From positions 1-64,000 of the forward strand of contig JAIOAU010000014.1 in assembly GCA_019873655.1 (NCBI GenBank): a stretch of DNA of 64,000 bases, in the 5' to 3' direction. Below are positions 1 through 64,000 of the stretch, in pieces. The position numbers and the translations under genes were made by a program. The stretch's first letter is position 1, and each line of letters opens with the position of its first letter. Source of the stretch: Chloroflexota bacterium (lineage in GTDB: Bacteria; Chloroflexota; Anaerolineae; Anaerolineales; Villigracilaceae). Below the pieces are notes generated by a model, which ran no database searches, was not told the DNA's origin, and saw nothing but the letters and a program-made list of their open reading frames with translations.

Positions 1-48
1 TGAGTATCTTCCAGATCGGCCTTCGCTTTATCCAAAGGAGGCTAACCA

Positions 49-111
49 ATGCCCTTCCTGTTCCTGTTCCGCTTTGTTCCTACCTATGACATCAAAGTGT
101 CAGGTGGCTAG
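49..111 (+). CDS. possible 20-residue peptide ORF
   Basis: A strong Shine-Dalgarno (AAAGGAGG, about 35-42) sits 6 bases before an ATG at 49 that opens a 20-codon frame ending in TAG at 109-111. The peptide would be hydrophobic at its N-terminus (MPFLFLFRFVP) and has no recognisable family. Its stop overlaps the stop of the minus-strand peptidase gene. The frame may be a real small protein or the tail of something to the left of the window. The evidence is only the ribosome-binding site. Confidence 0.2.
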   Translation: MPFLFLFRFVPTYDIKVSGG

Positions 112-1517
112 TACTCGTGGGGAAAGACTTTTTGCAGCCAGTCCAGCGGATTGACCTGGACTCCGTTGACCCATACCTCCCAGTGCAAGTGGGCTCCGGT
201 GACGCGCCCCGTCCCGCCGACCAGACCGATGACCTGCCCCTGCTCGACGCGCTGGCCGACCTCGACCCGAATCTCGGACTGATGCCAGAAGCCGCTGTAG
301 ACCCCCCAGCCGTGGTCGATGATGGTGGCGTTGCCGCGCACCGTCAGCGGGCCGGCGAAGACGACCACCCCTGCCGCCGGCGCGACGATCGGCAGGCCGG
401 CGCCGCCGCCGTAGTCCACGCCGCTGTGGAATCCTTCGATGACCAGATCGGTGCCCTGTCCAACGTAAGTGCGCCGGTTGCCGAAACCGGAGGTGAAATA
501 GGTCTCGCCGCCATAGAGATAGGCAGGCGTGAGGAACAGGCCGTCCCACAGACGGTCGGGATTGGCCGGGGCGGTGAGGGCCAGAATTTGCTGCCACTCC
601 GGTTCGGTTATGGCCGGGTCAATGGTGTCGGCGTCCACGTATAGGGTGGGGTCTTCGGGGTAGTATCCGCTGGCGACCAGCACCATCTGTTCGAAGGCTT
701 GCGTATGACCATCGGCGCTGGACACCTCCAGGCGCAGCGGGTAGAGGCCCGGTTCGAGTAGGGCGTGGACTCCCTGAAGGGCGACATAGGAGCCGTCCTC
801 GTCGGGGAAGAAATGCAGGGGATGATCCACCAGGAGGCCGCCCAGGGTGACCGCATCGGCGGCGCGGACGCGAATCTGGGCGGTGCTGCCCTGGACGAGC
901 GGCAGCGGGTCGACCTCTGCCGAGAGCAGGGGGGCGGGCAAGGCGGTCGGAAAACCGGTTGAGTCGCCGGAGGGCAGGTAGAAAACGTCGCCGGGCAGGC
1001 CGGCCCAGGGTCCGGCCAGGTGGTTGATGGCGGCAATCGTCCAGGGGTCGGTGTCGGCGCGGACGGCCAGTTCGAGCAGGGTCTCGCCCGTTTGCAGGTT
1101 GGCGCGCCCGGGCCAGGCCGGCCGGTTTTCGTCTTCGAGCAGAATCAATTTCGCGCCAGCGTAGAGTTCGGTCGGGCTGACGATGTGGTTGAGGCGGCGC
1201 AGGAGAGTCTCGTCCATGCGGTACTGGCGGACGATGCTGCGCAGCGTCTCTCCGTAGGGGACCGGGTCGCAGGAAATCGCGCCGCTGAAGGCTTCGTAGC
1301 CGGGGATGACCAGCCGGTCGCCGATGAAGATGTCGCTGCTGCTCAGGTTGTTGGCGGCAATCAGCGCGTCGGTGGAGATGTTGAAGCAGACGGCAATCGA
1401 CCAGAGGGTATCGCCCTGGCGGACGGTGTAGATGGGGCCGCGGTTGCTTTGCGCGGCGGCAGGCCGGGCGAGAAAAAAGAGAAGGACAACGAGCAGACCA
1501 AAGAATCGCTTAGACAT
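108..1517 (-). CDS. secreted LysM / M23-family peptidase
   Basis: This is a cell-envelope protein of 469 residues predicted to cut or remodel peptidoglycan. The start at 1517 gives a clean signal peptide (about 1-22, ending AAA-Q). A LysM repeat follows (about 28-73, YTVRQGDTLWSIA) and a second, weaker LysM-like unit (about 84-127). The middle region (about 190-330) is beta-rich and unassigned. The C-terminal lysostaphin-like M23 domain keeps both zinc motifs: FHSGVDYGGG (H and D) and the HxH of TGAHLHWEV. LysM should hold the enzyme on glycan strands. The gene overlaps the DUF192 gene upstream by 8 bases, so the two are probably co-translated. Whether the M23 domain is an active endopeptidase or an activator-type domain cannot be told here. 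Confidence 0.9.
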   Translation of the reverse strand: MSKRFFGLLVVLLFFLARPAAAQSNRGPIYTVRQGDTLWSIAVCFNISTDALIAANNLSSSDIFIGDRLVIPGYEAFSGAISCDPVPYGETLRSIVRQYRMDETLLRRLNHIVSPTELYAGAKLILLEDENRPAWPGRANLQTGETLLELAVRADTDPWTIAAINHLAGPWAGLPGDVFYLPSGDSTGFPTALPAPLLSAEVDPLPLVQGSTAQIRVRAADAVTLGGLLVDHPLHFFPDEDGSYVALQGVHALLEPGLYPLRLEVSSADGHTQAFEQMVLVASGYYPEDPTLYVDADTIDPAITEPEWQQILALTAPANPDRLWDGLFLTPAYLYGGETYFTSGFGNRRTYVGQGTDLVIEGFHSGVDYGGGAGLPIVAPAAGVVVFAGPLTVRGNATIIDHGWGVYSGFWHQSEIRVEVGQRVEQGQVIGLVGGTGRVTGAHLHWEVWVNGVQVNPLDWLQKVFPHEY

Positions 1518-1881
1518 CGTCGAACGCTGCCTGTTCCCCAATCTGGAAATCGTCCAGGCGCTGGGGGTGGGTCTCGAGGATGTAGCGGGCGGGCTGGCGG
1601 GGCGCATAGATCGGCCGCCAGGCGCGGGCCAGGACTTTGTCCACCACGTTCTTCTCGGCGTCGAGCCAGAAGACGGCCAGGTCGGTGAAGACGAAGAGCA
1701 TATGGATGGCGGCGTCCAGGCGGCTTGCGGCGCGTTGGACCAGCAGGAGGCCTTCGTCGGCGGCGAGGCGGCGGCGGAACATCAGGCCGCGCAGACGGCA
1801 GAGGAAACTGGCGCACCAGCGCGCCCGAATGGGGGTTTCCAGTTTGCGGTTGTTGTTCTGAATCAGGATGGGAGGTTTCAT
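1510..1881 (-). CDS. DUF192 family protein
   Basis: This 123-residue protein matches the DUF192 fold: an N-terminal strand followed by CRLRGLMFRRRLAADEGLLL, then FVFTDLAVFWLDAEKNVVDK and a C-terminal YILETHPQRLDDFQIG, the order typical of the family. DUF192 proteins are small, often exported, and have no firmly assigned biochemical role. This copy has no obvious signal peptide, and it has RR in the place where many members have a G-K pair. It overlaps the LysM/M23 gene by 8 bases, and that pairing suggests an envelope-linked role (inference). Confidence 0.75.
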   Translation of the reverse strand: MKPPILIQNNNRKLETPIRARWCASFLCRLRGLMFRRRLAADEGLLLVQRAASRLDAAIHMLFVFTDLAVFWLDAEKNVVDKVLARAWRPIYAPRQPARYILETHPQRLDDFQIGEQAAFDDV

Positions 1882-1934
1882 TCTGTGAATTAAATCTCAA
1901 ACGGGGCTGTCGTGCACGCCCCGTTTGGGTCAAG

Positions 1935-2330
1935 TCACTCGGAGCGACGTTGTAGCACGTTTTCGATGCTGGCCAGCAACTCCTGGGGGTTGAACGGTTT
2001 GGCAATGTAATCGTCCACCTTGGCGATGTGCAGGCCCAGCACGCGGTCGATGCTCTGCGCCTTGGCGGTGACGACGATGACCGGAATGTGGCGCGTGCTT
2101 TCGTCGGATTTCATTTGTTGATAGACTTCCCAGCCGTCCATGTCAGGCATCATGAGGTCGAGCAGGACCAGGTCGGGCTTTTCGCTGCGCACCATTTCGA
2201 TGCCTTCCCGCCCGCCGTTGGCGCCCAGCACCTCGTAGCCGCGACGGCCCAAAATCAGACGAATCAGATCGATCATTTCTGTTTCGTCTTCGATGCAGAG
2301 AATGCGTTTACCTGTCATTTTTTCTTTCAT
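1935..2330 (-). CDS. single-domain response regulator
   Basis: This CheY-like receiver has 131 residues and no output domain. The acidic pocket (CIEDE), the phospho-acceptor Asp in LVLLDLMMPDMDGW, the switch Thr in VIVVTA and the Lys in YIAKPF are all present. The start chosen is ATG at 2330; a second ATG four codons later (2318) is possible. A longer frame reaching 2435 has no plausible upstream start signal. Such stand-alone receivers usually pass phosphate to, or regulate, another protein. No cognate histidine kinase is adjacent; the nearest in the window is at 43570-45105. It is transcribed away from ftsH. Confidence 0.85.
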   Translation of the reverse strand: MKEKMTGKRILCIEDETEMIDLIRLILGRRGYEVLGANGGREGIEMVRSEKPDLVLLDLMMPDMDGWEVYQQMKSDESTRHIPVIVVTAKAQSIDRVLGLHIAKVDDYIAKPFNPQELLASIENVLQRRSE

Positions 2331-2494
2331 AGCGGCCCGCCTCAACGGATTAAGTTTACCACAAAAGTGAGGCTCTGTTTGCAGGGAAATTCGGGGGATT
2401 TGTTCCGGGGCTGGCGAAGCAGGCCGGTTTGCCAAATTTATTAGAGTTGTGTATAAAATATGTAGGGCATCTATCCGCTAGATTTATAGGTTGG

Positions 2495-2500
2495 TATAAT
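2495..2500 (+). promoter_or_regulatory. extended -10 promoter for ftsH
   Basis: TGG-TATAAT is a perfect -10 hexamer with an extended TGn element. It lies about 28 bases before the GTG start of ftsH, with the AGGAGG ribosome-binding site (2518-2523) between. No clear -35 is seen, as expected for an extended -10 promoter. Confidence 0.5.
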
Positions 2501-2528
2501 CGAGACCGCAAGATTTCAGGAGGTTCCT

Positions 2529-4397
2529 GTGAGTTCACGTAATCAGTCGTACTTTATCTACTTTCTCATCTTCGCTGCGATTGTGGCGATGGTGTACTTC
2601 AATGTGCGCCAGAAGCCGGAGACGCAGAAACCTTTGACCATCAATGAACTGGCCGCCGAGATTCAGGCCGGAAATGTCAGCCGGTTGATCGTGGAAGACA
2701 ACAGCAACGTTCGGGTGATTTACGAGACCGATTCGGGCGAGATCGAGCGCACGGCCCAAAAGGAGCCGGAGACCACGCTGGTCAATCAGTTGCTGGCCCT
2801 GGGCGTCTCTCCCGAAAAACTATCTCCCGATAATGTCGCCATCGAGGTCCGGCCGCCCAGCCCCTGGGTGGGGCTGATCACGCTGGCCGGTTATATCCTG
2901 CCGGTGCTGTTGTTTATCGGTCTGTTGTGGTTCTTCTTCCGGCAGGCGCAGGGCAGCAACAACGCCGCTCTGTCATTTGGCAAGAGCCGGGCGCGGATGT
3001 TTACCGGCGATCATCCCACCGTCACCTTCGAGGATGTGGCCGGGGTGGATGAGGCCAAAGAAGAACTGCGCGAGGTGGTCGAATTCCTGCGCGAGCCGCA
3101 GAAGTTCATCCAGTTGGGAGCGCGCATTCCCAAGGGCGTGCTGCTGGTCGGCCCGCCCGGGACGGGCAAGACGCTGATGGCCAAGGCCGTCTCCGGCGAG
3201 GCGGGCGTCCCGTTCTTCTCGATCTCCGGCTCGGAGTTCGTCGAGATGTTCGTCGGCGTCGGCGCCAGCCGGGTGCGCGATCTGTTCGAGCAGGCCAAGC
3301 GTCATTCTCCCTGCATCGTCTTCATGGACGAGATCGACGCCGTCGGCCGCCAGCGCGGCGCGGGCCTGGGCGGTTCGCACGATGAGCGCGAGCAGACCCT
3401 CAACCAGATGCTGGTCGAGATGGACGGCTTCGACACCGACACGAATGTCATTATCATGGCCGCCACCAACCGGCCCGACATTCTCGACCCGGCGCTGCTG
3501 CGCCCCGGCCGCTTCGACCGGCGGGTGGTGCTCGATCAGCCCGACATGAAAGGCCGCGAGGCCATTCTGAGGGTCCACGTGAAGGGCAAGCCGCTGGAAC
3601 CGGGCATCGACCTGGGCGTGCTGGCGCGGGCCACCCCCGGCTTCGTGGGCGCTGACCTGGAGAACATGGTCAACGAGGCGGCCATCCTGGCTGCCCGGCG
3701 CAACAAACGCGCCATCGGTCAGGCCGAGTTCGAGGAGGCCATCGAGCGCGTCATCGCCGGGCCGGAGCGCAAGAGCCGCCTGATTTCGGCCGAAGAGAAG
3801 CGTGTCGTGGCCTATCACGAGGCTGGTCATGCCGTAGTCATCAACGCCCTGCCCGAAGGCGACCCCGTCCAGAAGGTCTCCATCATCGCCCGCGGCCAGA
3901 TGGGCGGCTTCACCCTGGCCCTGCCCGAAGACGAGCGGATGCTCATCTCGCGCAAGAAGTTGATGGCCCAGATGGTCGGCTTGCTGGGCGGGCGCGTGGC
4001 CGAGGAACTGGTCTTCGACGATATCACCTCGGGCGCGGCCAACGACCTGGAGCGCGTCACCCGCCTGGCGCGGATGATGGCGACCCGCCTGGGGATGACC
4101 GAGGAACTGGGGCCGCTGGTCTATGGGCAGAAAGAGGAACTCATCTTCCTGGGCCGCGAAATCGCCGAGCAGCGCGATTACTCCGACGCGGTGGCCGAGA
4201 AAATCGACGAGGTCGTGCGCCGCATCGTGGACGACGCCATGAATCAAGCGCGGGCGCTCTTGAAGAAGTACCGCAAGGAACTGGACGCCGTCGCCCAGCG
4301 CCTGCTGGAGGTCGAGACCATTGACCGCGAAGAGTTCGAGCGCATCTTCCCGCCGCCGGTCCCCAAACGGAGCGGCACGCCCCAGCCGGTCCAGTAA
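2529..4397 (+). CDS. ftsH: ATP-dependent zinc metalloprotease FtsH
   Basis: This membrane-anchored AAA+ protease of 622 residues degrades damaged or unassembled membrane proteins and some regulators. Two transmembrane segments (about 7-26 and 113-138) flank a small periplasmic domain. The AAA module carries Walker A GPPGTGKT at 208-215, Walker B ([12 protein letters not shown]) and the SRH arginines (RPGRFDRR). The protease site is HEAGH at 430-434. Pore-loop and [12 protein letters not shown] helices are typical. The start is GTG at 2529, 5 bases after AGGAGG. The gene stands alone, facing the acyl-CoA ligase gene across an inverted-repeat element that may terminate both. The length is normal for the family. 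Confidence 0.98.
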
Positions 4398-4410
4398 ATT
4401 TAGACGGTTT

Positions 4411-4508
4411 ACCGCCAGGGCGCAAAGACGCCAAACGAAATAAAATTCGCCAAGGTCTCCTCTTGGCGAATTTGGAATCTTTTTGGCGTTCTCCGCGTCC
4501 TGGCGGTT
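4411..4508. repeat. inverted pair of dispersed GGCGTT/GGCGAA repeat
   Basis: Between the convergent ftsH and acyl-CoA ligase genes lie two inverted, imperfect copies of one element (roughly 4411-4454 and 4462-4508). The innermost arms are perfect (AAATTCGCCAAG / CTTGGCGAATTT, 4443-4454 and 4462-4473). The right-hand copy matches the unit of the tandem array at 22216-22446. As RNA the pair would fold into a long hairpin and could act as a bidirectional terminator. Confidence 0.75.
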
Positions 4509-6111
4509 ATTTTTTACCTCTTTCTTCCTCCAGCAGGATTCGTTTCAGCACTTTGCCGACCGTCGAACGCGGCAAGCGGTCGCGAAACTCGACGTGGGTC
4601 GGGATTTTGAAAGGCGCCAGCCGCTGCCGGCACCAGGCGCGGACCTCGGACTCGTCCAGCGTTTCCCCGGGCTTGACCACCACCCAGGCCTTGACCGTCT
4701 CGCCGCGGTACTCATCGGGGATGCCGGCGACGGCCGCCTCCGCCACCGCCGGGTGGGCGGCGATGACCTCCTCGACCTCGCGCGGCCAGACCTCCATGCC
4801 GCCCGGCTTGATGAGGTCTTTTTTGCGGTCGACGATGTAGAAATAGCCGTCGGCGTCCATGCGGGCGATGTCGCCGGTGTAGAGCCAGCCATCGCGCAGC
4901 GCCAGGGCGGTCTCCTCGGGCCGGTTGTGGTAGCCGACCATCACCTGCGGACTGCGGATGACCAGTTCGCCCGCCTCGCCGACCGGCAGGTCGCTGACGC
5001 CGTCGTCCAGGCTGACGATGCGGGCCTCCACGTCGGGCAGGGGCAGGCCGATCGAGCCGATGCGGTTCTCGCCCTGCAGCGGGTTGCAGTGGGTGGCGGT
5101 CGGCGCTTCGGAGAGGCCGTAGCCCTCGCAGATGCGCCCGCCGGTCAGGCGCTCGAATTTCTCCTTCGTCTGCCGCAAGAGCGGCGCGGATCCCGAAATG
5201 CAGGCTTTGACGGATGTCAAATCCACTTTGCCGGCGGCGACGTCCGGGTGGTTGTTGATGGCGTTGTAGAGGGTCGGGACGGCCGGGAAGTAGGTCACGC
5301 GGTGGGTCTGAATGGCCGAGAGGAGGGCGGGGATGTCGCGCGGGTCGGGGAGGATCGCCATGCTGGCCCGCAGCGCCATGCCCAGCAGCATTCCGCAGAC
5401 CATGCCGTAGATGTGATAGACCGGCAGGGCCAGCAGGAAGGTCTCTTGCTCCTCCTCCAGCGTGGACATCCAGGCTTTGAATTGCAGGGCGTTGGCGACC
5501 AGGTTGCGGTGCAGGGCCACCGCGGCCTTGGCGACGCCGGTCGTCCCGCCGGTGTACTGGAAGAGAGCGACGTCCTCGGGGCCGACGGCGGGCAGCGGAC
5601 CCTCGGCGGGATGGGCGGTGAGCGCCGCGAAAGGCAGGTCGCCGTCTTGGAGGGCGGCCTCGCCCGTCACAACGACGCGGCGGATGCCCGTGGCCGGACG
5701 TGCGGCCTGCAGGCGCTCGTAGAGCGGGCCGGCGGCGATGACGATGCCCGGCCCGGCGTCGTTTATCTGGTGGACGATTTCGGGCGGCGTGTAGAGCGGA
5801 TTGGTGGCGACGACCACGCCGCCCGCTTTGAGGATGCCAAAGTAGGCCAGGACGAATTCCGGGCAGTTCGGCATGAAAATCCCCACCCGCTCGCCCCGGC
5901 GCAGGCCCAGCCCGAGCAGGGCGGCGGCGATGCGGTCGCTCTGTTCGGCGACCTGGCGGTAGGTCAGCGTGTCGCCGCGAAAGAGCAGGCAGGGCCGCTC
6001 GGGACAGCGGCGGGCGGCCTGGTCGAGGAAGTGAAAGACGGGGACGGCGGGATAGTCGAGGCGGGCGGGAACGCCCGGGTCGTAGCGGGCAAGCCAGGGG
6101 TAGGTGGTCAT
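4507..6111 (-). CDS. AMP-binding acyl-CoA ligase (long-chain type)
   Basis: This ANL-superfamily enzyme of 534 residues activates a carboxylate as an acyl-adenylate and transfers it to CoA. Visible motifs are the P-loop-like YTGGTTGVAKAA, the adenine-binding YGLSEAP, the core GWLYTGDIARMDADGYFY with the hinge region DRKKDLIKPGGMEVWP, and the catalytic Lys near the end in RSTVGKVLKRIL. Length and motif spacing fit long-chain fatty-acid CoA ligases of the FadD type; substrate choice cannot be read from sequence. It is the last gene of a minus-strand run, 31 bases after the frameshifted acetyltransferase-like gene. The start is ATG at 6111. Confidence 0.9.
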   Translation of the reverse strand: MTTYPWLARYDPGVPARLDYPAVPVFHFLDQAARRCPERPCLLFRGDTLTYRQVAEQSDRIAAALLGLGLRRGERVGIFMPNCPEFVLAYFGILKAGGVVVATNPLYTPPEIVHQINDAGPGIVIAAGPLYERLQAARPATGIRRVVVTGEAALQDGDLPFAALTAHPAEGPLPAVGPEDVALFQYTGGTTGVAKAAVALHRNLVANALQFKAWMSTLEEEQETFLLALPVYHIYGMVCGMLLGMALRASMAILPDPRDIPALLSAIQTHRVTYFPAVPTLYNAINNHPDVAAGKVDLTSVKACISGSAPLLRQTKEKFERLTGGRICEGYGLSEAPTATHCNPLQGENRIGSIGLPLPDVEARIVSLDDGVSDLPVGEAGELVIRSPQVMVGYHNRPEETALALRDGWLYTGDIARMDADGYFYIVDRKKDLIKPGGMEVWPREVEEVIAAHPAVAEAAVAGIPDEYRGETVKAWVVVKPGETLDESEVRAWCRQRLAPFKIPTHVEFRDRLPRSTVGKVLKRILLEEERGKK

Positions 6112-6142
6112 GGGGCGAGGATAGCGGAAAGGGGAGGGAGAG

Positions 6143-7289
6143 TCAAGCGGCGGCTTGTCCGTCTCGGTCCAGGTGTTTGATGAAAACCCGCCGCCGTTTG
6201 TGCTGGCGCTTCTCGTAGTATTTCCATTGCCCCTGCACGTTGGCGTTGTGTTCCAGTTCGGGGTTGGACTCGACTTTGGTGACGCCCAACTTGATGAAGT
6301 GACGGTGCATCCTGTCCATCAGAATGGCGTTGACGCCCTTGCCCTGATACTCGGGTTTGACGCCCACCAGGTACAGGTCGGCGCGGTCGTTCTTTTTGAG
6401 CGCCCGCAGCAGATGGATGAAACCAAAGGGGAAGAGCCGCCCGCCGGCCTTCTGCAGCGCCCGCGAGAGGGAGGGCATGACAATGCCGAAGCCGACCATC
6501 TTTCCTTGTTGGTCGAGCACCACCGGCACGAATTCGGGCGTCACGAAGCCGAAGTATTGTTTGACGTAACTTTGCACCTGTTTTTCGGTCAACGGCACGA
6601 AGCCATACAAATTCTGGTAGGCCTCTTGAAGCAAATCGAACAGTTGATAGGCGTAAGGCAGCAGGTCTTTTTTGCGGCGCACTTTGAGCAATTGCAATTT
6701 GTTGCGCCGCAGGGCCAGGTCGGCGATGCGGGCGATGGTTTCGTTGGGTTCGGGCGGGACGGTCAGTTCGTACTCGATCCAATCTACATCTTTGACGTAG
6801 CCCAGCCGTTCCATGTGCTGAGGGTAGTACGGGTAGTTGTAATTCGTGGCGAGCGTGGCCAGTTCGTCGAAGCCCTCGACGAGCATGCCCTCGCGGTCCA
6901 TGTCGGTGAAGCCGAGCGGGCCGTGGACGGCCTCCAGCCCCATCTGGCGCGCCCAGTCCTCGACCGCGCCCAGCAGCGCGGCGGAGACCTCGGCGTCGTC
7001 GATGAAATCGAGCCAGCCGAAGCGCAGGTATTTTTTGCCCCCATTTTTCGATGTGGCGGCGGTTCAGGATAGCGCCCACGCGGCCAACGATTTTCCCCTC
7101 CCGGCGGGCCAGCCAGTAACGGGCCTCGCAGTATTCGAAGGCGGGGTTTTTGTCGCGGCGCAGGGTGTTGAGTTCGTCGAAGATCAGCGCCGGGACCCAG
7201 TAGGGGTTGCCGCGGTAGAGGCGGTGGGGAAAGTGGACGAAGGCTTTCAGGTCTTTCAGAGAGACGACTTCTTGGAGTTGGACGGCCAT
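6143..7289 (-). pseudogene. GNAT-like acyltransferase gene split by a frameshift
   Basis: Two overlapping frames make one protein of about 381 residues. The start frame (7289 to about 7038) encodes MAVQLQEVVSLKDLKAFVHF through the region HIEKWGQK. The sequence then continues naturally in another frame (YLRFGWLDFIDDAE...) to the stop at 6143. The switch falls in a run of six A on the coding strand (7032-7037); deleting one base restores the frame. The C-terminal half has GNAT features (LYLVGVKPEYQGKGVNAILM, the acetyl-CoA P-loop type). The family resembles conserved N-acetyltransferase-like proteins of unknown substrate. The rest of the frame is intact, so either a sequencing/assembly error or a very recent mutation fits. 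It lies 23 bases after miaA. Confidence 0.75.
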
Positions 7290-7312
7290 GAGAATCTACC
7301 TTGTAAGCGAAT

Positions 7313-8257
7313 TTACCCTGGCGGGCGGCTGGAACAGAAGCGGCGGATGAGGGCCTCGATTTCGGCCAGCGGCTCGGCGCTGACGTTGAACCAGTGGATG
7401 GCGGCGTCTTCGGTCTTGAACCAGTTGGCCTGGCGGCGGACGAAGGCGCGCGTGGCGCGGCGCATCTCGGCCTTGGCCTCTTCGATGCTCATCTTGCCTG
7501 CCAGCACCTGGACGCATTCGCGGTAACCGATGGCGGAGAGGGCCGGACAGTCGGGCGGCAGGCCGCTCGCGAGCAGGGCGCGCACTTCGTCGAGCAGGCC
7601 GGCGGCGAACATGGCTTCGATGCGGGCGTCGATGCGGGCGTACAGTTCGGCGCGCGGGCGGATGAGGCCGATGGTCAGCAGGTGATAGCGGGGCTGGCCG
7701 TGCAGCGCCTGGTCGGAAAAGCGCCGGCCGGTGGTCAGGATGACTTCCAGGGCGCGGACGACTCTCCGCAGGTTGCGCGGGTCGATGCGGTCGGCGGCGG
7801 GAGGGTCGAGCCGCGTCAGGGATGCGTATAGCCAATCCTGGCCGCGCTCGTTTGCCAGGCGTTCGAGGACGGCGCGCAGGGCCGGGTTCGGCGCTACGGC
7901 CGGCGGCGACCAGCCGTGAGTCAGCGCCCGGATGTACTGTCCGCTGCCGCCCACCAGGAACGGCAGACGGCCGCGGCGGTGGATGGCGCTGATGGCGCCC
8001 TCGGCCGCTTTTTGGAAGACGGCCAGGCTCCAGGGGCGGTCGGGCGTGGTCACGTCAATGAGATGGTGAGGGACGCGGGCGCGTTCCTCGAGCGTCGGCT
8101 TGGCGGTGCCGATGTCCATGCCGCGGTAGAAGAGGCGCGAATCGGCCGAAACGATTTCGCCGTTCAGCCGTTCGGCCAGGCGGATGGCGGTTTCGGTCTT
8201 GCCGACCGCCGTCGGGCCGACGAGGACGATGAGGGGAGGGCGCTCAAGAGAGGACAT
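7313..8257 (-). CDS. miaA: tRNA dimethylallyltransferase MiaA
   Basis: This enzyme adds a dimethylallyl group to A37 of tRNAs reading codons that begin with U. It has 314 residues, the usual size. The P-loop GPTAVGKTE is at about residues 13-21. The substrate motifs SADSRLFYRGMDIGTAKP and VGGSGQYIRAL are present, as are DPRNLRRVVRALEV and the C-terminal RRQANWFKTE that contacts the anticodon stem. The start overlaps the end of yraN by 14 bases. The gene sits third in the minus-strand operon. Confidence 0.95.
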   Translation of the reverse strand: MSSLERPPLIVLVGPTAVGKTETAIRLAERLNGEIVSADSRLFYRGMDIGTAKPTLEERARVPHHLIDVTTPDRPWSLAVFQKAAEGAISAIHRRGRLPFLVGGSGQYIRALTHGWSPPAVAPNPALRAVLERLANERGQDWLYASLTRLDPPAADRIDPRNLRRVVRALEVILTTGRRFSDQALHGQPRYHLLTIGLIRPRAELYARIDARIEAMFAAGLLDEVRALLASGLPPDCPALSAIGYRECVQVLAGKMSIEEAKAEMRRATRAFVRRQANWFKTEDAAIHWFNVSAEPLAEIEALIRRFCSSRPPG

Positions 8258-8606
8258 TTTCGAAATGGGTGATGACCGGCTGGCGGTCGGGGTCGCCTTC
8301 GATGGCGATGAGGTCGAACTGCCAGGTTTCGGGGCTTTCGGGGTGTTCCTGCAAGTAGCGTTCGGCGGCGGCCAGCAGGCGCGCCTGCTTGCGCGGCGTG
8401 ACCGTCTCTTCCGGGGCGAGGACGCGGCTGGAGCGGCGCGCCCGCACCTCGACGAAGACCAGCGCCCCGTCGCGGGCGGCCAGGAGGTCGATTTCGCCGC
8501 GTCCGCAGCGCAGGTTGCGGGCCAGGATGGTGTAGCCCTGGGCCTGCAGGTAGGCGGCGGCGATTTCCTCGCCCCGTCGGCCGAGGCGCTGACGGCGGTC
8601 GTTCAT
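8244..8606 (-). CDS. YraN/UPF0102 family nuclease-fold protein
   Basis: This 120-residue protein shows the family hallmarks: RRGEEIAAAYLQAQGYTILARN, then GEIDLLAARDGALVFVEVRAR, which supplies the D and ExK-like positions of a PD-(D/E)XK nuclease core, and a C-terminal FDLIAIEG. Here the K of the usual EVK is replaced by R (EVRAR), as in many members. Its biological role is uncertain in general; a link to DNA processing is suggested for the family. The gene overlaps the glycosyltransferase gene by 4 bases and miaA by 14, so translation of all three is probably coupled. Confidence 0.88.
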   Translation of the reverse strand: MNDRRQRLGRRGEEIAAAYLQAQGYTILARNLRCGRGEIDLLAARDGALVFVEVRARRSSRVLAPEETVTPRKQARLLAAAERYLQEHPESPETWQFDLIAIEGDPDRQPVITHFENVLS

Positions 8607-9802
8607 TGGCGAATCCTCTCGAAGAGGCCGCGCAGGCGGACGCCCAGGGTGTGCTGGCGCGGCTCGGCTTCGAAGACCAGGCGCTCGTAATGCGAGAGCA
8701 TGATTTGGGTGGTGCGCTCGATGGCGTACTGTTGGGCGGCGGCGCGCCCGGCCTGCCCCATTTTCTTGCGCAAGTCGGCGTCCAGGCACAGGCGGGTCAA
8801 TTTGGCGGCGAAGGCGGCCTGGTCTTCGCGGGCCAGGAATCCGGTGACGTTGTTTACCACCGTGTCGCCCACGCCGACCGATTCGACGCCCATCACCGGC
8901 AGGCCGGCGCCCATTGCCTCGATCACCGAGAGCGGGTGCACCTCGGTCACCGAGGCGGTGACGAAGATGTCGCACATGGAGAGATAGGCCGGGACGCGCT
9001 CATAGGGCACCATGCCAAGGAAGCCGACCCGGCCCGTCAATCCCAATTCGTTGGCCAGGCGTTTGAGATCGGCCTCTTCCGGCCCGCTGCCCAGGATGAG
9101 CAGGGTGGCGTTCTCTACAGCCTCCGCAACCCCGGCGAAGGCCCGGAGCAGGAAGGGTAGATTCTTTTCGGGCGCCACCCGCCCGGCGTAGACCAGCAAC
9201 AAGTCTTCGGGCTTGAAGCCGAATTCCGCCCGGCAGTCTTTGCCGCAATATTCGACGAAGCGCTTGATCTCCACGCCGTTGGGGACGATTTCGATGTGAC
9301 AGTCAACGCCCAGCCGCCGCAAAACGCCCGCCATGCCCTTCGAGGGCGAGATGACCAGGTCCATGGCGTTGCAAAAGGCCGGCATGTAGGTTTGGAGAAA
9401 GGTGTTGCTGATCTCATCCGGCAGAATGGGCAGATAGGTCTGGGCGTACAAGTCGTAGCGGGTGTGGTTGGTAAAGACGAGGGGGATGCGCAGGGGCCGG
9501 CAATAGCGCAGGGCGAGCCGTCCGCTCAGGAAGGGGTGATGGACGTGCACCACGTCCATCGTCTGCAATAGACGGCGGGCGTTGCGGCTGTAGGTGAAAT
9601 TCAGATAATAGCCGGTGTCCGCCAGCGGCAGGCCGGGGGAGCGGATGATGTTGGTCTCGTCATCTTTGTAGTCCAGGTCGCCGAAGGTGAAGACGAACAC
9701 TTCGTGGCCGGCCTGTTCCAGATAACGTTTGTTGAGCGAAATATAATTGGTGATGCCGCTCACGTGCGGCTTGTACACATCTGCCATCATGCCGATTCGC
9801 AT
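8603..9802 (-). CDS. GT4-type glycosyltransferase
   Basis: This GT-B fold transferase of 399 residues probably makes a glycolipid or other glycoconjugate. The N-terminus (MRIGMMADVYKPHVSGI) is the acceptor-domain glycine loop of the GT4 family, followed by VHVHHPFLSG. The nucleotide-sugar half has VYAGRVAPEKNLPFLLRAF and the E-x7-E motif near VTEVHPLSVIEAMGAGLPVMG. It resembles diacylglycerol glucosyltransferases and other lipid glycosyltransferases, but the substrate is not readable. It is the first gene of the five-gene minus operon and is divergent from the orphan gene at 9906. Confidence 0.88.
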   Translation of the reverse strand: MRIGMMADVYKPHVSGITNYISLNKRYLEQAGHEVFVFTFGDLDYKDDETNIIRSPGLPLADTGYYLNFTYSRNARRLLQTMDVVHVHHPFLSGRLALRYCRPLRIPLVFTNHTRYDLYAQTYLPILPDEISNTFLQTYMPAFCNAMDLVISPSKGMAGVLRRLGVDCHIEIVPNGVEIKRFVEYCGKDCRAEFGFKPEDLLLVYAGRVAPEKNLPFLLRAFAGVAEAVENATLLILGSGPEEADLKRLANELGLTGRVGFLGMVPYERVPAYLSMCDIFVTASVTEVHPLSVIEAMGAGLPVMGVESVGVGDTVVNNVTGFLAREDQAAFAAKLTRLCLDADLRKKMGQAGRAAAQQYAIERTTQIMLSHYERLVFEAEPRQHTLGVRLRGLFERIRQ

Positions 9803-9857
9803 GGCTCACCTCGCTGACTACATGTTAAGTCAAGGAAGAGGGTCTGTCAAGGTGGGG

Positions 9858-9863
9858 TATAAT
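9858..9863 (+). promoter_or_regulatory. -10 element upstream of the orphan pair
   Basis: A TATAAT hexamer lies 42 bases before the ATG at 9906 in the divergent gap, with GAGG just ahead of the start as a ribosome-binding site. No convincing -35 is seen. Confidence 0.4.
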
Positions 9864-9905
9864 TGCGGCGTTTCAAAGCAAAACGTATCCGCAACCGAGG
9901 CTTGG

Positions 9906-11495
9906 ATGGCAAGTACTTCCCTCACCTTATCCGAAGACTACTGGCGCAATTTGCAGTTCGGCGAAAAGGACCTGGAATTCGTCAGTACCTACCTCTTCGA
10001 ACACGAAACGCCGCTCACCGAGAAGGAAATTCTGCCCGTCTTGCTCGAGGAACGCCTGCGCCTCGAGCAGGAGGCCTTGCGCAAACAGCGCCAGGGAAGC
10101 GGCAAATTGTATCTGCCGAAGGAGCGGTATCAAACCGGCGAGACGCTGGTTTTCCCGGCTCTAGAATGGAAGAGCGGCAAGGTGATCGGCGTCCGGCCGG
10201 GGGTGAATCCGGCGCTGGGCGAGTTCGAGGTCATCGAAGTCGAGTTCGCCGACGGCAGCCGCAAGCAGTTCGCGGCCGGGCTGGAGGCGCACGCCCTGAA
10301 CGCGCCGCCGGAGTCGCCGCAGGAAGAACAACAGAGCCTCGAAGCGATTCTTGGCCGGTACGAAGCGGAACTGACCCGCAAACTGGTCGCCGCGCTGGAA
10401 GCCGACCCCAATCTGGTCTGGATTGCCGGCCGCTGGTTCCCGCGCGCCCTGCTGGTGGAGGTCAACCTCGGCCATCTGAACCTGGCCGAAGCGGTGCTGG
10501 ACGAGGCCAAAGGACAGCCGCTGCCGACCTCGGCCCTGCTTGAGCAGGTCGAACTGCCGGCCGATGTCAATCCCAAGTTGCTCGAATTCTCGATGAACCT
10601 GGCGCTGCAGGAGGACGAGCGCTTCGACGAGGTCGGGCCGGCCGGGGAGGTGCTCTGGTGTCTGCGCCGCCTCGAACCGCCGGATGTGCAGCAAATTCCG
10701 CCCTCCTTGCGGTATGTTCCGCTGGAATACGACGCCTCTTTGTTGACCGATGAAATGCGCGCCCTGGAGGCCGAACTCGACGATGAGTTGAGCGAGATCG
10801 AACCGCCGGCTGTCCTCCCCGAGGAAGTCACGGTCAGCCTTTCCTATCCGCACTGGCGGGCGGGGACTCTGCCCCTTTCGGCGCGTATGCGCGGCCTCTT
10901 CCCGACCGCCTACGTCACCCCGCGCGTCCGCTTCACGATCGTGGACGGCGTCACCAATCAAGAAATGCCGGCCTGGGTGGTGCGCCAGCACGGCTATGTG
11001 GCCGGTCTGGGCGACCTGTATCGCAAGCACGGCGTCATTCCGGGCAGTCTCATCACCGTCCGCCGCAGCAAGAAGCCCGGCCAGGTCATCCTGCAGGCGC
11101 GGGTGCATCGTCCCATGCGCGACTGGGTGCGGACGGTGCTGGTGGGCAGCGACGGCGGCATCGTCTTTGCCACCCTCAAACAGAATCTGACCTGCGAATT
11201 CAATGAACGCATGGTGATCGCCGTCCCCGATGTCGAGGGCGTGGATCAGGCCTGCGCCCGCCTGACGGCCGAAAAACCGCCCTTCGAAAATCTGGCGCTG
11301 GGCATGCTGCGCGAACTGAGCAAACTCAATGTCCAGGGACATGTACATGCTCAAGAACTCTACTCGGCCCTCAACATCGTGCGGCGCTGTCCGCCTGCGC
11401 CGCTCCTGGCCTGGCTGGCGAGCCGCAAGGACATCAAGCACGTTGGCGATTTGCATTTCCGTCTGACCGAGTCGCAGGAGGCCAGCGATGACTGA
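9906..11495 (+). CDS. uncharacterised 529-residue protein with winged-helix-like segments
   Basis: I do not recognise a named family. The protein is soluble and highly charged with no signal peptide or membrane segment. The N-terminal 60 residues (DYWRNLQFGEKDLEFVSTYL, then a long charged helix) precede a small beta-rich region. Two stretches look like winged-helix units: around residues 185-245 (TSALLEQVELPADVNPKLLE) and at the C-terminus (HAQELYSALNIVRRCPPAPL). The start at 9906 is chosen because upstream codons overlap the divergent gene and GAGG precedes it. It overlaps the next gene by 8 bases. A nucleic-acid-related role is only a guess. Confidence 0.75.
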   Translation: MASTSLTLSEDYWRNLQFGEKDLEFVSTYLFEHETPLTEKEILPVLLEERLRLEQEALRKQRQGSGKLYLPKERYQTGETLVFPALEWKSGKVIGVRPGVNPALGEFEVIEVEFADGSRKQFAAGLEAHALNAPPESPQEEQQSLEAILGRYEAELTRKLVAALEADPNLVWIAGRWFPRALLVEVNLGHLNLAEAVLDEAKGQPLPTSALLEQVELPADVNPKLLEFSMNLALQEDERFDEVGPAGEVLWCLRRLEPPDVQQIPPSLRYVPLEYDASLLTDEMRALEAELDDELSEIEPPAVLPEEVTVSLSYPHWRAGTLPLSARMRGLFPTAYVTPRVRFTIVDGVTNQEMPAWVVRQHGYVAGLGDLYRKHGVIPGSLITVRRSKKPGQVILQARVHRPMRDWVRTVLVGSDGGIVFATLKQNLTCEFNERMVIAVPDVEGVDQACARLTAEKPPFENLALGMLRELSKLNVQGHVHAQELYSALNIVRRCPPAPLLAWLASRKDIKHVGDLHFRLTESQEASDD

Positions 11496-11922
11496 GGCCA
11501 AGAAATTCAGCCTGATCAAGCCGACCATCGAAACGCCTTTTCACGTTGACTTCGAGTGGTGGAAACAGAACGACCGCAACTGGCACGTCGAACTGCGCGA
11601 TTTGTTGTGCCCGGAGCATCAGCAGGCCTTTGCCGACCTGCCCGAAGACCAACTCATTGACTGGGTGGATCCCGAGACGGCGGAAGTGCATCCAATGGAT
11701 GGCTTGCAAAACGCCTTGGTGACCCACTGCGCCCGCCAGGAAGGATTCATCGGCGCCCAGACGACTCTGGTGGACGCCGTCTTCCGTCTGCTGCTCTCGA
11801 ACGGCAACGCGCCGCTCTCGGCGGCCGAACTGGGACGGCGGCTGGGACGCCCGCCCGAAATCATCCTGCGCACCCTTTCGGGTCCGCACGTCTACAAGGG
11901 TATCCGTCCGGTCAGTGAATGA
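11488..11922 (+). CDS. uncharacterised 144-residue partner protein
   Basis: This small soluble protein has no name I recognise. Its start overlaps the end of the 529-residue gene by 8 bases, so the two are almost certainly translationally coupled. The C-terminal 50 residues (FRLLLSNGNAPLSAAELGRR, then LGRPPEIILRTLSG) read like a winged-helix DNA-binding unit with a sensor-type beta hairpin at GPHVYKGIRPV. The N-terminal part is rich in W, D and E (FEWWKQNDRNWHVELRDLLC). It ends 22 bases before the tRNA-Arg gene. Confidence 0.75.
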   Translation: MTEAKKFSLIKPTIETPFHVDFEWWKQNDRNWHVELRDLLCPEHQQAFADLPEDQLIDWVDPETAEVHPMDGLQNALVTHCARQEGFIGAQTTLVDAVFRLLLSNGNAPLSAAELGRRLGRPPEIILRTLSGPHVYKGIRPVSE

Positions 11923-11944
11923 GCAGGAATCTTCCTCGAATCTG

Positions 11945-12017
11945 GCCCCTGTAGCTCAACGGATAGAGCGCCTGCCTTCTAAGCAGTCGGTTGTGGGTTC
12001 GAATCCCGCCAGGGGCG
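11945..12017 (+). tRNA. tRNA-Arg (anticodon TCT)
   Basis: The acceptor arms GCCCCTG (11945-11951) and CAGGGGC (12010-12016) pair fully, and the D arm GCTC...GAGC and T arm GTGGG-TTCGAAT-CCCGC are canonical. The anticodon loop CTTCTAA (11976-11982) gives TCT, which reads AGA and AGG. The outermost pair of the anticodon stem is C-T rather than a Watson-Crick pair. No CCA is encoded. The gene is on the same strand as the coding pair upstream. Confidence 0.95.
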
Positions 12018-12068
12018 CTGTGCTTAATGGTGTCAGGTACCGTTTTTATTTCGAAAGGAAAATGTGAT

Positions 12069-12596
12069 ATGGGAAACGAAAGAACAGGATTGATCAAATT
12101 CAAGGGCCAGGATGCAACCGTCATCGGCCCGGACCTTCGGCCTGGGGACGAAGCCCCCGAGTTCACCGTCCAGACCCTCGACTGGTCGCCGTTTTCCGGT
12201 CTGGCGGGGACGCAGGGCAAGGTGCGCATCATCGCCGCCGTTCCCTCCCTCGACACCGAGGTCTGCGACCGCGAGACGCGCCGCTTCAACATGGAAGCCG
12301 CCGCGCTGGGCGACGATATCGCCATCCTGGTCATCAGCACCGACCTGCCCTTTGCCCAGAAGCGCTGGTGCGGCGCGGCGGGCGTGGACCAGGTCATCGT
12401 GCTTTCTGACCACATGAATACCGACTTCGGCGTGAAGTACGGCTGTCTTATCAAAGAGGCCCGCATCCTGCGCCGGGCGGTTTTCGTCGTCAACCGCCAG
12501 GGGAAGATCACCTATGCGGCCTACATGCCGGCCCTGGGCGAAGAACCCGATTACGCTGCCGTGCTGGCCGCGGCCCGTTCCGCTCTGACCGAGTGA
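12069..12596 (+). CDS. tpx: thiol peroxidase (Tpx-type peroxiredoxin)
   Basis: This atypical 2-Cys peroxiredoxin has 175 residues and reduces hydroperoxides using thioredoxin-type reductants. The peroxidatic site SLDTEVCDRETRRFN and the resolving Cys in KRWCGAAG have the spacing of the Tpx family, and GDEAPEF near the N-terminus is typical. The start at 12069 follows an AAAGGA ribosome-binding site. It is followed 10 bases later by hsp20 and then lon, so it probably belongs to a stress-response operon. A TGTCAGGTACC stretch just upstream (about 12030) has no assigned role. Confidence 0.92.
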   Translation: MGNERTGLIKFKGQDATVIGPDLRPGDEAPEFTVQTLDWSPFSGLAGTQGKVRIIAAVPSLDTEVCDRETRRFNMEAAALGDDIAILVISTDLPFAQKRWCGAAGVDQVIVLSDHMNTDFGVKYGCLIKEARILRRAVFVVNRQGKITYAAYMPALGEEPDYAAVLAAARSALTE

Positions 12597-12606
12597 GGAG
12601 GCTTTC

Positions 12607-13004
12607 ATGTCCGTTCAGGTTTGGCACGCCGCCCCCTCTCAGGCGCGTTCGCGCGCCTCGATCCAGGCCATTGGCTGGCAAGTGCGCCTGCACGCTTATT
12701 CCTGGAGCCCGCCCACCGACGTCTATGAGACCGATGACAGTTATATCGTGCGGGTCGAAGTGGCGGGGATGTCGCGCTCCGATTTTTCGATTACGGTCGA
12801 CAAAGAACACCTGGTCATCAGCGGCGTGCGCAGCGACACCCCCGAGCGCCGCGCCTATCATCAGATGGAAATCCGTTTCGGCGAATTCAGCACGGCCGTG
12901 GAAACGCCGCCCGACGCCGATATTTCCAAGACCGAGGCCGAGTACGCCGATGGTTTCTTGACCGTGATTCTGCCGAAAATCAAAGCCGTTCGAATTCAAG
13001 CCTC

Positions 13005-13008
<4 letters not shown>
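12607..13008 (+). CDS. small heat-shock protein (Hsp20/alpha-crystallin)
   Basis: This holdase chaperone of 133 residues has a short N-terminal arm and an alpha-crystallin domain (about 37-125). Its start is [20 protein letters not shown] and its signature is [12 protein letters not shown]. The C-terminal tail is only a few residues and has the IxI-like motif IKAVRI. The TGA stop overlaps the ATG of lon (ATGA), which couples a holdase to a protease in translation. The start has GAGGAGG-like sequence upstream. Confidence 0.92.
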
Positions 13009-15597
<2,589 letters not shown>

Positions 15598-15620
<23 letters not shown>

Positions 15621-15945
15621 AGATGACCGCACCATGCTGACGCTGCTCCAGACCCTCCTGACCATCGAGGGTTTCGAGCCGGTTGCCATTTTGGAGAAGC
15701 CCGGCGACCTGATCGAAAACATTCGTCTCGAAAAACCGCAGGCGATCCTGCTGGACGTCAACCTGGGAAACCGGGACGGCATCGAGATCGTCCGCCAGAT
15801 CCGCGCTGTGCCGGAACTGCAGTCGGTGCGGGTGATCATGACCTCGGGCCTGCCGCGCGCCGACGAGTGCCTCGCCGCCGGCGCCGACGATTTTCTGCTC
15901 AAACCTTACATGCCCGACGATTTGATCAAACGCCTCCGCCGCTGA
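15598..15945 (+). CDS. single-domain response regulator
   Basis: This receiver-only protein of 115 residues has AEDD acidic residues, the acceptor Asp in [13 protein letters not shown], a switch Ser/Thr in VIMTSG and Lys in FLLKPY. The start at 15598 is preceded by GGAGGGG at 15581-15587 and lies inside the 3' end of lon, 23 bases before its stop. Linking a receiver to lon by overlap suggests that phosphorylation could affect protein-quality control, but no output partner is visible. Confidence 0.87.
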
Positions 15946-15961
15946 GCCGTCCTCTTGTGTC

Positions 15962-16390
15962 GTGAGCGCCTTGCTGATCCGCGAATTCCGTTTTCCCCAG
16001 GATTATCCGGCCGTTTACGCCTTGTGGTCGGCGGCGGGCGCGGGAATCCAACTGCGCCGCTCCGATGAGCCGGAGGAGATCGCCAAGAAACTGACCCGCG
16101 ACCCCGACCTGTTCCTGGTGGCCGAGGCCGACGGCCAAATCGTCGGCGCGGTGCTGGGCGGCTTCGACGGCCGCCGCGGCCTGGTCTATCATCTGGCGGT
16201 CGACGCCGCCTGCCGCGAGCAGGGCATCGGCAGCCGCTTGATGGACGAACTGGAGTCCCGTCTGCGCGCCAAGGGCTGTATCCGCTGCTACTTGCTGGTC
16301 ACCGTGGACAATGTCCCCGCCATGCGCTTCTACGAGCGGCGCGGCTGGAAACGCATGGACACGGTCTACACCTACGGCAAGGACCTCTGA
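15962..16390 (+). CDS. GNAT family N-acetyltransferase (RimI-like)
   Basis: This single GNAT domain of 142 residues has the acetyl-CoA loop in VDAACREQGIGSRLMDELE and the C-terminal VTVDNVPAMRFYERRGWKRM typical of ribosomal-protein or small-molecule acetyltransferases. The start is GTG at 15962, 16 bases after the receiver gene. The substrate is unknown. It lies upstream of efp but is separated from it by a promoter-like region. Confidence 0.85.
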   Translation: MSALLIREFRFPQDYPAVYALWSAAGAGIQLRRSDEPEEIAKKLTRDPDLFLVAEADGQIVGAVLGGFDGRRGLVYHLAVDAACREQGIGSRLMDELESRLRAKGCIRCYLLVTVDNVPAMRFYERRGWKRMDTVYTYGKDL

Positions 16391-16427
16391 CCACCTGCAA
16401 CCCTACCCATTCCGGCGCAAGCAGTAG

Positions 16428-16433
16428 TATAAT
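16428..16433 (+). promoter_or_regulatory. -10 element for efp
   Basis: A TATAAT hexamer lies 43 bases before the efp start, in an 86-base gap. The ribosome-binding site is AAGGAAG just ahead of the ATG. Confidence 0.4.
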
Positions 16434-16476
16434 CCCGCCCGTTTGCATCCTATATTGTTGAGTAAGGAAGTTTCTT

Positions 16477-17040
16477 ATGCCCATGATCGATGTCAATGAC
16501 CTTCGCAAAGGCGTCACCTTTGAGTTGGATGGCAATCTCTTCAAGGTGATCGAATACAGCCATCACAAACCCGGCCGCGGCAACGCCACCATCCGCGTCA
16601 AGGCCCGCAACCTGCGCACCGGCGCCACTCTGGAAAAGACTTTCATCTCTGGCAACCAGGTCGAGGAGGCTCGCCTCGATTTTCACAACGTCCAATATCT
16701 CTACAACGATGGCGAGTACTACTACTTCATGGACAACGAGACCTTCGAACAGCCGGCGGTCAAAGCCGAAGTCCTGGGCGATTCGGCCGGCTACCTCAAA
16801 GAAGGCATGGAGTGCAAACTCACCTTCTACAAAGGCGAAGCCCTGGATGTCGAACTGCCCCTGACGGTGGATATGAAGGTCGTCCAGGCCGAGGTGGCCG
16901 TGCGCGGCGATACCGCCACGGGCGTGACCAAAAAGGTGCGGGTCGAGACCGGCCTCGAGGTCCAGTGCCCGAACTTCGTCAAAGAGGGCGACATCATCCG
17001 CATCGACACGCGCACCGGCGCTTACGTCACGCGTGTGTGA
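16477..17040 (+). CDS. efp: elongation factor P
   Basis: EF-P binds ribosomes stalled at polyproline and helps form the peptide bond. The 187-residue length and three-domain order (KOW-like, OB, OB) are normal. The tip of the domain I loop, HKPGRGN, carries Arg at position 34 instead of the Lys seen in EpmA-modified proteins. No earP, epmA or similar modification gene is seen in this window, so the modification state is open. The C-terminal signature is VRVETGLEVQCPNFVKEGD. A strong terminator follows at once. Confidence 0.97.
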   Translation: MPMIDVNDLRKGVTFELDGNLFKVIEYSHHKPGRGNATIRVKARNLRTGATLEKTFISGNQVEEARLDFHNVQYLYNDGEYYYFMDNETFEQPAVKAEVLGDSAGYLKEGMECKLTFYKGEALDVELPLTVDMKVVQAEVAVRGDTATGVTKKVRVETGLEVQCPNFVKEGDIIRIDTRTGAYVTRV

Positions 17041-17048
17041 GACGGGAG

Positions 17049-17079
17049 AATCCCGCAGGGAAAGCCTGCGGGATTTTAT
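17049..17079 (+). terminator. rho-independent terminator after efp
   Basis: A perfect 11-bp stem (17049-17059 with 17065-17075), loop GAAAG, is followed by TTTAT. It lies 9 bases after the efp stop. Confidence 0.8.
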
Positions 17080-17086
17080 CAAGGCC

Positions 17087-17407
17087 ATGAAAACGCCCGC
17101 CGGAACCGAATGCTCCCAATTTTACGGGGATTATTTTCGCGGCCGCAACCGAGAGGAGTGCCGCCTGCTCGGCCCTTCCTGGACCCGCGACCTGTGCCGC
17201 GTCTGCCCCGTCCCGGCCATCGAGCGGGCGAACGCTTGCGAGCACATGCGCTTGCGTCCCCGCGTCGTCCGCCCGCTGACGGCGGGCCTGCAGCGCCGCG
17301 TCAGGGTGGAGGCCTATTGCGAGCGGACGGGGCGGGCCGGATTCGACCCCCACATTGGCTGCGGCGACTGTCATCCCCTGCCGTCTGCTTTCGAAGTCAA
17401 AGAGTGA
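17087..17407 (+). CDS. small Cys-rich protein of unknown function
   Basis: This protein has 106 residues, starting at ATG 17087. It has at least eight Cys, including CRVCP, CEHM, YCERTG and CGDCHP. They are spaced like a small metal-binding (zinc or Fe-S) fold, although the spacing matches no family I can name. The N-terminus is TPAGTECSQFYGDYFRGRNR. No signal peptide or membrane segment is visible. The start is unusually close to the efp terminator, so expression may depend on read-through or on an unseen promoter. It is followed 15 bases later by the HAD-DinB gene. Confidence 0.6.
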   Translation: MKTPAGTECSQFYGDYFRGRNREECRLLGPSWTRDLCRVCPVPAIERANACEHMRLRPRVVRPLTAGLQRRVRVEAYCERTGRAGFDPHIGCGDCHPLPSAFEVKE

Positions 17408-17422
17408 CCCCCTCCTGAACAA

Positions 17423-18604
17423 ATGAAAATCACCCTGCTCCTCGATCTCGACGACACCCTGCTCGACACCAACATCCAGGAGTTCGCCCCGGCTTATTTT
17501 TCCTCCCTGTCGAGCGCCCTGGCCGAATTTGTCTCCCCGGATGTCATGCTGCCCGCCTTGATGGGCGGCACCAAGGCGATGATGCTCAACACCGACCCGG
17601 CCCTGACCCTGCGCCAGGTCTTCGACGACTATTTCTTTCCACGCCTGGGAATCGAGCGCGAGGCGCTGCAGCCAGCCATCGAGCGCTACTATGATGAAGT
17701 CTTCCCGTCCATTCAGCGGGTGACGCGGCAGCGCCCGGGCGCAATCGCCTTCGTCGAATGGGCCTTCGAGCGCGGTCACCGCGTGGCTGTGGCGACCAAT
17801 CCTTACTTTCCGCTCAAGGCGGTCCATCACCGCTTGCGCTGGGCCGGTTTGCCGCCCGAGCGTTATCCCTTTGCCCTCATCTCATCCTATGAGACCTTCC
17901 ATTTCACAAAAGAGGCCGGGGCGTATTTCTACGAATTTCTGGGGCAACTCGGCTGGCCCGATGACCCGCTCGTGATGGTCGGCAACGATTTGGATATGGA
18001 CCTCCTGCCGGCGCTGAAGGTCGGCTTGCCGGTCTTTTGGGTGCGCGACGGCAAAGAGGAAGCCCATCCCGAAATCCCGCAAGGCGGCTTTGACGACCTG
18101 CGCGCCTGGCTCGAAGCGGCCGACCCGCAGACACTTTGCCCCTCCTTCGAGACGCCGCCGGCCTGCCTGGCGGCCCTGCGCGCCGCGCCGGCGGCCATCG
18201 CCTCCCTGACCGCCGACCTGCCTCCCGAACGCTGGCAGTGTCAGCCCGCCCCCGGCGAGTGGTGTCTGACGGAGATTTTGTGCCACCTGCGCGATGTCGA
18301 TCGGGACGTCCACCTGGCGCGCCTGCGGCGGGTGCTGACCGAGGACAATCCCTTCCTGCCCGCCGAGATGACCGACCGCTGGGTGGAAGAGCGCGGCTAC
18401 GCCCGCCAGCAAGGGCGCGACGCCCTCGAAGGCTTCATCGCCGTCCGCAAAGAATTGCTGACCCTGCTCGACGCCCTCGAACCCGACGCCTGGGCGCGCC
18501 CGGCGCGGCATGCCATCTTCGGCCCGGCCAGCCTGCTCGAGTTGGTCCGCTTCATCGCCGAACATGACCGCGCCCACATTCAGCAAGTCTTCAAGACGCG
18601 CTGA
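17423..18604 (+). CDS. HAD hydrolase fused to a DinB-like domain
   Basis: The N-terminal half (about 1-230) is a HAD phosphatase: motif I LDLDDTLLDTN, a motif II-like AVATNPYFP and the acidic motif MVGNDLDMDLLPAL. The C-terminal half (about 255-393) is a DinB/YfiT-type four-helix bundle (PGEWCLTEILCHLRDVDRDV...IAEHDRAHIQQV), whose three His are the usual metal ligands. Both parts look complete. DinB-like proteins are often thiol-dependent transferases, but the fusion partner gives no clear substrate. A strong terminator follows. Confidence 0.85.
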   Translation: MKITLLLDLDDTLLDTNIQEFAPAYFSSLSSALAEFVSPDVMLPALMGGTKAMMLNTDPALTLRQVFDDYFFPRLGIEREALQPAIERYYDEVFPSIQRVTRQRPGAIAFVEWAFERGHRVAVATNPYFPLKAVHHRLRWAGLPPERYPFALISSYETFHFTKEAGAYFYEFLGQLGWPDDPLVMVGNDLDMDLLPALKVGLPVFWVRDGKEEAHPEIPQGGFDDLRAWLEAADPQTLCPSFETPPACLAALRAAPAAIASLTADLPPERWQCQPAPGEWCLTEILCHLRDVDRDVHLARLRRVLTEDNPFLPAEMTDRWVEERGYARQQGRDALEGFIAVRKELLTLLDALEPDAWARPARHAIFGPASLLELVRFIAEHDRAHIQQVFKTR

Positions 18605-18643
18605 CTTTTCTCTCGTCCGCATCCCTTTGGCATCCCGCGTGTT

Positions 18644-18679
18644 ATAACGTCCAGACAAAACCTGGACGTTATTCTTTTT
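18644..18679 (+). terminator. rho-independent terminator before fabF
   Basis: A perfect 11-bp stem (18644-18654 with 18662-18672), loop ACAAAAC, is followed by a T-rich tail (TCTTTTT). It ends the HAD-DinB unit. Confidence 0.85.
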
Positions 18680-18698
18680 GCCAAAGGAGAAGACGTTT

Positions 18699-19940
18699 AT
18701 GCGCATTCGAGTCGTCGTCACCGGCCTGGGCTGCATCAGCCCGTTGGGGCTGGACTGGGCAGAGACCTGGCAGGCGCTGCTGGCGGGAAAATCAGGCGTC
18801 GGGCCGATCACACAGTTCGACGCTTCCGGCTTCGAGACGCGCATCGCCGCCGAAGTCAAGGGCTTCGACGCCGCGGCGCTGTTCGGCGGGCGCGAGGCCC
18901 GGCGGATGGACCGCTTCACCCAGTTTGCCCTGGCCGCCTCGCTCGAAGCCGTCAAGGACGCCGGTTTGAATATCTCCGACTCCAACCGCGACCGAATCGG
19001 GGCGGTCATCGGGACGGGAATCGGCGGCGTGCATACCCTGGTCGAGAATCTGAAAGTGCTGCAGGAGCGCGGCCCGGCGCGGGTCAGCCCGTTCCTCGTC
19101 CCCATGATGCTGGCCGACAGCGCCGCCGGGATGGTCGCCATCCAGTTGGGTCTCCGCGGCCCGAATATGGCAGTAGTCACGGCCTGCGCCACCGGCTCGA
19201 ATGCCATCGGCGAAGCGGCCGAAGTGATTCGGCGCGGGGCCGCCGACGTCGTCCTGGCCGGCGGCGCGGAGGCGTCCATCCTGCCGATCGCCGTGGCCGG
19301 GATGGGCGTCATCGGGGCGCTTTCCACCCGCAACGACGAGCCGCAGCGCGCCTCGCGCCCCTTCGACAAGAATCGCGACGGCTTCGTGATGGGCGAAGGC
19401 GCTGCGATTTTGGTCCTCGAGTCGCTCGACCACGCCCGTCGCCGCGGCGCCCGCATCCTGGCCGAACTGACCGGCTACGGAACGTCCGACGACGCCTATC
19501 ACGTCTCGGCCCCGGCCGAGGACGGCGCCGGCGCGGCCCTCAGCATGCAGTGGGCGCTCGATGACGCCGGCCTACGGGCGCAGGACATCTCCTACATCAA
19601 CGCCCACGGCACCTCCACGCCGCTCAACGACAAATCCGAAACCGCGGCCATCAAGTCGGTCTTCGGCGAGCACGCCTACCGCGTCCCGGTCTCCTCGACC
19701 AAGTCCATGGTCGGCCACTTGCTGGGGGCTTCAGGCGCGCTCGAGGCGGCCGTCGCCGTACAGACCATCGTGGATGGCATCGCGCCGCCGACCATCAACT
19801 ACGAAACCCCCGACCCCGAATGCGATCTCGATTACATCCCCAATCAGGCCCGCCGTTTGGACGTGAAGCACGTCATGTCCAATTCGTTCGGCTTCGGCGG
19901 ACACAACGCTACGCTGATTTTCAGCCGCTTGACAGAATAG
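18699..19940 (+). CDS. fabF: beta-ketoacyl-ACP synthase II (FabF)
   Basis: This condensing enzyme of fatty-acid elongation has 413 residues. The Cys-His-His triad is at C163 (TACATGSNA), H303 ([11 protein letters not shown]) and H340 (SMVGHLLGA). The start at 18699 follows AAAGGAG and matches the family N-terminus ([13 protein letters not shown]). fabH begins 9 bases downstream, so the two ketosynthases are co-transcribed; other fab genes are not in the window. Confidence 0.96.
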
Positions 19941-19949
19941 GAGGGCAAA

Positions 19950-21053
19950 ATGGTCTATGCGCACATTACCGGCTGGGGCTGCGCTGTACCGGAAAAAATC
20001 CTGACCAACGCTGACCTGGAAAAAATGGTGGATACCAGCGACGCCTGGATCGTCGAACGCTCGGGGATTCGCGAGCGGCGCATTGCCGGAGAGGGCGAGA
20101 GTTCGGCCACGCTGGGGGTGCGGGCGGCCTGGCGCGCCCTGGAAGTCGCCGGGGTGCGGCCCGCCGAGATCGATCTCATCATCTGCGCCACCTCCTCGCC
20201 CGAACACATCTTCCCGGCGACGGCCTGCATCATCCAGGATAAACTGGGCGCTTCGCGGGCGGGGGCGTTCGACCTCTCGGCGGCCTGTTCGGGGTTCATC
20301 TACGCCGTCCACATGGCGGCGCAGGCCATCCGCAGCGGCGCGCTGAAGACCGTGCTGGTCGTCGGCGCGGAGACGCTCTCGCGCCTGACCGACTGGTCCG
20401 ACCGCAACACCTGCATCCTGTTCGGCGACGGGGCCGGGGCGTTCGTCTTGCAGGCCAGCCGTCAGCCGGGCGGCGTCCTCTCGGCGGTGCTGCGCGCCGA
20501 CGGGTCCGGCGCGGATCTGCTGACGGTCCCCGCCGGCGGCTCGCGCCATCCCGCCACGCTCGAGACGGTCAAAGCCGGGATGCACTACATTCACATGGAC
20601 GGGCGCGAGGTCTTTCGCTTTGCCACCCGCGTCATGGGCAGCGCCACGCAGGAAGCGGTCGCGCAGGCCGGCCTCGACCTGGCCGATGTGCGCTGGATCG
20701 TGCCGCATCAGGCCAATATCCGCATCATCGAGGCCGCGGCGCGCTTCCTGAAACTGCCCCTCGACCGCTTTATCGTCAACCTGGAGAGGTACGGCAACAC
20801 CTCGACCGCCTCCATCCCCTTGGCCGTGTGCGAGGCGGTCGCCGACGGCCGCATCCAGCCGGGAGACCGCCTCGTCCTGGTCGGCTTTGGAGCCGGGCTG
20901 ACCTGGGGCGCGCTGGTCGCCGAATGGAGCGGCCCGCTCGCCGTCCAGCGGCGCGTCCGGCCGGGGATGTACCGCCTGTGGGCCGGCCTGCGCTCCTTCC
21001 TGCGCCGCCTGGCGCGCTTCTTCGAAGGGCTGGTGTGGGGACGCAAGGCGTAA
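19950..21053 (+). CDS. fabH: beta-ketoacyl-ACP synthase III (FabH)
   Basis: This enzyme starts fatty-acid synthesis from acyl-CoA and malonyl-ACP. The triad is C113 (SAACSGF), H253 (VPHQAN) and N283 (ERYGNTSTAS). At 367 residues it is about 35 longer than usual. The extra C-terminus (after VAEWSGP) is basic and aromatic (GMYRLWAGLRSFLRRLARFF), a possible amphipathic membrane-binding helix. It is tightly linked to fabF upstream, and tatA follows with its own ribosome-binding site. Confidence 0.94.
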   Translation: MVYAHITGWGCAVPEKILTNADLEKMVDTSDAWIVERSGIRERRIAGEGESSATLGVRAAWRALEVAGVRPAEIDLIICATSSPEHIFPATACIIQDKLGASRAGAFDLSAACSGFIYAVHMAAQAIRSGALKTVLVVGAETLSRLTDWSDRNTCILFGDGAGAFVLQASRQPGGVLSAVLRADGSGADLLTVPAGGSRHPATLETVKAGMHYIHMDGREVFRFATRVMGSATQEAVAQAGLDLADVRWIVPHQANIRIIEAAARFLKLPLDRFIVNLERYGNTSTASIPLAVCEAVADGRIQPGDRLVLVGFGAGLTWGALVAEWSGPLAVQRRVRPGMYRLWAGLRSFLRRLARFFEGLVWGRKA

Positions 21054-21112
21054 GGATGGTCAAAACCCTCGGATTGTGGTAAAGTAATCCCACCTTGTTC
21101 GAGGAGGCAGCC

Positions 21113-21307
21113 ATGTTCAGGCAATTTGGTTTACCCGAACTGCTCATCATCCTGGCGATTATCGTCCTGGTCTTTGGCGTTGGCCGCATCTCCAAAGTCG
21201 CCGGCGAGTTGGGCAAAGGCATCCGCGCCTTCAAGAAGGGGCTGGCAGGCGAGGATGAAGACGAGACCAAAGAGACGGATGAATCGGGAAAAAAAGATGA
21301 AAAGTGA
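21113..21307 (+). CDS. tatA: twin-arginine translocase subunit TatA/E
   Basis: This small membrane protein of 64 residues belongs to the Tat export pathway for folded proteins. It has the short N-terminal transmembrane helix (about 7-23, LPELLIILAIIVLVFGVGRI), the conserved FG and the amphipathic helix GELGKGIRAFKKGL, then an acidic, Lys-rich tail. The start at 21113 follows GAGGAGG. tatB/tatC are not adjacent. The 3' end overlaps the hydrolase gene by 11 bases. Confidence 0.92.
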   Translation: MFRQFGLPELLIILAIIVLVFGVGRISKVAGELGKGIRAFKKGLAGEDEDETKETDESGKKDEK

Positions 21308-22121
21308 ACATCCGTCGAGGAACCCGGTCCCATCGAGAGACCGGGTTTCTCCATCTCCGATCCACCTTCTCGACCCTCATCCAGACGGCCGCCCGGCCGT
21401 CCTTTTGTTGCACGGCCTGGGCGCGACCGGCGCTTCCTGGACCCTGCAACTGTCCGCCCTGACCGAGGCGGGGTTCCGGCCCCTGGCCCCCGACCTGCCC
21501 GGCTTTGGCGCCTCGCCCTACGACGGCCGCGGCTGGAGCGTCCGCCGCGTGGCGGCGCAGATGGCTGCCCTGCTCGAAGAGCGGGCGACCGGCCCGGCGC
21601 ACATCGTTGGTATCTCGATGGGCGGCGTCATCGCCCAGCGCTTTGCCTTCGATTTTCCCGCCCTGACCCGCCGCCTGGTGCTGGTCAACACCTTTGCCGT
21701 CCTGCGTCCGGCCAGGCTGCGAGGTTGGCTGTATTTTTTGCAGCGTTTCCTGGTGGTGAACACGCTGGGGCTGGAGGCGCAGGCGAAAGTCGTCGCGCGG
21801 CGCATCTTTCCCGACCCGCAGCAAGAGTCTTTGCGCCAGATTCTGGTCGACTCGATTGCTTCGGCCGACCCTCGGGCGTACCGGCGGGCGATGCTGGCTC
21901 TCGGCCTCTTCGATTCGCGCCCCTGGCTGGGACGCATCCAAGCGCCGACGCTGGTCGTCACCGGCGAGCGCGATTCCACCGTCGATCCGGTCCGTCAGCG
22001 GCTGCTGGCAGAGGGCATCCCCGGCGCGCGTCAGGTCATCATCCCCGGCGCGGGCCACGCCGTCAGCGTGGACCGGGCCGAGGAATTCAATAGAGTTCTG
22101 GTAGATTTCTTGGAATCGTGA
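21297..22121 (+). CDS. alpha/beta-fold hydrolase
   Basis: This hydrolase has 274 residues, with the oxyanion-hole HGLGATGASW, the nucleophile elbow GISMGG (Ser), the acid in VVTGERDSTVDP and the catalytic His in PGAGHAVSVD. A helical lid (about 150-215) is present. Substrates are not predictable: esterase, lipase, haloperoxidase-like and C-C hydrolases share this layout. The start at 21297 lies inside the end of tatA, so expression is coupled. Confidence 0.85.
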   Translation: MKSEHPSRNPVPSRDRVSPSPIHLLDPHPDGRPAVLLLHGLGATGASWTLQLSALTEAGFRPLAPDLPGFGASPYDGRGWSVRRVAAQMAALLEERATGPAHIVGISMGGVIAQRFAFDFPALTRRLVLVNTFAVLRPARLRGWLYFLQRFLVVNTLGLEAQAKVVARRIFPDPQQESLRQILVDSIASADPRAYRRAMLALGLFDSRPWLGRIQAPTLVVTGERDSTVDPVRQRLLAEGIPGARQVIIPGAGHAVSVDRAEEFNRVLVDFLES

Positions 22122-22450
22122 GGCTTTAGAGAAGGGCTATCTGGAAAGCAGGGCGGCAAAGTATCTTGCGCCCTCTTGGCGAATTGGGAATATGCTCTGG
22201 CGCTCTTCGCGCGCCTTGGCGGTTTTCGAGACTTGGCGAATTTGGAATCTCTCTTGGCGTTCTCCGCGCCTTGGCGGTTTTCGAGACTTGGCGAATTTGG
22301 AATCTCTCTTGGCGTTCTCCGCGCCTTGGCGGTTTTCGAGACTTGGCGAATTTGGAATCTCTCTTGGCGTTCTCCGCGCCTTGGCGGTTTTCGAGACTTG
22401 GCGAATTTGGAATCTCTCTTGGCGTTCTCCGCGCCTTGGCGGTTCTTAAA
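22122..22450. repeat. 55-bp tandem array between convergent genes
   Basis: About four exact or near-exact copies of a 55-bp unit begin at 22216, 22271, 22326 and 22381, with a partial fifth at 22436. The unit contains TTGGCGAATTTGGAATCTCT and TTGGCGTTCTCCGCGCCTTG. A diverged copy precedes the array (about 22165-22215). It is the same element as the pair at 4411-4508. All three frames stay open through the array only because the unit lacks stops, so apparent proteins here are artefacts. The stretch holds no gene. Confidence 0.9.
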
Positions 22451-22903
22451 CTATTCCCTGTCGAAATGCAGCAATTCGAGAATGGTCCCCAATTGGGCGC
22501 TGGCGTCCAGATAAGCGTATTGGCCGCCGTCCCAGCCGCCGGACTGGATGACCTCGATCTCCTTCTGATTCAGGAAAGCGATCGCCTGTTGCAGATCGTT
22601 GACCTTGAAGGCGATGTGATGAATGCCCTCGCCTCGGGCGCGCAGGAATTCTTCCCAGGTGCTCGGCCCGCCGACCGGTTCGATCAGTTCCATCTGCACG
22701 CTTCCCAGGTCGAAGAAGGCGGCCTTGCCCTTTGCCTGGGAAGGCTGGCCCCGATAGACGGTATTGGCAAACGAATCGTGGGCGATCTCGACCACCTCGG
22801 GCAGGGGGATGCCGAACACCTCGGCATAGCGACGGGCGGCCCGGGCGACGTCGCGGACGACGATCCCGATTTGTACGACGGCATGATTGTCCAGTTTGTT
22901 CAT
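22451..22903 (-). CDS. VOC/glyoxalase-family protein (methylmalonyl-CoA epimerase-like)
   Basis: This protein has 150 residues with two beta-alpha-beta-beta-beta units of the vicinal-oxygen-chelate fold. Candidate metal ligands include the His in the first strand region (NKLDNHAVVQIGIVV), the Glu in VQMELIEPVG, the His of GIHHIAFKV and the Glu in GTILELLHF. The layout resembles methylmalonyl-CoA epimerase, but lactoylglutathione lyase-like enzymes share it and no mutase gene is nearby. It follows scpA by 16 bases on the same strand. Confidence 0.75.
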   Translation of the reverse strand: MNKLDNHAVVQIGIVVRDVARAARRYAEVFGIPLPEVVEIAHDSFANTVYRGQPSQAKGKAAFFDLGSVQMELIEPVGGPSTWEEFLRARGEGIHHIAFKVNDLQQAIAFLNQKEIEVIQSGGWDGGQYAYLDASAQLGTILELLHFDRE

Positions 22904-22919
22904 CCTTGCCTCGCCTGGT

Positions 22920-23684
22920 TCATTCGAATTCGATTTCCAGTTCTTCGTCTTCTTTCCAATCTTCCACTTTCTCAATCTCGATTTCCTGGAACAGCCCCTC
23001 CTGGTACGCGGCGACGCGGTAACGCTTGACCAGTTCGAGCAGGGCTAGGAACGTGACCACCACTTCCAGCCGGGAGGGTTTCTCGCCGAGCAGGCCGCGG
23101 AAGGTGGCGCGGCCTTCTTTTTGCAGCGCGGCGGCGATCCAGGCAATCTTTTCGCGGATGGTGATGCGCGGCGCTGCGATGACCGTCCCCAGCGCCTGCT
23201 TCTCCTGTTCCTCGGCAAAGACGGCCTGGGCCGCGGCCAGCAGATCGGCGAGGGTGACGTCCGAGAGGTCCAGGCGGCCTTCCACTTTGGGCGGCGGCGC
23301 GACCCGCAGATACGTCCGCAAATGTCGGTCTTCGCGCTCCTCCAGCCAGGCGGCCAGTTCCTTGAAGCGCTTGTAGATGCGCAACTGCCGGGCCAGCGAC
23401 TCGCCCACGTCTTCCTCGCCCGCCTCGCGCGCCGGCGGACGCGGCAGCAAGGCCTCCGATTTGATTTGCAGCAGTTTGGCCGCCACCACCAGGAAGGCCG
23501 AAATTTCGTCCGCCGGCACCTGCATCTGATGGATGTACTCCAGATACTGGTCGGTGACCGCCGCCAGCGCCACGGCGGTGATGTCCAGTTCGGCGCGCTC
23601 GATCAACTGCAGGAGCAGGTCGAGCGGTCCCTCGTAAACCGGAATGCTGACGGTGTAACCGCGGGCGAAACCATCTTGTTCCAT
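22920..23684 (-). CDS. scpA: segregation and condensation protein ScpA
   Basis: This kleisin subunit of 254 residues belongs to the SMC condensin complex. The N-terminus YEGPLDLLLQLIERAELDIT and the following helix ISAFLVVAAKLLQIKSEALLP are diagnostic, and the C-terminal winged helix binds the SMC head (FLALLELVKRYRVAAYQEGL). The start at 23684 was chosen by the family N-terminus. scpB and smc are not in the window. It is divergent from thrC across only 30 bases. Confidence 0.95.
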   Translation of the reverse strand: MEQDGFARGYTVSIPVYEGPLDLLLQLIERAELDITAVALAAVTDQYLEYIHQMQVPADEISAFLVVAAKLLQIKSEALLPRPPAREAGEEDVGESLARQLRIYKRFKELAAWLEEREDRHLRTYLRVAPPPKVEGRLDLSDVTLADLLAAAQAVFAEEQEKQALGTVIAAPRITIREKIAWIAAALQKEGRATFRGLLGEKPSRLEVVVTFLALLELVKRYRVAAYQEGLFQEIEIEKVEDWKEDEELEIEFE

Positions 23685-23695
23685 GGCGGGGAGAT

Positions 23696-23708
23696 TATAA
23701 CGTATAAT
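23696..23708 (+). promoter_or_regulatory. -10 elements immediately before thrC
   Basis: Two overlapping -10-like hexamers (TATAAC at 23696, TATAAT at 23703) end only 6-13 bases before the thrC ATG at 23715, and no Shine-Dalgarno is present. The transcript would be leaderless or nearly so. Confidence 0.4.
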
Positions 23709-23714
23709 TTGCCC

Positions 23715-24821
23715 ATGTCGCTCCCGGCCCCCGTTTGTCTCGATTGTCGGCAGCCCTATCCGGCGGAGGGGTTTCCCTGGCGCTGTCCGGCTTGCGGCGG
23801 CCTTTTCGATTACCCCGATCTCTGGACCTTCGACCCGGCCGCGGTGGATCGCGCCCAGCCGGGCGTTTTTCGCTACCGGCACACGTTTGGCCTTCCGCCA
23901 GACGCCTCGCCGGTCTCGCTCGGCGAGGGCGGGACGCCGCTCGTTTGGGCGCGGGTCTTCGGGAGGCAGGTTGCCTTCAAATGTGAATTTCTCAACCCGA
24001 CCGGTTCGTTCAAGGACCGCGGCTCGGCGTTGATCGTCACCTGGTTGACCCTGCGCGGGCAGACGGAGGCGGTCGAGGATTCGTCGGGGAACGCCGGAGC
24101 CTCATTTGCCGCTTACGCCGCCCGCGCCGGACTCCGCGCCCGTATTTTCGTCCCCGCCGCGGCCTCCGGCCCGAAGCGGGCGCACATCCTGGCCTGCGGC
24201 GCGGACCTGGTCCCGGTTGCCGGTTCGCGCGCCGACGTGGCCGAGGCCGTCCGCCGCGAGGCGGAGGCGGGCGCGGCCTATGCCAGTCATGCGGCGCTGC
24301 CGTTCAATCTGCCGGGCTATGCCACCGCGGCCTACGAAATCTTCGACCAGTTGGGCGGGGACATGCCGGGGGCGGTGGTTGTACCGGCGGGGCAGGGAGG
24401 GCTGTTGCTGGGACTGAGCCGCGGTTTCGCCGCGTTGCGTGTAGCCAACTCGGGGAAAAGGCAGTATAAAATTCCGCAGATGGTCGCGGTGCAGGCGCGG
24501 GCCTGCGCGCCGCTGTGGGCGGCGTTTGCGCGGCGGGAGGATGCGGCCCTGGCCGAACAGCCGACCCTGGCCGAGGGCGTGCGCGTCCTGCGGCCGCTGC
24601 GCGCCGAGGCGGTGCTGGCTGCCGTCGCCGTCAGCGGCGGGACGGTCGTTGCCGTCGAGGAGCAGGCCATTCTTCCGGGGCGCGACGCCCTGGCGCGGCT
24701 GGGATTCTACGTCGAGCCGACCTCCGCCCTCGTCTGGTCGGCGCTGGAGCAGGCGTTGCCGTCCTTGCCCGATCCGGTCGTGGTGGTGTTGACGGGATCG
24801 GGATATAAATATGCTGGCTAG
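23715..24821 (+). CDS. thrC: threonine synthase
   Basis: This PLP enzyme converts O-phosphohomoserine to threonine. It has 368 residues: an N-terminal zinc-ribbon-like C-x2-C pair (C8/C11 and C24/C27), the PLP Lys K100 in TGSFKDRGS, the substrate loop SSGNAGASFAAYAA and the phosphate-binding GQGGLLLG. This is the short class of threonine synthase. There is no ribosome-binding site, and the promoter sits directly upstream. Two genes downstream lies the giant aminotransferase/PEPC-like gene, which could act earlier in the aspartate family pathway. Confidence 0.92.
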   Translation: MSLPAPVCLDCRQPYPAEGFPWRCPACGGLFDYPDLWTFDPAAVDRAQPGVFRYRHTFGLPPDASPVSLGEGGTPLVWARVFGRQVAFKCEFLNPTGSFKDRGSALIVTWLTLRGQTEAVEDSSGNAGASFAAYAARAGLRARIFVPAAASGPKRAHILACGADLVPVAGSRADVAEAVRREAEAGAAYASHAALPFNLPGYATAAYEIFDQLGGDMPGAVVVPAGQGGLLLGLSRGFAALRVANSGKRQYKIPQMVAVQARACAPLWAAFARREDAALAEQPTLAEGVRVLRPLRAEAVLAAVAVSGGTVVAVEEQAILPGRDALARLGFYVEPTSALVWSALEQALPSLPDPVVVVLTGSGYKYAG

Positions 24822-24967
24822 GGTTGCGCAGCACTCTCAGAAACATTTAGGACGGTTGGGTGTTTTATGAGTTCAACGAGGGCGAGGCGGAATCCCTTGC
24901 CGCTGGACGGGCGCGACCGACTTTGCAGGAATGCGGTCAATCTGTTTCGAGTCAGGAGGCGTTGAAA

Positions 24968-25948
24968 ATGGAAACTGTTCTAATCGTTGCAATTTTGGCG
25001 CTGATGGTGATCGGCGGAGGACTCTTTGCGCTGCGCGTGCGTCCTCCCGATGCTCTGGTGCTGTTCGAGAAAAAGGGGAAAATCGAACTCCGGCGAGGAT
25101 GGTTGTATCCGCGCCATTTCAGCCTTCTTCTGAAGCGCGCTCCCCAGCCGATTCAACTGGACGTGGAGGCGGCTGCGTCCGGCAATTTGGGGGTCAGGGT
25201 CAAATTGGTCGGCTCGGTCGCTCCGGCGCTGGATCATTTGCAGGCGTTGGTGCGGGTGGGCGGCTGGAATGACGAGGCGGTCGCCCGAGCCGCCGAACAG
25301 GCCGGCATTTATCTGGAGGGATTGGTCAAGGAATACGCCGAACAGGCCGAAATTCAGGCGTTGTCGTCCAAAGGATTGACAGATTTTCTCGAGCAGCGGT
25401 CTGCCCAATTCCGCGAGCGCTTTGGCCTCGAGGTGATTTCGCTGGCGGTGCAATCTCTGGAGCCAGCCGACGCCGAGATTGCCGAAGCCTTGCGGCAGCA
25501 AGAACAAGCGCGTCTGCTGGAGCAGACCGAGAAACTCAACCACCAGGCCCGCGTCGCGGCGGCCAAGTCGAAGTATCAGGCCGATGAAGAGATTGCCGCA
25601 ATGGAGCATGCCCTGGCGTTGAAGAAAGTCGCTCTTCAGCAAGAATTGCTCGAGCAGGAGAATGCTTTGGCCCAAAAACGCCTGGAGGATGAGTTGGCTC
25701 GCAATCGCATGCGGCTGGCGTTCGAAAAGGAAGAACTGGCGGTTCTCAAAGAAACTCCGGAACTTCTGGTGTTGACTCCTCAGGCAGTTCGCCTGGCCGA
25801 GGCCAGTCAGAGCCTCAAAAATGCTCGCACGGTCATTGCCTTCTCGCCGCAAGATTTGGCTGGTTCGGACCTGCTCGAGTTCTTCCAGAAGATGCTCAAC
25901 CGGGCATTGGAAAAGAAAGAATCGACGCCCCCCGGCATAGCCGAATGA
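24968..25948 (+). CDS. SPFH/band-7-like membrane protein with coiled coil
   Basis: This protein has 326 residues: one N-terminal membrane anchor (about 2-21), a beta-rich domain (about 40-165) with LVKEYAEQAEIQALSSKGL and FGLEVISLAVQSLEP typical of SPFH/prohibitin-type domains, then a long charged coiled coil (about 180-270, rich in E, Q, A, K) as in flotillins. Such proteins form membrane scaffolds. The start at 24968 follows AGGAGG. The giant gene begins 46 bases downstream, which suggests co-transcription. I see no protease partner (such as NfeD) beside it. Confidence 0.75.
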   Translation: METVLIVAILALMVIGGGLFALRVRPPDALVLFEKKGKIELRRGWLYPRHFSLLLKRAPQPIQLDVEAAASGNLGVRVKLVGSVAPALDHLQALVRVGGWNDEAVARAAEQAGIYLEGLVKEYAEQAEIQALSSKGLTDFLEQRSAQFRERFGLEVISLAVQSLEPADAEIAEALRQQEQARLLEQTEKLNHQARVAAAKSKYQADEEIAAMEHALALKKVALQQELLEQENALAQKRLEDELARNRMRLAFEKEELAVLKETPELLVLTPQAVRLAEASQSLKNARTVIAFSPQDLAGSDLLEFFQKMLNRALEKKESTPPGIAE

Positions 25949-25994
25949 AAACGTTGGGCGGCGCGATTCCTATGGTCGCGAGGGCGCATTCTCT

Positions 25995-28900
25995 ATGGCG
26001 TATTCTGATCCCATGCACTTCTTTCGTTTGAAGCAGGTTCGCGTCGCGCGAGTCTCTGAGATCAGCGAGGCTACCGCCACTGCGCCGGTCTCGCCCGAGG
26101 AGCGGATCAACTTCCACATCGGCAATCCGTTGCAGGATCGACGTCTGTCCTCCGCTTTTTTGCGCGTTGCTCTGGGAATCGAGATCGGTCGGCAAGACCT
26201 CGCGGAGACGGATAGGCTGCTCGAACATTTGGGGTGGGGAGAGGCCGAGCGCGCCAAACTGGAATTTCTGGCGCGCCTGATCGAGCGAAGCGCTCCGTAC
26301 GCCCCGCGCGGCGGCTACAGCCGCAAAGCGCCCCATCCGCTGGTCAAACTGTTCACTCATTGGCTGGAAAATCAATCTGAGCCGCTGCGCTACAACCTCG
26401 AGGACCCGGCGGGTAAGCGCGAGATCATTCTGGCTTCGGGGGGCGTAGAGGAGACTTTGCGCGTCATTCTGACGGCGATTTCCCAATACTTGCAGGCGGG
26501 GCCGGCGCAGATTTTCTGCTATCGGCGCGATGTTCCCGCGTTCTGGAGCGAGATGCCCAATCTGCGGATCGAGTCGCTCCCCGCCGACGAGCGCGCCGCG
26601 CGCCGCGCCCTCGAAACCTGGTTTGTGCATCAGCCGGAGATTCCCACCTTCTTGATTGTGGGCGATGGGTTGAGTGAAGAGACGCGCCGCAAACTGCGCC
26701 TGCTGAGCATCCAGGCCCCGCTTTTTTTCCTGGAGGCCAACAACGCGCTCAATCAGCATTCGCTGGCCCGCGAAGCCCGTCTGATGCAGCGCGTCATTCG
26801 CCTGCTCACCCCCGCCATCTTTGCCCCCCAACTCGACGCGCTTTCGACTGTCTTTGTGATTGGCAACGCTGATTTCTTGAATGTCATTGAAAATGTACAT
26901 TTTCAGTTGAAGGGCACTCCTTCTTCTTCCGAGATCGAATACTTGCACTTTCTGCTGGAACAACAACTTCTGGAGACGCAACCGCCTTCCCACCCGGCCT
27001 TGACGGCCGGCGGCGACCCGCAGGAGGGGATCGAGAGCGGCGTTCCTGCGATCAACGCTTTCATGCATAATATCACGGACAGTAGCATATTTAGGGCGAA
27101 ATTGATCGAGAGCGGCGTTCCTGCGATCAACGCTTTCATGCAACTTTCCGCCCGGGCCGGCAAGCGGTTGGAGACTTTGATTCAAGACAAGGCCCAGACC
27201 GTCGGCCGCCTGACGGCCGTTTTCGAAGAGAAGATCGACCGCGCCGCGCGCCTCGTCTCGAAGCATAGCAGGGCGTTTTCTCTCGATCTGGTCGATGAGT
27301 TCGCGGGCCTCGATGCTCTGTCCTTGTTGAACGAGTTGGTCGTCAACGGGCACGACCCTCTCTGGCAGAAGCGTTTGCAGCGCAGTTTTCTGAGCGCGTT
27401 CGTTCGTCATCAACCGCACTATCGTCCTGAGGCCTGTCTGGTGACCAGCGGTTCCTCCCGCACGGCTCTGGGTTTGCTTGGTTTTCATTGTGGACTCACA
27501 GAGGTCGTCTTTCCCGATTTGAGTTGGTCGTATGAGCAGTGTTTTCCCAGGGTGCATGCTGTTCCCTTGACCGAAACGCTTGCTCTCGATGTGGATGCCA
27601 TCCTCGCGAAACTGAAGGCCCTTTGTCAGGCCGACCCGCGCTGGCCCGAACACGGGGCGCTGGCCATCAACAATCCCCATAACGCCACCGGCCGCATCTT
27701 TGCCGAGGCGGAGATGCGGCGCCTGATCGCCTGGTGCCTGCAACAGGGCATTTATGTGATTGACGACCTGGCGTATCAGAATGTCGCCCCGGTAGACGGC
27801 TTGCCGCTCATTCCCACCGCCCGCCAGATAGCCGATGATTTGGCGCGTCAGGGGATGCTCAACGAAGCCCAGGCGGAACGGGTGATCACCGTACATTCGA
27901 TGTCGAAGACGGACTGTCTGGCCGGGGCGCGCCTGTCGGTGGTCGAAATTCGCGAGGCGCGATTGCGGCAGCGGTTCGCAGAGATCAACGAACGCATTGT
28001 CCCCAATCTGGCCGCTATTTTTATTGGCTATTTGTTCTACCGCGGTCATCCGGAGGAGGCGCGCGCCTATTGGCGCTTGCGCAATGCCCTCTTCAAGGAA
28101 CGCAGCGAAGCCTTGCTGGCCGCGGTCGCCAATCTGCCCGCCGAGCGCAATCCCTTCGAATTGACCATCCTGCCCCCGGAAGGTAGTATGTATCCGCTGT
28201 TGCAGATCCGGCGCCTCCCCAACGGCCTTTCGCTCGATTGGCTGGCCTCGGCGCTGGCGCGGCGCGGAATTGGCCTGCTGCCTCTGGCGAGTTTTGCGCG
28301 CACCGAGAGGGGCTTTGATACGGGGCGCAGCACGTTTCGTCTCACGTTGGGCGGAAGCGACGACGCCGAGACCATGCAGGTAAAAGCGCGCCGTTTGTTG
28401 ATCGATTTGAACCGTTTGATCGAAGAGGAAGAAGCGCGTTACAACCGCCGGCAGTTGCGTTTTTCTCCCTTTTTGTCCGAACACGAAGCCCGTCTGACCT
28501 CCCGTTTGCAAATGTGGGATGACCTCGTCCAACAGATGACGAGATCCCTCGATCGTATCTCGGCTTCGAGCCCGATGGCCGATTTCCCTTCGCCGGAAAA
28601 CGCTCGCCTGCGCCAGGATTTTCTGAAGCGGTACTTGCCCGAGCGATTGAATCTGTTCCGGCAACGTTTGCGCGAACGGATGCTGGTCAGCGAGGCCGGG
28701 ATGCGCAAAGCCGCGCAGGACGGCCATTGGCTCGCCGAACGGCTGGAGCGCGAGTTCATGAAAGATTCGCTGGCCCGCCGGCAGGAATCTTTTCGTCTGC
28801 GCACCCATGATCGCACGGTGCATCCCACGCAAATGTATTCTCTCCAGGCAGAGATCGCCGTGGAGGCGATCCAGCGCGCCCTCGTCGCCGACCGCCCCGT

Positions 28901-31682
28901 TACTTCGGCGATGATCGAAAGGGCCGGCCAGGAATTGTGGCGCGAGTTTCTTGGACAGAACATCAGCATCGATTCTGAGCGCGAAGCCGATGAGATGTTG
29001 CTGGATTTCGATTCGCTCGTCGTTTGCGAGTCGTATGTCGAACAATTCGCCGATTCCCGCCTGCCGATCTTCCTCTCGTTTTGGAGCGACTGGGATGGGA
29101 CGAATCGCCCTTCGGGTCAGGGGCATCGGCTGGCCGCGTCTGCGGTCATGGAGAACGTACGTCGCATGGCCGGGATTCTGAGTCTCCTGCGTCGCGCGGC
29201 GCCTCAGTTGCCCCTTCCCCCCGATTTGCTGTCCGAACTGGAAAATTTGCCGAAACGGGCCGCGACGTTTCGCCGACTCTTGAACGACATCACCCAACTG
29301 ACCCATCAGTTGGAACAGCGCTACCGCGTTTATCTGCCTTACACTTTGATCGCCTCGCCTCTCCAACAGTTGGCCGTCCGTCTGCATCTGCGCCGCGATC
29401 CGGCTCAGGTGTTGTGGCAGCACAACGATCGCTACGAGCGAAAAATGCTCGAACTGCGCGCCCGCCGCCGCGTCATGTTGGAAGAATGGTTTGCCCTCAA
29501 TAAGAGATTGCGCAAACAACTCTACGCGCTCATTCCCGCCATCCAGGCCCATCGCGCTTCTGAATCGCTCCTGCGCGCCGCAGTGGAGTATTGCGATATT
29601 CTACAGCGGGTTGTCATTACCCCTCGTGTGCACCAGGCGATGATCACCTCGCGCGAACAGTTTGCAATCGACACCACCGCTTTCAACATGCAGGAGATCA
29701 ACGCGATCGCGGGCAAATACGGCAACCCCGGTCTGACGTTGGGATTGCAAATCAGCATGTCCAGCCGCGCCGAAGCGCTCATCGCCCTCGACCGAAAAAT
29801 GAACTCCCAGGCAGAACGCTTTCGGCGCGAATATCCGGGCGTCGAATTGCCCTCCATCTGGCTGATTCCGCTCTTCGAGGACATCGAGGCGGTTCAGCAA
29901 ATCCCCGATTACCTTGATCGTCTGTGGGATTATGCCGCCCAGACCCGTCACACCGACCAGACGCCGCAAGAACGACTCTCGGAGTTCCTGGCGGAAATTT
30001 TCATCGCTGGCTCCGACCTCAGTCAACAGATCGGCCAGGCGCATGGCGCGTTCGAGTACGCCCGAAGCAAACATCGGATTCAGACCTGGCTGGCCGAACA
30101 CGGCCTGACCGGATCGATTCGGCTCAAACTGGGCAGCGGCGAGCCGATGCAACGTCAGGGCGGCTATTATTCGTCCGTGGCCGGTCAGCCGGCCTTTCCC
30201 GATGCGGAGAAACAGCGCCGTCGGCTGGAGAGGAATCTGCCGCCTGCCGCTCAGCGCAGCACCGTCTATGCGGTGACGCCTCTACAGGGAGTTTTCTTGG
30301 GCGGCGATTTGCGCACCCTGCAAAGCAACCTCGCCGAACAGATGCGTTTCCTGCCCGTCGACGAGCGGGCCAATCTCCTCTATCACCTGCGGGAGAGTCA
30401 GCGATTGCACCGCCAGAACCTGACCCGCGCCGCCGAAACCTTGACCGAAAGCCGGCTGGGCAAGGGGCGCGGCGCCCAGGAAATGGAACGCCTGACGATG
30501 GGCCTGACCGAACCGCTCTACGAGGAATTTCTTCGAGACCTGACCGAGCACTTTCGCCATATCTTATATGGCAGACCCGAAGACGTTTTCGGACTGCACA
30601 TTGTTTCTTATTTCGTTGCTCGTTCTGTTCCACAACTGCGCGATCGCCTTCCCTCTCGATGGCGGCCGGTCCCCGGCCTTCATCGAGGTCAACAAATCGT
30701 CGCCCATGTGGCCGAGATGATTCCTCTTTGCAATCAGGGCAGCATGTTGCGCGCCATTGCCCACAATCAAGCCCAAACCGTCGTTTTGGGAATCAACCAG
30801 TTGACGACCGGCCTGTTCCGCGCCCTGGAATATTATGCGCAAAAGACGTTTTCAGAGACAGAACGCCACAGTTTGATCGCCGAACGCATTCTGCCGCGCC
30901 TGCCCGTCTATGAAATCCTGCATACCTTGCGCCTCTACCAGGATTGGCGCGGCGAAATCCTGCGCGGCGTCGAGACGGCTTTTCCGGCAGGACATTCCAC
31001 CCTGGTCGCCTTGCGCGAAGACCACGATGCCATGCTGCGTTTCCTGCCGCTCTTTCAGCAAGAATTGCTGCGGCGGCACGGCCTGAATGTCAGCGACTTC
31101 TTCAACAACGGTGTGTTCATTCCGGACCTGTTGCCCGCCCTGCGCCCCGACCTGGCTGTGCTCATGCAGGAAAATCTGTTCAACACCGACCTCGAACGGA
31201 TGCTTCAAAGAACCAGCGGGAAGGTGGACTCTCGCTGGCAGGCGGAAGTTGCTCGTCTCCTTGCCCTTCCAGAAAAAATCCGCCATTGGCGGCTGCAGAT
31301 TTGGGCGCTGATTGGCGATTCGATCTATCAGCGTGTGCAGAGTTTCACCGAACTGGCGATGGCTTTGCATGCTTTCTCGGCCGGCCGCTCTTCCCCGGCG
31401 CTGCGCTCCCCGGCGGCCGGAAGCCGCCTGCCCTCGGCGCTGACCGCCTTCCTGCGCTCGGCGCGCGTGGATGATGAAATGCGTCAATTCCTGGTGGGCG
31501 CTATGGAACAACTGCGCCAGATCACCGAAACCAGCATCGAAGTGCCGGTCAGCATCATCCGCGCCATCAACGATGTGGAACGGATTGCTCAGATCGAAGA
31601 AACTGCTTTGCCGCCGGAGAAGCAGGCTGCTCTGCGATTGTGTCTGTTGCAGATTGCAAGACTGACGGGCGAAAATGGCTGA
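25995..31682 (+). CDS. giant protein: aminotransferase fused to PEP-carboxylase-like region
   Basis: This protein has 1895 residues. Residues about 35-330 look like a degenerate fold-type I PLP transferase (INFHIGNP, ASGGVEETLRVI) with no PLP Lys. A linker (about 340-385) holds a duplicated segment. Residues about 395-810 form a full class I/II aminotransferase: TSGSSRT at 484-490, NPHNATG at 560-566, D590/Y594 and the PLP Lys K638 in HSMSKTDCLAG. The remaining 1080 residues recall PEP carboxylase: H943 in TVHPTQ, D1034 in DWDG, PLFE at 1292-1295, GSD at 1339-1341 and R1387-G1390 in a QRQGG that replaces the usual GRGG. The C-terminal 300 residues are unassigned. The aminotransferase call is firm; the PEPC-like call rests on motif order only. 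Confidence 0.75.
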   Translation: MAYSDPMHFFRLKQVRVARVSEISEATATAPVSPEERINFHIGNPLQDRRLSSAFLRVALGIEIGRQDLAETDRLLEHLGWGEAERAKLEFLARLIERSAPYAPRGGYSRKAPHPLVKLFTHWLENQSEPLRYNLEDPAGKREIILASGGVEETLRVILTAISQYLQAGPAQIFCYRRDVPAFWSEMPNLRIESLPADERAARRALETWFVHQPEIPTFLIVGDGLSEETRRKLRLLSIQAPLFFLEANNALNQHSLAREARLMQRVIRLLTPAIFAPQLDALSTVFVIGNADFLNVIENVHFQLKGTPSSSEIEYLHFLLEQQLLETQPPSHPALTAGGDPQEGIESGVPAINAFMHNITDSSIFRAKLIESGVPAINAFMQLSARAGKRLETLIQDKAQTVGRLTAVFEEKIDRAARLVSKHSRAFSLDLVDEFAGLDALSLLNELVVNGHDPLWQKRLQRSFLSAFVRHQPHYRPEACLVTSGSSRTALGLLGFHCGLTEVVFPDLSWSYEQCFPRVHAVPLTETLALDVDAILAKLKALCQADPRWPEHGALAINNPHNATGRIFAEAEMRRLIAWCLQQGIYVIDDLAYQNVAPVDGLPLIPTARQIADDLARQGMLNEAQAERVITVHSMSKTDCLAGARLSVVEIREARLRQRFAEINERIVPNLAAIFIGYLFYRGHPEEARAYWRLRNALFKERSEALLAAVANLPAERNPFELTILPPEGSMYPLLQIRRLPNGLSLDWLASALARRGIGLLPLASFARTERGFDTGRSTFRLTLGGSDDAETMQVKARRLLIDLNRLIEEEEARYNRRQLRFSPFLSEHEARLTSRLQMWDDLVQQMTRSLDRISASSPMADFPSPENARLRQDFLKRYLPERLNLFRQRLRERMLVSEAGMRKAAQDGHWLAERLEREFMKDSLARRQESFRLRTHDRTVHPTQMYSLQAEIAVEAIQRALVADRPVTSAMIERAGQELWREFLGQNISIDSEREADEMLLDFDSLVVCESYVEQFADSRLPIFLSFWSDWDGTNRPSGQGHRLAASAVMENVRRMAGILSLLRRAAPQLPLPPDLLSELENLPKRAATFRRLLNDITQLTHQLEQRYRVYLPYTLIASPLQQLAVRLHLRRDPAQVLWQHNDRYERKMLELRARRRVMLEEWFALNKRLRKQLYALIPAIQAHRASESLLRAAVEYCDILQRVVITPRVHQAMITSREQFAIDTTAFNMQEINAIAGKYGNPGLTLGLQISMSSRAEALIALDRKMNSQAERFRREYPGVELPSIWLIPLFEDIEAVQQIPDYLDRLWDYAAQTRHTDQTPQERLSEFLAEIFIAGSDLSQQIGQAHGAFEYARSKHRIQTWLAEHGLTGSIRLKLGSGEPMQRQGGYYSSVAGQPAFPDAEKQRRRLERNLPPAAQRSTVYAVTPLQGVFLGGDLRTLQSNLAEQMRFLPVDERANLLYHLRESQRLHRQNLTRAAETLTESRLGKGRGAQEMERLTMGLTEPLYEEFLRDLTEHFRHILYGRPEDVFGLHIVSYFVARSVPQLRDRLPSRWRPVPGLHRGQQIVAHVAEMIPLCNQGSMLRAIAHNQAQTVVLGINQLTTGLFRALEYYAQKTFSETERHSLIAERILPRLPVYEILHTLRLYQDWRGEILRGVETAFPAGHSTLVALREDHDAMLRFLPLFQQELLRRHGLNVSDFFNNGVFIPDLLPALRPDLAVLMQENLFNTDLERMLQRTSGKVDSRWQAEVARLLALPEKIRHWRLQIWALIGDSIYQRVQSFTELAMALHAFSAGRSSPALRSPAAGSRLPSALTAFLRSARVDDEMRQFLVGAMEQLRQITETSIEVPVSIIRAINDVERIAQIEETALPPEKQAALRLCLLQIARLTGENG
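27029..27142 (+). repeat. 39-bp direct repeat with AT-rich 36-bp core inside the giant gene
   Basis: Two identical 39-bp copies (27029-27067 and 27104-27142) are offset by exactly 75 bases, so the frame is kept. They encode IESGVPAINAFM twice. The 36 bases between are about 39% GC, far below the surrounding gene. This looks like a small in-frame duplication or insertion. Confidence 0.85.
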
Positions 31683-31792
31683 GCGGAACCGTTGAAAACG
31701 GCGTCTGGAGTTTGGAGAGTGAAACCGTCTTCCCTAATCGTCCATCTGCTTTTATACTTTCCCGCATCTCTTCTCTTGGAGCATTGCTTCTC

Positions 31793-33490
31793 ATGACCCA
31801 CCGCGCCCGCTGGCTCGTCTCTCCGCCCATCACCCCTCAGGCCGACCAGGCTCTTTCCGAGTTCCCTCCCATTCTGCGCCAGATTCTCTTCAACCGCGGC
31901 TATGCAGACCCCGCGAAGGCGCGCGCCTTTCTGCAGGCCAAAACGATCTTCGATACGTCGCCCTTTCGATTGAAAGACATGGAACGGGTCGTCGCCCGCC
32001 TCCGCGGCGCTTTGGCGGCGGGAGAGCCGATCGCCATTTACGGCGACTACGATGTGGACGGCGTCACCGCCACCGCGTTGCTCGTCCAGACGCTGCGGGC
32101 GCTGGGCGGAAACGTGCGCCCCTACATTCCCAACCGCTTCGACGAGGGCTACGGATTGAACAGCGAGGCGCTCGAGACGCTGGCCGCCGAGGGGGTGAAA
32201 CTGGTCCTCAGCGTGGACTGCGGCATCCGTTCCCCGGCCGAGGCGGCCCGCGCCCGGACCCTCGGCCTGGACCTGATCGTCACCGACCACCATCATCCCG
32301 CCGAGGAACTGCCTCCCGCTTACGCCATCATCAATCCGAAACAGCCGGGCGACGACTATCCCGACAAAGACCTGGCCGGGGTGGGCGTGGCGTACAAGAT
32401 CGCCCAGGCCCTGCTGGACGGCTCGGCCGAGTCGGAGCGGCTGATTTCGCTGCTCGATCTGGTGGCGCTGGGGACGGTCGCCGACCTGGCCCCGCTGACG
32501 GGCGAGAACCGCGCCCTGGTGCGCCGCGGCCTGGAGCAGATGCGGGCGACCCGCCGCCAGGGGTTGTTCTCGCTGGCCAATGTGGCGGGCATTCCGCTGA
32601 AGACGGTCAACGCCACGCACATCGGTTTTATGCTCGGCCCGCGCCTCAACGCCGCCGGCCGGCTCGAATCGGCCCTGGCGGCCTATGAGTTGCTGACCAC
32701 CGAACAAGTCCAGCGGGCGGGCGAACTGGCCGTCAAACTCGATCAACAGAACCGCGAGCGTCAGGCCCTGACGCGCCGCATCCAGGCCGAGGCCGAGGCC
32801 CTGGCGCTGGCCGAGGATCCCGATTCGCCTCTCCTGTTTGCCGTGCATCCAGACTTCAATCCGGGCGTCGTCGGGCTGGCGGCGGCCCGTCTGACGGAGG
32901 CGTATTATCGTCCGGCGGTGGTCGGGCAGAGAGGCGAGGAGGTCACCCGTTGCTCGTGCCGCTCGATCCCGGAGTTTCACATCACCGAGGCGCTGGATGC
33001 GTGCCGCGATTTGCTCGTGCGGCATGGCGGACACGCCGCCGCGGCCGGTTTCACCGTCCGCAATGAGAATCTGGGCGAGTTGAAAGCCCGCCTCAAGGCG
33101 ATCGCTGCCGAGCGGCTGGGCGGACTCGATCTGCGCCCGACGCTGGCCGCCGACGCCGAGGTCCCGCTGGCCGAGTTGCGCCCCGACCTGCTCAAATACC
33201 TCGATCTGTTGCAGCCGACCGGTTACGGCAACCCGGAGGCGGTGTTCGTCGCCCGCGGCGTGCGCGTCCAGAGCAGCCGCGTCGTCGGCGCGGACGGCCA
33301 GCACCTGAAACTGACCGTCAGCGACGGGCGGCTCACCTTTGACGCCATCGGCTTCCGTCTGGGGCATTTGCAGGCCGCGCTCCCGCCGCGCCTCGACTTG
33401 CTGTTCACTTTCGAGATGAACGAGTACAACGGGCGCGCCAGTCTGCAACTCAATCTCAAGGACATCAAACCGGCCGGGGAGCCCGATTGA
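31793..33490 (+). CDS. recJ: single-stranded-DNA exonuclease RecJ
   Basis: This 5'-3' single-strand exonuclease acts in recombination and mismatch repair. It has 565 residues. DHH-family motifs are DYDVDG at 85-90, SVDCGI, D165-H168 (TDHHHP), VALGTVADLAPL and GPRLNAAGR. The DHHA1 motif GGHAAAAGF comes later, and a C-terminal OB-like domain follows. Start at 31793 was chosen by the family N-terminus (WLVSPPI). The gap of 110 bases from the giant gene is small, but transcription may be separate. Confidence 0.95.
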   Translation: MTHRARWLVSPPITPQADQALSEFPPILRQILFNRGYADPAKARAFLQAKTIFDTSPFRLKDMERVVARLRGALAAGEPIAIYGDYDVDGVTATALLVQTLRALGGNVRPYIPNRFDEGYGLNSEALETLAAEGVKLVLSVDCGIRSPAEAARARTLGLDLIVTDHHHPAEELPPAYAIINPKQPGDDYPDKDLAGVGVAYKIAQALLDGSAESERLISLLDLVALGTVADLAPLTGENRALVRRGLEQMRATRRQGLFSLANVAGIPLKTVNATHIGFMLGPRLNAAGRLESALAAYELLTTEQVQRAGELAVKLDQQNRERQALTRRIQAEAEALALAEDPDSPLLFAVHPDFNPGVVGLAAARLTEAYYRPAVVGQRGEEVTRCSCRSIPEFHITEALDACRDLLVRHGGHAAAAGFTVRNENLGELKARLKAIAAERLGGLDLRPTLAADAEVPLAELRPDLLKYLDLLQPTGYGNPEAVFVARGVRVQSSRVVGADGQHLKLTVSDGRLTFDAIGFRLGHLQAALPPRLDLLFTFEMNEYNGRASLQLNLKDIKPAGEPD

Positions 33491-33547
33491 CAATTTGCTC
33501 CAAGGGGAGGAGGAAAGCATCGAATTTCACGAATGTCCCGAACCCTT

Positions 33548-33748
33548 TTCGTAAAATTCGTGTCATTCGGTGCCGAAAAACAGCAACGCGCTCGCGCGCA
33601 GCGAAGAGCCCGTTTCCTTCGAGGAAACGGGCTCTTCGGCCTCTGGCCTTCGCGGCGCTCCCACCAGACGCCGTTATAACGTCCCAAATTTATTTCGTAG
33701 AATTCGTGTCATTCGATGCCAAAAAACAGCAACGCGCTCGCGCGCAGC
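33548..33748. repeat. duplicated 55-bp element flanking a perfect hairpin
   Basis: Two 55-bp direct copies (33548-33602 and 33694-33748) differ at only three positions. Both carry ATTCGTGTCATTCG, a word of the same AATTCGTG family as the array at 63041-63519, followed by CAGCAACGCGCTCGCGCGCA. Between them lies a perfect 15-bp hairpin. No gene is in this gap. Confidence 0.85.
33603..33637. terminator. perfect 15-bp hairpin between convergent genes
   Basis: GAAGAGCCCGTTTCC (33603-33617) pairs perfectly with 33623-33637 across loop TTCGA. It lies between recJ and the convergent glycosyltransferase gene. There is no T tail, so its terminator function is uncertain. Confidence 0.5.
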
Positions 33749-33765
33749 CTAAAAGTCGAATCAGG

Positions 33766-34449
33766 TCAATCCACGAACCGGTATTTGATCAGCGTCCAGA
33801 CAGCGACGAAGGCGTCCTTCATCCGGATTTTCTTGCCCTCCGAGTAATCGCGCGGATGGAAGGAGATCGGCACCTCGTAGATGCGCCACTTGCGTTTCAG
33901 GACTTTGGCGGTGAATTCGGGTTCGAAGTCGAAGCGCCTGGCGTGGAGGGGCATGTCGGCCACCACTTCGCGCCGGAAGACTTTGTAGCCGGTTTCCATA
34001 TCGGTCAGGATGTTGTTGTAGAGGATGTTGGTCAGCAGGGTGAGCAGTTTGTTGGCGACCATGTTCCAGAACAGGATGGCGCGGTGGGGCGCGCCGAGGA
34101 AGCGCGATCCGTACACCACGTCGGCCAGGCCGTCTGCGATAGGCTGGAGCAGGCAGGGATATTCGCGCGGATCGTATTCCAGGTCGGCGTCCTGGATGAG
34201 CAGGACCTCGCCGCGCGCCGCCGTCATTCCAGTGCGGACGGCGGCCCCTTTGCCCTGATTCTTTTCGTGGAGCAAAACGCGCAGGTCGTCCCCCTTGTCC
34301 AGCGCGGCGAGCCGCTCGCGGGTCCCGTCGGTGGAGCCGTCGTCCACGACGATGATTTCGTCGGCCAGGCAGGTGGCCCGCACGCGGCGGATGATTTCTT
34401 CGATGCTGTTGACTTCGTTATAGACAGGGATGATGACGGAGAGTTTCAT
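33766..34449 (-). CDS. GT2 glycosyltransferase (dolichol-phosphate mannosyltransferase-like)
   Basis: This GT-A transferase of 227 residues has no membrane domain. The N-terminus SVIIPVYNEVNSIEEIIRRV, VVDDGSTDGT, the DxD-like IQDADLEYDP, and GSRFLG plus ETGYKVFRREV are typical of polyprenyl-phosphate sugar transferases that make lipid-linked mannose or glucose donors. Start at 34449 was chosen because KLSVIIP is the family start. It is divergent from the AAA ATPase gene. Confidence 0.88.
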   Translation of the reverse strand: MKLSVIIPVYNEVNSIEEIIRRVRATCLADEIIVVDDGSTDGTRERLAALDKGDDLRVLLHEKNQGKGAAVRTGMTAARGEVLLIQDADLEYDPREYPCLLQPIADGLADVVYGSRFLGAPHRAILFWNMVANKLLTLLTNILYNNILTDMETGYKVFRREVVADMPLHARRFDFEPEFTAKVLKRKWRIYEVPISFHPRDYSEGKKIRMKDAFVAVWTLIKYRFVD

Positions 34450-34496
34450 AAAACGATTATAAACGAAATCCGTCTGTGAGAAAAAAGCCGCCGTGC

Positions 34497-34502
34497 TATA
34501 AT
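34497..34502 (+). promoter_or_regulatory. extended -10 promoter for the AAA ATPase gene
   Basis: TGC-TATAAT lies 32 bases before the ATG at 34534, with GAGGAGG (34521-34527) as ribosome-binding site. Confidence 0.5.
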
Positions 34503-34533
34503 TCAATCATCGCTGATGATTGAGGAGGCTGCA

Positions 34534-35862
34534 ATGAGCGCCGTTCCTAGACCGGAAGGACAAGCCCAGAACACGCCCTGGTATCCGCCGCCGATTACCC
34601 GCCTGGAGGACACGGGGCTGTCGCCGCTCTGGCTTCAGGACCTGGCCCTGAAGATTCTGTACTTTCAGGGCTACCTTTCGGGCTTCAAGATCGCCGAGGA
34701 GATGGCCCTGCCGTTTGCCGGCATCACCGACCAGATTCTAGAATCGCTCAAGCGCGAAAAACTGGTGGAGGTCAAATCGGCGGCCGGCGGCCTGGGGGAG
34801 GGGTCGTATCAGTACGCCATCTCGGGGGCGGGGATGGTGCGGGCGCGCGAGGCCCTCGAGCGCAGCCAGTACGCCGGTCCCGCGCCGGTGCCGCTGGAGG
34901 TTTATAACGAGGCCATCCGCCGCCAGAAATCGGGGCGGCTGACCGTCACCAGCCGGACGATGCGCCAGATTCTCTCTCATCTGGTCCTTTCGGAGAACAC
35001 CTTCCAGCGCCTCGGTCCGGCGCTCAACTCGGGGACCTCGATTTTCCTCTACGGCCCGCCTGGCAACGGCAAGACCAGCGTGGCGAAGGCGTTCGGCAGT
35101 CTGGCGCTGAGTCAGATCATGTACATCCCGGCCGCGCTGTATATTGACGGGCAGGTGGTCAAACTGTATGACTCCGTCAACCACCAACTGGCGAAAGAGG
35201 AAGACGCCACCCCGACCGGGACCGGATCGCTGCGCACCAGCAGCCGGCGCGACCCGCGCTGGGTCAAAATCCGCCGCCCCTTCATCATGACCGGCGGCGA
35301 GTTGACGCTGAGCGGCCTCGACCTGGTCTTCGACGACACGCACAAGTTCTACGAAGCGCCCTTCCAGGTGAAGGCCAACGGCGGCATTTTGCTCATTGAT
35401 GACTTTGGCCGCCAGCAGGTGCGGCCGCGCGATTTGCTCAACCGCTGGATCGTCCCGCTCGAGAACCGCGTCGATTATCTGACCCTACACACCGGCCGCA
35501 AGGTGGAGGTGCCGTTCGATGTGCTGGTGGTCTTCTCGACCAACCTGCCGCCGCGCGACCTGGTGGACGAGGCCTTCCTGCGCCGCCTGCGCCACAAGAT
35601 CGAAATCGGCGACCCGACCTTCGAGGAGTACCGCGAAATCTTCCGGCGGGTGGCCCAGCAGAAGGGGATTCAGTACAACGACCAGGCGCTGGCCTATCTC
35701 ATTCAGGAATACTACATCAAGCGCAACCGCAAAGTGCGCGCCTCGCACCCGCGCGACCTGTGCGACCAGATTCTCGACATCTCGCGCTATCTGACGGTCG
35801 AGCCGGTGATGAGCAAAGAGATGATTGACCGCGCCGCCAGCGCCTACTTCGTGGAGTTGTGA
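34534..35862 (+). CDS. AAA ATPase with N-terminal winged-helix-like region
   Basis: This protein has 442 residues. The first 110 (LQDLALKILYFQGYLSGFKI, then ITDQILESLKREKLVEVKS) look like a winged helix. The ATPase core has Walker A LYGPPGNGKTS (about 175), Walker B GILLIDDFGRQ, a sensor VVFSTNLPPRDLV and arginines in FLRRLRHKIEIGD. The insertion TGTGSLRTSSRRDPRW is typical of a conserved ATPase group often called predicted ATPase with chaperone activity. The client is unknown. The next gene starts 2 bases after the stop. Confidence 0.8.
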   Translation: MSAVPRPEGQAQNTPWYPPPITRLEDTGLSPLWLQDLALKILYFQGYLSGFKIAEEMALPFAGITDQILESLKREKLVEVKSAAGGLGEGSYQYAISGAGMVRAREALERSQYAGPAPVPLEVYNEAIRRQKSGRLTVTSRTMRQILSHLVLSENTFQRLGPALNSGTSIFLYGPPGNGKTSVAKAFGSLALSQIMYIPAALYIDGQVVKLYDSVNHQLAKEEDATPTGTGSLRTSSRRDPRWVKIRRPFIMTGGELTLSGLDLVFDDTHKFYEAPFQVKANGGILLIDDFGRQQVRPRDLLNRWIVPLENRVDYLTLHTGRKVEVPFDVLVVFSTNLPPRDLVDEAFLRRLRHKIEIGDPTFEEYREIFRRVAQQKGIQYNDQALAYLIQEYYIKRNRKVRASHPRDLCDQILDISRYLTVEPVMSKEMIDRAASAYFVEL

Positions 35863-35864
35863 CC

Positions 35865-36614
35865 ATGCTCGATTGGCCTCGTCCGGCAGTCATTGCCCAT
35901 CGCGGCGCCTCGGCGCATGCGCCGGAGAACACCCTGGCGGCCTTCGAACTGGCCGTCCAGCAGGGGGCGGATGCCGTCGAGTTCGATGTCAAATTGACCG
36001 CCGACGGCCAGGTGGTCGTCTTGCACGACCAGACCGTGGACCGGACGACCGACGGCCGCGGCGACCTGCGCGCCTTTTCGCTGGCCGCGCTGCGCGAACT
36101 GGACGCCGGGGCGCGTTTCTCCGAGCAGTTTCGCGGCCAGCGCGTCCCGACCCTGGAGGAGGTCTTCGAGACGGTCGGCCGGCGCGTCCGCATGAACATT
36201 GAGTTGACGAATTACGCCACCCCCCTGGATTCGCTGGTGCCCGCGGTGGTCGCCCTGGTGCGCCGTTTTGGGCTGGAAAAGCAGGTGTTGTTCTCGTCTT
36301 TCTTCCCGCACAACCTGCGGCAGGCGAAGCGCCTCTTGCCGGAAGTCCCCTGCGGCCTCTTGACCTGGGCCGGCTGGATGGGCTGGTGGGGGCGCGCGGT
36401 CGGCTTCCGCGCCGGGGTGTATCAGGCGATTCATCCGAACTTGCAAGATGTGGATGCGGCCCGGGTGAGGCGCTGGCAGGCGGCGGGGCGGCGCGTCCAC
36501 GTTTGGACGGTCAACGCCGAGGCCGATCTGGCGCGCCTGTTCGCTGAGGGCGTTGACGGGGTCTTTACGGATGACCCGGCCCTGGCCTTGCGTCTGCTGG
36601 GGAGGGGGAAATGA
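35865..36614 (+). CDS. glycerophosphodiester phosphodiesterase
   Basis: This GDPD-family TIM barrel of 249 residues hydrolyses glycerophosphodiesters to glycerol-3-phosphate and an alcohol. Motifs are IAHRGASAHAPENTLAAF (catalytic His), VEFDVKLTADGQVVVLHD (metal ligands and second His) and the barrel-closing HVWTVNAEADLARL followed by GVDGVFTDDP. There is no signal peptide, so it should act in the cytosol. The start at 35865 lies 2 bases after the ATPase stop, and the gene overlaps the next by 4 bases (ATGA), giving a three-gene operon. Confidence 0.93.
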   Translation: MLDWPRPAVIAHRGASAHAPENTLAAFELAVQQGADAVEFDVKLTADGQVVVLHDQTVDRTTDGRGDLRAFSLAALRELDAGARFSEQFRGQRVPTLEEVFETVGRRVRMNIELTNYATPLDSLVPAVVALVRRFGLEKQVLFSSFFPHNLRQAKRLLPEVPCGLLTWAGWMGWWGRAVGFRAGVYQAIHPNLQDVDAARVRRWQAAGRRVHVWTVNAEADLARLFAEGVDGVFTDDPALALRLLGRGK

Positions 36615-37561
36615 TTCCGGCGGAGTGGCTCGATCAAGCCGCGTTGCGCATAGCCCCTCACATTCGGCGGACGTTGCTGACCAACGACGCCGAATTGAAT
36701 CTGTATTTGAAGTGGGAAAATCAGCAGGTGACGGGGTCGTTCAAGGCGCGCGGGGCGTTGAACAAGGTGTTGTCGTTGCAGCCCTGGGAACGCCAGGCGG
36801 GCCTGGTGACCGCTTCGGCGGGCAATCACGGTCAGGGTGTGGCGCTGGCCGGCCGCTTGACCGGCGCGCCGGTGATCGTCTTTGCCTCGGCCCATGCCGC
36901 GCCGGTCAAACTGGAGGCCATGCGCGCCCTGGGCGCGGAAGTCCGGCTGGTGGAGGGCGGCTACGACGAGGCCGAACGGACGGCGCTCCGCTTTGCCGCC
37001 GAGAGCGGCCGGACGTGGGTCTCGGCCTACAATGACGGCCAGGTGATTGCCGGTCAGGGGACGATCGGCCTGGAAATGATTGCCGATTTGCCGCCCGATG
37101 CGGCCCCGACCTGGCTGGTGCCGGTCAGCGGCGGCGGGTTGATCGCCGGAATCGGCGCGGCGCTGCAGCGTCTCTCGCCGCGGCCGCGGCTGGTGGGGGT
37201 TCAGGCGGAGGCTTCGGCTTTCATGCACGCCCTCTTCTATCGCGGCACGCAGGAGGGCGTTCCCGATTTGCCCACCCTGGCCGACGGCCTGAGCGGGGCG
37301 GTCGAACCGGGGTCGGTCACCATCCCGCTGGTGAAAGAACTGGTGGACGAGATCATTCTGGTCAACGAGGCCGAGATCGAAAGGGCCGTTGCTTTTGCCT
37401 GGCGTCGTTATCAGCAGCGCATCGAGGGGTCGGCGGCGGTGGTCCTGGCGGCTGTCTTGAGCGGCAAGGTCAAGGGTCCGGCCGCGCTGGTGATCTCCGG
37501 CGGGAATATTCAGCCCGAAATCCATGCCGCGATTTGCGCTTCGAATCAGGAGGAAAGGTGA
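36611..37561 (+). CDS. threonine/serine dehydratase-like PLP enzyme
   Basis: This fold-type II PLP enzyme of 316 residues is close to catabolic threonine dehydratase and serine racemase. The PLP Lys is K45 in TGSFKARGALNK, the substrate loop is SAGNHGQG, the phosphate loop is SGGGLIAG and the C-terminal turn is ISGGNIQ. It lacks the regulatory ACT domain of biosynthetic IlvA. The start overlaps the phosphodiesterase stop by 4 bases. Whether threonine, serine or a hydroxyaspartate is the substrate is open. Confidence 0.88.
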   Translation: MIPAEWLDQAALRIAPHIRRTLLTNDAELNLYLKWENQQVTGSFKARGALNKVLSLQPWERQAGLVTASAGNHGQGVALAGRLTGAPVIVFASAHAAPVKLEAMRALGAEVRLVEGGYDEAERTALRFAAESGRTWVSAYNDGQVIAGQGTIGLEMIADLPPDAAPTWLVPVSGGGLIAGIGAALQRLSPRPRLVGVQAEASAFMHALFYRGTQEGVPDLPTLADGLSGAVEPGSVTIPLVKELVDEIILVNEAEIERAVAFAWRRYQQRIEGSAAVVLAAVLSGKVKGPAALVISGGNIQPEIHAAICASNQEER

Positions 37562-40335
37562 AGGCGCAGCGCGTTTGGTCGTGGCTGGCGTTGGCCGCCC
37601 TTCTGCTTTCGCTCTTGCCGTCTCAGCCGGCCGGGGCGCAGCAGACCGACCCGGCGGTGGAAGCGGCCCGCTTCCTTCTGACGCAAATGACCCCCGAGGA
37701 GCGCGTCGGCCAGTTGTTCCTGGTGACGTTCGTCGGCAGCTCGGTGGACGAAGAGTCGCAAATTTACGATCTCATCACCCGTCATCATGTCGGCGGTGTC
37801 GTTTTGCTGGCCTCGCATGACAATTTCTTGCCCGCGCCGGATACCGTCGCCGGCGCGTACCGCCTCATCACCCAATTGCAGGCCGCCGAATGGCAGTCGT
37901 CCCAGGGCGCTTATTTGGACCCTTTGACGCGTGAGTACGTCGAGAGCCAGTATATACCGCTCTTCATTGGGATTGCGCAAACCGGCGACAGTTATCCCGA
38001 TAATCAGATTTTGAGCGGGTTGACGCCGTTGCCTACTCAGATGGCCATCGGCGCGACCTGGCAGCCTGACCTGGCCGAGCAGGTGGGGCATGTCGCCGGG
38101 CAGGAGTTATCGGCGATTGGTTTTAATTTGTTCTTTGGGCCGTCGCTGGATGTTCTGACCTCGCCCGAGTCGCCGGGCAGCAGCGGAATCGGCGTCAGCG
38201 TCTTTGGCGGCGACCCTTATTGGGTGGGAGAGATGGGGCGGGCGTACATTCGCGGCCTGCACGAGGGCAGCGATGGACGCATGCTGGTGGTCGCCACCCA
38301 TTTTCCCGGGCGGGGCAGCGCCGACCGTCCGGCAGGCGATGAGCCGGCCACGGTGCGCAAATCGCTGGAGCAATTGAAGCAGATCGAACTGGCCCCCTTC
38401 TTTGCCGTGACCGGCGGTGCCCGCACCCGACAGACCACAGCCGACGGTTTGCTGGTCTCGCACATTCGCTATCAGGGATTTCAGGGCAACATCCGCTCGA
38501 CGACGCGGCCGGTGAGCCTCGATCAGGCGGCTCTCGACCAGATTTTGGCGCTGCCCGAACTCGCCGACTGGCGCGCCCAGGGAGGATTGTTGGTCAGCGA
38601 TGACCTGGGCAGCCGCACGATTCGCGCCTTCTACGATCCGGCGGGGACCAATTTTTCGGGCCGGCTGGTGGCGCGCGATGCCTTCCTGGCGGGCAATGAC
38701 TTGATTTATCTGGGCGATATTGTTTCCAGCGACGCCGAGGATAATTACACGACGGTTCTTCGCATTCTGGATTTCTTTGCCCGCAAGTATCAAGAGGACC
38801 CGGCCTTTGCCTCCCGCGTCGACGAGGCGGTCATACGCATCCTGGCGGCCAAGTATCGTTTGTATGGGAGCTTCCGTTTCCCGGCTGTGGTTCCGCGTGA
38901 GAGCGGGCTGGAAGCGATTGGCCGATCCGAGGCGGTGACGTTGGCGGTGGCACGCGATGCGGCGACGTTGATCAGCCCGTCCTCGCTGGACTTGGACGTT
39001 TCTCTGGCGTCTCCGCCGGTCCTTCAAGACCGGATTCTCTTTCTGACGGATGTTCAAATGCAAGCGCAATGCAGCGCCTGCCCCGCTGTGCCCGTCCTGG
39101 CGTCTGATGCGCTGCTCAATGCAGTGGTGCGTCTGTACGGCCCGCAAGCGGGCGGCCTGGTTTCCCCAAATCGGCTGACAGCGCATACTTTTGATGAACT
39201 TTCGCTGTTGTTGGACGGAGGCGGAGGCGGCGCCTTCGAGGGGGAGTTGCGCTCGGCGGATTGGATAGTCATTGGCATGTTGGATTCCAATCCGGCTTCG
39301 TCTAATTTGAACCTTTTGCGGCGTTTCCTGTCGGAGAGGCAAGATTTGTTGCGCAGTAAGCGGATCATTGTCTTTGCCTTTGGCGCGCCGTATTATCTGG
39401 ATGCGACCGATATTTCCAAGTTGACCGCGTATTATGGAATTTATAGCCGCTCCGGGCCGTTCGTGGATGTGGCCGCTCGTTTGTTGTTCCAGGAATTGAC
39501 GCCGGCGGGAGCCTTGCCTGTCTCTGTGCCGGGGGTGGGGTACGATTTGTTCGTCGCCACCTCCCCCAATCCAGACCAGGTGATTGGTCTTTATCTCGAC
39601 CTGCCGTCGCCGACCGCGGAGGGGACGCCGGTTTTCGAGCCGACGCCCACGCCGGTTTTTCGACCGGGAGACACCATCACCGTGCGTACAGGCGTCATTG
39701 TGGATCATAATGGCAATCCGGTGCCAGATGGAACCGGCGTCCGGTTTATTCTATCGGCCAGCGGCGAAGGCGGGTTGATTCAAGAGGTCAGCGCCTTGAC
39801 GTCCGAGGGCGCAGCGCGAGCCGCCTTTCGAATCGAGCGCCCTGGCTTGCTGGAAGTTCGAGCGATCAGCGAACCGGCGACGACCTCGGTCGTTCTTCAG
39901 TTGAATGTTTCGAGCGAGGGGCTGGAAGTGGCGACGATTGCCCCGCCCTCGGCGCCCGAGGCGCAGACGCCTGCGCCGGCTCCACCGGAGGAGGCCAGCA
40001 CCGTCCGCCCGCCGTTGTTTTCGGACGGCCGGCCGGGTCTGGCGGGGTGGTTTGTGTTGGTGTTGATGCTTTCGGCAATAGGGTATCTGATTTTTTGGCT
40101 GGGGGCCCGGTTCGATTCCTCTTTGTGGGGCGTCCGCTGGGCGTTGTGCGCCATTTTGGGAGGAACGCTGGCGTATTTGTACTTGGCGCTCAATTTGCCG
40201 GGCGGCGCCGATCTGCTCATGCGCGGCCGCTGGTGGGCGCTTGGCGGGATCATCTTGTTGGGGACGGCCGTAGGCGGATTGGGCGGCTGGCTCTGGCGGC
40301 GGATGGTCAACGCGCCAGAGAAGCAATCAGGCTGA
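37558..40335 (+). CDS. secreted/membrane GH3-like protein with Ig-like and three TM segments
   Basis: This protein has 925 residues from a GTG start at 37558 (CAGGAGG upstream), which gives a signal peptide ending SQPAGAQQ. Residues about 35-430 form a GH3-like barrel (MTPEERVGQLFLVTFVG and GGLLVSDDLG, the likely nucleophile Asp). The NagZ-type motif KHFPGHGD is altered to THFPGRGS, so the usual catalytic dyad is missing. A second lobe follows, then a Pro/Thr-rich linker, a Big_1-like domain (about 705-780) and three C-terminal membrane helices (after 825). The gene overlaps the convergent kinase gene by 29 bases. Confidence 0.82.
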   Translation: MKAQRVWSWLALAALLLSLLPSQPAGAQQTDPAVEAARFLLTQMTPEERVGQLFLVTFVGSSVDEESQIYDLITRHHVGGVVLLASHDNFLPAPDTVAGAYRLITQLQAAEWQSSQGAYLDPLTREYVESQYIPLFIGIAQTGDSYPDNQILSGLTPLPTQMAIGATWQPDLAEQVGHVAGQELSAIGFNLFFGPSLDVLTSPESPGSSGIGVSVFGGDPYWVGEMGRAYIRGLHEGSDGRMLVVATHFPGRGSADRPAGDEPATVRKSLEQLKQIELAPFFAVTGGARTRQTTADGLLVSHIRYQGFQGNIRSTTRPVSLDQAALDQILALPELADWRAQGGLLVSDDLGSRTIRAFYDPAGTNFSGRLVARDAFLAGNDLIYLGDIVSSDAEDNYTTVLRILDFFARKYQEDPAFASRVDEAVIRILAAKYRLYGSFRFPAVVPRESGLEAIGRSEAVTLAVARDAATLISPSSLDLDVSLASPPVLQDRILFLTDVQMQAQCSACPAVPVLASDALLNAVVRLYGPQAGGLVSPNRLTAHTFDELSLLLDGGGGGAFEGELRSADWIVIGMLDSNPASSNLNLLRRFLSERQDLLRSKRIIVFAFGAPYYLDATDISKLTAYYGIYSRSGPFVDVAARLLFQELTPAGALPVSVPGVGYDLFVATSPNPDQVIGLYLDLPSPTAEGTPVFEPTPTPVFRPGDTITVRTGVIVDHNGNPVPDGTGVRFILSASGEGGLIQEVSALTSEGAARAAFRIERPGLLEVRAISEPATTSVVLQLNVSSEGLEVATIAPPSAPEAQTPAPAPPEEASTVRPPLFSDGRPGLAGWFVLVLMLSAIGYLIFWLGARFDSSLWGVRWALCAILGGTLAYLYLALNLPGGADLLMRGRWWALGGIILLGTAVGGLGGWLWRRMVNAPEKQSG

Positions 40336-41299
40336 GAAACAGGAGGCCGGCCGCGATCCAGAGCAGGAAACGGTCGGGAGGCCGGGAGAGGATATTCCCG
40401 AGCGATACGTTCGAGCGGGCCGAGGTCCGCGGGCGCAGCGGAAATTCGCGATTGCCGATCAGCGCGGTGCGGAATTCCTCGATGGAGGCGGGGCGGTCGG
40501 CCGGGTGGAGTTCCATCGCCCAAAGGATGGCTTGTTCGGTGCGGGCGCTGATGGCAGGATTGATTTTGCGGGGCGGGGTCATGCTTTCGGGGTGCAGGAA
40601 GCGGGTTCGGGCGTCGACAGGCGGGGTGTTGGTCAGCAGGTGGTAGAGGGTGGCCCCGAAAGCGTAGATGTCGCTGCGGACGTCGGTATGCAGGCCGTCG
40701 TCGCCGTATTGTTCGAGAGGGGTATATAAGACGGTGCCGCGCCCCTGGATGACGGTCACGGTCATTTCGTCGGGGGCCAGCGCCTTGACCAGTCCAAAGT
40801 CAACCAGTTTGAGCAGGCCGTTGGGGGTGATTTTTAGATTGGAGGGCTTGATATCGCGGTGCACCAACGGCGGCGTCTGATGGTGCAGGTAAGCAAGGGC
40901 GTCGGCCAATTGATTGGCCCAGCCAAGCACGTCCTCTTCCGCCAGGAAGGCGTTGCGCTGCTTGGCTTCCAGCATCACCGTCCGCAGGTCTTTGCCCGGG
41001 ACGTAATCCATGACCAGGTAATCGCGCTGGCCGACGGAGAAGAAATCGGACACTTTTGGCAGATTGGGGTGGTCCAGGCGCGCCAAAATGGTGGCCTCGC
41101 GCAGAAATTGTTGACGGGCCTCCTTGAGGATTTTTGAGGGGAGGGTGCGGTCGTATTCGACTTCTTTGATGGCGCATTTGCGTCCGGTGAGACGCAAGTC
41201 ATCGGCCAGGTAGATGTTTCCCATGCCTCCTTGGCCGATGCGCTCACGAATGCAGTAACGACCGCGCAAGACCTCTCCGGCCTTGAGGGCAACTGGCAT
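40307..41299 (-). CDS. membrane-anchored Ser/Thr protein kinase
   Basis: This Hanks-type kinase of 330 residues has GRYCIRERIGQGGMGNIYLA, the ATP Lys in CAIKEVEYDR, HRDIKPSN, DFGLVKAL and VRSDIYAFGATLYHLLT. A single transmembrane helix at the very C-terminus (about 308-326) would hold the kinase domain on the cytosolic face with no extracellular sensor. It is divergent from an FHA-domain regulator, whose FHA domain could read its phospho-threonines. It converges with the GH3 gene, overlapping it by 29 bases. Confidence 0.92.
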   Translation of the reverse strand: MPVALKAGEVLRGRYCIRERIGQGGMGNIYLADDLRLTGRKCAIKEVEYDRTLPSKILKEARQQFLREATILARLDHPNLPKVSDFFSVGQRDYLVMDYVPGKDLRTVMLEAKQRNAFLAEEDVLGWANQLADALAYLHHQTPPLVHRDIKPSNLKITPNGLLKLVDFGLVKALAPDEMTVTVIQGRGTVLYTPLEQYGDDGLHTDVRSDIYAFGATLYHLLTNTPPVDARTRFLHPESMTPPRKINPAISARTEQAILWAMELHPADRPASIEEFRTALIGNREFPLRPRTSARSNVSLGNILSRPPDRFLLWIAAGLLFLSLIASLAR

Positions 41300-41398
41300 T
41301 CTCTATCCTGTCTGTTACAGCGATGTTCCGTCGGCGTATTTCTCGGCGTGTTGGGCGGAACTGACCAATTGGCTATATTATACGCTTCTTTTCTCTTG

Positions 41399-41404
41399 TA
41401 TAAT
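41399..41404 (+). promoter_or_regulatory. -10 element for the FHA regulator
   Basis: A TATAAT hexamer lies 24 bases before the ATG at 41429, with the ribosome-binding site GAGGAG (about 41414) between. Confidence 0.4.
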
Positions 41405-41428
41405 TCATTTATCGAGGAGCAAAACAGT

Positions 41429-42088
41429 ATGGGCGAAGAGCATGTTGGAGAATATCCCGTTCTGGTGGCGCAGGCCGGGCCGCTGAAAGGGCAGCGCTGG
41501 GTAGTCGATCGCCCTTTGTTGATCGGCCGCGAGGCGACCTGTGATGTGGTGGTGCCAGACCGGCAGGTATCCCGCTTTCATGCCCGGCTGATTCCGTCTG
41601 CTGAAGGGGTGGTGTTGGAAGATTTGGGCAGCAAGAACGGCACCCATCGAAACGGGAATCTCATCGAACAGCAGGTCGTTCTGGAAGACGGCGACCTGTT
41701 GCAGATTGCACTCGCCCAGCAATTTATTTACTTGACTTCGGACGCCACGATGCCATTGCCCGATGTGGCTATTCGTCCGGGGCGGTTGCGCCTCGATCTG
41801 CGCGGCCGGGCGGTGTGGATTGGTCAGCGGCAGATCGAGCCGCCGCTTTCGGCTTTGCAGTTCCGCGTTTTACAGGTGCTGGTTGAGAATCAGGGGCAGG
41901 TCATCGACCGCCAGCGGTTGATTGCGGCGGCGTGGGGTGAGGAGCAGGCGGCGGGGGTCTCGGATCAGGCGCTGGATGCGCTCCTGCGCCGTCTGCGCGA
42001 TCGAATCGCGGCCCTCGATCCGAGTCATGCGTATATCGTCACCGTGCGCGGGCATGGAGTGCGGTTCGACAATCCGCCGATGAATTGA
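41429..42088 (+). CDS. FHA domain fused to OmpR-type winged helix
   Basis: This predicted transcription factor has 219 residues. The FHA domain (about 8-100) has the phospho-Thr pocket residues GRE, SRFH and SKNGT. The C-terminal domain (about 115-215) is an OmpR/PhoB winged helix (LSALQFRVLQVLVENQGQVI... YIVTVRGHGVRF). There is no receiver domain, so the signal is probably phospho-threonine rather than phospho-aspartate. It is divergent from the kinase gene at 40307-41299, a likely partner (inference). EmbR-type regulators combine the same two functions in another order. Confidence 0.9.
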   Translation: MGEEHVGEYPVLVAQAGPLKGQRWVVDRPLLIGREATCDVVVPDRQVSRFHARLIPSAEGVVLEDLGSKNGTHRNGNLIEQQVVLEDGDLLQIALAQQFIYLTSDATMPLPDVAIRPGRLRLDLRGRAVWIGQRQIEPPLSALQFRVLQVLVENQGQVIDRQRLIAAAWGEEQAAGVSDQALDALLRRLRDRIAALDPSHAYIVTVRGHGVRFDNPPMN

Positions 42089-42114
42089 ACCCGCCAGCGG
42101 TCTGCTGGCGGGTT
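42088..42114. terminator. bidirectional hairpin between convergent genes
   Basis: A perfect 11-bp stem (42088-42098 with 42104-42114), loop GGTCT, lies between the FHA regulator and the CpXC gene. It has no long T tail on the plus strand. Confidence 0.55.
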
Positions 42115-42130
42115 GCAAGGGGGCGTTGGG

Positions 42131-43498
42131 TCAGGCGTTGAGATTCTTCCTCATCGAGAACTTCAGGACGGCCCGGTTGATGGCTTCGAGGCGGGCAAGC
42201 GCCTCGGCTTCTTCGCCGGAGGGCGCCTCGCCGGTCTGTTCCTGGCTGCGGGCCAACAGGCTGCTGACGAAACTGGCAAACTCCGGCGTGATGTCGGCGG
42301 CGCGGGCTTCGAGGCGTTTTTCCAGTTCGGCCTCGTTCTGGCATTCGAGAAGTTCCTCGAGCAGACCGATCTCTGGAGGCGGGGCGCTGGCCTTTTGCAG
42401 GACGGCGATGACTGCTTGTAGTTTTTTCTTCTTTTCCTCGTCCTTTGCTTTGAGGGCCTCTTGCATGGCCTGATTCAGGACGCGGACGAAGACATCGTCA
42501 ATTTCATCCAGGCTGGCCAGGGTGGCCTCCTCAATGTTTTGGGCGGAGAGGATTTTTTGGAGCAATTCGCCCGCCTGGCGGTATTGTTCCTCGATGGCGC
42601 GGTCGATGCGGCTGGTGATGGCGAGCAGTTTTTCCCGCAGGCTTTCCAATTTTTGGCGTTCCGCGCCCGCCGCGGCTTCGATGCGGCCGGTCAGCGACTG
42701 GAAGAATAGATAATCCAGGGCCGGGCGGGTCAGGCTGACCAGCGCGTTCAGCCGCTCGTCGCTGGGCGCTTCGATCATAATGTCGAGCAATTTTTCGCGG
42801 TCCAGTTGTTTGCCGGCGTTTTGCAGGGTCTTGACCGCTTCCTGCATTTCGTTCACCTGGCTCATCAACGTCTTGCCGTATTCGGTCTCGGCGAGCAACT
42901 GGGCCTGGATGGCTTCCATTTGCCTGGCCAGGTTTTCCTGGCTGGCCGAGGTTTGCAGCAGGCGGCCAAAAAGGGCGAAGAATTCCTGATCGAAGGCCTG
43001 GCTCTCGCTGCGGATGATTTCCGAGCGCGCCTCGGCGGAGGGCGCGGCCAGGAGACGTTCGATCAGGGCCAGTTTTTGTTGTTGGGCCCGAATCATCTCC
43101 GGCGTGATGCCGTCGGCGTTCAGGATGCGTTCGATGAGACTTTGATAGGTCAGGAAGTTTTGTGGACGCAGCAAGTAGGCTTTGCGTTTTTCGGGCGGCA
43201 GACGGTTGGTGACCTGGGTGATGAGCGGCCCGACGATCTTTTCCTGCTCGTTGACCGGCAGGTTCAATTCGGGCGGAAAGTAGGTAAGCAGGAGTTCTTT
43301 GTCGGCGTCGTGATAGACGATGGGCGTGGCGAGCGGGCCGCTGAAGCCGCAGTTGCGGCAGGCGGCGACATTGGAAATGCCGCCCAGCAGGCGCTGCTTG
43401 GCGGCCGGGTCTGCGCTGACGTCGAATAGCTGTTCAACGATGGCTACAACCGGTTGACCGCATTGCGGGCAGGTAATTTGGGTTTTGTGTGGAGGCAT
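42131..43498 (-). CDS. CpXC-domain protein
   Basis: This protein has 455 residues. The N-terminal 120 match the CpXC domain: CPQCGQ near the start and a second pair CRNCGF at about residue 47, ligands of a zinc site, with FPPELNLPVNEQEKIVGPLI following. The rest (about 130-455) is almost all alpha-helical, rich in E, Q, L and A, with coiled-coil stretches and no membrane segments. The function is unknown. It has no close operon partner; the histidine kinase gene ends 71 bases upstream. Confidence 0.8.
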   Translation of the reverse strand: MPPHKTQITCPQCGQPVVAIVEQLFDVSADPAAKQRLLGGISNVAACRNCGFSGPLATPIVYHDADKELLLTYFPPELNLPVNEQEKIVGPLITQVTNRLPPEKRKAYLLRPQNFLTYQSLIERILNADGITPEMIRAQQQKLALIERLLAAPSAEARSEIIRSESQAFDQEFFALFGRLLQTSASQENLARQMEAIQAQLLAETEYGKTLMSQVNEMQEAVKTLQNAGKQLDREKLLDIMIEAPSDERLNALVSLTRPALDYLFFQSLTGRIEAAAGAERQKLESLREKLLAITSRIDRAIEEQYRQAGELLQKILSAQNIEEATLASLDEIDDVFVRVLNQAMQEALKAKDEEKKKKLQAVIAVLQKASAPPPEIGLLEELLECQNEAELEKRLEARAADITPEFASFVSSLLARSQEQTGEAPSGEEAEALARLEAINRAVLKFSMRKNLNA

Positions 43499-43569
43499 GG
43501 AAGATTCCTGATACAGAGGATGTTCGGCTGCCGGCAGGCAGCCCGCTTATTGTACTGCAAGAATGATTT

Positions 43570-45105
43570 TTATGGGCGCGGCAGGGAGAAGCAAATTCGG
43601 GCGCCGGATTCCGGCTGCGGGTCCACCCAGATGCGGCCGCCGTGCGCCTCGACGATTGCCTTGGCCAGGTACAGGCCCAGCCCCGCTCCCTTTGTCTTGC
43701 GGATGGCGTTTTCGGCGCGGTAGAAACGGTCGAAGATGTGGGGGATGTCGGCGGCGTCGATGCCCGGCCCCTGGTCGCTGACGGTGACGATGACCTGTTT
43801 GGGGCGGACCTCGCCGCTGATGCGAATCTCGCCGCCGGGGGCGTATTTCATGGAGTTCGAGATCAGATTGCTCAGCACTTGGCCGATGCGCGCCTCGTCG
43901 GCCAGGATGACCGGGAAGGGGTCGGGAAAGTCGACCACGATGGTGAAGTTGGGCCCTTGCGGCCGGAAGCGGGCTGCGATTCGTTCGGCCAGGGCCGGCA
44001 GAGAGACGTCGGCCAGGTTGGGTTTCAACCCCCCGGCTTGCAGACGGGAGGCGTCGAGCAGGTCTTCAATCATGGTCGCCAGGCGGTCGGCCTCTTCTTC
44101 GATGACGGCCAGGCTGTCCTGGACGATGGACTTGTCCCATTTGGCGTCTTCGCGGCGCAGGGTGCTGACGTACCCTTTGATGAGCGCCACCGGCGTTTTG
44201 AGTTCATGGCTGATGATGGAGACGAAGGTGTTCTTGATTTCCTCGGCGGTGCGGAATTTGGTGATGTCGCGCACGGTGACGAAGATGTTGCGCAGTTTTC
44301 CGTCGGCGGTCAGGAGGGGCGCGTAGGTGATTCCAACCGGCAAAGGCGGCAATTCGGCGCGTTCCAGGTCGCCTTCTACGTATAGGTGGGCGTGGGGGGT
44401 CAGCGGCCAGCCATCGGCCTCGGCCTCTTCGAGAGTCAACCCGTCGGGGTGGCGCGCCCAGCGGATGACCTCGTCGTGCTTGCGGCCCTGGATTTCGGCG
44501 CGCGGCCGGCCGACCAGCCGCTCGAAGGCGATGTTGCAGCGTTCGACGGTTTGATCGGCTTGCAGGATGAGGATGCCGTCGGCGGCCGAATCGAGCAGGG
44601 CGTCGAGGCGTTGTTTTTCGTAACTCACCTCTCCGTACAGCCGGGCGTTGACGACGGCGATGGCGGCCTGGTCGGCAAAGGCCTGCAGCAGGAGTTTGTC
44701 GTTGGCCGAGAAGAGGTCCGGGTAGGAGCGGAAGATGAAGATAAAGCCGATGACCTGTCCTTGCGCCTCCAGGGGGATGCCCACGCCGTTGAGCAGCCCC
44801 ATACTGGCCGTGTAGGTCAACTCTTTCAGCATGCGGTTGAGTTCATTGACGTTGAGTTCGGCGGTCTGTTCTTCGGCCAGAAGCGGCTCGAGATAAGAAA
44901 GGAAAGCAGGCGGAATGCCCTGAGCGACACCCACCCGCCAGCCGCCGGTCTCTTTGAGGGCGATGATTCCCGCCTGACCGGCCAGCATTTCGATGGAAAT
45001 GCGCAGGATGCGCGCCAGCAGTTTTTCCAGGTCGAGTTCCTGGGTCAGGGCGCGGGCAATTTCGAGCAGGTAATCGCGTTGGCGGACGCGGAAATCGGGC
45101 AGCAT
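43570..45105 (-). CDS. soluble sensor histidine kinase (GAF-PAS-HisKA-HATPase)
   Basis: This kinase has 511 residues with no membrane segment. A GAF domain (about 20-165) precedes a PAS domain (about 170-280). HisKA has the phospho-acceptor His in ISHELKTPVALIKGY, and HATPase_c has the N box NLISNSMKYAP, G1 VSDQGPGIDAADIP and G2 GAGLGLYLAK. The start at 45105 avoids an upstream stretch made of short repeats. The single-domain receivers in this window could be partners, but none is adjacent. Confidence 0.93.
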   Translation of the reverse strand: MLPDFRVRQRDYLLEIARALTQELDLEKLLARILRISIEMLAGQAGIIALKETGGWRVGVAQGIPPAFLSYLEPLLAEEQTAELNVNELNRMLKELTYTASMGLLNGVGIPLEAQGQVIGFIFIFRSYPDLFSANDKLLLQAFADQAAIAVVNARLYGEVSYEKQRLDALLDSAADGILILQADQTVERCNIAFERLVGRPRAEIQGRKHDEVIRWARHPDGLTLEEAEADGWPLTPHAHLYVEGDLERAELPPLPVGITYAPLLTADGKLRNIFVTVRDITKFRTAEEIKNTFVSIISHELKTPVALIKGYVSTLRREDAKWDKSIVQDSLAVIEEEADRLATMIEDLLDASRLQAGGLKPNLADVSLPALAERIAARFRPQGPNFTIVVDFPDPFPVILADEARIGQVLSNLISNSMKYAPGGEIRISGEVRPKQVIVTVSDQGPGIDAADIPHIFDRFYRAENAIRKTKGAGLGLYLAKAIVEAHGGRIWVDPQPESGARICFSLPRP

Positions 45106-45292
45106 GGGAATTGGCGATTTACGATTGAAGATTGACGATTTACGATTGAAGATTGGCGATGATTGTTTTACTGATTTTATCATCAGCGGCCGGGGAATGA
45201 GTAAGAATTATGTTATCAGTCTGTTGGAATCGAATCAACACGCGCCCCGGGCAAGCGCCGGAGCGCGTGAGCGTTGTCTGAGAGGCTGTCTC
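45106..45292. repeat. short GATTGAAGATTG-type repeats and a hairpin
   Basis: From about 45110 to 45166 the words CGATTTACGATTGAAGATTG recur two to three times. The same word family is found inside the GH38 gene at 58303-58338. To the right, 45240-45268 forms an imperfect 11-bp hairpin that may end the aminotransferase transcript. No gene is seen in this gap. Confidence 0.7.
45240..45268 (-). terminator. possible terminator of the class III aminotransferase gene
   Basis: ACGCGCCCCGG and CCGGAGCGCGT pair over 11 bp with one G-T, loop GCAAGCG, about 25 bases after the gene's stop. There is no strong T run. Confidence 0.35.
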
Positions 45293-46615
45293 TTACATCA
45301 ATTCTTTTTCAGCGAGGGTGAGTGCCTCGGCGAAAATTTCCAGGCCTTCGTCGATTTCTCCCTGGGTGATGCACAACGGCGGGGCGATGCGGATGACGCT
45401 CTTGCCGCAGCCGAGCAGGATGAGGCCGCGCTCGAAGGCCAAGTCCACCACCCGGTCGCGCAGCGCTTCGTGCGGGACCTTCGATTTGCGGTCCTTAACG
45501 AACTCGACGCCGATCATCAGGCCGAGGCCGCGCACGTCGCCGATGGACGGATGGCGGGCGGCGAGTTTTTCGAGGGCCTCTTTGGCGTAGCGGCCGACGA
45601 CCGCCGCGTTTTCCAGATACTGGCGTTCGATCAGGTCAATTGTGGCCAGGGCAGCGGCGCAGGCGATGGGGTTGCCGCCGAAGGTGTTGCCGTGAGCGCC
45701 GCGCGGCCAGGTCATGACCGACTTGCGCGCAATGGCCGCGCCGAGCGGCATGCCCGAGGCGATTCCCTTAGCAGCAGTCACGATGTCCGGTTCGACATCG
45801 AAGTGTTCGATGGCCCACCACTTGCCGGTGCGTCCCATCCCCGACTGGACTTCGTCGGTGATGAGCAGAATTTCATGTTTGTCGCACAGGCGGCGCAGGG
45901 CGGGGAAGAAACCGGGGGGTGGGATGATGTAGCCGCCTTCTCCTTGAATGGTCTCGACCAGGATGGCCGCTACCTCGTCGCCCGGCAGGATGTGGCCGAG
46001 GATTTCCTCCTCGATATAGCGGACGACCGTCTCGCCGTAATCTTCGCCCGGGCGGCGTTCCAGGACGGGGCGGTAGGGATTGGGATAGGGGGCGTGAACG
46101 ACGCCGTTCATCAGCGGGTAGAAGCCGCGGTGATAGGTGGGTTTGCTGGCGGTAAACGTCACGGCCCCCATCGTGCGTCCGTGGAACGCGCCGGTGAAGC
46201 CGATGAAATTGCTTCGGCCGGTGTGGTAACGGGCCAGTTTGATGGCCGTTTCGATGGCTTCGGTGCCGGAGTTGGCCATGAAGGAAACGGCAGCCTCCTC
46301 GAAGGGCGCAATTTCATCCAGTTTCTCGCCCAGCAGGATCCATTTCTCATGGTAGAAATCGGACGAAATGTGAATGAACTTTTCCGCCTGTTCCTGGATG
46401 GCTTTGACCACCTCGGGGTGGCTGTGGCCGGTCGAGTTGACGGCGATGCCGGCGGCGAAGTCGAGGAAGCGGTTGCCGTCCACGTCCCAGACCTCGCAGC
46501 CTTTGCCGTGATCCATGACGAACGGCGCGCCGCGAGGATAGGAGGGGGAGATGACCGCCGAATCGCGTTTGATCCATGCGCGCGCTTTGGGACCGGGTAA
46601 CTTTAAGGGTTGCAT
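45293..46615 (-). CDS. class III aminotransferase (acetylornithine/4-aminobutyrate type)
   Basis: This PLP aminotransferase has 440 residues. The substrate-binding N-terminus is followed by [39 protein letters not shown], the PLP aspartate in [16 protein letters not shown], the PLP Lys in [15 protein letters not shown] and HGNTFGGNP. The size and the C-terminal [15 protein letters not shown] fit the 4-aminobutyrate or acyl-lysine/ornithine group rather than ArgD proper. The substrate is not settled. It is alone on this strand, with GAGGAGA upstream of the start. Confidence 0.87.
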
Positions 46616-46732
46616 AGGAAGTCTCCTCGGAGAGAATGATTTGATTGGCAGAAAACGATGCCGGCGCGTGGATTGGCCGGCGTTGAGAAGGTCTTTCGGT
46701 TTGCGCAGGCGGGCAAGGGAGCGCCGCTCGTT

Positions 46733-47674
46733 TCAGAGAGATGGTCTCTCCAGTTTCAGTTGTCCCTGAACCAGCGCCCCAATCAGGCCGGCGTTGTCGC
46801 CCAATTGGGCGGTGGTAATGATCAGGTCTTTCAGGAAGCCGGCGTCCATCACATGTCGGCGGGTGGACTCTTTGAGCGTTTCGATGAAAAGCGATCCGCT
46901 CTGGCTGACGCCGCCGCCCAGGATGACGATCGAGGGGTTGAACATGTGCAGGAAGTCGGCCACGGCCTGACCGAGGAATTCACCCGCCCGGATGAACGCC
47001 TCGCGGGCCAGCGCGTCTCCTTGTTGAGCGGCCTCGGCGACCTGGCGTCCCGTCAATGGGCCGGGTTTCAGGATGGAAGGGCGTCCGGCGGCCAGTTGTT
47101 CGTTCACGTAGGCGGCGATGGCCGGGCCGGAGGCCACGGCTTCCAGATGGCCGCGCTGTCCGCACGAGCAGAGGGGGCCATCGGGCAGGACGGTGATGTG
47201 GCCGAGTTCTCCAGCCAGGCCGCGCGCCCCCAGGAGCAGTTGGTCCTTGACGATGACGCCGCCGCCGATGCCGGTGCTGATGGTCAGGTAAAGAAGATCG
47301 TGATGACCCTGCCCGGCGCCGTAGCGCCATTCGCCCAGGGCGGCCAGGTTGGCGTCGTTGCCGAGGCAGGTGGGGATGCGCAGCCGCTCCTCCAGTTTGG
47401 CGACCAATGGGAATTCGATCCAACCGGGGATGTTGGGGGTCGAAAAGATCACGCCGTTTTGCGGGTCGAGGGGTCCTGGCGCGGCGACCGAAATCACATC
47501 CACCGGTTCGGCGGGGAGCACCGATTCGATGACTGCGACCAGCCGCTCAAAGGGATCCTCGCCGTCGGCGTGCGTAGCCGTCCGTTTGTGGTGGATGGGA
47601 GTCGTGTTGTTCGAAGTAAACAGGGCCGCCCGAATCTGGGTGCCTCCGATGTCCACGGCAACGATGTTTGCCAT
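46733..47674 (-). CDS. ROK-family sugar kinase (glucokinase-like)
   Basis: This kinase has 313 residues with the ATP motif AVDIGGTQIRAALF, NDANLAALGEW (catalytic Asp), the phosphate loop TISTGIGGGVI and the zinc motif CSCGQRGHLE. In the last, the third Cys of the usual CxCGxxGC is His, a change that can still bind zinc. It is probably a glucokinase feeding glycolysis. It is divergent from yvcK, whose operon carries gap, pgk and tpiA, which supports a carbon-metabolism role. Confidence 0.88.
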   Translation of the reverse strand: MANIVAVDIGGTQIRAALFTSNNTTPIHHKRTATHADGEDPFERLVAVIESVLPAEPVDVISVAAPGPLDPQNGVIFSTPNIPGWIEFPLVAKLEERLRIPTCLGNDANLAALGEWRYGAGQGHHDLLYLTISTGIGGGVIVKDQLLLGARGLAGELGHITVLPDGPLCSCGQRGHLEAVASGPAIAAYVNEQLAAGRPSILKPGPLTGRQVAEAAQQGDALAREAFIRAGEFLGQAVADFLHMFNPSIVILGGGVSQSGSLFIETLKESTRRHVMDAGFLKDLIITTAQLGDNAGLIGALVQGQLKLERPSL

Positions 47675-47739
47675 GCCGGCGATTATATCATAGCGCTTCT
47701 CGGTTGACTGTTGAGCGAAACGTTGTTATCATCACGCAG

Positions 47740-49098
47740 ATGTCTAAGCGCCGAAAGAGCCGTCTGAGAGTATTCTGGCTGGAAGTCTCGCGTTCGCTGC
47801 GCTGGTTCGCTCCCGGCCTGGGAGTGAAACGCTGGCTGGCGCTGTTGTTGGCCGGGATTACGCTGATGGGCGTGGGCCTGGCCATGTTTCTGCTCGATAT
47901 TTATCGCAACGCGCCGGATACCTGGTGGCTGCCTGCCATTCAATTCCTCTCGCTGCAGTTCCTGGCTCGTCCGTGGCGGGTGGCAATCTTTGCTATTTTG
48001 GGCGTCAGCCTGGTAGGAGTGGGCATCTGGGGGATGAATCGTTCCCTGCTCGTGCCTTTTTTGCGGCCGGGGAAACGCCTGGTCGATCAGGTGGCCGAAT
48101 ATCGGCGGCTGGAGCGCGGGCCGCGGGTGGTGGCGATCGGCGGCGGTCACGGCCTGGCAACCGTTTTGCGCGGTCTCAAAGCCTATACGCACAACCTGAC
48201 GGCGGTCGTCTCGGTCGCCGATGACGGCGGCTCGTCGGGCGAACTGCGCCGCGCCCTGGGGATTTTGCCGCCCGGCGATATTCGCAACTGTCTGGCGGCG
48301 CTTTCCAACGATGAGGCCTTATTGACTCATCTGTTCCAGTATCGCTTCGGCGAGGACACCGGTTTGAGCGGCCATTCGTTTGGCAACCTGTTCATTTCTG
48401 CGCTGGCCGATATTACCGGCAGTTTCGAAGAGGCGGTGGCCGAATCGGGCCGGGTGTTGTCGGTGCATGGTCAAGTTCTTCCGGCGACGCTGCATAACGT
48501 CCGCCTGGTTGCAGATGTCCAGTTGCCCCACGACCAGACCGAGGTGCGCGTCGAGGGTGAAAGTAAAATTCCTCGTCTTTCCGGGCGCGTGCGGCGCGTT
48601 TGGCTCGAACCGAACGACGCCTCGGCCTTTCCACCTGTGTTGCAGGCCGTGTTGTCCGCTGACATCATCCTCATCGGACCGGGCAGCCTGTATACCAGCC
48701 TCTTGCCCCCTCTCCTGGTGCAAGATTTGCTGGCGGCGATTCGGACCAGCCGGGCGCTGAAGATGTATATTTGCAACATCGCCACTCAGGCTGGCGAAAC
48801 CGAGATGTACACTTGCCAGGATCATGTGCGCGCCCTCGAAGAGGTCATTGGGGAGGACGTCTTTGATTTCATTATTTGTAATACTCGTTATGAAGGAAAC
48901 CTGGGAGCGGGTGTACAATGGGTAAAAATGGAGCAAGGGTCTACGGAAGATGCGCGTCTCTACGGCGCCGATTTAATTGACCCCGACCATCCCTGGCGGC
49001 ACGACGCCGAAAAACTGGCAAAGACGATTATAGACCTGTATAATGAGCGCACTGGTCCGCTCGAAAAGACCAAGGACTCTGCAACGCGTTCGCGTTGA
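47740..49098 (+). CDS. yvcK: YvcK/CofD-like gluconeogenesis factor with N-terminal membrane segments
   Basis: This protein has 452 residues. The C-terminal 330 form the YvcK/CofD-like Rossmann fold: [44 protein letters not shown] and [16 protein letters not shown]. YvcK is needed for growth on gluconeogenic carbon and for cell shape in Firmicutes and binds UDP-sugars. Here two transmembrane helices (about 31-53 and 80-98) precede it, so the protein should be membrane-bound. It heads a run yvcK, gap, pgk, kinase and tpiA. Confidence 0.9.
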
Positions 49099-49124
49099 CT
49101 CTCACAATTCTCTGGAGGTGTTGT

Positions 49125-50183
49125 ATGACTACTCGTGTTGGTATCAATGGTTTTGGCCGCATCGGGCGGCAGGTCCTGAAGGCGATTCGGGACTACTATC
49201 CCGATACGTTGGAAGTCGTGGCTTTCAACGACATCGGCGACATCCCCACCATGGCGCATCTGCTCAAGTACGACTCGAACTACGGCCGCTTCAATGGCAA
49301 GGTCGAGGTCGTCGAGGATGGCATCCTGGTTGACGGCAAGAAAATCAAGGCTTTCAAGGAAACCGACCCGGCGGCCATCCCGTGGGGCGACCTGGGCGTG
49401 GACATCGTCATCGAAGGCACCGGCATCTTCACGGTCAAGAACGACGGCGTCAACAAGAAGGGCAAGGTGGTGAAGGGCGCGGTCAATCACATCACCGCCG
49501 GCAAGGCCAAGAAGGTCATCATTACCGCCCCGGCCGAAGGCGAAGACCTGACCGTGGTGCTGGGCGTCAACGAGGACAAGTACGACCCCGCCAATCACCA
49601 TGTCGTCTCGAACGCTTCCTGCACCACCAACTGTCTGGCGCCGGCCGTCAAGGTCGTCCATGACAAATTCAAGATCCTGCGCGGCTTCATGACCACCATC
49701 CACGCTTACACCAACGACCAGCGCATCCTTGACCTGCCGCACTCCGACCTGCGCCGCGCCCGCGCCGCCGCCATGAGCATGATTCCGACCACCACCGGCG
49801 CAGCCAAGGCCCTCAAACTGGTCATCCCCGACCTGGCGGGCAAATTCGATGGCTACGCCATCCGCGTCCCGACCTCGACCGTCTCGGTGGTGGACTTCAC
49901 CGCCGAAATCGAGACCGCGACCACGACCGAGGAACTGCGCCAGGCCTTCCGCGACGCCGCCCAGACCCCGCGCTTCAAGGGCATCCTCCAGGCGGTGGAC
50001 GAACCCCTGGTCAGCATTGACTACAAGGGCGACCCGCACTCCTCCTCGGTGGACCTGCCCTTCACGATGGTCCTCGGCAAGGAAGCCAGCACCCTCATCA
50101 AGGTCGTCGCCTGGTACGACAACGAATGGGGCTACTCCGTCCGCACCGCCGACCTGGCGGCGTTGATGGCGAAGAGTTTGTAG
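49125..50183 (+). CDS. gap: glyceraldehyde-3-phosphate dehydrogenase
   Basis: This 352-residue enzyme oxidises glyceraldehyde-3-phosphate to 1,3-bisphosphoglycerate. The NAD-binding [11 protein letters not shown] opens the protein, C166 sits in [12 protein letters not shown] and the C-terminal domain has WYDNEWGYS. The Asp in VVAFNDIGD after the second strand fits an NAD-type enzyme, though dual NAD(P) use cannot be excluded. The start at 49125 follows CTGGAGGTG. It lies 26 bases after yvcK. Confidence 0.98.
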
Positions 50184-50194
50184 GTAGAGAAGAG

Positions 50195-50311
50195 TAAACA
50201 GGTAAACAGGTAGGGCATACCCTTACCTGTTTACCTGCTACCTGTTTACCTGCTACCTGTTTACCTACCACCTGTTTACCTACCACCTGTTTACCTGCTG
50301 CCTGTTTACTC
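50195..50311 (+). repeat. 15-bp tandem repeat and inverted copies between gap and pgk
   Basis: Five 15-bp units (ACCTGTTTACCTGCT or the variant ending ACC) begin at 50225, 50240, 50255, 50270 and 50285, with a partial sixth at 50300. Reverse-complement copies (CAGGTAAACAGG) precede them at about 50200-50215, so a hairpin could form in the gap-pgk mRNA. It ends just before the pgk ribosome-binding site. Confidence 0.85.
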
Positions 50312-50325
50312 CCACAGGAGTCACC

Positions 50326-51498
50326 ATGAACAAGAAAACCGTCCGCGATATTGACCTGAAGGGCAAGCGCGTCCTGATGCGCGTGGATTTCAACGTCCCC
50401 ATGCAGGATGGCAAGGTCACCGATGACAAGCGCATCAAGGCTTCGCTGCCGACCATCCAGTACGTCCTCGACCAGGGCGCGTCGGTGATTTTGATGAGCC
50501 ATCTCGGACGCCCGAAGGGCGGCCCGGACCCGGAATTCAGCCTGAAAGCGGCCGCCGAAGTCCTGGCCGGGCACCTCGGCCGTCCGGTCAAGATGGCGCC
50601 CGATTGCGTCGGCCCGGAAGTGGAAGCCATGGCGAAAGCCCTCCAGCCGGGCGAAGTCCTGATGCTGGAGAACACCCGCTTCCACGCTGGCGAGGAGAAG
50701 AACGACCTCGAACTGGCGAAGCAGATGGCCGCCCTGGGCGAAGTGTACGTCAACGACGCCTTCGGCTCGGCCCACCGCGCCCACTCCTCGACCGAGGGCG
50801 TGGCGCGCTTCCTGCCGGCTGTGGCCGGTTTCCTGATGGAACAGGAACTCGAATACCTCGGCCGCGCCACCGCCAACCCGGAGCATCCCTACATCGCCAT
50901 CCTCGGCGGGGCGAAAATCAGCGACAAGATTCTGGTCGTCGAGAACCTGCTCGCCAAGTGCGACAAACTCATCATCGGCGGCGGCATGGCCAACACCTTC
51001 CTGGCCGCCAAGGGCCTGAACATGCAGGACAGCCTGGTCGAAGCCGAGTCCATCGAAATCGCCAGGGGCATTCTGGCGAAGCACGCCGATAAAATCGTCC
51101 TGCCCGTGGACGCCGTCATCGCCGACAAATTCGACGCCGAAGCCAACAGCCAGGTGGTGGATGTGGACAAAATCCCCGCCGGCTGGCGCATGCTGGATGT
51201 CGGCCCGAAGACCCTCGACCTGTACCGCCAGACCCTGGCGGGGGCCAAACTCATCGTCTGGAACGGCCCGGTGGGCGTCTTCGAGTTCCCCAAGTTCGCC
51301 GAGGGGACGTTTGCCCTGGCGAAGATGCTGGCCGAAAGCGGCGCGGTGACCGTCATCGGCGGCGGCGACAGCGCCAGCGCGGTCAAGAAGGCCGGCGTCG
51401 CCAAGCAGATGACTCACGTCTCGACCGGCGGCGGCGCGTCGCTGGAATTCCTCGAAGGCAAGGAACTGCCCGGCGTGGCGGCTCTGCTGGATAAATAA
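50326..51498 (+). CDS. pgk: phosphoglycerate kinase
   Basis: This 390-residue kinase transfers phosphate from 1,3-bisphosphoglycerate to ADP. The substrate-binding [21 protein letters not shown], the hinge region [11 protein letters not shown] and the nucleotide loop [13 protein letters not shown] are all present, ending with the family signature [18 protein letters not shown]. The AGGAG ribosome-binding site is just past the 15-bp repeat. Size and order are typical. Confidence 0.98.
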
Positions 51499-51569
51499 CT
51501 TCTTTGCATTTCTCCCCGCTTCGCGGTCTGAACCCGGGGCGGGGAGAACACTCGAATTGGGAGGGCCAT

Positions 51570-53438
51570 ATGCCGTTTGCGGTCGGCGAGATGGTCGGTC
51601 CGTATCGGATCGTTCAACAATTAGGGCAGGGGGGCATGGCTACCGTCTACAAAGCATACCATGCCGCGCTGGACCGGTATGTGGCCCTCAAGGTTCTGCA
51701 TCCGGCATTCACCGAAGACCCCAATTTTCTGGCCCGCTTCCAGCGGGAAGCCCGTCTCGTCGCGAAACTCGAACATCCCAACATCGTTCCAATTTACGAT
51801 TACGCCGAGCACGAGGGCCGGCCTTACCTGGTGATGAAATTCATCGAGGGCGAAACGCTCAAGGCGCGCCTGGCGCGCAGTCAGGTTCGGGCTGGGGAAA
51901 TTGCGCGCATCGTCGAAGCGGTTGGGGCGGCTTTGTCCTATGCGCATAAGCGCGGGATTCTGCATCGCGATATCAAACCTTCCAATGTGCTGCTGGGCAA
52001 CGATGGACAGATTTATCTCGCCGACTTTGGCCTGGCGCGCATCGCCCAGGCGGGCGAGTCCACCCTGACCTCGGACATGATCGTCGGCACGCCGCAGTAC
52101 ATTTCCCCCGAGCAGGCGATGGGCAAGAAGGAACTGGACGAAGGCACCGACATCTACTCGCTGGGGGTGATGCTCTATGAACTTGTGGTCGGACGAGTTC
52201 CGTTCAGCGCCGATACTCCCTTTTCGATCATTCATGATCATATTTATTCGCCCCTTCCTCTTCCCACTCAATTGAACCCGCGCGTCCCCGAAGAGGTGGA
52301 GCGCGTTTTGCTCAAGGCGTTGGCCAAGGAGCGCGGCGACCGATACGCGGATGTCCAGGCGCTGGTGACGGCTTTCCTGGAGGCCTGGGCGAAGGTGGGC
52401 CCAGACGAGGTCTTTGTGGAGGAAGGGCTTCCTGCGCCCTCGCCGGAATCGGCGGCGCGGACGCCCTCCCGGCCCTCTGAGCAGACTCGCCCGCCGGCCG
52501 CGACCCCGCCCGAGGCGGCCGCGCAGACGGTTTCCCAGCCCGTTGACCAGACTCGCCCGCCTGCTCCCTCCTCCACCCGTCCACGTTCGGCCGAGACGTC
52601 TCTTTCCCCTGCCGCGCCTCCGCCCTCAGACGTTGTCCCTGCGCCGACCGGCGGCAGAGTCCGCAAGATTCCCTGGATGTGGCTTGCGGTGGCCGTTCTG
52701 GTGTTCTTGTGCTGTGTTTTCACATTTCTGGCGCTGCGAAGCAACCAGCAGGCGCGGAGCGGGCAATCTTTACCGATGCAAGGGACGCTTCCGGCGGTCA
52801 TGACCCCCGCCGTGATCGAGTCTTTGGCTGCGGCGGCTCAGCGCGTCGAACAAAACCCGGAAGACCCCTATGCGCATTTGCAGTTGGCGGCAGCCTATCT
52901 GGAAGCCGGCATCCCCGAAATGGCCTCCGAGACGATGACGCGCGCCCTCGAGGTCGGCGGGCAGGATGAGCAGTTTCTGTGGGACGCCTGCCGACAGATG
53001 GAGATGCGCCAGGCCTGGCTGCTGGCGGCGCGCGCCTGCGTGCCCGGCGCAGAAATGCATCGGCAGGTCAGCCTGGAATTGCCGCCCGATTTGAAGACTT
53101 TGCTCTATTCTGTCCTTTACCGGGCGGCGCTCGATCCGGCGCTGGAGCAATTTTTGCCGATGGAGAGGCTGTCCGCTGTAGATGAAATGATCGCCGAAGT
53201 GGTCGCGGCGCGTCGACAGGTCTTTGCAGGCGACCAGGCCGGGGCGCGGCAAAGGCTGGAGACAGCCTCACAGCGATGGCCGGGACGCCCCGAGGTCCGG
53301 CTCGCCCAGGCCGAGTTCTCGATTCGGTACGGCAATCCTGAGCAGGCGCTTCAGATTTTGAACGAGTTGCAGGCAGAGACCGGCCTGCCCGATTGGATTT
53401 TGCAGGAAGCGGAACGCCTCCGCGCCACAATTCCATGA
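51570..53438 (+). CDS. Ser/Thr protein kinase with C-terminal TPR-like region
   Basis: This protein has 622 residues. The kinase domain (about 10-275) has YRIVQQLGQGGMATVYKAYH, the ATP Lys in VALKVL, H132-R133-D134, D152-F-G and a GTPQYISPEQAMG activation segment. A Pro/Thr-rich linker (about 290-365, repeats of QTRPPA) leads to one membrane helix (367-390) and an extracellular part of about 230 residues that looks like TPR/helical repeats (NPEDPYAHLQLAAAYLEAGI). It lies between pgk and tpiA, the unusual place for a kinase. YvcK upstream is a known kinase substrate in other bacteria. Confidence 0.92.
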   Translation: MPFAVGEMVGPYRIVQQLGQGGMATVYKAYHAALDRYVALKVLHPAFTEDPNFLARFQREARLVAKLEHPNIVPIYDYAEHEGRPYLVMKFIEGETLKARLARSQVRAGEIARIVEAVGAALSYAHKRGILHRDIKPSNVLLGNDGQIYLADFGLARIAQAGESTLTSDMIVGTPQYISPEQAMGKKELDEGTDIYSLGVMLYELVVGRVPFSADTPFSIIHDHIYSPLPLPTQLNPRVPEEVERVLLKALAKERGDRYADVQALVTAFLEAWAKVGPDEVFVEEGLPAPSPESAARTPSRPSEQTRPPAATPPEAAAQTVSQPVDQTRPPAPSSTRPRSAETSLSPAAPPPSDVVPAPTGGRVRKIPWMWLAVAVLVFLCCVFTFLALRSNQQARSGQSLPMQGTLPAVMTPAVIESLAAAAQRVEQNPEDPYAHLQLAAAYLEAGIPEMASETMTRALEVGGQDEQFLWDACRQMEMRQAWLLAARACVPGAEMHRQVSLELPPDLKTLLYSVLYRAALDPALEQFLPMERLSAVDEMIAEVVAARRQVFAGDQAGARQRLETASQRWPGRPEVRLAQAEFSIRYGNPEQALQILNELQAETGLPDWILQEAERLRATIP

Positions 53439-53452
53439 TGAAGAGGATAGTT

Positions 53453-54211
53453 ATGCGCACCCCATTCGTTGCTGGCAACTGGAAAATGAACAAAACCATC
53501 GCCGAGGCGCGCGCCCTGGTCTCGGAGATGGCGCCGGAACTGCAGGAGATTCGGGGCGTGGAAAAAGTCCTGTGCCCGCCTTTCACAGCGCTGTTTGCAG
53601 TCTCGTCTCTTCTCATCGGCACGGACATCGGCCTGGGCGCCCAGGACATGTACTGGGAAGAGAAGGGCGCGTTTACCGGTCAGGTTTCGCCGCTCATGGT
53701 GAGAGAATTATGCCGTTATGTCATCATCGGCCACTCGGAGCGGCGCGCCTATTTCGGCGAGACGGACGCGAGCGTGAATCGCAAGGTCGCTGCGGCCCAG
53801 GCGTTTGATCTGATTCCTATCGTCTGCGTCGGCGAGACGCTGAGCGAGTACGAATCCGGCCAGACGGCGGAGGTCGTGGCGCGTCAGGTGCGAGAAGGAT
53901 TGAAGGGCTTGCCGGCCGAGTTCGGTTCCAGGATCGTCATCGCGTACGAGCCGGTCTGGGCGATTGGGACCGGCAAGGCTTCCTCGGGCGAAAACGCCAA
54001 CGCAGTCGTGCGTGACATCATCCGGCCGGCGCTGGCCGAGTTGTTCGACCCCCAAACGGCGCAGGCGACCCGCGTCCTGTACGGCGGCTCGGTGACGGCC
54101 GCCAACGCCGCCGAGTTTTTCCAGCAGCCCGAAATCGACGGCGCGCTGGTCGGCGGGGCCAGCCTGAAGGCGGGAGAATTCGTCGCCATTGTGAAGGCTG
54201 CTGCAGGGTAA
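53453..54211 (+). CDS. tpiA: triosephosphate isomerase
   Basis: This 252-residue TIM barrel interconverts DHAP and glyceraldehyde-3-phosphate. AGNWKMNK near the start holds the substrate Lys. The catalytic His is H94 (IGHSERR) and the catalytic Glu is E166 (AYEPVWAIGTG). The phosphate loop is YGGSVTAAN. The start chosen (53453) follows AGAGGA; an ATG at 53435 is also possible. It lies 14 bases after the kinase gene and is probably co-transcribed with it. Confidence 0.97.
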   Translation: MRTPFVAGNWKMNKTIAEARALVSEMAPELQEIRGVEKVLCPPFTALFAVSSLLIGTDIGLGAQDMYWEEKGAFTGQVSPLMVRELCRYVIIGHSERRAYFGETDASVNRKVAAAQAFDLIPIVCVGETLSEYESGQTAEVVARQVREGLKGLPAEFGSRIVIAYEPVWAIGTGKASSGENANAVVRDIIRPALAELFDPQTAQATRVLYGGSVTAANAAEFFQQPEIDGALVGGASLKAGEFVAIVKAAAG

Positions 54212-54244
54212 ACAGTCGGCTTCCATCGGCATCCTGGAAGACCC

Positions 54245-55018
54245 TTGGATCTCTTTCTCGCCCTCGATGGTCTTTTGTGGCTGACGGCGGCGCTTGTTCC
54301 GTTGGTCATCTTGCAGCGTCTGCTGCACCGCGAAATCCAGGCGGTGCTCCTCATTTCGACGCGCCGGATCGGCCTGACCCAGGTCCTCTTTGCCGTTCTG
54401 TTCTTTCCCGGCGTTTTCCTCCACGAACTCAGTCATTTTGTCATGGCGCGGCTGCTGGGCCTTCGCACCCGCCGCTTTTCCCTGCTCCCGCAAGCGACAG
54501 AAGACGGGCGCCTGCAATTGGGCTATGTCGAGATGGTCAGCGGCGGGGCCTGGCGCGATTCGCTGGTCGGTCTCGCCCCGCTCATCAGCGGGGCGTTGTT
54601 CGTCGCCTGGGCCGCCAACGGCCCGCTGCAATTGGTCCCGCTCTGGAGGCTGGCGCGGGACGGGTACTGGGAATTGTTCTGGATGGGGCTTCGTCTTTTG
54701 CCAGGACTGCCCAACTTCTGGGTTTGGTTCTATTTGACCTTCGTGGTCAGCAGCACCATGTTGCCCTCTGCCGCCGACCGCCAGCCCTGGCTGGCCCCCG
54801 CGCTGGGGTTGGGGGCGTTGCTTGTCCTGGCGCTGCTGGCAGGCGCCGGTCCCTGGATGCTGGCAAACCTGGCCCCGCTCGTGGATGTCTTTCTCAGCAG
54901 CCTGGCTGCGATTTTTGGCCTGAGCGCCGGGGTGCATTTGTTGTTATGGTTGCCGTTCCTTCTAGTCCATCGCCTCCTGACCCGTCTGACCGGCGTGGAT
55001 GTCGAGGCGGGAGGATGA
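54245..55018 (+). CDS. polytopic membrane protein with HExxH motif
   Basis: This protein has 257 residues, probably from a TTG start at 54245. About five to six membrane helices are predicted. The HELSH motif (60-64) lies in a membrane segment, as in M50-type intramembrane metallopeptidases, and the helix after it (FVMARLLGL) fits. A second metal-binding Asp motif (NPDG-like) is not seen; candidates such as LPNFW do not match. It may be a zinc protease or a degenerate relative. It follows tpiA by 33 bases. Confidence 0.6.
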   Translation: MDLFLALDGLLWLTAALVPLVILQRLLHREIQAVLLISTRRIGLTQVLFAVLFFPGVFLHELSHFVMARLLGLRTRRFSLLPQATEDGRLQLGYVEMVSGGAWRDSLVGLAPLISGALFVAWAANGPLQLVPLWRLARDGYWELFWMGLRLLPGLPNFWVWFYLTFVVSSTMLPSAADRQPWLAPALGLGALLVLALLAGAGPWMLANLAPLVDVFLSSLAAIFGLSAGVHLLLWLPFLLVHRLLTRLTGVDVEAGG

Positions 55019-55039
55019 CGGGCTAAAAAGGCCCGTCTT
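55017..55039. terminator. hairpin at the convergence of two genes
   Basis: GACGGGC (55017-55023) pairs with GCCCGTC (55031-55037), loop TAAAAAG, followed by TTA. It lies where the membrane protein gene and the minus-strand MTH1187-type gene meet. Confidence 0.5.
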
Positions 55040-55061
55040 ACGTTCCCGACGCTGGAAAGCC

Positions 55062-55367
55062 TCAATCTGTCTTCAGTTTCTCGCGCACGCTGGCCACTTT
55101 ATCGGCCATCCGTTGCGGGCGGTCGACGCGCGTCCCAAGTTTGACGTCGGTGTGAAGGCGCGGCACGCCCATGCTGTGCAGGGTCTCGTGGCAGCGGCGG
55201 ATGGCGGCGAAGACCTCTTCCCACTCGCCCTCCACGTTCGTGCCGTTGGCGTGCAGTTCATAGGTCAGGCCGCTCTCGGCCAGCACCTTCTCGCAGGCGG
55301 CGATGTAACGCGAGAGGGAAACTTCGGTCCCAACCGGAACGATGGTAAATTCAGCAATCACGTGCAT
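55062..55367 (-). CDS. MTH1187/YkoF-type thiamine-binding protein
   Basis: This ferredoxin-like fold protein of 101 residues has HVIAEFTIVPVGTEVSLSRY, YELHANGTNVEGEWEEVFAA and a C-terminal DKVASVREKL, the layout of the MTH1187 (DUF77) family. Members form dimers or tetramers and some bind thiamine. A role in thiamine or hydroxymethylpyrimidine handling is known for relatives only. No thiamine genes are adjacent. The gene is upstream of nothing else on its strand except upp. Confidence 0.85.
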   Translation of the reverse strand: MHVIAEFTIVPVGTEVSLSRYIAACEKVLAESGLTYELHANGTNVEGEWEEVFAAIRRCHETLHSMGVPRLHTDVKLGTRVDRPQRMADKVASVREKLKTD

Positions 55368-55392
55368 CTACCCTCCTAATTCTCATTTGTTG

Positions 55393-55436
55393 AACACTGA
55401 CGACTGAACACGAGTAACTGAACACTGATCACTGCC
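55393..55436. repeat. GAACACTGA-type short repeat
   Basis: The word GAACACTGA recurs between the DUF77-type gene and upp, in the pattern of the other short-word repeats of this window. No gene lies in it. Confidence 0.5.
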
Positions 55437-56063
55437 TCATCCTGTCCCGAACTGTCTGTCTCCGGCGTCGCCCAGTCCGGGGACGATGTAGCCGCGTTCG
55501 TTCAGGTGATCGTCAATGGCGGCCAGGTGAATGGGGACATCCGGGTGGGCCTTTTGCAGGGCGGCGATGCCCTCCGGCGCGCCGATGAGACCGACGAACT
55601 TGATGCGCTTCACGCCCCAGCGTTTGAGAATGTCCACCGTGGCGACCGCCGAGCCGCCGGTCGCCAGCATGGGGTCGAGAACGAGGCAGACGGAAACGGT
55701 CGGCTCGACCGGCAGTTTGTTGTAGTATTCGACCGGTTTGAGCGTCTTCTCGTCCCGATAGAGGCCGATGTGCCAGACCTCGGCCTGGGGCATCAGTTCC
55801 CAGATGCCTTCCACCATTCCCAGGCCGGCGCGCAGGATCGGGACGAGGCCGATCTTGTCTTTGAGTTCTGCGCCGACCATGGGCGCCAGCGGCGTCTCGA
55901 GGGCGCGGGGCGCGGTTTGCAGGTCCAGGGTGGCCTCGTAGGCCAGCAAGCCGGCGATCTCGCGCACCAATTCACGGAACTTCTTGGGTTCGGTGTTCTT
56001 GTCGCGCAGGCGGGATAGTTTATGGGCTACGAGGGGATGTTGCGAAGCGTGGACGTTCGACAT
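55437..56063 (-). CDS. upp: uracil phosphoribosyltransferase
   Basis: This salvage enzyme of 208 residues makes UMP from uracil and PRPP. It has [11 protein letters not shown], the PRPP loop [13 protein letters not shown] and the uracil-binding C-terminus [17 protein letters not shown]. The start at 56063 leaves out 11 upstream codons without a good ribosome-binding site. The size is normal. It is divergent from a CheY-like gene. Confidence 0.97.
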
Positions 56064-56168
56064 GGGGCCTCCCAAAAAATCGAATGAATGCGTCAAACCC
56101 CTTCTCAGGATGGTCTGAGGGCAGGAGGTTGACTTTACAATTGGGGGATATTATACCTTGCGAACTGC

Positions 56169-56197
56169 TTGACGATTCGAGCGAGTTTAGGTTATTC
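56169..56197 (+). promoter_or_regulatory. promoter of the CheY-like gene, possibly leaderless
   Basis: TTGACG (56169-56174), 17 bases, then TTATTC (56192-56197). The ATG at 56205 falls where transcription would start, and there is no Shine-Dalgarno. Confidence 0.45.
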
Positions 56198-56204
56198 TTG
56201 AGCC

Positions 56205-56570
56205 ATGAGCCTGCATGTCCTCGTCGTAGATGATAATGAAGTCAATTTGATGCTGGTGGCCAAAATATTGCAGATGGAGGGATTTCGCACCAGCGCTGCT
56301 CGGTGCGGTCGGGAAGCCATTCAGCAGGTCATCCAGGAACCTCCCGATCTGGTGATTCTCGATATCAACATGCCCGATCTGGACGGTTATTCTGTCTGTC
56401 GGCGGCTGCGCGAGCCGCCGATCAGCGCGACGATGCCGATTGTGATGTTGAGCGCTACGGTGGAAGAAAGCGACCGGCAGGCGGCTTTGCAGGCGGGCGC
56501 GAATGACATTATCTCCAAGCCTTTCGATATGGAGGATTTTCGCCAGCGGGTGCGGATGCTGGTCTCGTAA
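56205..56570 (+). CDS. single-domain response regulator
   Basis: This receiver of 121 residues has VVDDNE, the acceptor Asp in LVILDINMPDLDG, the switch in VMLSATVEES and Lys in IISKPFDM. The start is ATG at 56205, with a promoter ending only 7 bases earlier and no ribosome-binding site, so the mRNA may be leaderless. A hairpin follows the gene. There is no visible partner kinase. Confidence 0.9.
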   Translation: MSLHVLVVDDNEVNLMLVAKILQMEGFRTSAARCGREAIQQVIQEPPDLVILDINMPDLDGYSVCRRLREPPISATMPIVMLSATVEESDRQAALQAGANDIISKPFDMEDFRQRVRMLVS

Positions 56571-56579
56571 GGAGAAACG

Positions 56580-56603
56580 ATCGGGCGGCCGAAGCCGCCC
56601 GAT
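56580..56603. terminator. bidirectional hairpin between CheY-like gene and GH38
   Basis: ATCGGGCGGC (56580-56589) pairs perfectly with 56594-56603 across loop CGAA. It lies between convergent genes. Confidence 0.6.
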
Positions 56604-56607
56604 GGCT

Positions 56608-59502
56608 TTATGGCAGGAAAACCAGGCTGAGAATCTCGTGTTTCCGGGCGGGCACGGTGACGCTTCCGTCCGCTTCTGGTTTCAGGTCCTCGATTTTTTG
56701 CTCGGATAGATCGACTTTCTCCACCCGTTTGAACGGCCGCCAGGGCTTGACGGTCACGTAGATGTCTTCATTGCCCAGGTTGTAGCCGCGCGCCAGCCAG
56801 CCGCGCTGGTCGGCGGTCTGTTTGACGGCGCTGATCAGGAAGGTGCGCGGGGAGACCTCGATGAAAGAGGCGCTTGCCGTCAGCGGGCCGGGGTGCAGGT
56901 CGGTCGTCGCGGCTCGCAGGGGGACATCGAAGGCGTAAGCCTGCTCGAAGGCCTCGCGCCAGTTGCCCTTGTGGGGAATGACGGCATACTCGAATGCCCA
57001 CTCGCCGATCATCTGCGCGCCGGGCGTTTCGAGCATCGGGCCGGCATGGCCGCGGCGGGTGGAGAAATCGTCCCGCGAAAGCCAGCCGACGCAGCGCAGG
57101 AGGGTCAGGCAGACTTCCGAAGCCTCGACCGCGACCTCCGGCAGGCCGCGGTTGGCGATCATCAGGCCGCGGCGGCCGTCGCTCACGTCGGTGAAGGCGC
57201 GCTGCGGGACCTCGGGCCGGGGCTGTTCGACCCAGGTCTCGTCGTAGGCCGGGACGCCGACCCGCCGCTCGACGACCTCGAAATGGCCGTCGTGTTCGGC
57301 CTTCTCCACCGCGAACGGAGCGGGGAAGTGGACGCGCAGGCGGTGGTCGCGGGCGGCGTTGTTTACCACAGTGCGTATATCCACGCGGGGGACGCCGCTC
57401 GTCAGCGTGACTCGGCAGGTGATTCGGGTGAGGGCGATTTCCTTCGAGCGCGATCGGCGGTCGGGGGTGAGGGCGGCCGGGGTGGGCAGGTCGAGGTCGA
57501 GGGTCAGGGTTTGCTGGACGGGGCCGCGGTCGAGGAAGACGCGACGCAGGCGCGGCGTCACCAGCCGGTCGGCGGCGGGCGGGGCGTAGTTGTACTCGTC
57601 GCCGCAGTCGCCGCCGTCCACGAAGCGGTTCAGGCCGCGGTAGACGTCGCCCGTGGCCTTGTCGGTCAGGGTCAGCGTCCCGTCCTGTTCGGCTTCGACC
57701 GTGAAGAATTCGTTTTCGATGCGGTAGGGCGGGCGAGCGCGGCGCGGACGGGCGGCCAGTTTCTGCACGAAGGGCAGTTTTGCCAGCGGCAAGAGCAGGC
57801 GCGCCAGCGGCGGAATGCGGGCGGGGGCAGACTCGGCGGCCGGACGCGGAGTCAGGTAAAAGGTCTTCCAGCCCAGAGCGGGGACCTGGGGCGCGGCGAA
57901 GGTCAGGCGGGCCTTGTCGGCGGCCACGGCGCGGACGCGGAAGGTCTGGACGGACGGGTCGGCGAGAAGGGCCTCGATTTCGCCGAGGGCGCGTTCCCAG
58001 GCGGCCAGGTCCGGCGGGCGCGTCTCGCTGACGCGGGCGGTCAGGTGGACGGTCGCGTCCCGGCGTTCGATTTCGATGCCGAGGATGGCGAGGCCCATCA
58101 CGCGCCCGTCGCGGACGTTGCCGCGGAGATTGCCCAGTTCGGCGGCGGACATTTCGGCGTGAACCAGTTCGCGGCCGCCCAGTCCTTCCATCTGGTACGG
58201 GATGGGATCGCCGGACTCGTCCACGAGGTCGAAGGGCGCGGCGCTTTCGACTTCGACGGTCACGACGTCGGCGCGGGGGAAGGAGAGGGGGTTGAAGACG
58301 ATGATTGAGGATTGAAGATTGGAGATTGAAGATTGAGGCGCAGAGGTATTGATTTGTTGGGCAATGAGGTCGAGGCTCTGGCGGGTGATTTCTTCGCCGA
58401 TTTGTTCGACCTGGTCGAAGCGGACCTCCATCTCTTTGTGAACCTGGTCGATCGAGCAGCCGCAGATGGAGTCGTGCGGATGGCATTGCAGGAGCAACTT
58501 CCAGGCTTCGCGAATCAAGTTGGCAGGTTGGAACGTTTGAACGTTTGAACGTTTGAGCATGTCAACTTGTAAACTTGCAAACGTACTGAACGGTTCGGCC
58601 CATTTTTCGAGCAGGGTTTCGCAGGCGTGGTTGCGCTGTTTGATCCACATGCGGGTCGAGAGGACGCCGGGCAGCAGATGGTGGCGCTTGGGGCTGCGCA
58701 GTTCGCCGACGACGGTTGGGACGTATTTGCCCAGCAGGGCGGCCTGGACGGCGGTGAGGTAGTCGGTCAGCGTGGAATGAATCAGGTGGTCGCCGTCCAG
58801 TTTGCCTTCGGCGGCGGCGATGGCCTGGGGCAGGTCGAACGGCGGCTCCATGTGGTCGGTGCCGTGCATGAGCAGGAGGTGCGGGGCGGCGGCGTGCGGC
58901 CTCAGGCTGTCGCGCAGGCGGCGCACTTCGGCGATGAACTTTTCCGGGTCGGAGGTGGGCAGGCCGGCGGCGTTGTCGTATCCGTCGCGCAGATAGGCGG
59001 TGAAGACCCTCGATCCATCGGGGGCTTCCCACCAGAGTTCGACCGGTTCATCGGCCAGGCCGCGCCGGAACGCCGCCGTTTGGATTCCGAAGCCGCGCAG
59101 AATTTGCGGCATCTGGCCGATGTGGCCGAAGGGGTCGGGGATGTAGCCGACGCGCATCTTCGGCCCGAAGCGGCGGCAGACCTGTTCCCCCTCCAGCAGG
59201 TTGCGAATCGTCGCTTCCGGGCTGACCAGGAATTCGTCGGGCAGGATGTACCAGGGGCCGATGATTAACCGTCCGCTGCGCACCAGGCTGCGGATGGTCT
59301 CTTCCCGCTCGGGGCGCATCTGCAGATAATCTTCCAGGACGATGGCCTGGCCGTCGAGCATGAAAAAGCGAAATTGTTGGCTGGTTTCCATCTCGCTCAG
59401 CAGACCGTCGACAAGATGGACCAGCCTCAGGCGGAACTGTTGGAAGGTGCGGTACCATTCGCGGTCCCAATGGGTGTGGGAGATGAGGTGGAGGGTGGTC
59501 AT
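56608..59502 (-). CDS. GH38 alpha-mannosidase
   Basis: This protein has 964 residues. The GH38 metal-binding N-terminus is ISHTHWDREWYRTFQQFRLR (H9, H11, D13), and the nucleophile Asp is in YIPDPFGHIGQMP. The middle domain and the C-terminal beta domains follow to FLP at the end. It should act on alpha-mannosides and has no signal peptide. Two short repeats lie inside the gene in frame, encoding about residues 307-326 and 389-400. These positions are after the catalytic domain, where loops tolerate insertion. The start at 59502 was chosen by the family N-terminus. Confidence 0.9.
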   Translation of the reverse strand: MTTLHLISHTHWDREWYRTFQQFRLRLVHLVDGLLSEMETSQQFRFFMLDGQAIVLEDYLQMRPEREETIRSLVRSGRLIIGPWYILPDEFLVSPEATIRNLLEGEQVCRRFGPKMRVGYIPDPFGHIGQMPQILRGFGIQTAAFRRGLADEPVELWWEAPDGSRVFTAYLRDGYDNAAGLPTSDPEKFIAEVRRLRDSLRPHAAAPHLLLMHGTDHMEPPFDLPQAIAAAEGKLDGDHLIHSTLTDYLTAVQAALLGKYVPTVVGELRSPKRHHLLPGVLSTRMWIKQRNHACETLLEKWAEPFSTFASLQVDMLKRSNVQTFQPANLIREAWKLLLQCHPHDSICGCSIDQVHKEMEVRFDQVEQIGEEITRQSLDLIAQQINTSAPQSSISNLQSSIIVFNPLSFPRADVVTVEVESAAPFDLVDESGDPIPYQMEGLGGRELVHAEMSAAELGNLRGNVRDGRVMGLAILGIEIERRDATVHLTARVSETRPPDLAAWERALGEIEALLADPSVQTFRVRAVAADKARLTFAAPQVPALGWKTFYLTPRPAAESAPARIPPLARLLLPLAKLPFVQKLAARPRRARPPYRIENEFFTVEAEQDGTLTLTDKATGDVYRGLNRFVDGGDCGDEYNYAPPAADRLVTPRLRRVFLDRGPVQQTLTLDLDLPTPAALTPDRRSRSKEIALTRITCRVTLTSGVPRVDIRTVVNNAARDHRLRVHFPAPFAVEKAEHDGHFEVVERRVGVPAYDETWVEQPRPEVPQRAFTDVSDGRRGLMIANRGLPEVAVEASEVCLTLLRCVGWLSRDDFSTRRGHAGPMLETPGAQMIGEWAFEYAVIPHKGNWREAFEQAYAFDVPLRAATTDLHPGPLTASASFIEVSPRTFLISAVKQTADQRGWLARGYNLGNEDIYVTVKPWRPFKRVEKVDLSEQKIEDLKPEADGSVTVPARKHEILSLVFLP
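58303..58338. repeat. GATTGAAGATTG repeat within the GH38 gene
   Basis: The plus strand reads GATTGAGGATTGAAGATTGG and then repeats the word GATTGAAGATTG. The same words occur between genes at 45110-45166. In the protein the segment is Ser/Asn/Gln-rich (SSISNLQSSI). Confidence 0.85.
58527..58583. repeat. GAACGTTT repeat within the GH38 gene
   Basis: AACGTTTG occurs three times in a row, followed by a CAACTTGTAAACTTGCAAACG stretch. The protein segment is SLQVDMLKRSNVQTFQPANL. The repeat is kept in frame. Confidence 0.8.
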
Positions 59503-59515
59503 GGAGTCTCCTGTT

Positions 59516-59624
59516 TTTTGCCACAGATTAGCACAGATTACACGGATTGAAAGTTTTGCCACAGATTAGCACAGATTACACGGATTGAAAGTTTTGCCAC
59601 AGATTACACAGATTTCACGGATTA
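59516..59624. repeat. 38-bp repeat on the 3' side of the first GxxExxY gene
   Basis: Units beginning near 59520, 59558 and 59596 (period 38) contain TTTTGCCACAGATTAGCACA and ATTACACGGATTGAAAG. Their words are inverted relative to the copies at 60009-60067 on the other side of the gene. Confidence 0.85.
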
Positions 59625-59993
59625 GAGCACCAGGCGGCGGTGTTCGAGGGACTTGCCGCCGAAATTGATGAGCAGGGCTACTTTCTGCCTGGTCGCGGCG
59701 AGGTAGTGGATGGTTTGAGCCGTGTGAGCGTCGGTCAGACTGGAGGCGGCTTTGATTTCCACAATCACCTTGCCGTCAATGATGAAGTCTGCAATGTATT
59801 CGCCGACGAGTTGCTCTTTGTAGAAGACTTGCAGGTGTACCTGTTCCTCGAAGGGAATGCCGCGCAGGCGCAGTTCGTAAGCCAGCGCCTTTTGATAAAC
59901 GGTTTCGAGAAAGCCGCCGCCGAGAATCTTATGCACCTCCATCGCCGCGCCGATGATGGCGTAGGTCAACTCTTTGTACAAAAATTCGGCCAT
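59622..59993 (-). CDS. GxxExxY protein (PD-(D/E)XK-like), copy 1
   Basis: This protein has 123 residues. The name-giving motif is GFLETVY (about 28-34), and a nuclease-like core follows: GEYIADFIIDGKVIVEIKA, where the Asp and ExK fit a PD-(D/E)XK active site. The N-terminus is LTYAIIGAAMEVHKILGGG. No function is established for the family. The start at 59993 follows GGAGG; 60008 is possible. It is nearly the same size and sequence as the gene at 62651-63022 and sits between inverted copies of its own repeat. Confidence 0.9.
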   Translation of the reverse strand: MAEFLYKELTYAIIGAAMEVHKILGGGFLETVYQKALAYELRLRGIPFEEQVHLQVFYKEQLVGEYIADFIIDGKVIVEIKAASSLTDAHTAQTIHYLAATRQKVALLINFGGKSLEHRRLVL

Positions 59994-60008
59994 TTTTCCT
60001 CCAAGCAA

Positions 60009-60067
60009 TTCTGTGTAATCTGTGAAATCTGTGGCTCAAAATGTTCTGTGTAATCTGTGAAATCTGT
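60009..60067. repeat. 35-bp repeat on the 5' side of the first GxxExxY gene
   Basis: TTCTGTGTAATCTGTGAAAT begins at 60009 and again at 60044 (period 35), each followed by CTGTGGCT. The reverse complement (CCACAGATTTCACAGATTAC) matches the words at 59516-59624. Confidence 0.85.
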
Positions 60068-60069
60068 GG

Positions 60070-62589
60070 CTACAACTTGACGCGTTCCTCGGTCAATTTC
60101 TTCGCTTCCTCCATTGCCGTCTCGCGGTTGGTGATGGGGAAACGGTCATTCAGTGGGCTGAGACGCGCCCCCAGCGCGCTGGAAGCCCACATCGTCCACG
60201 CCAGCGGGCGGACGAAGCCGGTCAGGCCGGCGGCCAGTTTGAACTCGTCCAGAGTCGCCCGGTCCCAGCCGCCGAAGAGGCCGTAGAAGAACAGGTACAC
60301 GGGGAAGGACGGCAGGACGCCGATGAAGAAGATGAGCACGCTGGAAATCTGGTCGGCCTGCCAGATGAGACCGGTCACCCAGCGCAGGAGCGCCCAGTGG
60401 ACGGCCCCGGCCAGGAGCGGCGCGCCGAGCGACTGCCAGAAGTAGAAGCGCTGCGGGAAGCATAATTTATGGTTGACGAAGTAGGCGACGATGTCCTTGC
60501 TTAGCAGGGCGATGAAATAGGCGATGATGAGACCGGTAATCTGGTAGCGGCCGACCAAAAACAGCGCCAGGATGACGCGCAGGACCTGCTCGCCGAAGAC
60601 CAGCGCTGACTTGAGATAGGGGCGGTTCGAGCCGAGTTGCACCTGGTCGCCGACCCAGGAGGGGTACTGAATCGCGCCCCAGATGGCGAGCGGGATGACG
60701 TAGAGCGCGCCGCGCGCGAACTCCGGCCCCGAGGCGCCGAGGATGAATCGGTCGGCTACGGCCAGCAGCACCGCGCCCAGGAAGGCCGAAATCATCCCGC
60801 CATATTTGTACATCATCACTGAGTAATACTGGCTGAGGATGCGCTTGCCGTTGGAGATGGCTTCCGAGATGGCGGCCATGGCCCCCTCAAAGAGGGTGGC
60901 AATCACCTGAAAGGCGAAGACAAAATTCTGCGCCAGGCCCCAGTTGCCCCAGATTTCAGCGTAGTTGATGAGCCGCGCCTGCGTGATGGCGATCTCGGCG
61001 GCCTGACCGAGCGCCCAGGCAATCGAGCCGAGCATGCCAAAGAAACCGAACTTGAAGCCGGTCTTGATGGTGTCCCAGTCGAAGTGCGCCAGGAACAGGA
61101 CGCGGGCGTTGTAGCCCAGCCGCCGGTACAGGTACAGGCCGAGCAGGAAAGCGCTCAACTCGGCGGCGTAGGCGGCCATCCCCAGGCCGAGCAGTCCGCC
61201 CATTGCGCCGCCCATCGCCGGGTGGCTCTTGCCCCAGGCGTACATCAGGCCGACAAAAATCGGCTGGATGGCCATCGGAATCATGGTCAGGAACACATCC
61301 AGGATACGCGAATAGTCGCCGCGCTGCAGGCCGTTGAACGAGTGGCGCATCACCTGATAGAAGCCGGGGATTTGGATGAACGAGTGGATGATGATGCTCC
61401 AGGCGTAGAGCGCATAGGCCGACCTGGGGGCGACCGTGCTGGCGACCGCCACCACCAGCGCGACCTGCACCGCGCCCGAAAGCGCCTGCCACCAGACGAA
61501 CATCTGTCCGTACTTGATGCCGCGCTTCGGGTCGTGGACGCGGTACTGCGCCAGGAACTTGACGTAGGCCTCGCTCGTCCCCATGTCGAAGAACTGCCAG
61601 GCCAGGGCAAAGAACTGCGTCACCCGCCCCCAGATTCCCAGCGCCTGCGCCGAGGGCAGGATATAGACCGGCAGGATGAGATTCTGGTAGATAATCAGCG
61701 GGATGAACAGGACCAGCCCCATGCCAAGCGCCACCAGGAAGCCCGACAGCGGACGGTGGAAGCCGACCTGCGACCACTCGGTCTGCTCTTCGCGGATCTC
61801 GAACTTGCTCCGGTCGGCGACGATTTGGTCCAGCGCTTCGGGGTGGTTCCGGCTGTAGCGCCGCACCAGCAGGAATACGACCACGACTGTGGTCAATAGA
61901 AGCGCCATGATGACGAACAGAATGTTGCGCTCCCGCGCGTGCGGGACGGGCGAGGCGGGGTAATCGGCAAACGAGAGCGGCGTCCGCCCGGCGGCGCGGG
62001 TGACCAGGTGGTAAATCAGGTAGTTGTAGTAAGCCCAGTCCTGAATTTGCGGATTGACGTCATCCAGGAAGACGTTGAAGACATAGACGCCCGGCCGCGC
62101 CTGCCAGAGCAGCCATTCGCCGGTCTCATAGCCGACCACCAGCGGCTGGACGGAGGAGGACGGCGTATCGACCTGGAAGCGGTCGCGCACCTGGGGCGCG
62201 CCGTTCCAGATGATGTCGCGCGTGACCGAATCCTCCACGTCCAGTTCGATGGGGCTGACGGCCTCGCTGCGCGGCGTCAGGGCGAGGCGGACTCCGGTGA
62301 CGGTCTCCACGTCCGCGGCGGAGAGGCCCGGCCCGAGAATCAGCACCAGACCCGCGCCGCGCTCGATTTGGGCCGCGGCCGCCTGCGGGTCCGGGATGAC
62401 GCCGTTCAGGACGAGGACATCCGCCTGGGCCGGGTCGTCCACGATGGAGAAGCCGGCCAGTCCCAGGGCGGTGGTCACGCTCCCCGCTTCGCCGGCGTAG
62501 TAGACGCGCAGGGTGGAGTCTGCCGAGGCTGGCGAGGCGGAGAGGAGAAGAAGTGTGACGATGAGGAGGGAGAAGATGATTTTTCGCAT
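60070..62589 (-). CDS. large membrane protein: ectodomain plus flippase-like polytopic region
   Basis: This protein has 839 residues with a signal peptide (about 1-22). The exported domain (about 23-225, LRVYYAGEAGSVTTALGLAG) has the strand/helix order of a ThuA or glutamine-amidotransferase-like Rossmann fold with no obvious catalytic Cys. A membrane helix (about 235-260) leads to about 12 more membrane helices (from about 300) that resemble MATE/polysaccharide flippases of the Wzx group. Glycan export is a guess. The start at 62589 lies beside a repeat. It is flanked by both GxxExxY genes. Confidence 0.7.
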   Translation of the reverse strand: MRKIIFSLLIVTLLLLSASPASADSTLRVYYAGEAGSVTTALGLAGFSIVDDPAQADVLVLNGVIPDPQAAAAQIERGAGLVLILGPGLSAADVETVTGVRLALTPRSEAVSPIELDVEDSVTRDIIWNGAPQVRDRFQVDTPSSSVQPLVVGYETGEWLLWQARPGVYVFNVFLDDVNPQIQDWAYYNYLIYHLVTRAAGRTPLSFADYPASPVPHARERNILFVIMALLLTTVVVVFLLVRRYSRNHPEALDQIVADRSKFEIREEQTEWSQVGFHRPLSGFLVALGMGLVLFIPLIIYQNLILPVYILPSAQALGIWGRVTQFFALAWQFFDMGTSEAYVKFLAQYRVHDPKRGIKYGQMFVWWQALSGAVQVALVVAVASTVAPRSAYALYAWSIIIHSFIQIPGFYQVMRHSFNGLQRGDYSRILDVFLTMIPMAIQPIFVGLMYAWGKSHPAMGGAMGGLLGLGMAAYAAELSAFLLGLYLYRRLGYNARVLFLAHFDWDTIKTGFKFGFFGMLGSIAWALGQAAEIAITQARLINYAEIWGNWGLAQNFVFAFQVIATLFEGAMAAISEAISNGKRILSQYYSVMMYKYGGMISAFLGAVLLAVADRFILGASGPEFARGALYVIPLAIWGAIQYPSWVGDQVQLGSNRPYLKSALVFGEQVLRVILALFLVGRYQITGLIIAYFIALLSKDIVAYFVNHKLCFPQRFYFWQSLGAPLLAGAVHWALLRWVTGLIWQADQISSVLIFFIGVLPSFPVYLFFYGLFGGWDRATLDEFKLAAGLTGFVRPLAWTMWASSALGARLSPLNDRFPITNRETAMEEAKKLTEERVKL

Positions 62590-62600
62590 AGAGCCTCTTT

Positions 62601-62633
62601 TTTTGCCACGAATTACACGAATGATACGAATTT
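62601..62633. repeat. single repeat copy on the 3' side of the second GxxExxY gene
   Basis: TTTTGCCACGAATTACACGA and ATGATACGAATTT form one unit. It is in inverted orientation to the array at 63041-63519. Confidence 0.75.
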
Positions 62634-62650
62634 GGATATTGGGCTGCGAA

Positions 62651-63022
62651 TTATTTGACAATCCTTTTCTGCTGGAGGGAGGAACTTCCAAAGTTGAGCA
62701 AAATGGCGAGACGGTAGCCGGTGGCGGCCAGGTAATTGTGAGCCTGGGCTTCGTGCGCCGGGTTCAGTGCCGAGACGGATTTGATTTCCAGAATAATCTT
62801 GCCATCAATCACAAAATCTGCCACATATTCTCCCACCAGGACGCCCTTGTAATGCACCGGCAGGCGGACCTGCTCTTCGAAAGGGATGCCGCGCAATCTC
62901 AATTCATGCGCCAGGGCGGCCTGATACACGGCTTCCAGAAATCCCGGGCCAAGAATTTTGTGCACTTCCATCGCCGCGCCGATGACCGCGTATGACAACT
63001 CTTTGAAAAGGATTTCCACCAT
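62651..63022 (-). CDS. GxxExxY protein (PD-(D/E)XK-like), copy 2
   Basis: This protein has 123 residues and is a close relative of copy 1. The motif is GFLEAVY, the nuclease-like core GEYVADFVIDGKIILEIKS, and the N-terminus is LSYAVIGAAMEVHKILGPG. The start at 63022 has GGAG upstream. The reading frame stays open for hundreds of codons upstream only because it runs through the stop-free repeat array. The upstream transcript would be made almost wholly of that array. Confidence 0.9.
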   Translation of the reverse strand: MVEILFKELSYAVIGAAMEVHKILGPGFLEAVYQAALAHELRLRGIPFEEQVRLPVHYKGVLVGEYVADFVIDGKIILEIKSVSALNPAHEAQAHNYLAATGYRLAILLNFGSSSLQQKRIVK

Positions 63023-63040
63023 TTTGTCTCCAAAAATTTT

Positions 63041-63519
63041 TCGTGTAATTCGTGAAATTCGTGGTCGACCAACAACTTTCGTATAATTCGTGAAATTCGT
63101 GGCCGACCAACAACTTTCGTATAATTCGTGAAATTCGTGGTCGACCAACAACTTTCGTATAATTCGTGAAATTCGTGGTCGACCAACAACTTTCGTATAA
63201 TTCGTGAAATTCGTGGCCGACCAACAACTTTCGTATAATTCGTGAAATTCGTGGCCGACCAACAACTTTCGTATAATTCGTGAAATTCGTGGCCGACCAA
63301 CAACTTTCGTATAATTCGTGAAATTCGTGGCCGACCAACAACTTTCGTATAATTCGTGAAATTCGTGGCTAACCGAAACTTTCGTGTAATTCGTGAAATT
63401 CGTGGCCAACCGAAACTTTCGTGTAATTCGTGAAATTCGTGGCCAACCGAAACTTTCGTGTAATTCGTGAAATTCGTGGCCAACCGAAACTTTCGTGTAA
63501 TTCGTGAAATTCGTGGCTA
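63041..63519. repeat. 480-bp tandem array of 37/38-bp units
   Basis: About eight 38-bp units start at 63073, 63111, 63149, 63187, 63225, 63263, 63301 and 63339, then about four 37-bp units at 63371, 63408, 63445 and 63482. All units share TTCGTGAAATTCGTGG. The first group carries CGACCAACAACTTTCGTATA and the second CCAACCGAAACTTTCGTGTA. The stretch of 494 bases between the two genes holds nothing else. Confidence 0.95.
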
Positions 63520-64000
63520 AACCTCCAATCCATTCTCTTCCATCACCCGCGCAAACCACCGTCCGCTGTCCTTGACGGTGCGCTTCTGCGTCTTGTAGTC
63601 CACATACACCAGCCCGAAACGCTGACCGTAGCCCAGCGCCCACTCGAAGTTGTCCATGAACGACCAGTGGAAGTAACCCTTCACAGGGACGCCGTCCTGG
63701 ATGGCGCGGTGGACCTGGAAGAGATGATTCTTCAGGTAGCGGATGCGGCGCTCGTCGCGGACGCGGCCGTCGAAGTCGAGGCCGTCCGGCACGGGGACGC
63801 CGTTTTCGGTCACCATGAGCGTTGGCGCGGCGTCTTCCCGCGGAGCGAGATAGTCGTTCTGAATCCGCGTCAACAGGGCGTAGAGTCCCTCCGGGAAGAT
63901 TTCCCACATGCCGGAATACTCGTTTCCTTCGGGATGCACCTGCTCCACATTGACAATTGGGATCTTGGACGAATGCTTGATGACGGCGCGCGAGTAGTAG
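63517..64000 (-). CDS. GH1 beta-glucosidase, C-terminal part (window edge)
   Basis: The gene continues past the right edge, so only about 160 C-terminal residues are seen. The nucleophile Glu is in LMVTENGVPVPDG, and the aglycone/sugar-binding WSFMDNFEWALGYGQRFGL is typical of the family. NVEQVHPEGNEYSGMWEIFPEG precedes it and YYSRAVIKHSS is at the edge. It hydrolyses beta-glucosides or related sugars. Its 3' end borders the repeat array directly. Confidence 0.93.
   Translation of the reverse strand, partial: YYSRAVIKHSSKIPIVNVEQVHPEGNEYSGMWEIFPEGLYALLTRIQNDYLAPREDAAPTLMVTENGVPVPDGLDFDGRVRDERRIRYLKNHLFQVHRAIQDGVPVKGYFHWSFMDNFEWALGYGQRFGLVYVDYKTQKRTVKDSGRWFARVMEENGLEV

Follow-up and report, generated by a model that had tools for sequence, protein, structure and literature searches.

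Four main types of PEP carboxylase (PEPC) are recognised in a recent review, which describes the reaction as three steps: formation of carboxyphosphate and enolate, release of CO2, and addition of CO2 to the enolate (PMC8100219). In the Flaveria enzyme, four residues, K600 among them, make up the bicarbonate site (PMC6363079), and R450 and R767 are reported to be essential for activity (PMC6363079 and a paper cited there). From a constant offset of 54 we infer that Flaveria K600, R450 and R767 correspond to K546, R396 and R713 of the E. coli enzyme. Aminotransferases of fold type I are dimers. Known SPFH/Band-7 proteins, in turn, pair with a protease or with NfeD.

We have analysed a 64,000-nucleotide stretch of DNA from a Chloroflexota bacterium (the window), in which a predicted aminotransferase and a PEPC-like part lie on one giant polypeptide, encoded behind the gene for a candidate SPFH/Band-7-like protein. 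A preliminary description of this DNA had picked out the giant gene; the upstream gene was absent from its account.

Results

The giant gene and its relatives

The giant gene occupies positions 25995-31682 of the + strand. As first described, it is one uninterrupted ORF, which starts with ATG, has no internal stop and encodes 1895 amino acids; it is present in a single copy in its own genome (3.0 Mb, 45 contigs). Reading of the ORF together with full-length relatives gives a fusion of three predicted parts, all on the + strand: an aminotransferase-like N-terminal half (residues 1-345; 25995-27029), a class I/II aminotransferase domain (residues 390-815; 27162-28439) and a divergent PEPC homologue (residues 816-1895; 28440-31679). 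The motif positions given earlier all proved correct when the sequence was read again: NPHNATG at 560-566, HSMSK with K638, HPT at 943-945, DWDG at 1032-1035, PLFE at 1292-1295, GSD at 1339-1341 and QRQGG at 1386-1390. That these motifs are not due to chance follows from N560, K638, H943, D1034, E1295, D1341 and R1387, none of which varies across 33 full-length homologues drawn from two lineages. Pfam recognised a single domain in the whole protein, Aminotran_1_2 (PF00155), at residues 475-790 (E 3.4e-17). An antisense ORF of 1218 aa (25896-29552) overlaps this strongly conserved coding frame and was rejected as a GC-rich shadow frame.

Alignment of relatives also revealed an in-frame insertion of 25 codons in the variable linker (27030-27143, + strand), containing a 38-bp exact direct repeat with a repeat spacing of 75 bp. 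Among the proteins aligned it occurs only in that of the window, and no second copy of its sequence was found elsewhere in the window genome. An assembly artefact may be one origin of the insertion.

Relatives are encoded at 27 loci in GTDB genome contigs, most of them at full length, and the hosts are nearly all MAGs named Anaerolineae, Anaerolineales or Chloroflexi. The gene is rare and patchy within the class, being held by 10 of 298 genomes in the class sample (G000, G137, G109, G127, G232, G179, G129, G237, G274 and G085). Clade 1 comprises 24 full-length proteins including that of the window, with 55-72% identity to the window protein and a mean column identity of 74%. A copy was also found at locus L041 (contig JAOAFT010000005.1), whose MAG is labelled 'Bacteroidetes bacterium SKW296', and a second lineage, known by this MAG name, was defined through the GTDB family to which the MAG belongs. 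Relatives are present in 12 of the 32 genomes of that family, SKW296 itself counted. Nine full-length proteins, at 49-52% identity and with open frames 1869-1961 codons long, group with full support as a clade of their own (clade 2); a distribution confined to the Anaerolineae was rejected after these second-lineage relatives turned up. L041 branches at the base of the Chloroflexota proteins, whereas other members of its family hold clade 2, and its placement may reflect transfer or mis-binning.

The 24 clade-1 proteins, the window's among them, and the nine of clade 2 make up the 33-sequence set in which invariance was scored. The three-part layout proposed in the preliminary description is supported, as all 33 proteins share it over a range of 49-72% identity. 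A search for homologues with the same domain order found the parts fused in every relative, and never as separate genes. At L007/L043 the giant gene lies in two frames near residue 1500, and it is also split at L152; on these MAG contigs the split may represent sequencing error or real disruption. At three loci of the second lineage (L145, L147 and L148) the giant gene and its upstream partner adjoin a DNA-gyrase-A-like gene, a setting unlike that in Chloroflexota.

The aminotransferase and the N-terminal half

With residues 390-815, Foldseek found ACC synthase and LysN at an E of about 1e-14, with aspartate aminotransferases close behind, to about 1e-12. An hhalign comparison with the window genome's own aminotransferases gave 94.6%, and the AF2 model of residues 1-815 is fair (pTM 0.73). 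The fold is of type I, and the class I/II active site is represented by its PLP-binding lysine (K638; 27906-27908, + strand), its Asn, Asp and Tyr, and both of its Arg; N560, H562, D590, D591, Y594, K638, R646 and R782 do not vary in any of the 33 proteins. On the sequence and the model, residues 390-815 are a class I/II aminotransferase domain with all mapped catalytic residues intact, and the Pfam match, the fold search and the invariant catalytic residues bear out the earlier description of it as complete.

In the AF2 model, residues 1-345 have the strand order of the large domain, but lysine is absent at the PLP position and the small domain is absent; 59 residues of this half are invariant in the 33 homologues. 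According to DSSP, seven strands start at about residues 144, 171, 190, 218, 243, 266 and 287, and the matching strands of the second copy at 481, 503, 519, 554, 587, 630 and 647, the strand order of the two copies being compared by eye on the DSSP string. Profile searches and hhalign, including those with the 33-sequence alignment, found no significant sequence or profile similarity between residues 1-345 and aminotransferases. Profile searches of PDB sequences returned nothing real for this half or for the C-terminal part; a BMP receptor match (E 0.38) was discarded as chance. The Lys-less second copy suggested in the preliminary description is thus matched by the predicted order of strands and helices and not by a significant sequence comparison, and on the model residues 1-345 are likely to be a pseudo-copy of the aminotransferase. 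Given that such aminotransferases form dimers, the Lys-less half could be the dimer partner of the catalytic copy within the same polypeptide.

Homology of the C-terminal part to PEPC

The window protein matched no Pfam PEPC model at E 1, and none of the Pfam families found in the 24 clade-1 members was PF00311; PEPcase_2 (PF14010) matched two of the 24, with a best E of 0.0015. The AF2 model of the C-terminal part is poor (pLDDT 52, pTM 0.47). When this low-confidence model was compared with 350,542 PDB chains by Foldseek, only 3zge_B, a PEPC, passed E 0.001 (E 1.7e-4), the next match being at 0.14. We take 3zge, an entry on C4 carbon fixation, to be the Flaveria PEPC. In hmmsearch, a profile of 25 Anaerolineae PEPCs matched the window protein with an E of 4.5e-5, the database searched being small (24 sequences), and the match fell in the region from PLFE to the glycine-rich loop. 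A profile of Anaerolineae archaeal-type PEPCs found nothing significant in the giant proteins. Alignment of the C-terminal profile to PEPC by hhalign in local mode was weak (score 31.2, E 0.02), with 1 of 120 shuffles scoring as high, and the deeper two-lineage alignment brought a small gain (E 0.0088); the probabilities in these comparisons were 2-5%.

For mapping of the active site, E. coli PEPC from NC_000913 was used as the reference, and three MAFFT modes gave one agreed map. Eight of the 11 active-site positions were conserved and identical, compared with a maximum of five in 80 block-shuffles. The number of invariant columns shared with PEPC was 38, compared with 21.9 +/- 3.9 in 80 block-shuffles (maximum 33). 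Taking the sequence comparisons and the model together, PEPC homology of residues 816-1895 is well supported but not proven. The PEPC-derived C-terminus proposed earlier is upheld by the active-site alignment, which goes beyond the shuffles, and by a structure-based search in which PEPC was the only significant PDB match to the low-confidence model; the likeness lies below Pfam detection.

Active-site residues

The map pairs E. coli H138 with H943, R396 with R1133, E506 with E1295, D543 with D1341, K546 with Q1344, H579 with L1379, R581 with S1381, R587 with R1387, R699 with R1551, R713 with R1586 and G883 with G1895, and the C-terminal ENG of the giant protein resembles the NTG of PEPC. On the PEP/metal side, the equivalents of H138, E506, D543, R587, R699 and R713 are kept in all 33 proteins. 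In the window these include, on the + strand, H943 (28821-28823), E1295 of PLFE (29877-29879) and D1341 of GSD (30015-30017), the last two corresponding to metal ligands in PEPC, and R1586 in LRAI (30750-30752). At three positions none of the 33 proteins retains the PEPC residue: K546 has become Q, H579 L or M, and R581 S or C. The glycine-rich loop at residues 1379-1390 (LGSGEPMQRQGG; 30129-30164, + strand) keeps only R587, as R1387, from among H579, R581 and R587, which confirms the altered GRGG motif of the preliminary description. R1133 is Ala in eight of the nine clade-2 proteins and the adjacent R1134 is nearly invariant, and the assignment of the R396 equivalent is uncertain.

Across both lineages, 239 of the 1080 positions of the PEPC-like part are invariant, which argues against decay; the alignments show strict purifying selection on the giant protein in the two lineages. 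Ordinary PEP carboxylation is unlikely, since K546, H579 and R581 are replaced in every sequence. Retention of the PEP/metal side, combined with loss of K546 and two glycine-rich-loop residues in every member, argues instead for a changed reaction, and a site in which the metal pair is kept could still stabilise an enolate. Since two lineages far apart from each other have both conserved residues of the active site, the giant protein is likely to have an activity that can be found.

The upstream gene

Neighbour clustering at about 30 loci gave only one conserved neighbour, a gene directly upstream on the same strand. In the window it lies at 24860-25948 (+ strand), with a likely start Met at 24968, and it appears to encode a hydrophobic N-terminal anchor, an SPFH/Band-7-like domain and a coiled coil. 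This partner was found by tblastn in every clade-1 locus with upstream DNA and in all ten such clade-2 loci. Its apparent loss at L036, L048, L054, L144 and L149 was rejected, as a longer antisense or overlapping ORF had hidden the gene and tblastn recovered it. The two genes are separated by 46 bases in the window; the gaps that were measured range overall from 8 bases to a few hundred, and at some loci the genes abut. All eight partner-bearing genomes in the class sample (298 genomes) also carry the giant gene. The two genes show correlated divergence (Mantel r 0.92, 0 of 2000 permutations), a result that is not specific, since joint inheritance alone would produce it.

Band_7 (PF01145) matched 11 of 22 partner members at E < 1, with a best E of 0.0036, and hhalign against the SPFH proteins of the same genome gave an E of 0.0013 and a probability of 18.5%. 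These matches weakly suggest a membrane-anchored SPFH/Band-7-like protein.

Other neighbours and ordinary PEPC

The preliminary description had tied the fusion to the aspartate pathway through thrC. This link fails: among the roughly 30 loci, only that of the window has thrC as a neighbour, and the directly upstream gene is the sole one conserved. As neither thrC nor recJ is a conserved neighbour, both were rejected as parts of the system. The ORF at 23121-24821, a threonine-synthase-like PALP enzyme, has about 200 extra N-terminal residues ahead of the recognised region, and translation may really begin at an internal site. Another PALP enzyme in the window, which resembles threonine/serine dehydratases (36611-37561), adjoins a glycerophosphodiester phosphodiesterase. 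Two other ORFs near the giant gene, at 22166-23029 (287 aa) and 33487-34479 (330 aa), had no significant Pfam or NCBIfam match.

No Pfam PEPC was found in the window genome, and no ordinary PEPC was seen in G000, G179 and G274; it occurs alongside the giant gene in 7 of the 10 holder genomes of the class sample. In the window's family most genomes are without ordinary PEPC, and most of those are without the giant protein too. The fusion was therefore rejected as a stand-in for a missing PEPC: it mostly occurs together with PEPC, and within the family a lack of PEPC mostly goes with a lack of the fusion.

Discussion

We favour the interpretation that a conserved two-gene cassette produces a bifunctional enzyme, docked at the membrane, in which a PEPC barrel has been repurposed, and put its probability at about 0.5. 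The aminotransferase would make or consume a 2-oxo acid, and the PEPC-derived barrel would perform Mg-enolate chemistry on that acid or a related one, rather than bicarbonate-dependent PEP carboxylation. The SPFH-like protein, through its single N-terminal membrane anchor, would dock the giant enzyme at the membrane. The weak hhalign alignment and the poor AF2 model of the C-terminal part count against this interpretation, as do the weak sequence likeness of the partner to SPFH proteins and the uncertain R396 equivalent. We suggest more tentatively that the proteins represent a separate PEPC-superfamily lineage with non-carboxylating or differently carboxylating enolate chemistry, an intramolecular aminotransferase heterodimer, and a membrane assembly held by a dedicated SPFH-like protein.

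Loss of three PEPC active-site residues in all members would also be expected if the PEPC-like part were catalytically dead and acted in allosteric sensing or as a scaffold for assembly, with the aminotransferase as the sole enzyme, and the Lys-less N-terminus suggests that the protein already bears one non-catalytic copy. We nevertheless regard this as unlikely, because the E1295/D1341 metal pair, H943, R1387, R1551 and R1586 are invariant in both lineages, which exceeds what a scaffold should need. The proposal in the preliminary description, in which the C-terminus retains the carboxylation of PEP and the oxaloacetate formed is converted to aspartate by the aminotransferase on the same chain, draws on the retained equivalents of H138, E506, D543, R587, R699 and R713 and on a window genome without a Pfam PEPC. 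It does not accommodate the replacement of K546, H579 and R581 in 33 of 33 proteins, the first of these being equivalent to K600 of the Flaveria bicarbonate site (PMC6363079). Ordinary PEPC is, moreover, also present in 7 of 10 holder genomes, most PEPC-less members of the family are without the giant protein as well, and thrC is not a conserved neighbour, so that we give the proposal little credence. It is very improbable that residues 816-1895 are unrelated to PEPC and that the order of their motifs is a coincidence. The window protein has no PEPcase Pfam match, the C-terminal profile matches no PDB sequence and hhalign to PEPC is weak, all as coincidence would predict, but PEPC is the sole significant fold match, the active-site null test exceeds the shuffles, two members match PEPcase_2 (best E 0.0015), and the C-terminal Gly and LRAI are conserved.

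The SPFH-like gene and the giant gene form a real, conserved and apparently undescribed two-gene system. The preliminary description knew of no enzyme with this layout; in the open-access literature we likewise found no paper on it, or on the combination of aminotransferase, PEPC-like part and SPFH-like protein. If the membrane-docked, repurposed enzyme that we favour is real, it would represent a further, strongly altered PEPC lineage, with a changed active site and joined to a transaminase and a membrane scaffold. The giant protein would then show how nature can adapt a core carbon-fixing fold to a different reaction, and would let the passage of a substrate within a single, very large bacterial protein be tested.

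Compared with bacterial and plant PEPC (PF00311, EC 4.1.1.31), the giant protein has collinear HPT, PLFE, SD, Arg587, R699, LRAI (R713) and C-terminal Gly. It differs in the changes K546 to Q, H579 to L/M and R581 to S/C, in having no PF00311 match, and in the fusion of its PEPC-like part behind an aminotransferase. Archaeal-type PEPC (PF14010) gives a weak profile match in two members (best E 0.0015), but is itself a stand-alone protein of about 500 aa. With class I/II aminotransferases of fold type I (PF00155) the giant protein shares the predicted fold and all mapped catalytic residues, whereas its domain follows a Lys-less copy within a chain of 1895 aa and carries NPHNATG where the usual form is NPxNPTG. 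The partner resembles SPFH/Band-7 proteins (stomatin, flotillin, HflC; PF01145) in its N-terminal membrane anchor, the register of the domain and the coiled coil after it; unlike the known proteins, it has only sub-threshold Pfam matches and is paired with a giant enzyme.

Follow-up and report, generated by a model that had tools for sequence, protein, structure and literature searches.

In this work, we ask what ties a small nuclease-family gene to the short repeats surrounding it, and why both gene and repeat differ between two neighbouring copies of the same arrangement. The window, by which we mean the whole analysed stretch of 64,000 nucleotides (Chloroflexota bacterium, assembly GCA_019873655.1, contig JAIOAU010000014.1), contains near its end a GxxExxY gene of the PD-(D/E)XK nuclease family (TIGR04256/PF13366), here called cassette 2 together with its repeats. 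The gene lies at 62651..63022 on the minus strand, from an ATG at 63022 to a stop at 62651, and encodes a protein of 123 aa with Ser at residue 10, scoring above the curated cut-offs of both TIGR04256 (148 bits, cut-off 35) and PF13366 (143.6 bits, cut-off 22). On its 3' side, at about 62601..62635 on the plus strand, is an end unit of three CACGAAT-type 7-bp words at 9-bp spacing (CACGAATTA, CACGAATGA and TACGAATTT), running from outer to inner and matching, in inverted orientation, the array on the other side of the gene. This 5'-side array (63039..63517, minus strand; repeat families D1/D2) holds 13 end units of 37-38 bp, again outer to inner, each composed of CACGAAT, CACGAAT and then CACGAAA or TACGAAA. 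The paired word recurs 13 times, in eight 38-bp steps followed by four 37-bp steps, with a linker not identical between the two parts; TRF reports a period of 38, 12.7 copies, 97% matches and a score of 811, the highest among the 48 TRF rows of the window. The first-pass annotation had described a second GxxExxY cassette with its own repeat word and an inverted array on the 5' side, and profiles, sequence and TRF confirm this. Its estimate of about 12 array units was correct within one; the single copy of the word placed on the 3' side holds as one end unit, which, however, contains three words.

The array is open in reading frames: within 62651-64000 a fused open frame including the nuclease reaches 489 aa, so gene callers may fuse the array to the nuclease gene, or call repetitive proteins of the NFTNYTK/HEFHELHE type. 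Elsewhere in the same genome (contig C12, L005:1462-3108) PurM-like AIRS domains and a GxxExxY domain form an in-frame fusion, with a linker which, by eye, consists partly of the downstream word array in translation, and several relatives have long open frames (547-571 aa, one of 613 aa) with a similar, weaker family match.

A sister cassette with the word ACAGATT (59516-~60069), also reported earlier, is borne out by sequence and TRF. This cassette 1 follows the plan of cassette 2, but with CACAGAT words: a 3'-side array of three end units (59516..59624, plus strand; TRF period 38, 2.9 copies), a GxxExxY gene with profile matches and Thr at residue 10 (59622..59990, minus strand), and two 5'-side end units (60009..60069, minus strand). 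Between the cassettes lies a large host ORF (60070..62589, minus strand), membrane-protein-like by eye and without a Pfam or NCBIfam match at E 0.001. The ends of both cassettes leave no space for a partner gene, the only other frames being those overlapping the nuclease. A third cassette is found just outside the window (contig C14:65007-65351), and the whole genome (3.04 Mb, 45 contigs) contains six family matches, five of them with flanking words by eye and one, on C8, with none. The repeat word is not a chance occurrence, since the spaced form CACGAATTNCACGAA is found 34 times in the genome and the backwards pattern never.

Other repeats were noticed in the window. A gene-less tandem array at 22175..22444 (minus strand; 55-bp unit, 4.9 copies) contains words of another class, CGCCAAG and CGCGGAG, of which a single pair is also present at 2053. 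Tandem 15-bp repeats at 50224-50309 (TACCTGTTTACCTGC), of a word type different from the cassette words, are flanked by ORFs resembling, by eye, glyceraldehyde-3-phosphate dehydrogenase and phosphoglycerate kinase. At 45110-45160, 55391-55434, 58292-58336 and 58527-58582 there are short arrays of words 7-8 bp long (GATTGAA, TGAACAC, TTGAAGA and GTTTGAAC), unlike the 9-bp-spaced cassette words.

PD-(D/E)XK nucleases are defined by a catalytic D and E-x-K, plus a motif-I glutamate. The cassette 2 protein meets these residue criteria, its nuclease activity being inferred: E30, D69 and E79-x-K81, along with Q93 and Y97, make up an intact site, and in a 97-row alignment D69, K81 and Q93 are invariant, while E30, E79 and Y97 are conserved in at least 90% of the rows. 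The AlphaFold model, built from the 97-sequence alignment, has a pLDDT of 94.9. Its nearest solved fold is SSO0001 (4ic1; Foldseek E 1.6e-4; VIA Z 10.2, rmsd 4.4 over 100 residues), which we take to be a Cas4, followed by other PD-(D/E)XK folds at Z 6-8; matches to Cas4b profiles are weak (cassette 2, E 0.0014; cassette 1, E 9e-5). Cas4 proteins have a four-cysteine iron-sulphur cluster; the cassette 2 protein contains no cysteine, and thus no such cluster. A sequence search of the PDB found no relative, and at E 0.001 only PDDEXK_3 matched in Pfam, with no HUH/Y1 or known transposase domain (NCBIfam also searched). In the model, residues 10, 14 and 18 are four apart on the first helix (2-24), residues 96 and 100 lie on helix 88-101, and residues 112-117 lead into the last strand; we infer that these positions may form a DNA-reading face.

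The layout, a gene between inverted word units, is general across many bacterial phyla. The family was found in 27 of 31 genomes of relatives and in 28 of 121 genomes drawn from the phylum (15 of 84 genera), and most of a further 37 genomes, picked for holding it, have several copies. Loci were taken from the relatives and the phylum genomes, with 80 more from named genomes of many phyla. Over 167 loci with both flanks, the inverted match between upstream and downstream flanks had a median score of 16, against 8 for flanks of different loci, and 134 loci scored at least 12, against 13 in the mismatched-locus control; 49 of the 167 also score at least 12 in direct orientation, probably owing to arrays and back-to-back units. 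End units lie on both sides in 124 of the 169 loci of the first set, mainly outer to inner in 117 of the 124, and in 47 of the 69 loci of a new set, outer to inner in 45. The first set left out 45 loci, with units not on both sides or fewer than four units, and one further locus was lost from the tree by protein length. The new set started from 118 matches: 48 were removed for sharing 95% identity or more with an earlier match or among themselves, together with one lacking flanks and, subsequently, 22 loci without units on both sides. The general form of the repeat is CRCNRAK plus a 2-bp spacer, with three, sometimes four, words per end; word phase was assigned by fit to this consensus, a choice which in itself biases position 6 towards A and position 5 towards R, and leaves free the choices of A/G at position 5 and T/G at position 7. 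Identities within elements were set aside, being biased by the choice of units with at most two mismatches.

Among TRF arrays with a period of at least 20, no more than 700 bp from the gene (178 loci), the cassette 2 array has the most copies; in the others, the repeated unit is mostly one end, giving periods of about 30-51 bp, or else an inverted pair, with periods of about 74-101 bp. Tandem arrays are common beside the gene, and upstream units often sit just before the start codon. Both neighbours are co-directional in 46 of 68 loci, by a crude ORF caller, a modest preference on which nothing here rests. In the named-phylum loci, the outer end of the cassette is often located at, or within a few bases of, the stop codon of the upstream gene (examples are TAGCCACG, TAACCGCGG and TGAACCACAG). 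With one query protein at E 1e-5, a search limited to close relatives, the family was found in none of 50,697 phage records and in eight of 72,556 plasmid records, all predicted to be non-mobilizable; one degenerate pattern, run on viral contigs, picked out 14 stretches, none of which proved to be a relative, and this negative is weak. Phage or plasmid cargo was set aside, given that close relatives of the one query are absent from the phage records and rare in the plasmid records.

The 60070-62589 gene anchors two intergenic slots in relatives, read in 14 loci; slot 2 is closed on its other side by a GH1 glycosidase gene (63517..64000, minus strand, running off the window; PF00232, E=5e-43). 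Slot 2 was read in 14 genomes: seven carry cassettes, three carry gene-less inverted pairs (nearly alike in G165 and G173, with another word in G152), one has a decayed gene with a solo end (G115), and three are without a cassette (G002, G017 and G160, the next gene also looking different in G002 and G160). The cassettes have CACGAAT words in G000, G015 and G177, CGCGGAT in G001, G008 and G154, and CACAGAT in G169, that is, three word types at one slot, each with its matching protein. The slot-2 protein of G169 resembles the cassette 1 proteins found in slot 1 of G000 and G001 (87-89% identity) more than that of cassette 2 (about 70%), so that a cassette-1-type protein goes with cassette-1-type words. 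By the anchor gene, G001 is the closest to G000 (90%); in slot 2, however, the protein of G001 shares 94% identity with its G008 counterpart and 75% with its G000 counterpart. Among the nine cassettes found at slots 1 and 2 of seven genomes, Thr10 (residue numbering is that of the cassette 2 protein) occurs with CACAGAT or CGCGGAT (six) and Ser10 with CACGAAT (three), Thr10 thus going with G at base 5 and Ser10 with A. On sequence evidence, whole cassettes do replace one another at the same slot. Slot 1 of G015 (L238), the place of cassette 1 in G000, contains one solo CACAGAT-type end, along with a different gene-less inverted element with CGCAAAG/CGCCAAG words.

Presence and absence could also be compared elsewhere. 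A cassette of G062 is missing from G071, G105 and G128, with flanks 83-95% identical; G136 does not align there. In three genera of two families (loci L081, L101 and L095), similar cassettes are found in unrelated surroundings, with proteins 93-98% identical, DNA 80-83% identical, and a likeness limited to the cassette region and its repeats. The word caller gave no words on both sides for these three loci, and their age is unknown. That the proteins have stayed more alike than their DNA suggests purifying selection at the protein level, and not decay of the gene. Paralogues within a genome are mostly divergent, and so give no sign that the gene itself has transposed recently; the exception is Marinilabilia, where three cassettes 90-95% identical lie within 7 kb. 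No clean empty site was found: aligning close genomes (five for one region, four for a second) yielded one word-bearing indel in mosaic repeats, which is not an empty site, and a pattern search for a larger G020 repeat in empty form had three matches, on the same three contigs as the filled copies. The evidence for movement is indirect, and consists of presence/absence, replacement at slots, similar cassettes in unrelated surroundings and the Marinilabilia paralogues.

Gene-less relatives of the cassettes are scattered in the genomes. In the genome under study, solo ends and inverted pairs appear to be intergenic (16 loci, judged by eye without gene calls, L056 being off centre). Over 31 genomes and 74 cassettes, 65 with a word (not every family match was fetched), genomes with a resident CACGAAT cassette have more dispersed CACGAAT pairs than those without (8 vs 23 genomes, p=0.00016), the counts including the cassettes' own units. 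For the other two words the tie to residents is weak or absent: the exact-word association is p=0.007 (CGCAGAG) and p=0.11 (CACAAAG), and with one mismatch allowed no association with residents was found for either (0.20 and 0.07, respectively). In four genomes, 9-17 CACGAAT sites are present although none of the cassettes fetched is an exact resident.

One alternative, unlikely as we consider it, is that the words are operators or self-protecting sites of an autoregulatory or addiction system, the dispersed copies acting as decoys, with no movement caused by the cassette's own enzyme. Units placed close before the start codon and arrays beside the gene are what such a system would be expected to feature; end units, however, are also found downstream, in inverted orientation, gene-less inverted pairs lie away from any cassette, and the two cassettes of the window have no room for a partner gene.

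The lack of any correlation between protein clade and word had been named beforehand as what would refute a matched pair; a correlation was found on the tree (FastTree, 123 proteins), where word changes were counted and compared to shuffled labels. Word position 7 changes 8 times, vs a shuffled mean of 42.5 and a minimum of 32 in 200 shuffles. Changes at position 5 are 20 (mean 39.9, minimum 32), at position 2 they are 27 (mean 39.5, minimum 32) and at position 4 they are 36 (mean 48.2, minimum 41); the whole 7-mer changes 71 times, vs a mean of 99.4 and a minimum of 95 in 100 shuffles. In one clade, all 44 proteins go with words that end in AG (two words irregular), while position 7 is T in 66, G in 10, A in two and C in one of the other 79. 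Genomes containing both clades (G000, G008, G011 and G025) have both word classes, which argues against a simple host effect.

At the level of single residues, Thr at residue 10 is found in 55 of the 69 proteins with G at word base 5, and in 3 of the 54 with A; Ala, Val or Cys at this residue goes with A in 27 proteins and with G in one, while Ser accompanies either base (18 A and 7 G in the first set, 6 A and 8 G in the new loci). Exceptions to the rule "Thr if and only if G" are 17 out of 123, and the covariation is present within both word classes. In 21 disjoint pairs taken from the full tree, over 200 random pairings, Thr went with G in 8-13 and the opposite was never found. When only well-supported branches are used, seven disjoint pairs remain and the sign test for residue 10 is not significant (median p 0.125), on average 4.3 pairs agreeing and 0.0 being opposed; resting on these seven pairs, residue 10 ranks first of 115 columns, with residue 105 close behind (4.31 vs 4.50 agreeing pairs). 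The 47 new loci replicate the association (G/Thr 13, G/other 8, A/Thr 4, A/other 22; odds ratio 8.9, p=0.0019, uncorrected for kinship), and in them Ala, Val, Cys or Ile at residue 10 is found with A in 16 out of 16; three of the four Thr/A exceptions are poor word calls (AAAAAAA, GAAAAAG and TGACAAG), which were still counted. Word position 7 tracks residues 112-117, 96 and 100, a signal mainly due to one deep split (seven disjoint pairs, three on supported branches), and links of residues to word bases 2 and 4 are weak. No word is common to two cassettes of one genome in the 17 genomes with at least two cassettes scored on both sides; pairs being few, this may be due to chance.

The earlier proposal that gene and repeat differ together, as a matched pair of protein and DNA target, is thus supported by covariation; binding itself has not been shown, and the matched pair remains an inference. 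Within these limits, a match of the word to the protein, apparently to single amino acids, is well supported by the comparisons.

Further evidence comes from G020, which has 79 CACGAATNNCACGAAT sites and none of the reversed control pattern. Of 20 paired sites fetched from it, 15 share the four-unit end and the outer AT of the resident cassette L072, and the other five have three units and an outer GC. The search required the first two words, the fourth not being used in selection. Over the 30 arms of the 15 elements, the fourth word is conserved at 0.87-1.00 and the shorter third word at 0.67-1.00, compared to 0.40-0.73 for the spacers. The two arms of an element agree at spacer positions in only 0-7 of the 15 elements, whereas at word positions they do so in 11-15, with one exception, the opening base of word three (five of 15). 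What is conserved is therefore the word, and not a hairpin. In an anchored test without selection of units, the spacers were also partly conserved (p8 0.48, p9 0.42), with words at 0.42-0.64 and off-phase positions at 0.12-0.37. The boundaries of these miniature elements are sharp, the flanks being unrelated beyond the outer AT or GC. No target-site duplication longer than 2 bp was seen in the 20 elements, 18 of which have AT/AT or GC/GC as outer dinucleotides; these are self-complementary, so a 2-bp duplication could not be distinguished from the end itself and cannot be excluded. Some insertion sequences and MITEs make no target-site duplication.

These data bear on a second alternative, which we judge improbable: linked inheritance alone, with the words as inert minisatellites travelling with the gene and unrecognised by the protein. 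Adjacent gene and repeats do share descent, and because of this linkage part of the word-protein correlation is descent; moreover, tandem arrays can grow by slippage. Inert repeats, however, would not be expected to keep their words while the 2-bp spacers drift, nor to change base 5 together with residue 10 in disjoint tree pairs and in new loci, nor to preserve, in dispersed gene-less copies, the end architecture of the resident cassette. A third alternative, also improbable, is that inverted pairs are selected as RNA or single-stranded DNA hairpins, as in REP/REPIN, with words serving base pairing: two inverted pairs do fold strongly (z -9.2 and -7.9), but single ends fold no better than dinucleotide shuffles (5 out of 5 tried), and the arms disagree at spacers in 8 to 15 of 15 elements, with words mostly in agreement, which shows that conservation does not act on pairing as such.

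How, then, do the cassettes compare to known systems? In the REPtron (RAYT/TnpA-REP with REP/REPIN repeats), a dedicated enzyme has its own adjacent repeats, and the two are said to co-evolve; its repeats are, as in the cassettes, intergenic, dispersed and often in inverted pairs, and different enzymes of one genome have different repeats (PMC3116915, PMC8266576). The enzyme is a HUH/Y1 transposase there and a PD-(D/E)XK nuclease in the cassette, and the repeat is palindromic there, as opposed to 7-bp words at 9-bp spacing; the cassette, moreover, may be present or absent at a slot, or be replaced there by another. A REPtron-like trait, analogous and not homologous, is the match of dispersed inverted pairs to a resident enzyme, an association clear for one word of three. 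By analogy, the REPtron is the closest known counterpart of the cassette, but enzyme and repeat type differ. A REP palindrome was set aside as a description of the repeats, given that single ends do not fold.

Insertion sequences and MITEs share with the cassettes a single gene between inverted ends, and gene-less miniatures with the same ends; the cassettes, however, lack a known transposase domain, no target-site duplication above 2 bp was seen in the 20 miniature elements, and the cassette ends are iterons varying from cassette to cassette. The protein resembles Cas4/RecB-family nucleases in its best fold match (SSO0001, with other PD-(D/E)XK folds following), in the weak Cas4b matches and in its D, ExK and QxxxY residues, presumably the Cas4/RecB motifs. 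It differs in its length of 123 aa, in the absence of cysteines for an iron-sulphur cluster and in having GxxExxY as motif I; moreover, the cassette holds no other gene, its neighbours being the 60070-62589 ORF and GH1. A CRISPR array was set aside, the array linkers being near identical and not unique spacers. In the two papers found to name TIGR04256 GxxExxY, the passage concerned gives it merely as an annotation and leaves flanking repeats unmentioned (PMC8934634, PMC12085832). No paper linking GxxExxY to repeats was found among open-licence PubMed Central papers, which is not proof of absence.

What the sequences themselves document are the architecture, the catalytic residues, the word-protein covariation, the replacement and presence/absence of cassettes, and gene-less relatives sharing their ends. 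Together, the gene and its repeats have the appearance of a single small selfish unit, with gene-less copies scattered in genomes. The reading that we prefer, and hold to be probable, is that the cassette is a Cas4/RecB-like nuclease matched to its own iteron ends, which probably binds and cuts them, so that the unit and its gene-less derivatives are mobilised; neither binding, nor cutting, nor movement was observed, and all three, including the role of the nuclease in movement, are inferred. Each cassette would constitute one genetic unit, made of the small PD-(D/E)XK nuclease and its inverted iteron ends, the nuclease being matched to its own end word and not to those of paralogues. It would probably bind several copies of the word at each end and cut there; cassette and gene-less derivatives might then be excised, copied or converted into intergenic sites, and repeated processing of one end could give rise to tandem end arrays, such as the one with 13 units. 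The cassette may thus work like a REPtron, with an unrelated enzyme and non-palindromic iterons.

A broader proposal, which we advance only tentatively and would place just short of an even chance, is that GxxExxY cassettes form an undescribed, phylum-spanning class of minimal mobile elements, about 0.5-1 kb long, each with a single Cas4-like nuclease that would recognise its evolvable word of 7 bp by a simple residue-to-base code, residue 10 setting base 5 and the C-terminal residues 112-117 going with base 7. Dozens of distinct word/enzyme pairs would exist among bacteria, several of them together in one genome, each driving its own gene-less repeats.

These observations provide a concrete hypothesis for a widespread family for which no described function was found, and one which also covers the short repeats littering intergenic DNA in some of the genomes bearing it. 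The diversity of word/protein pairs, together with covariation at the level of residues, makes a specificity code testable with a protein of only 123 aa, and may yield small nucleases with readable, multi-copy DNA targets.
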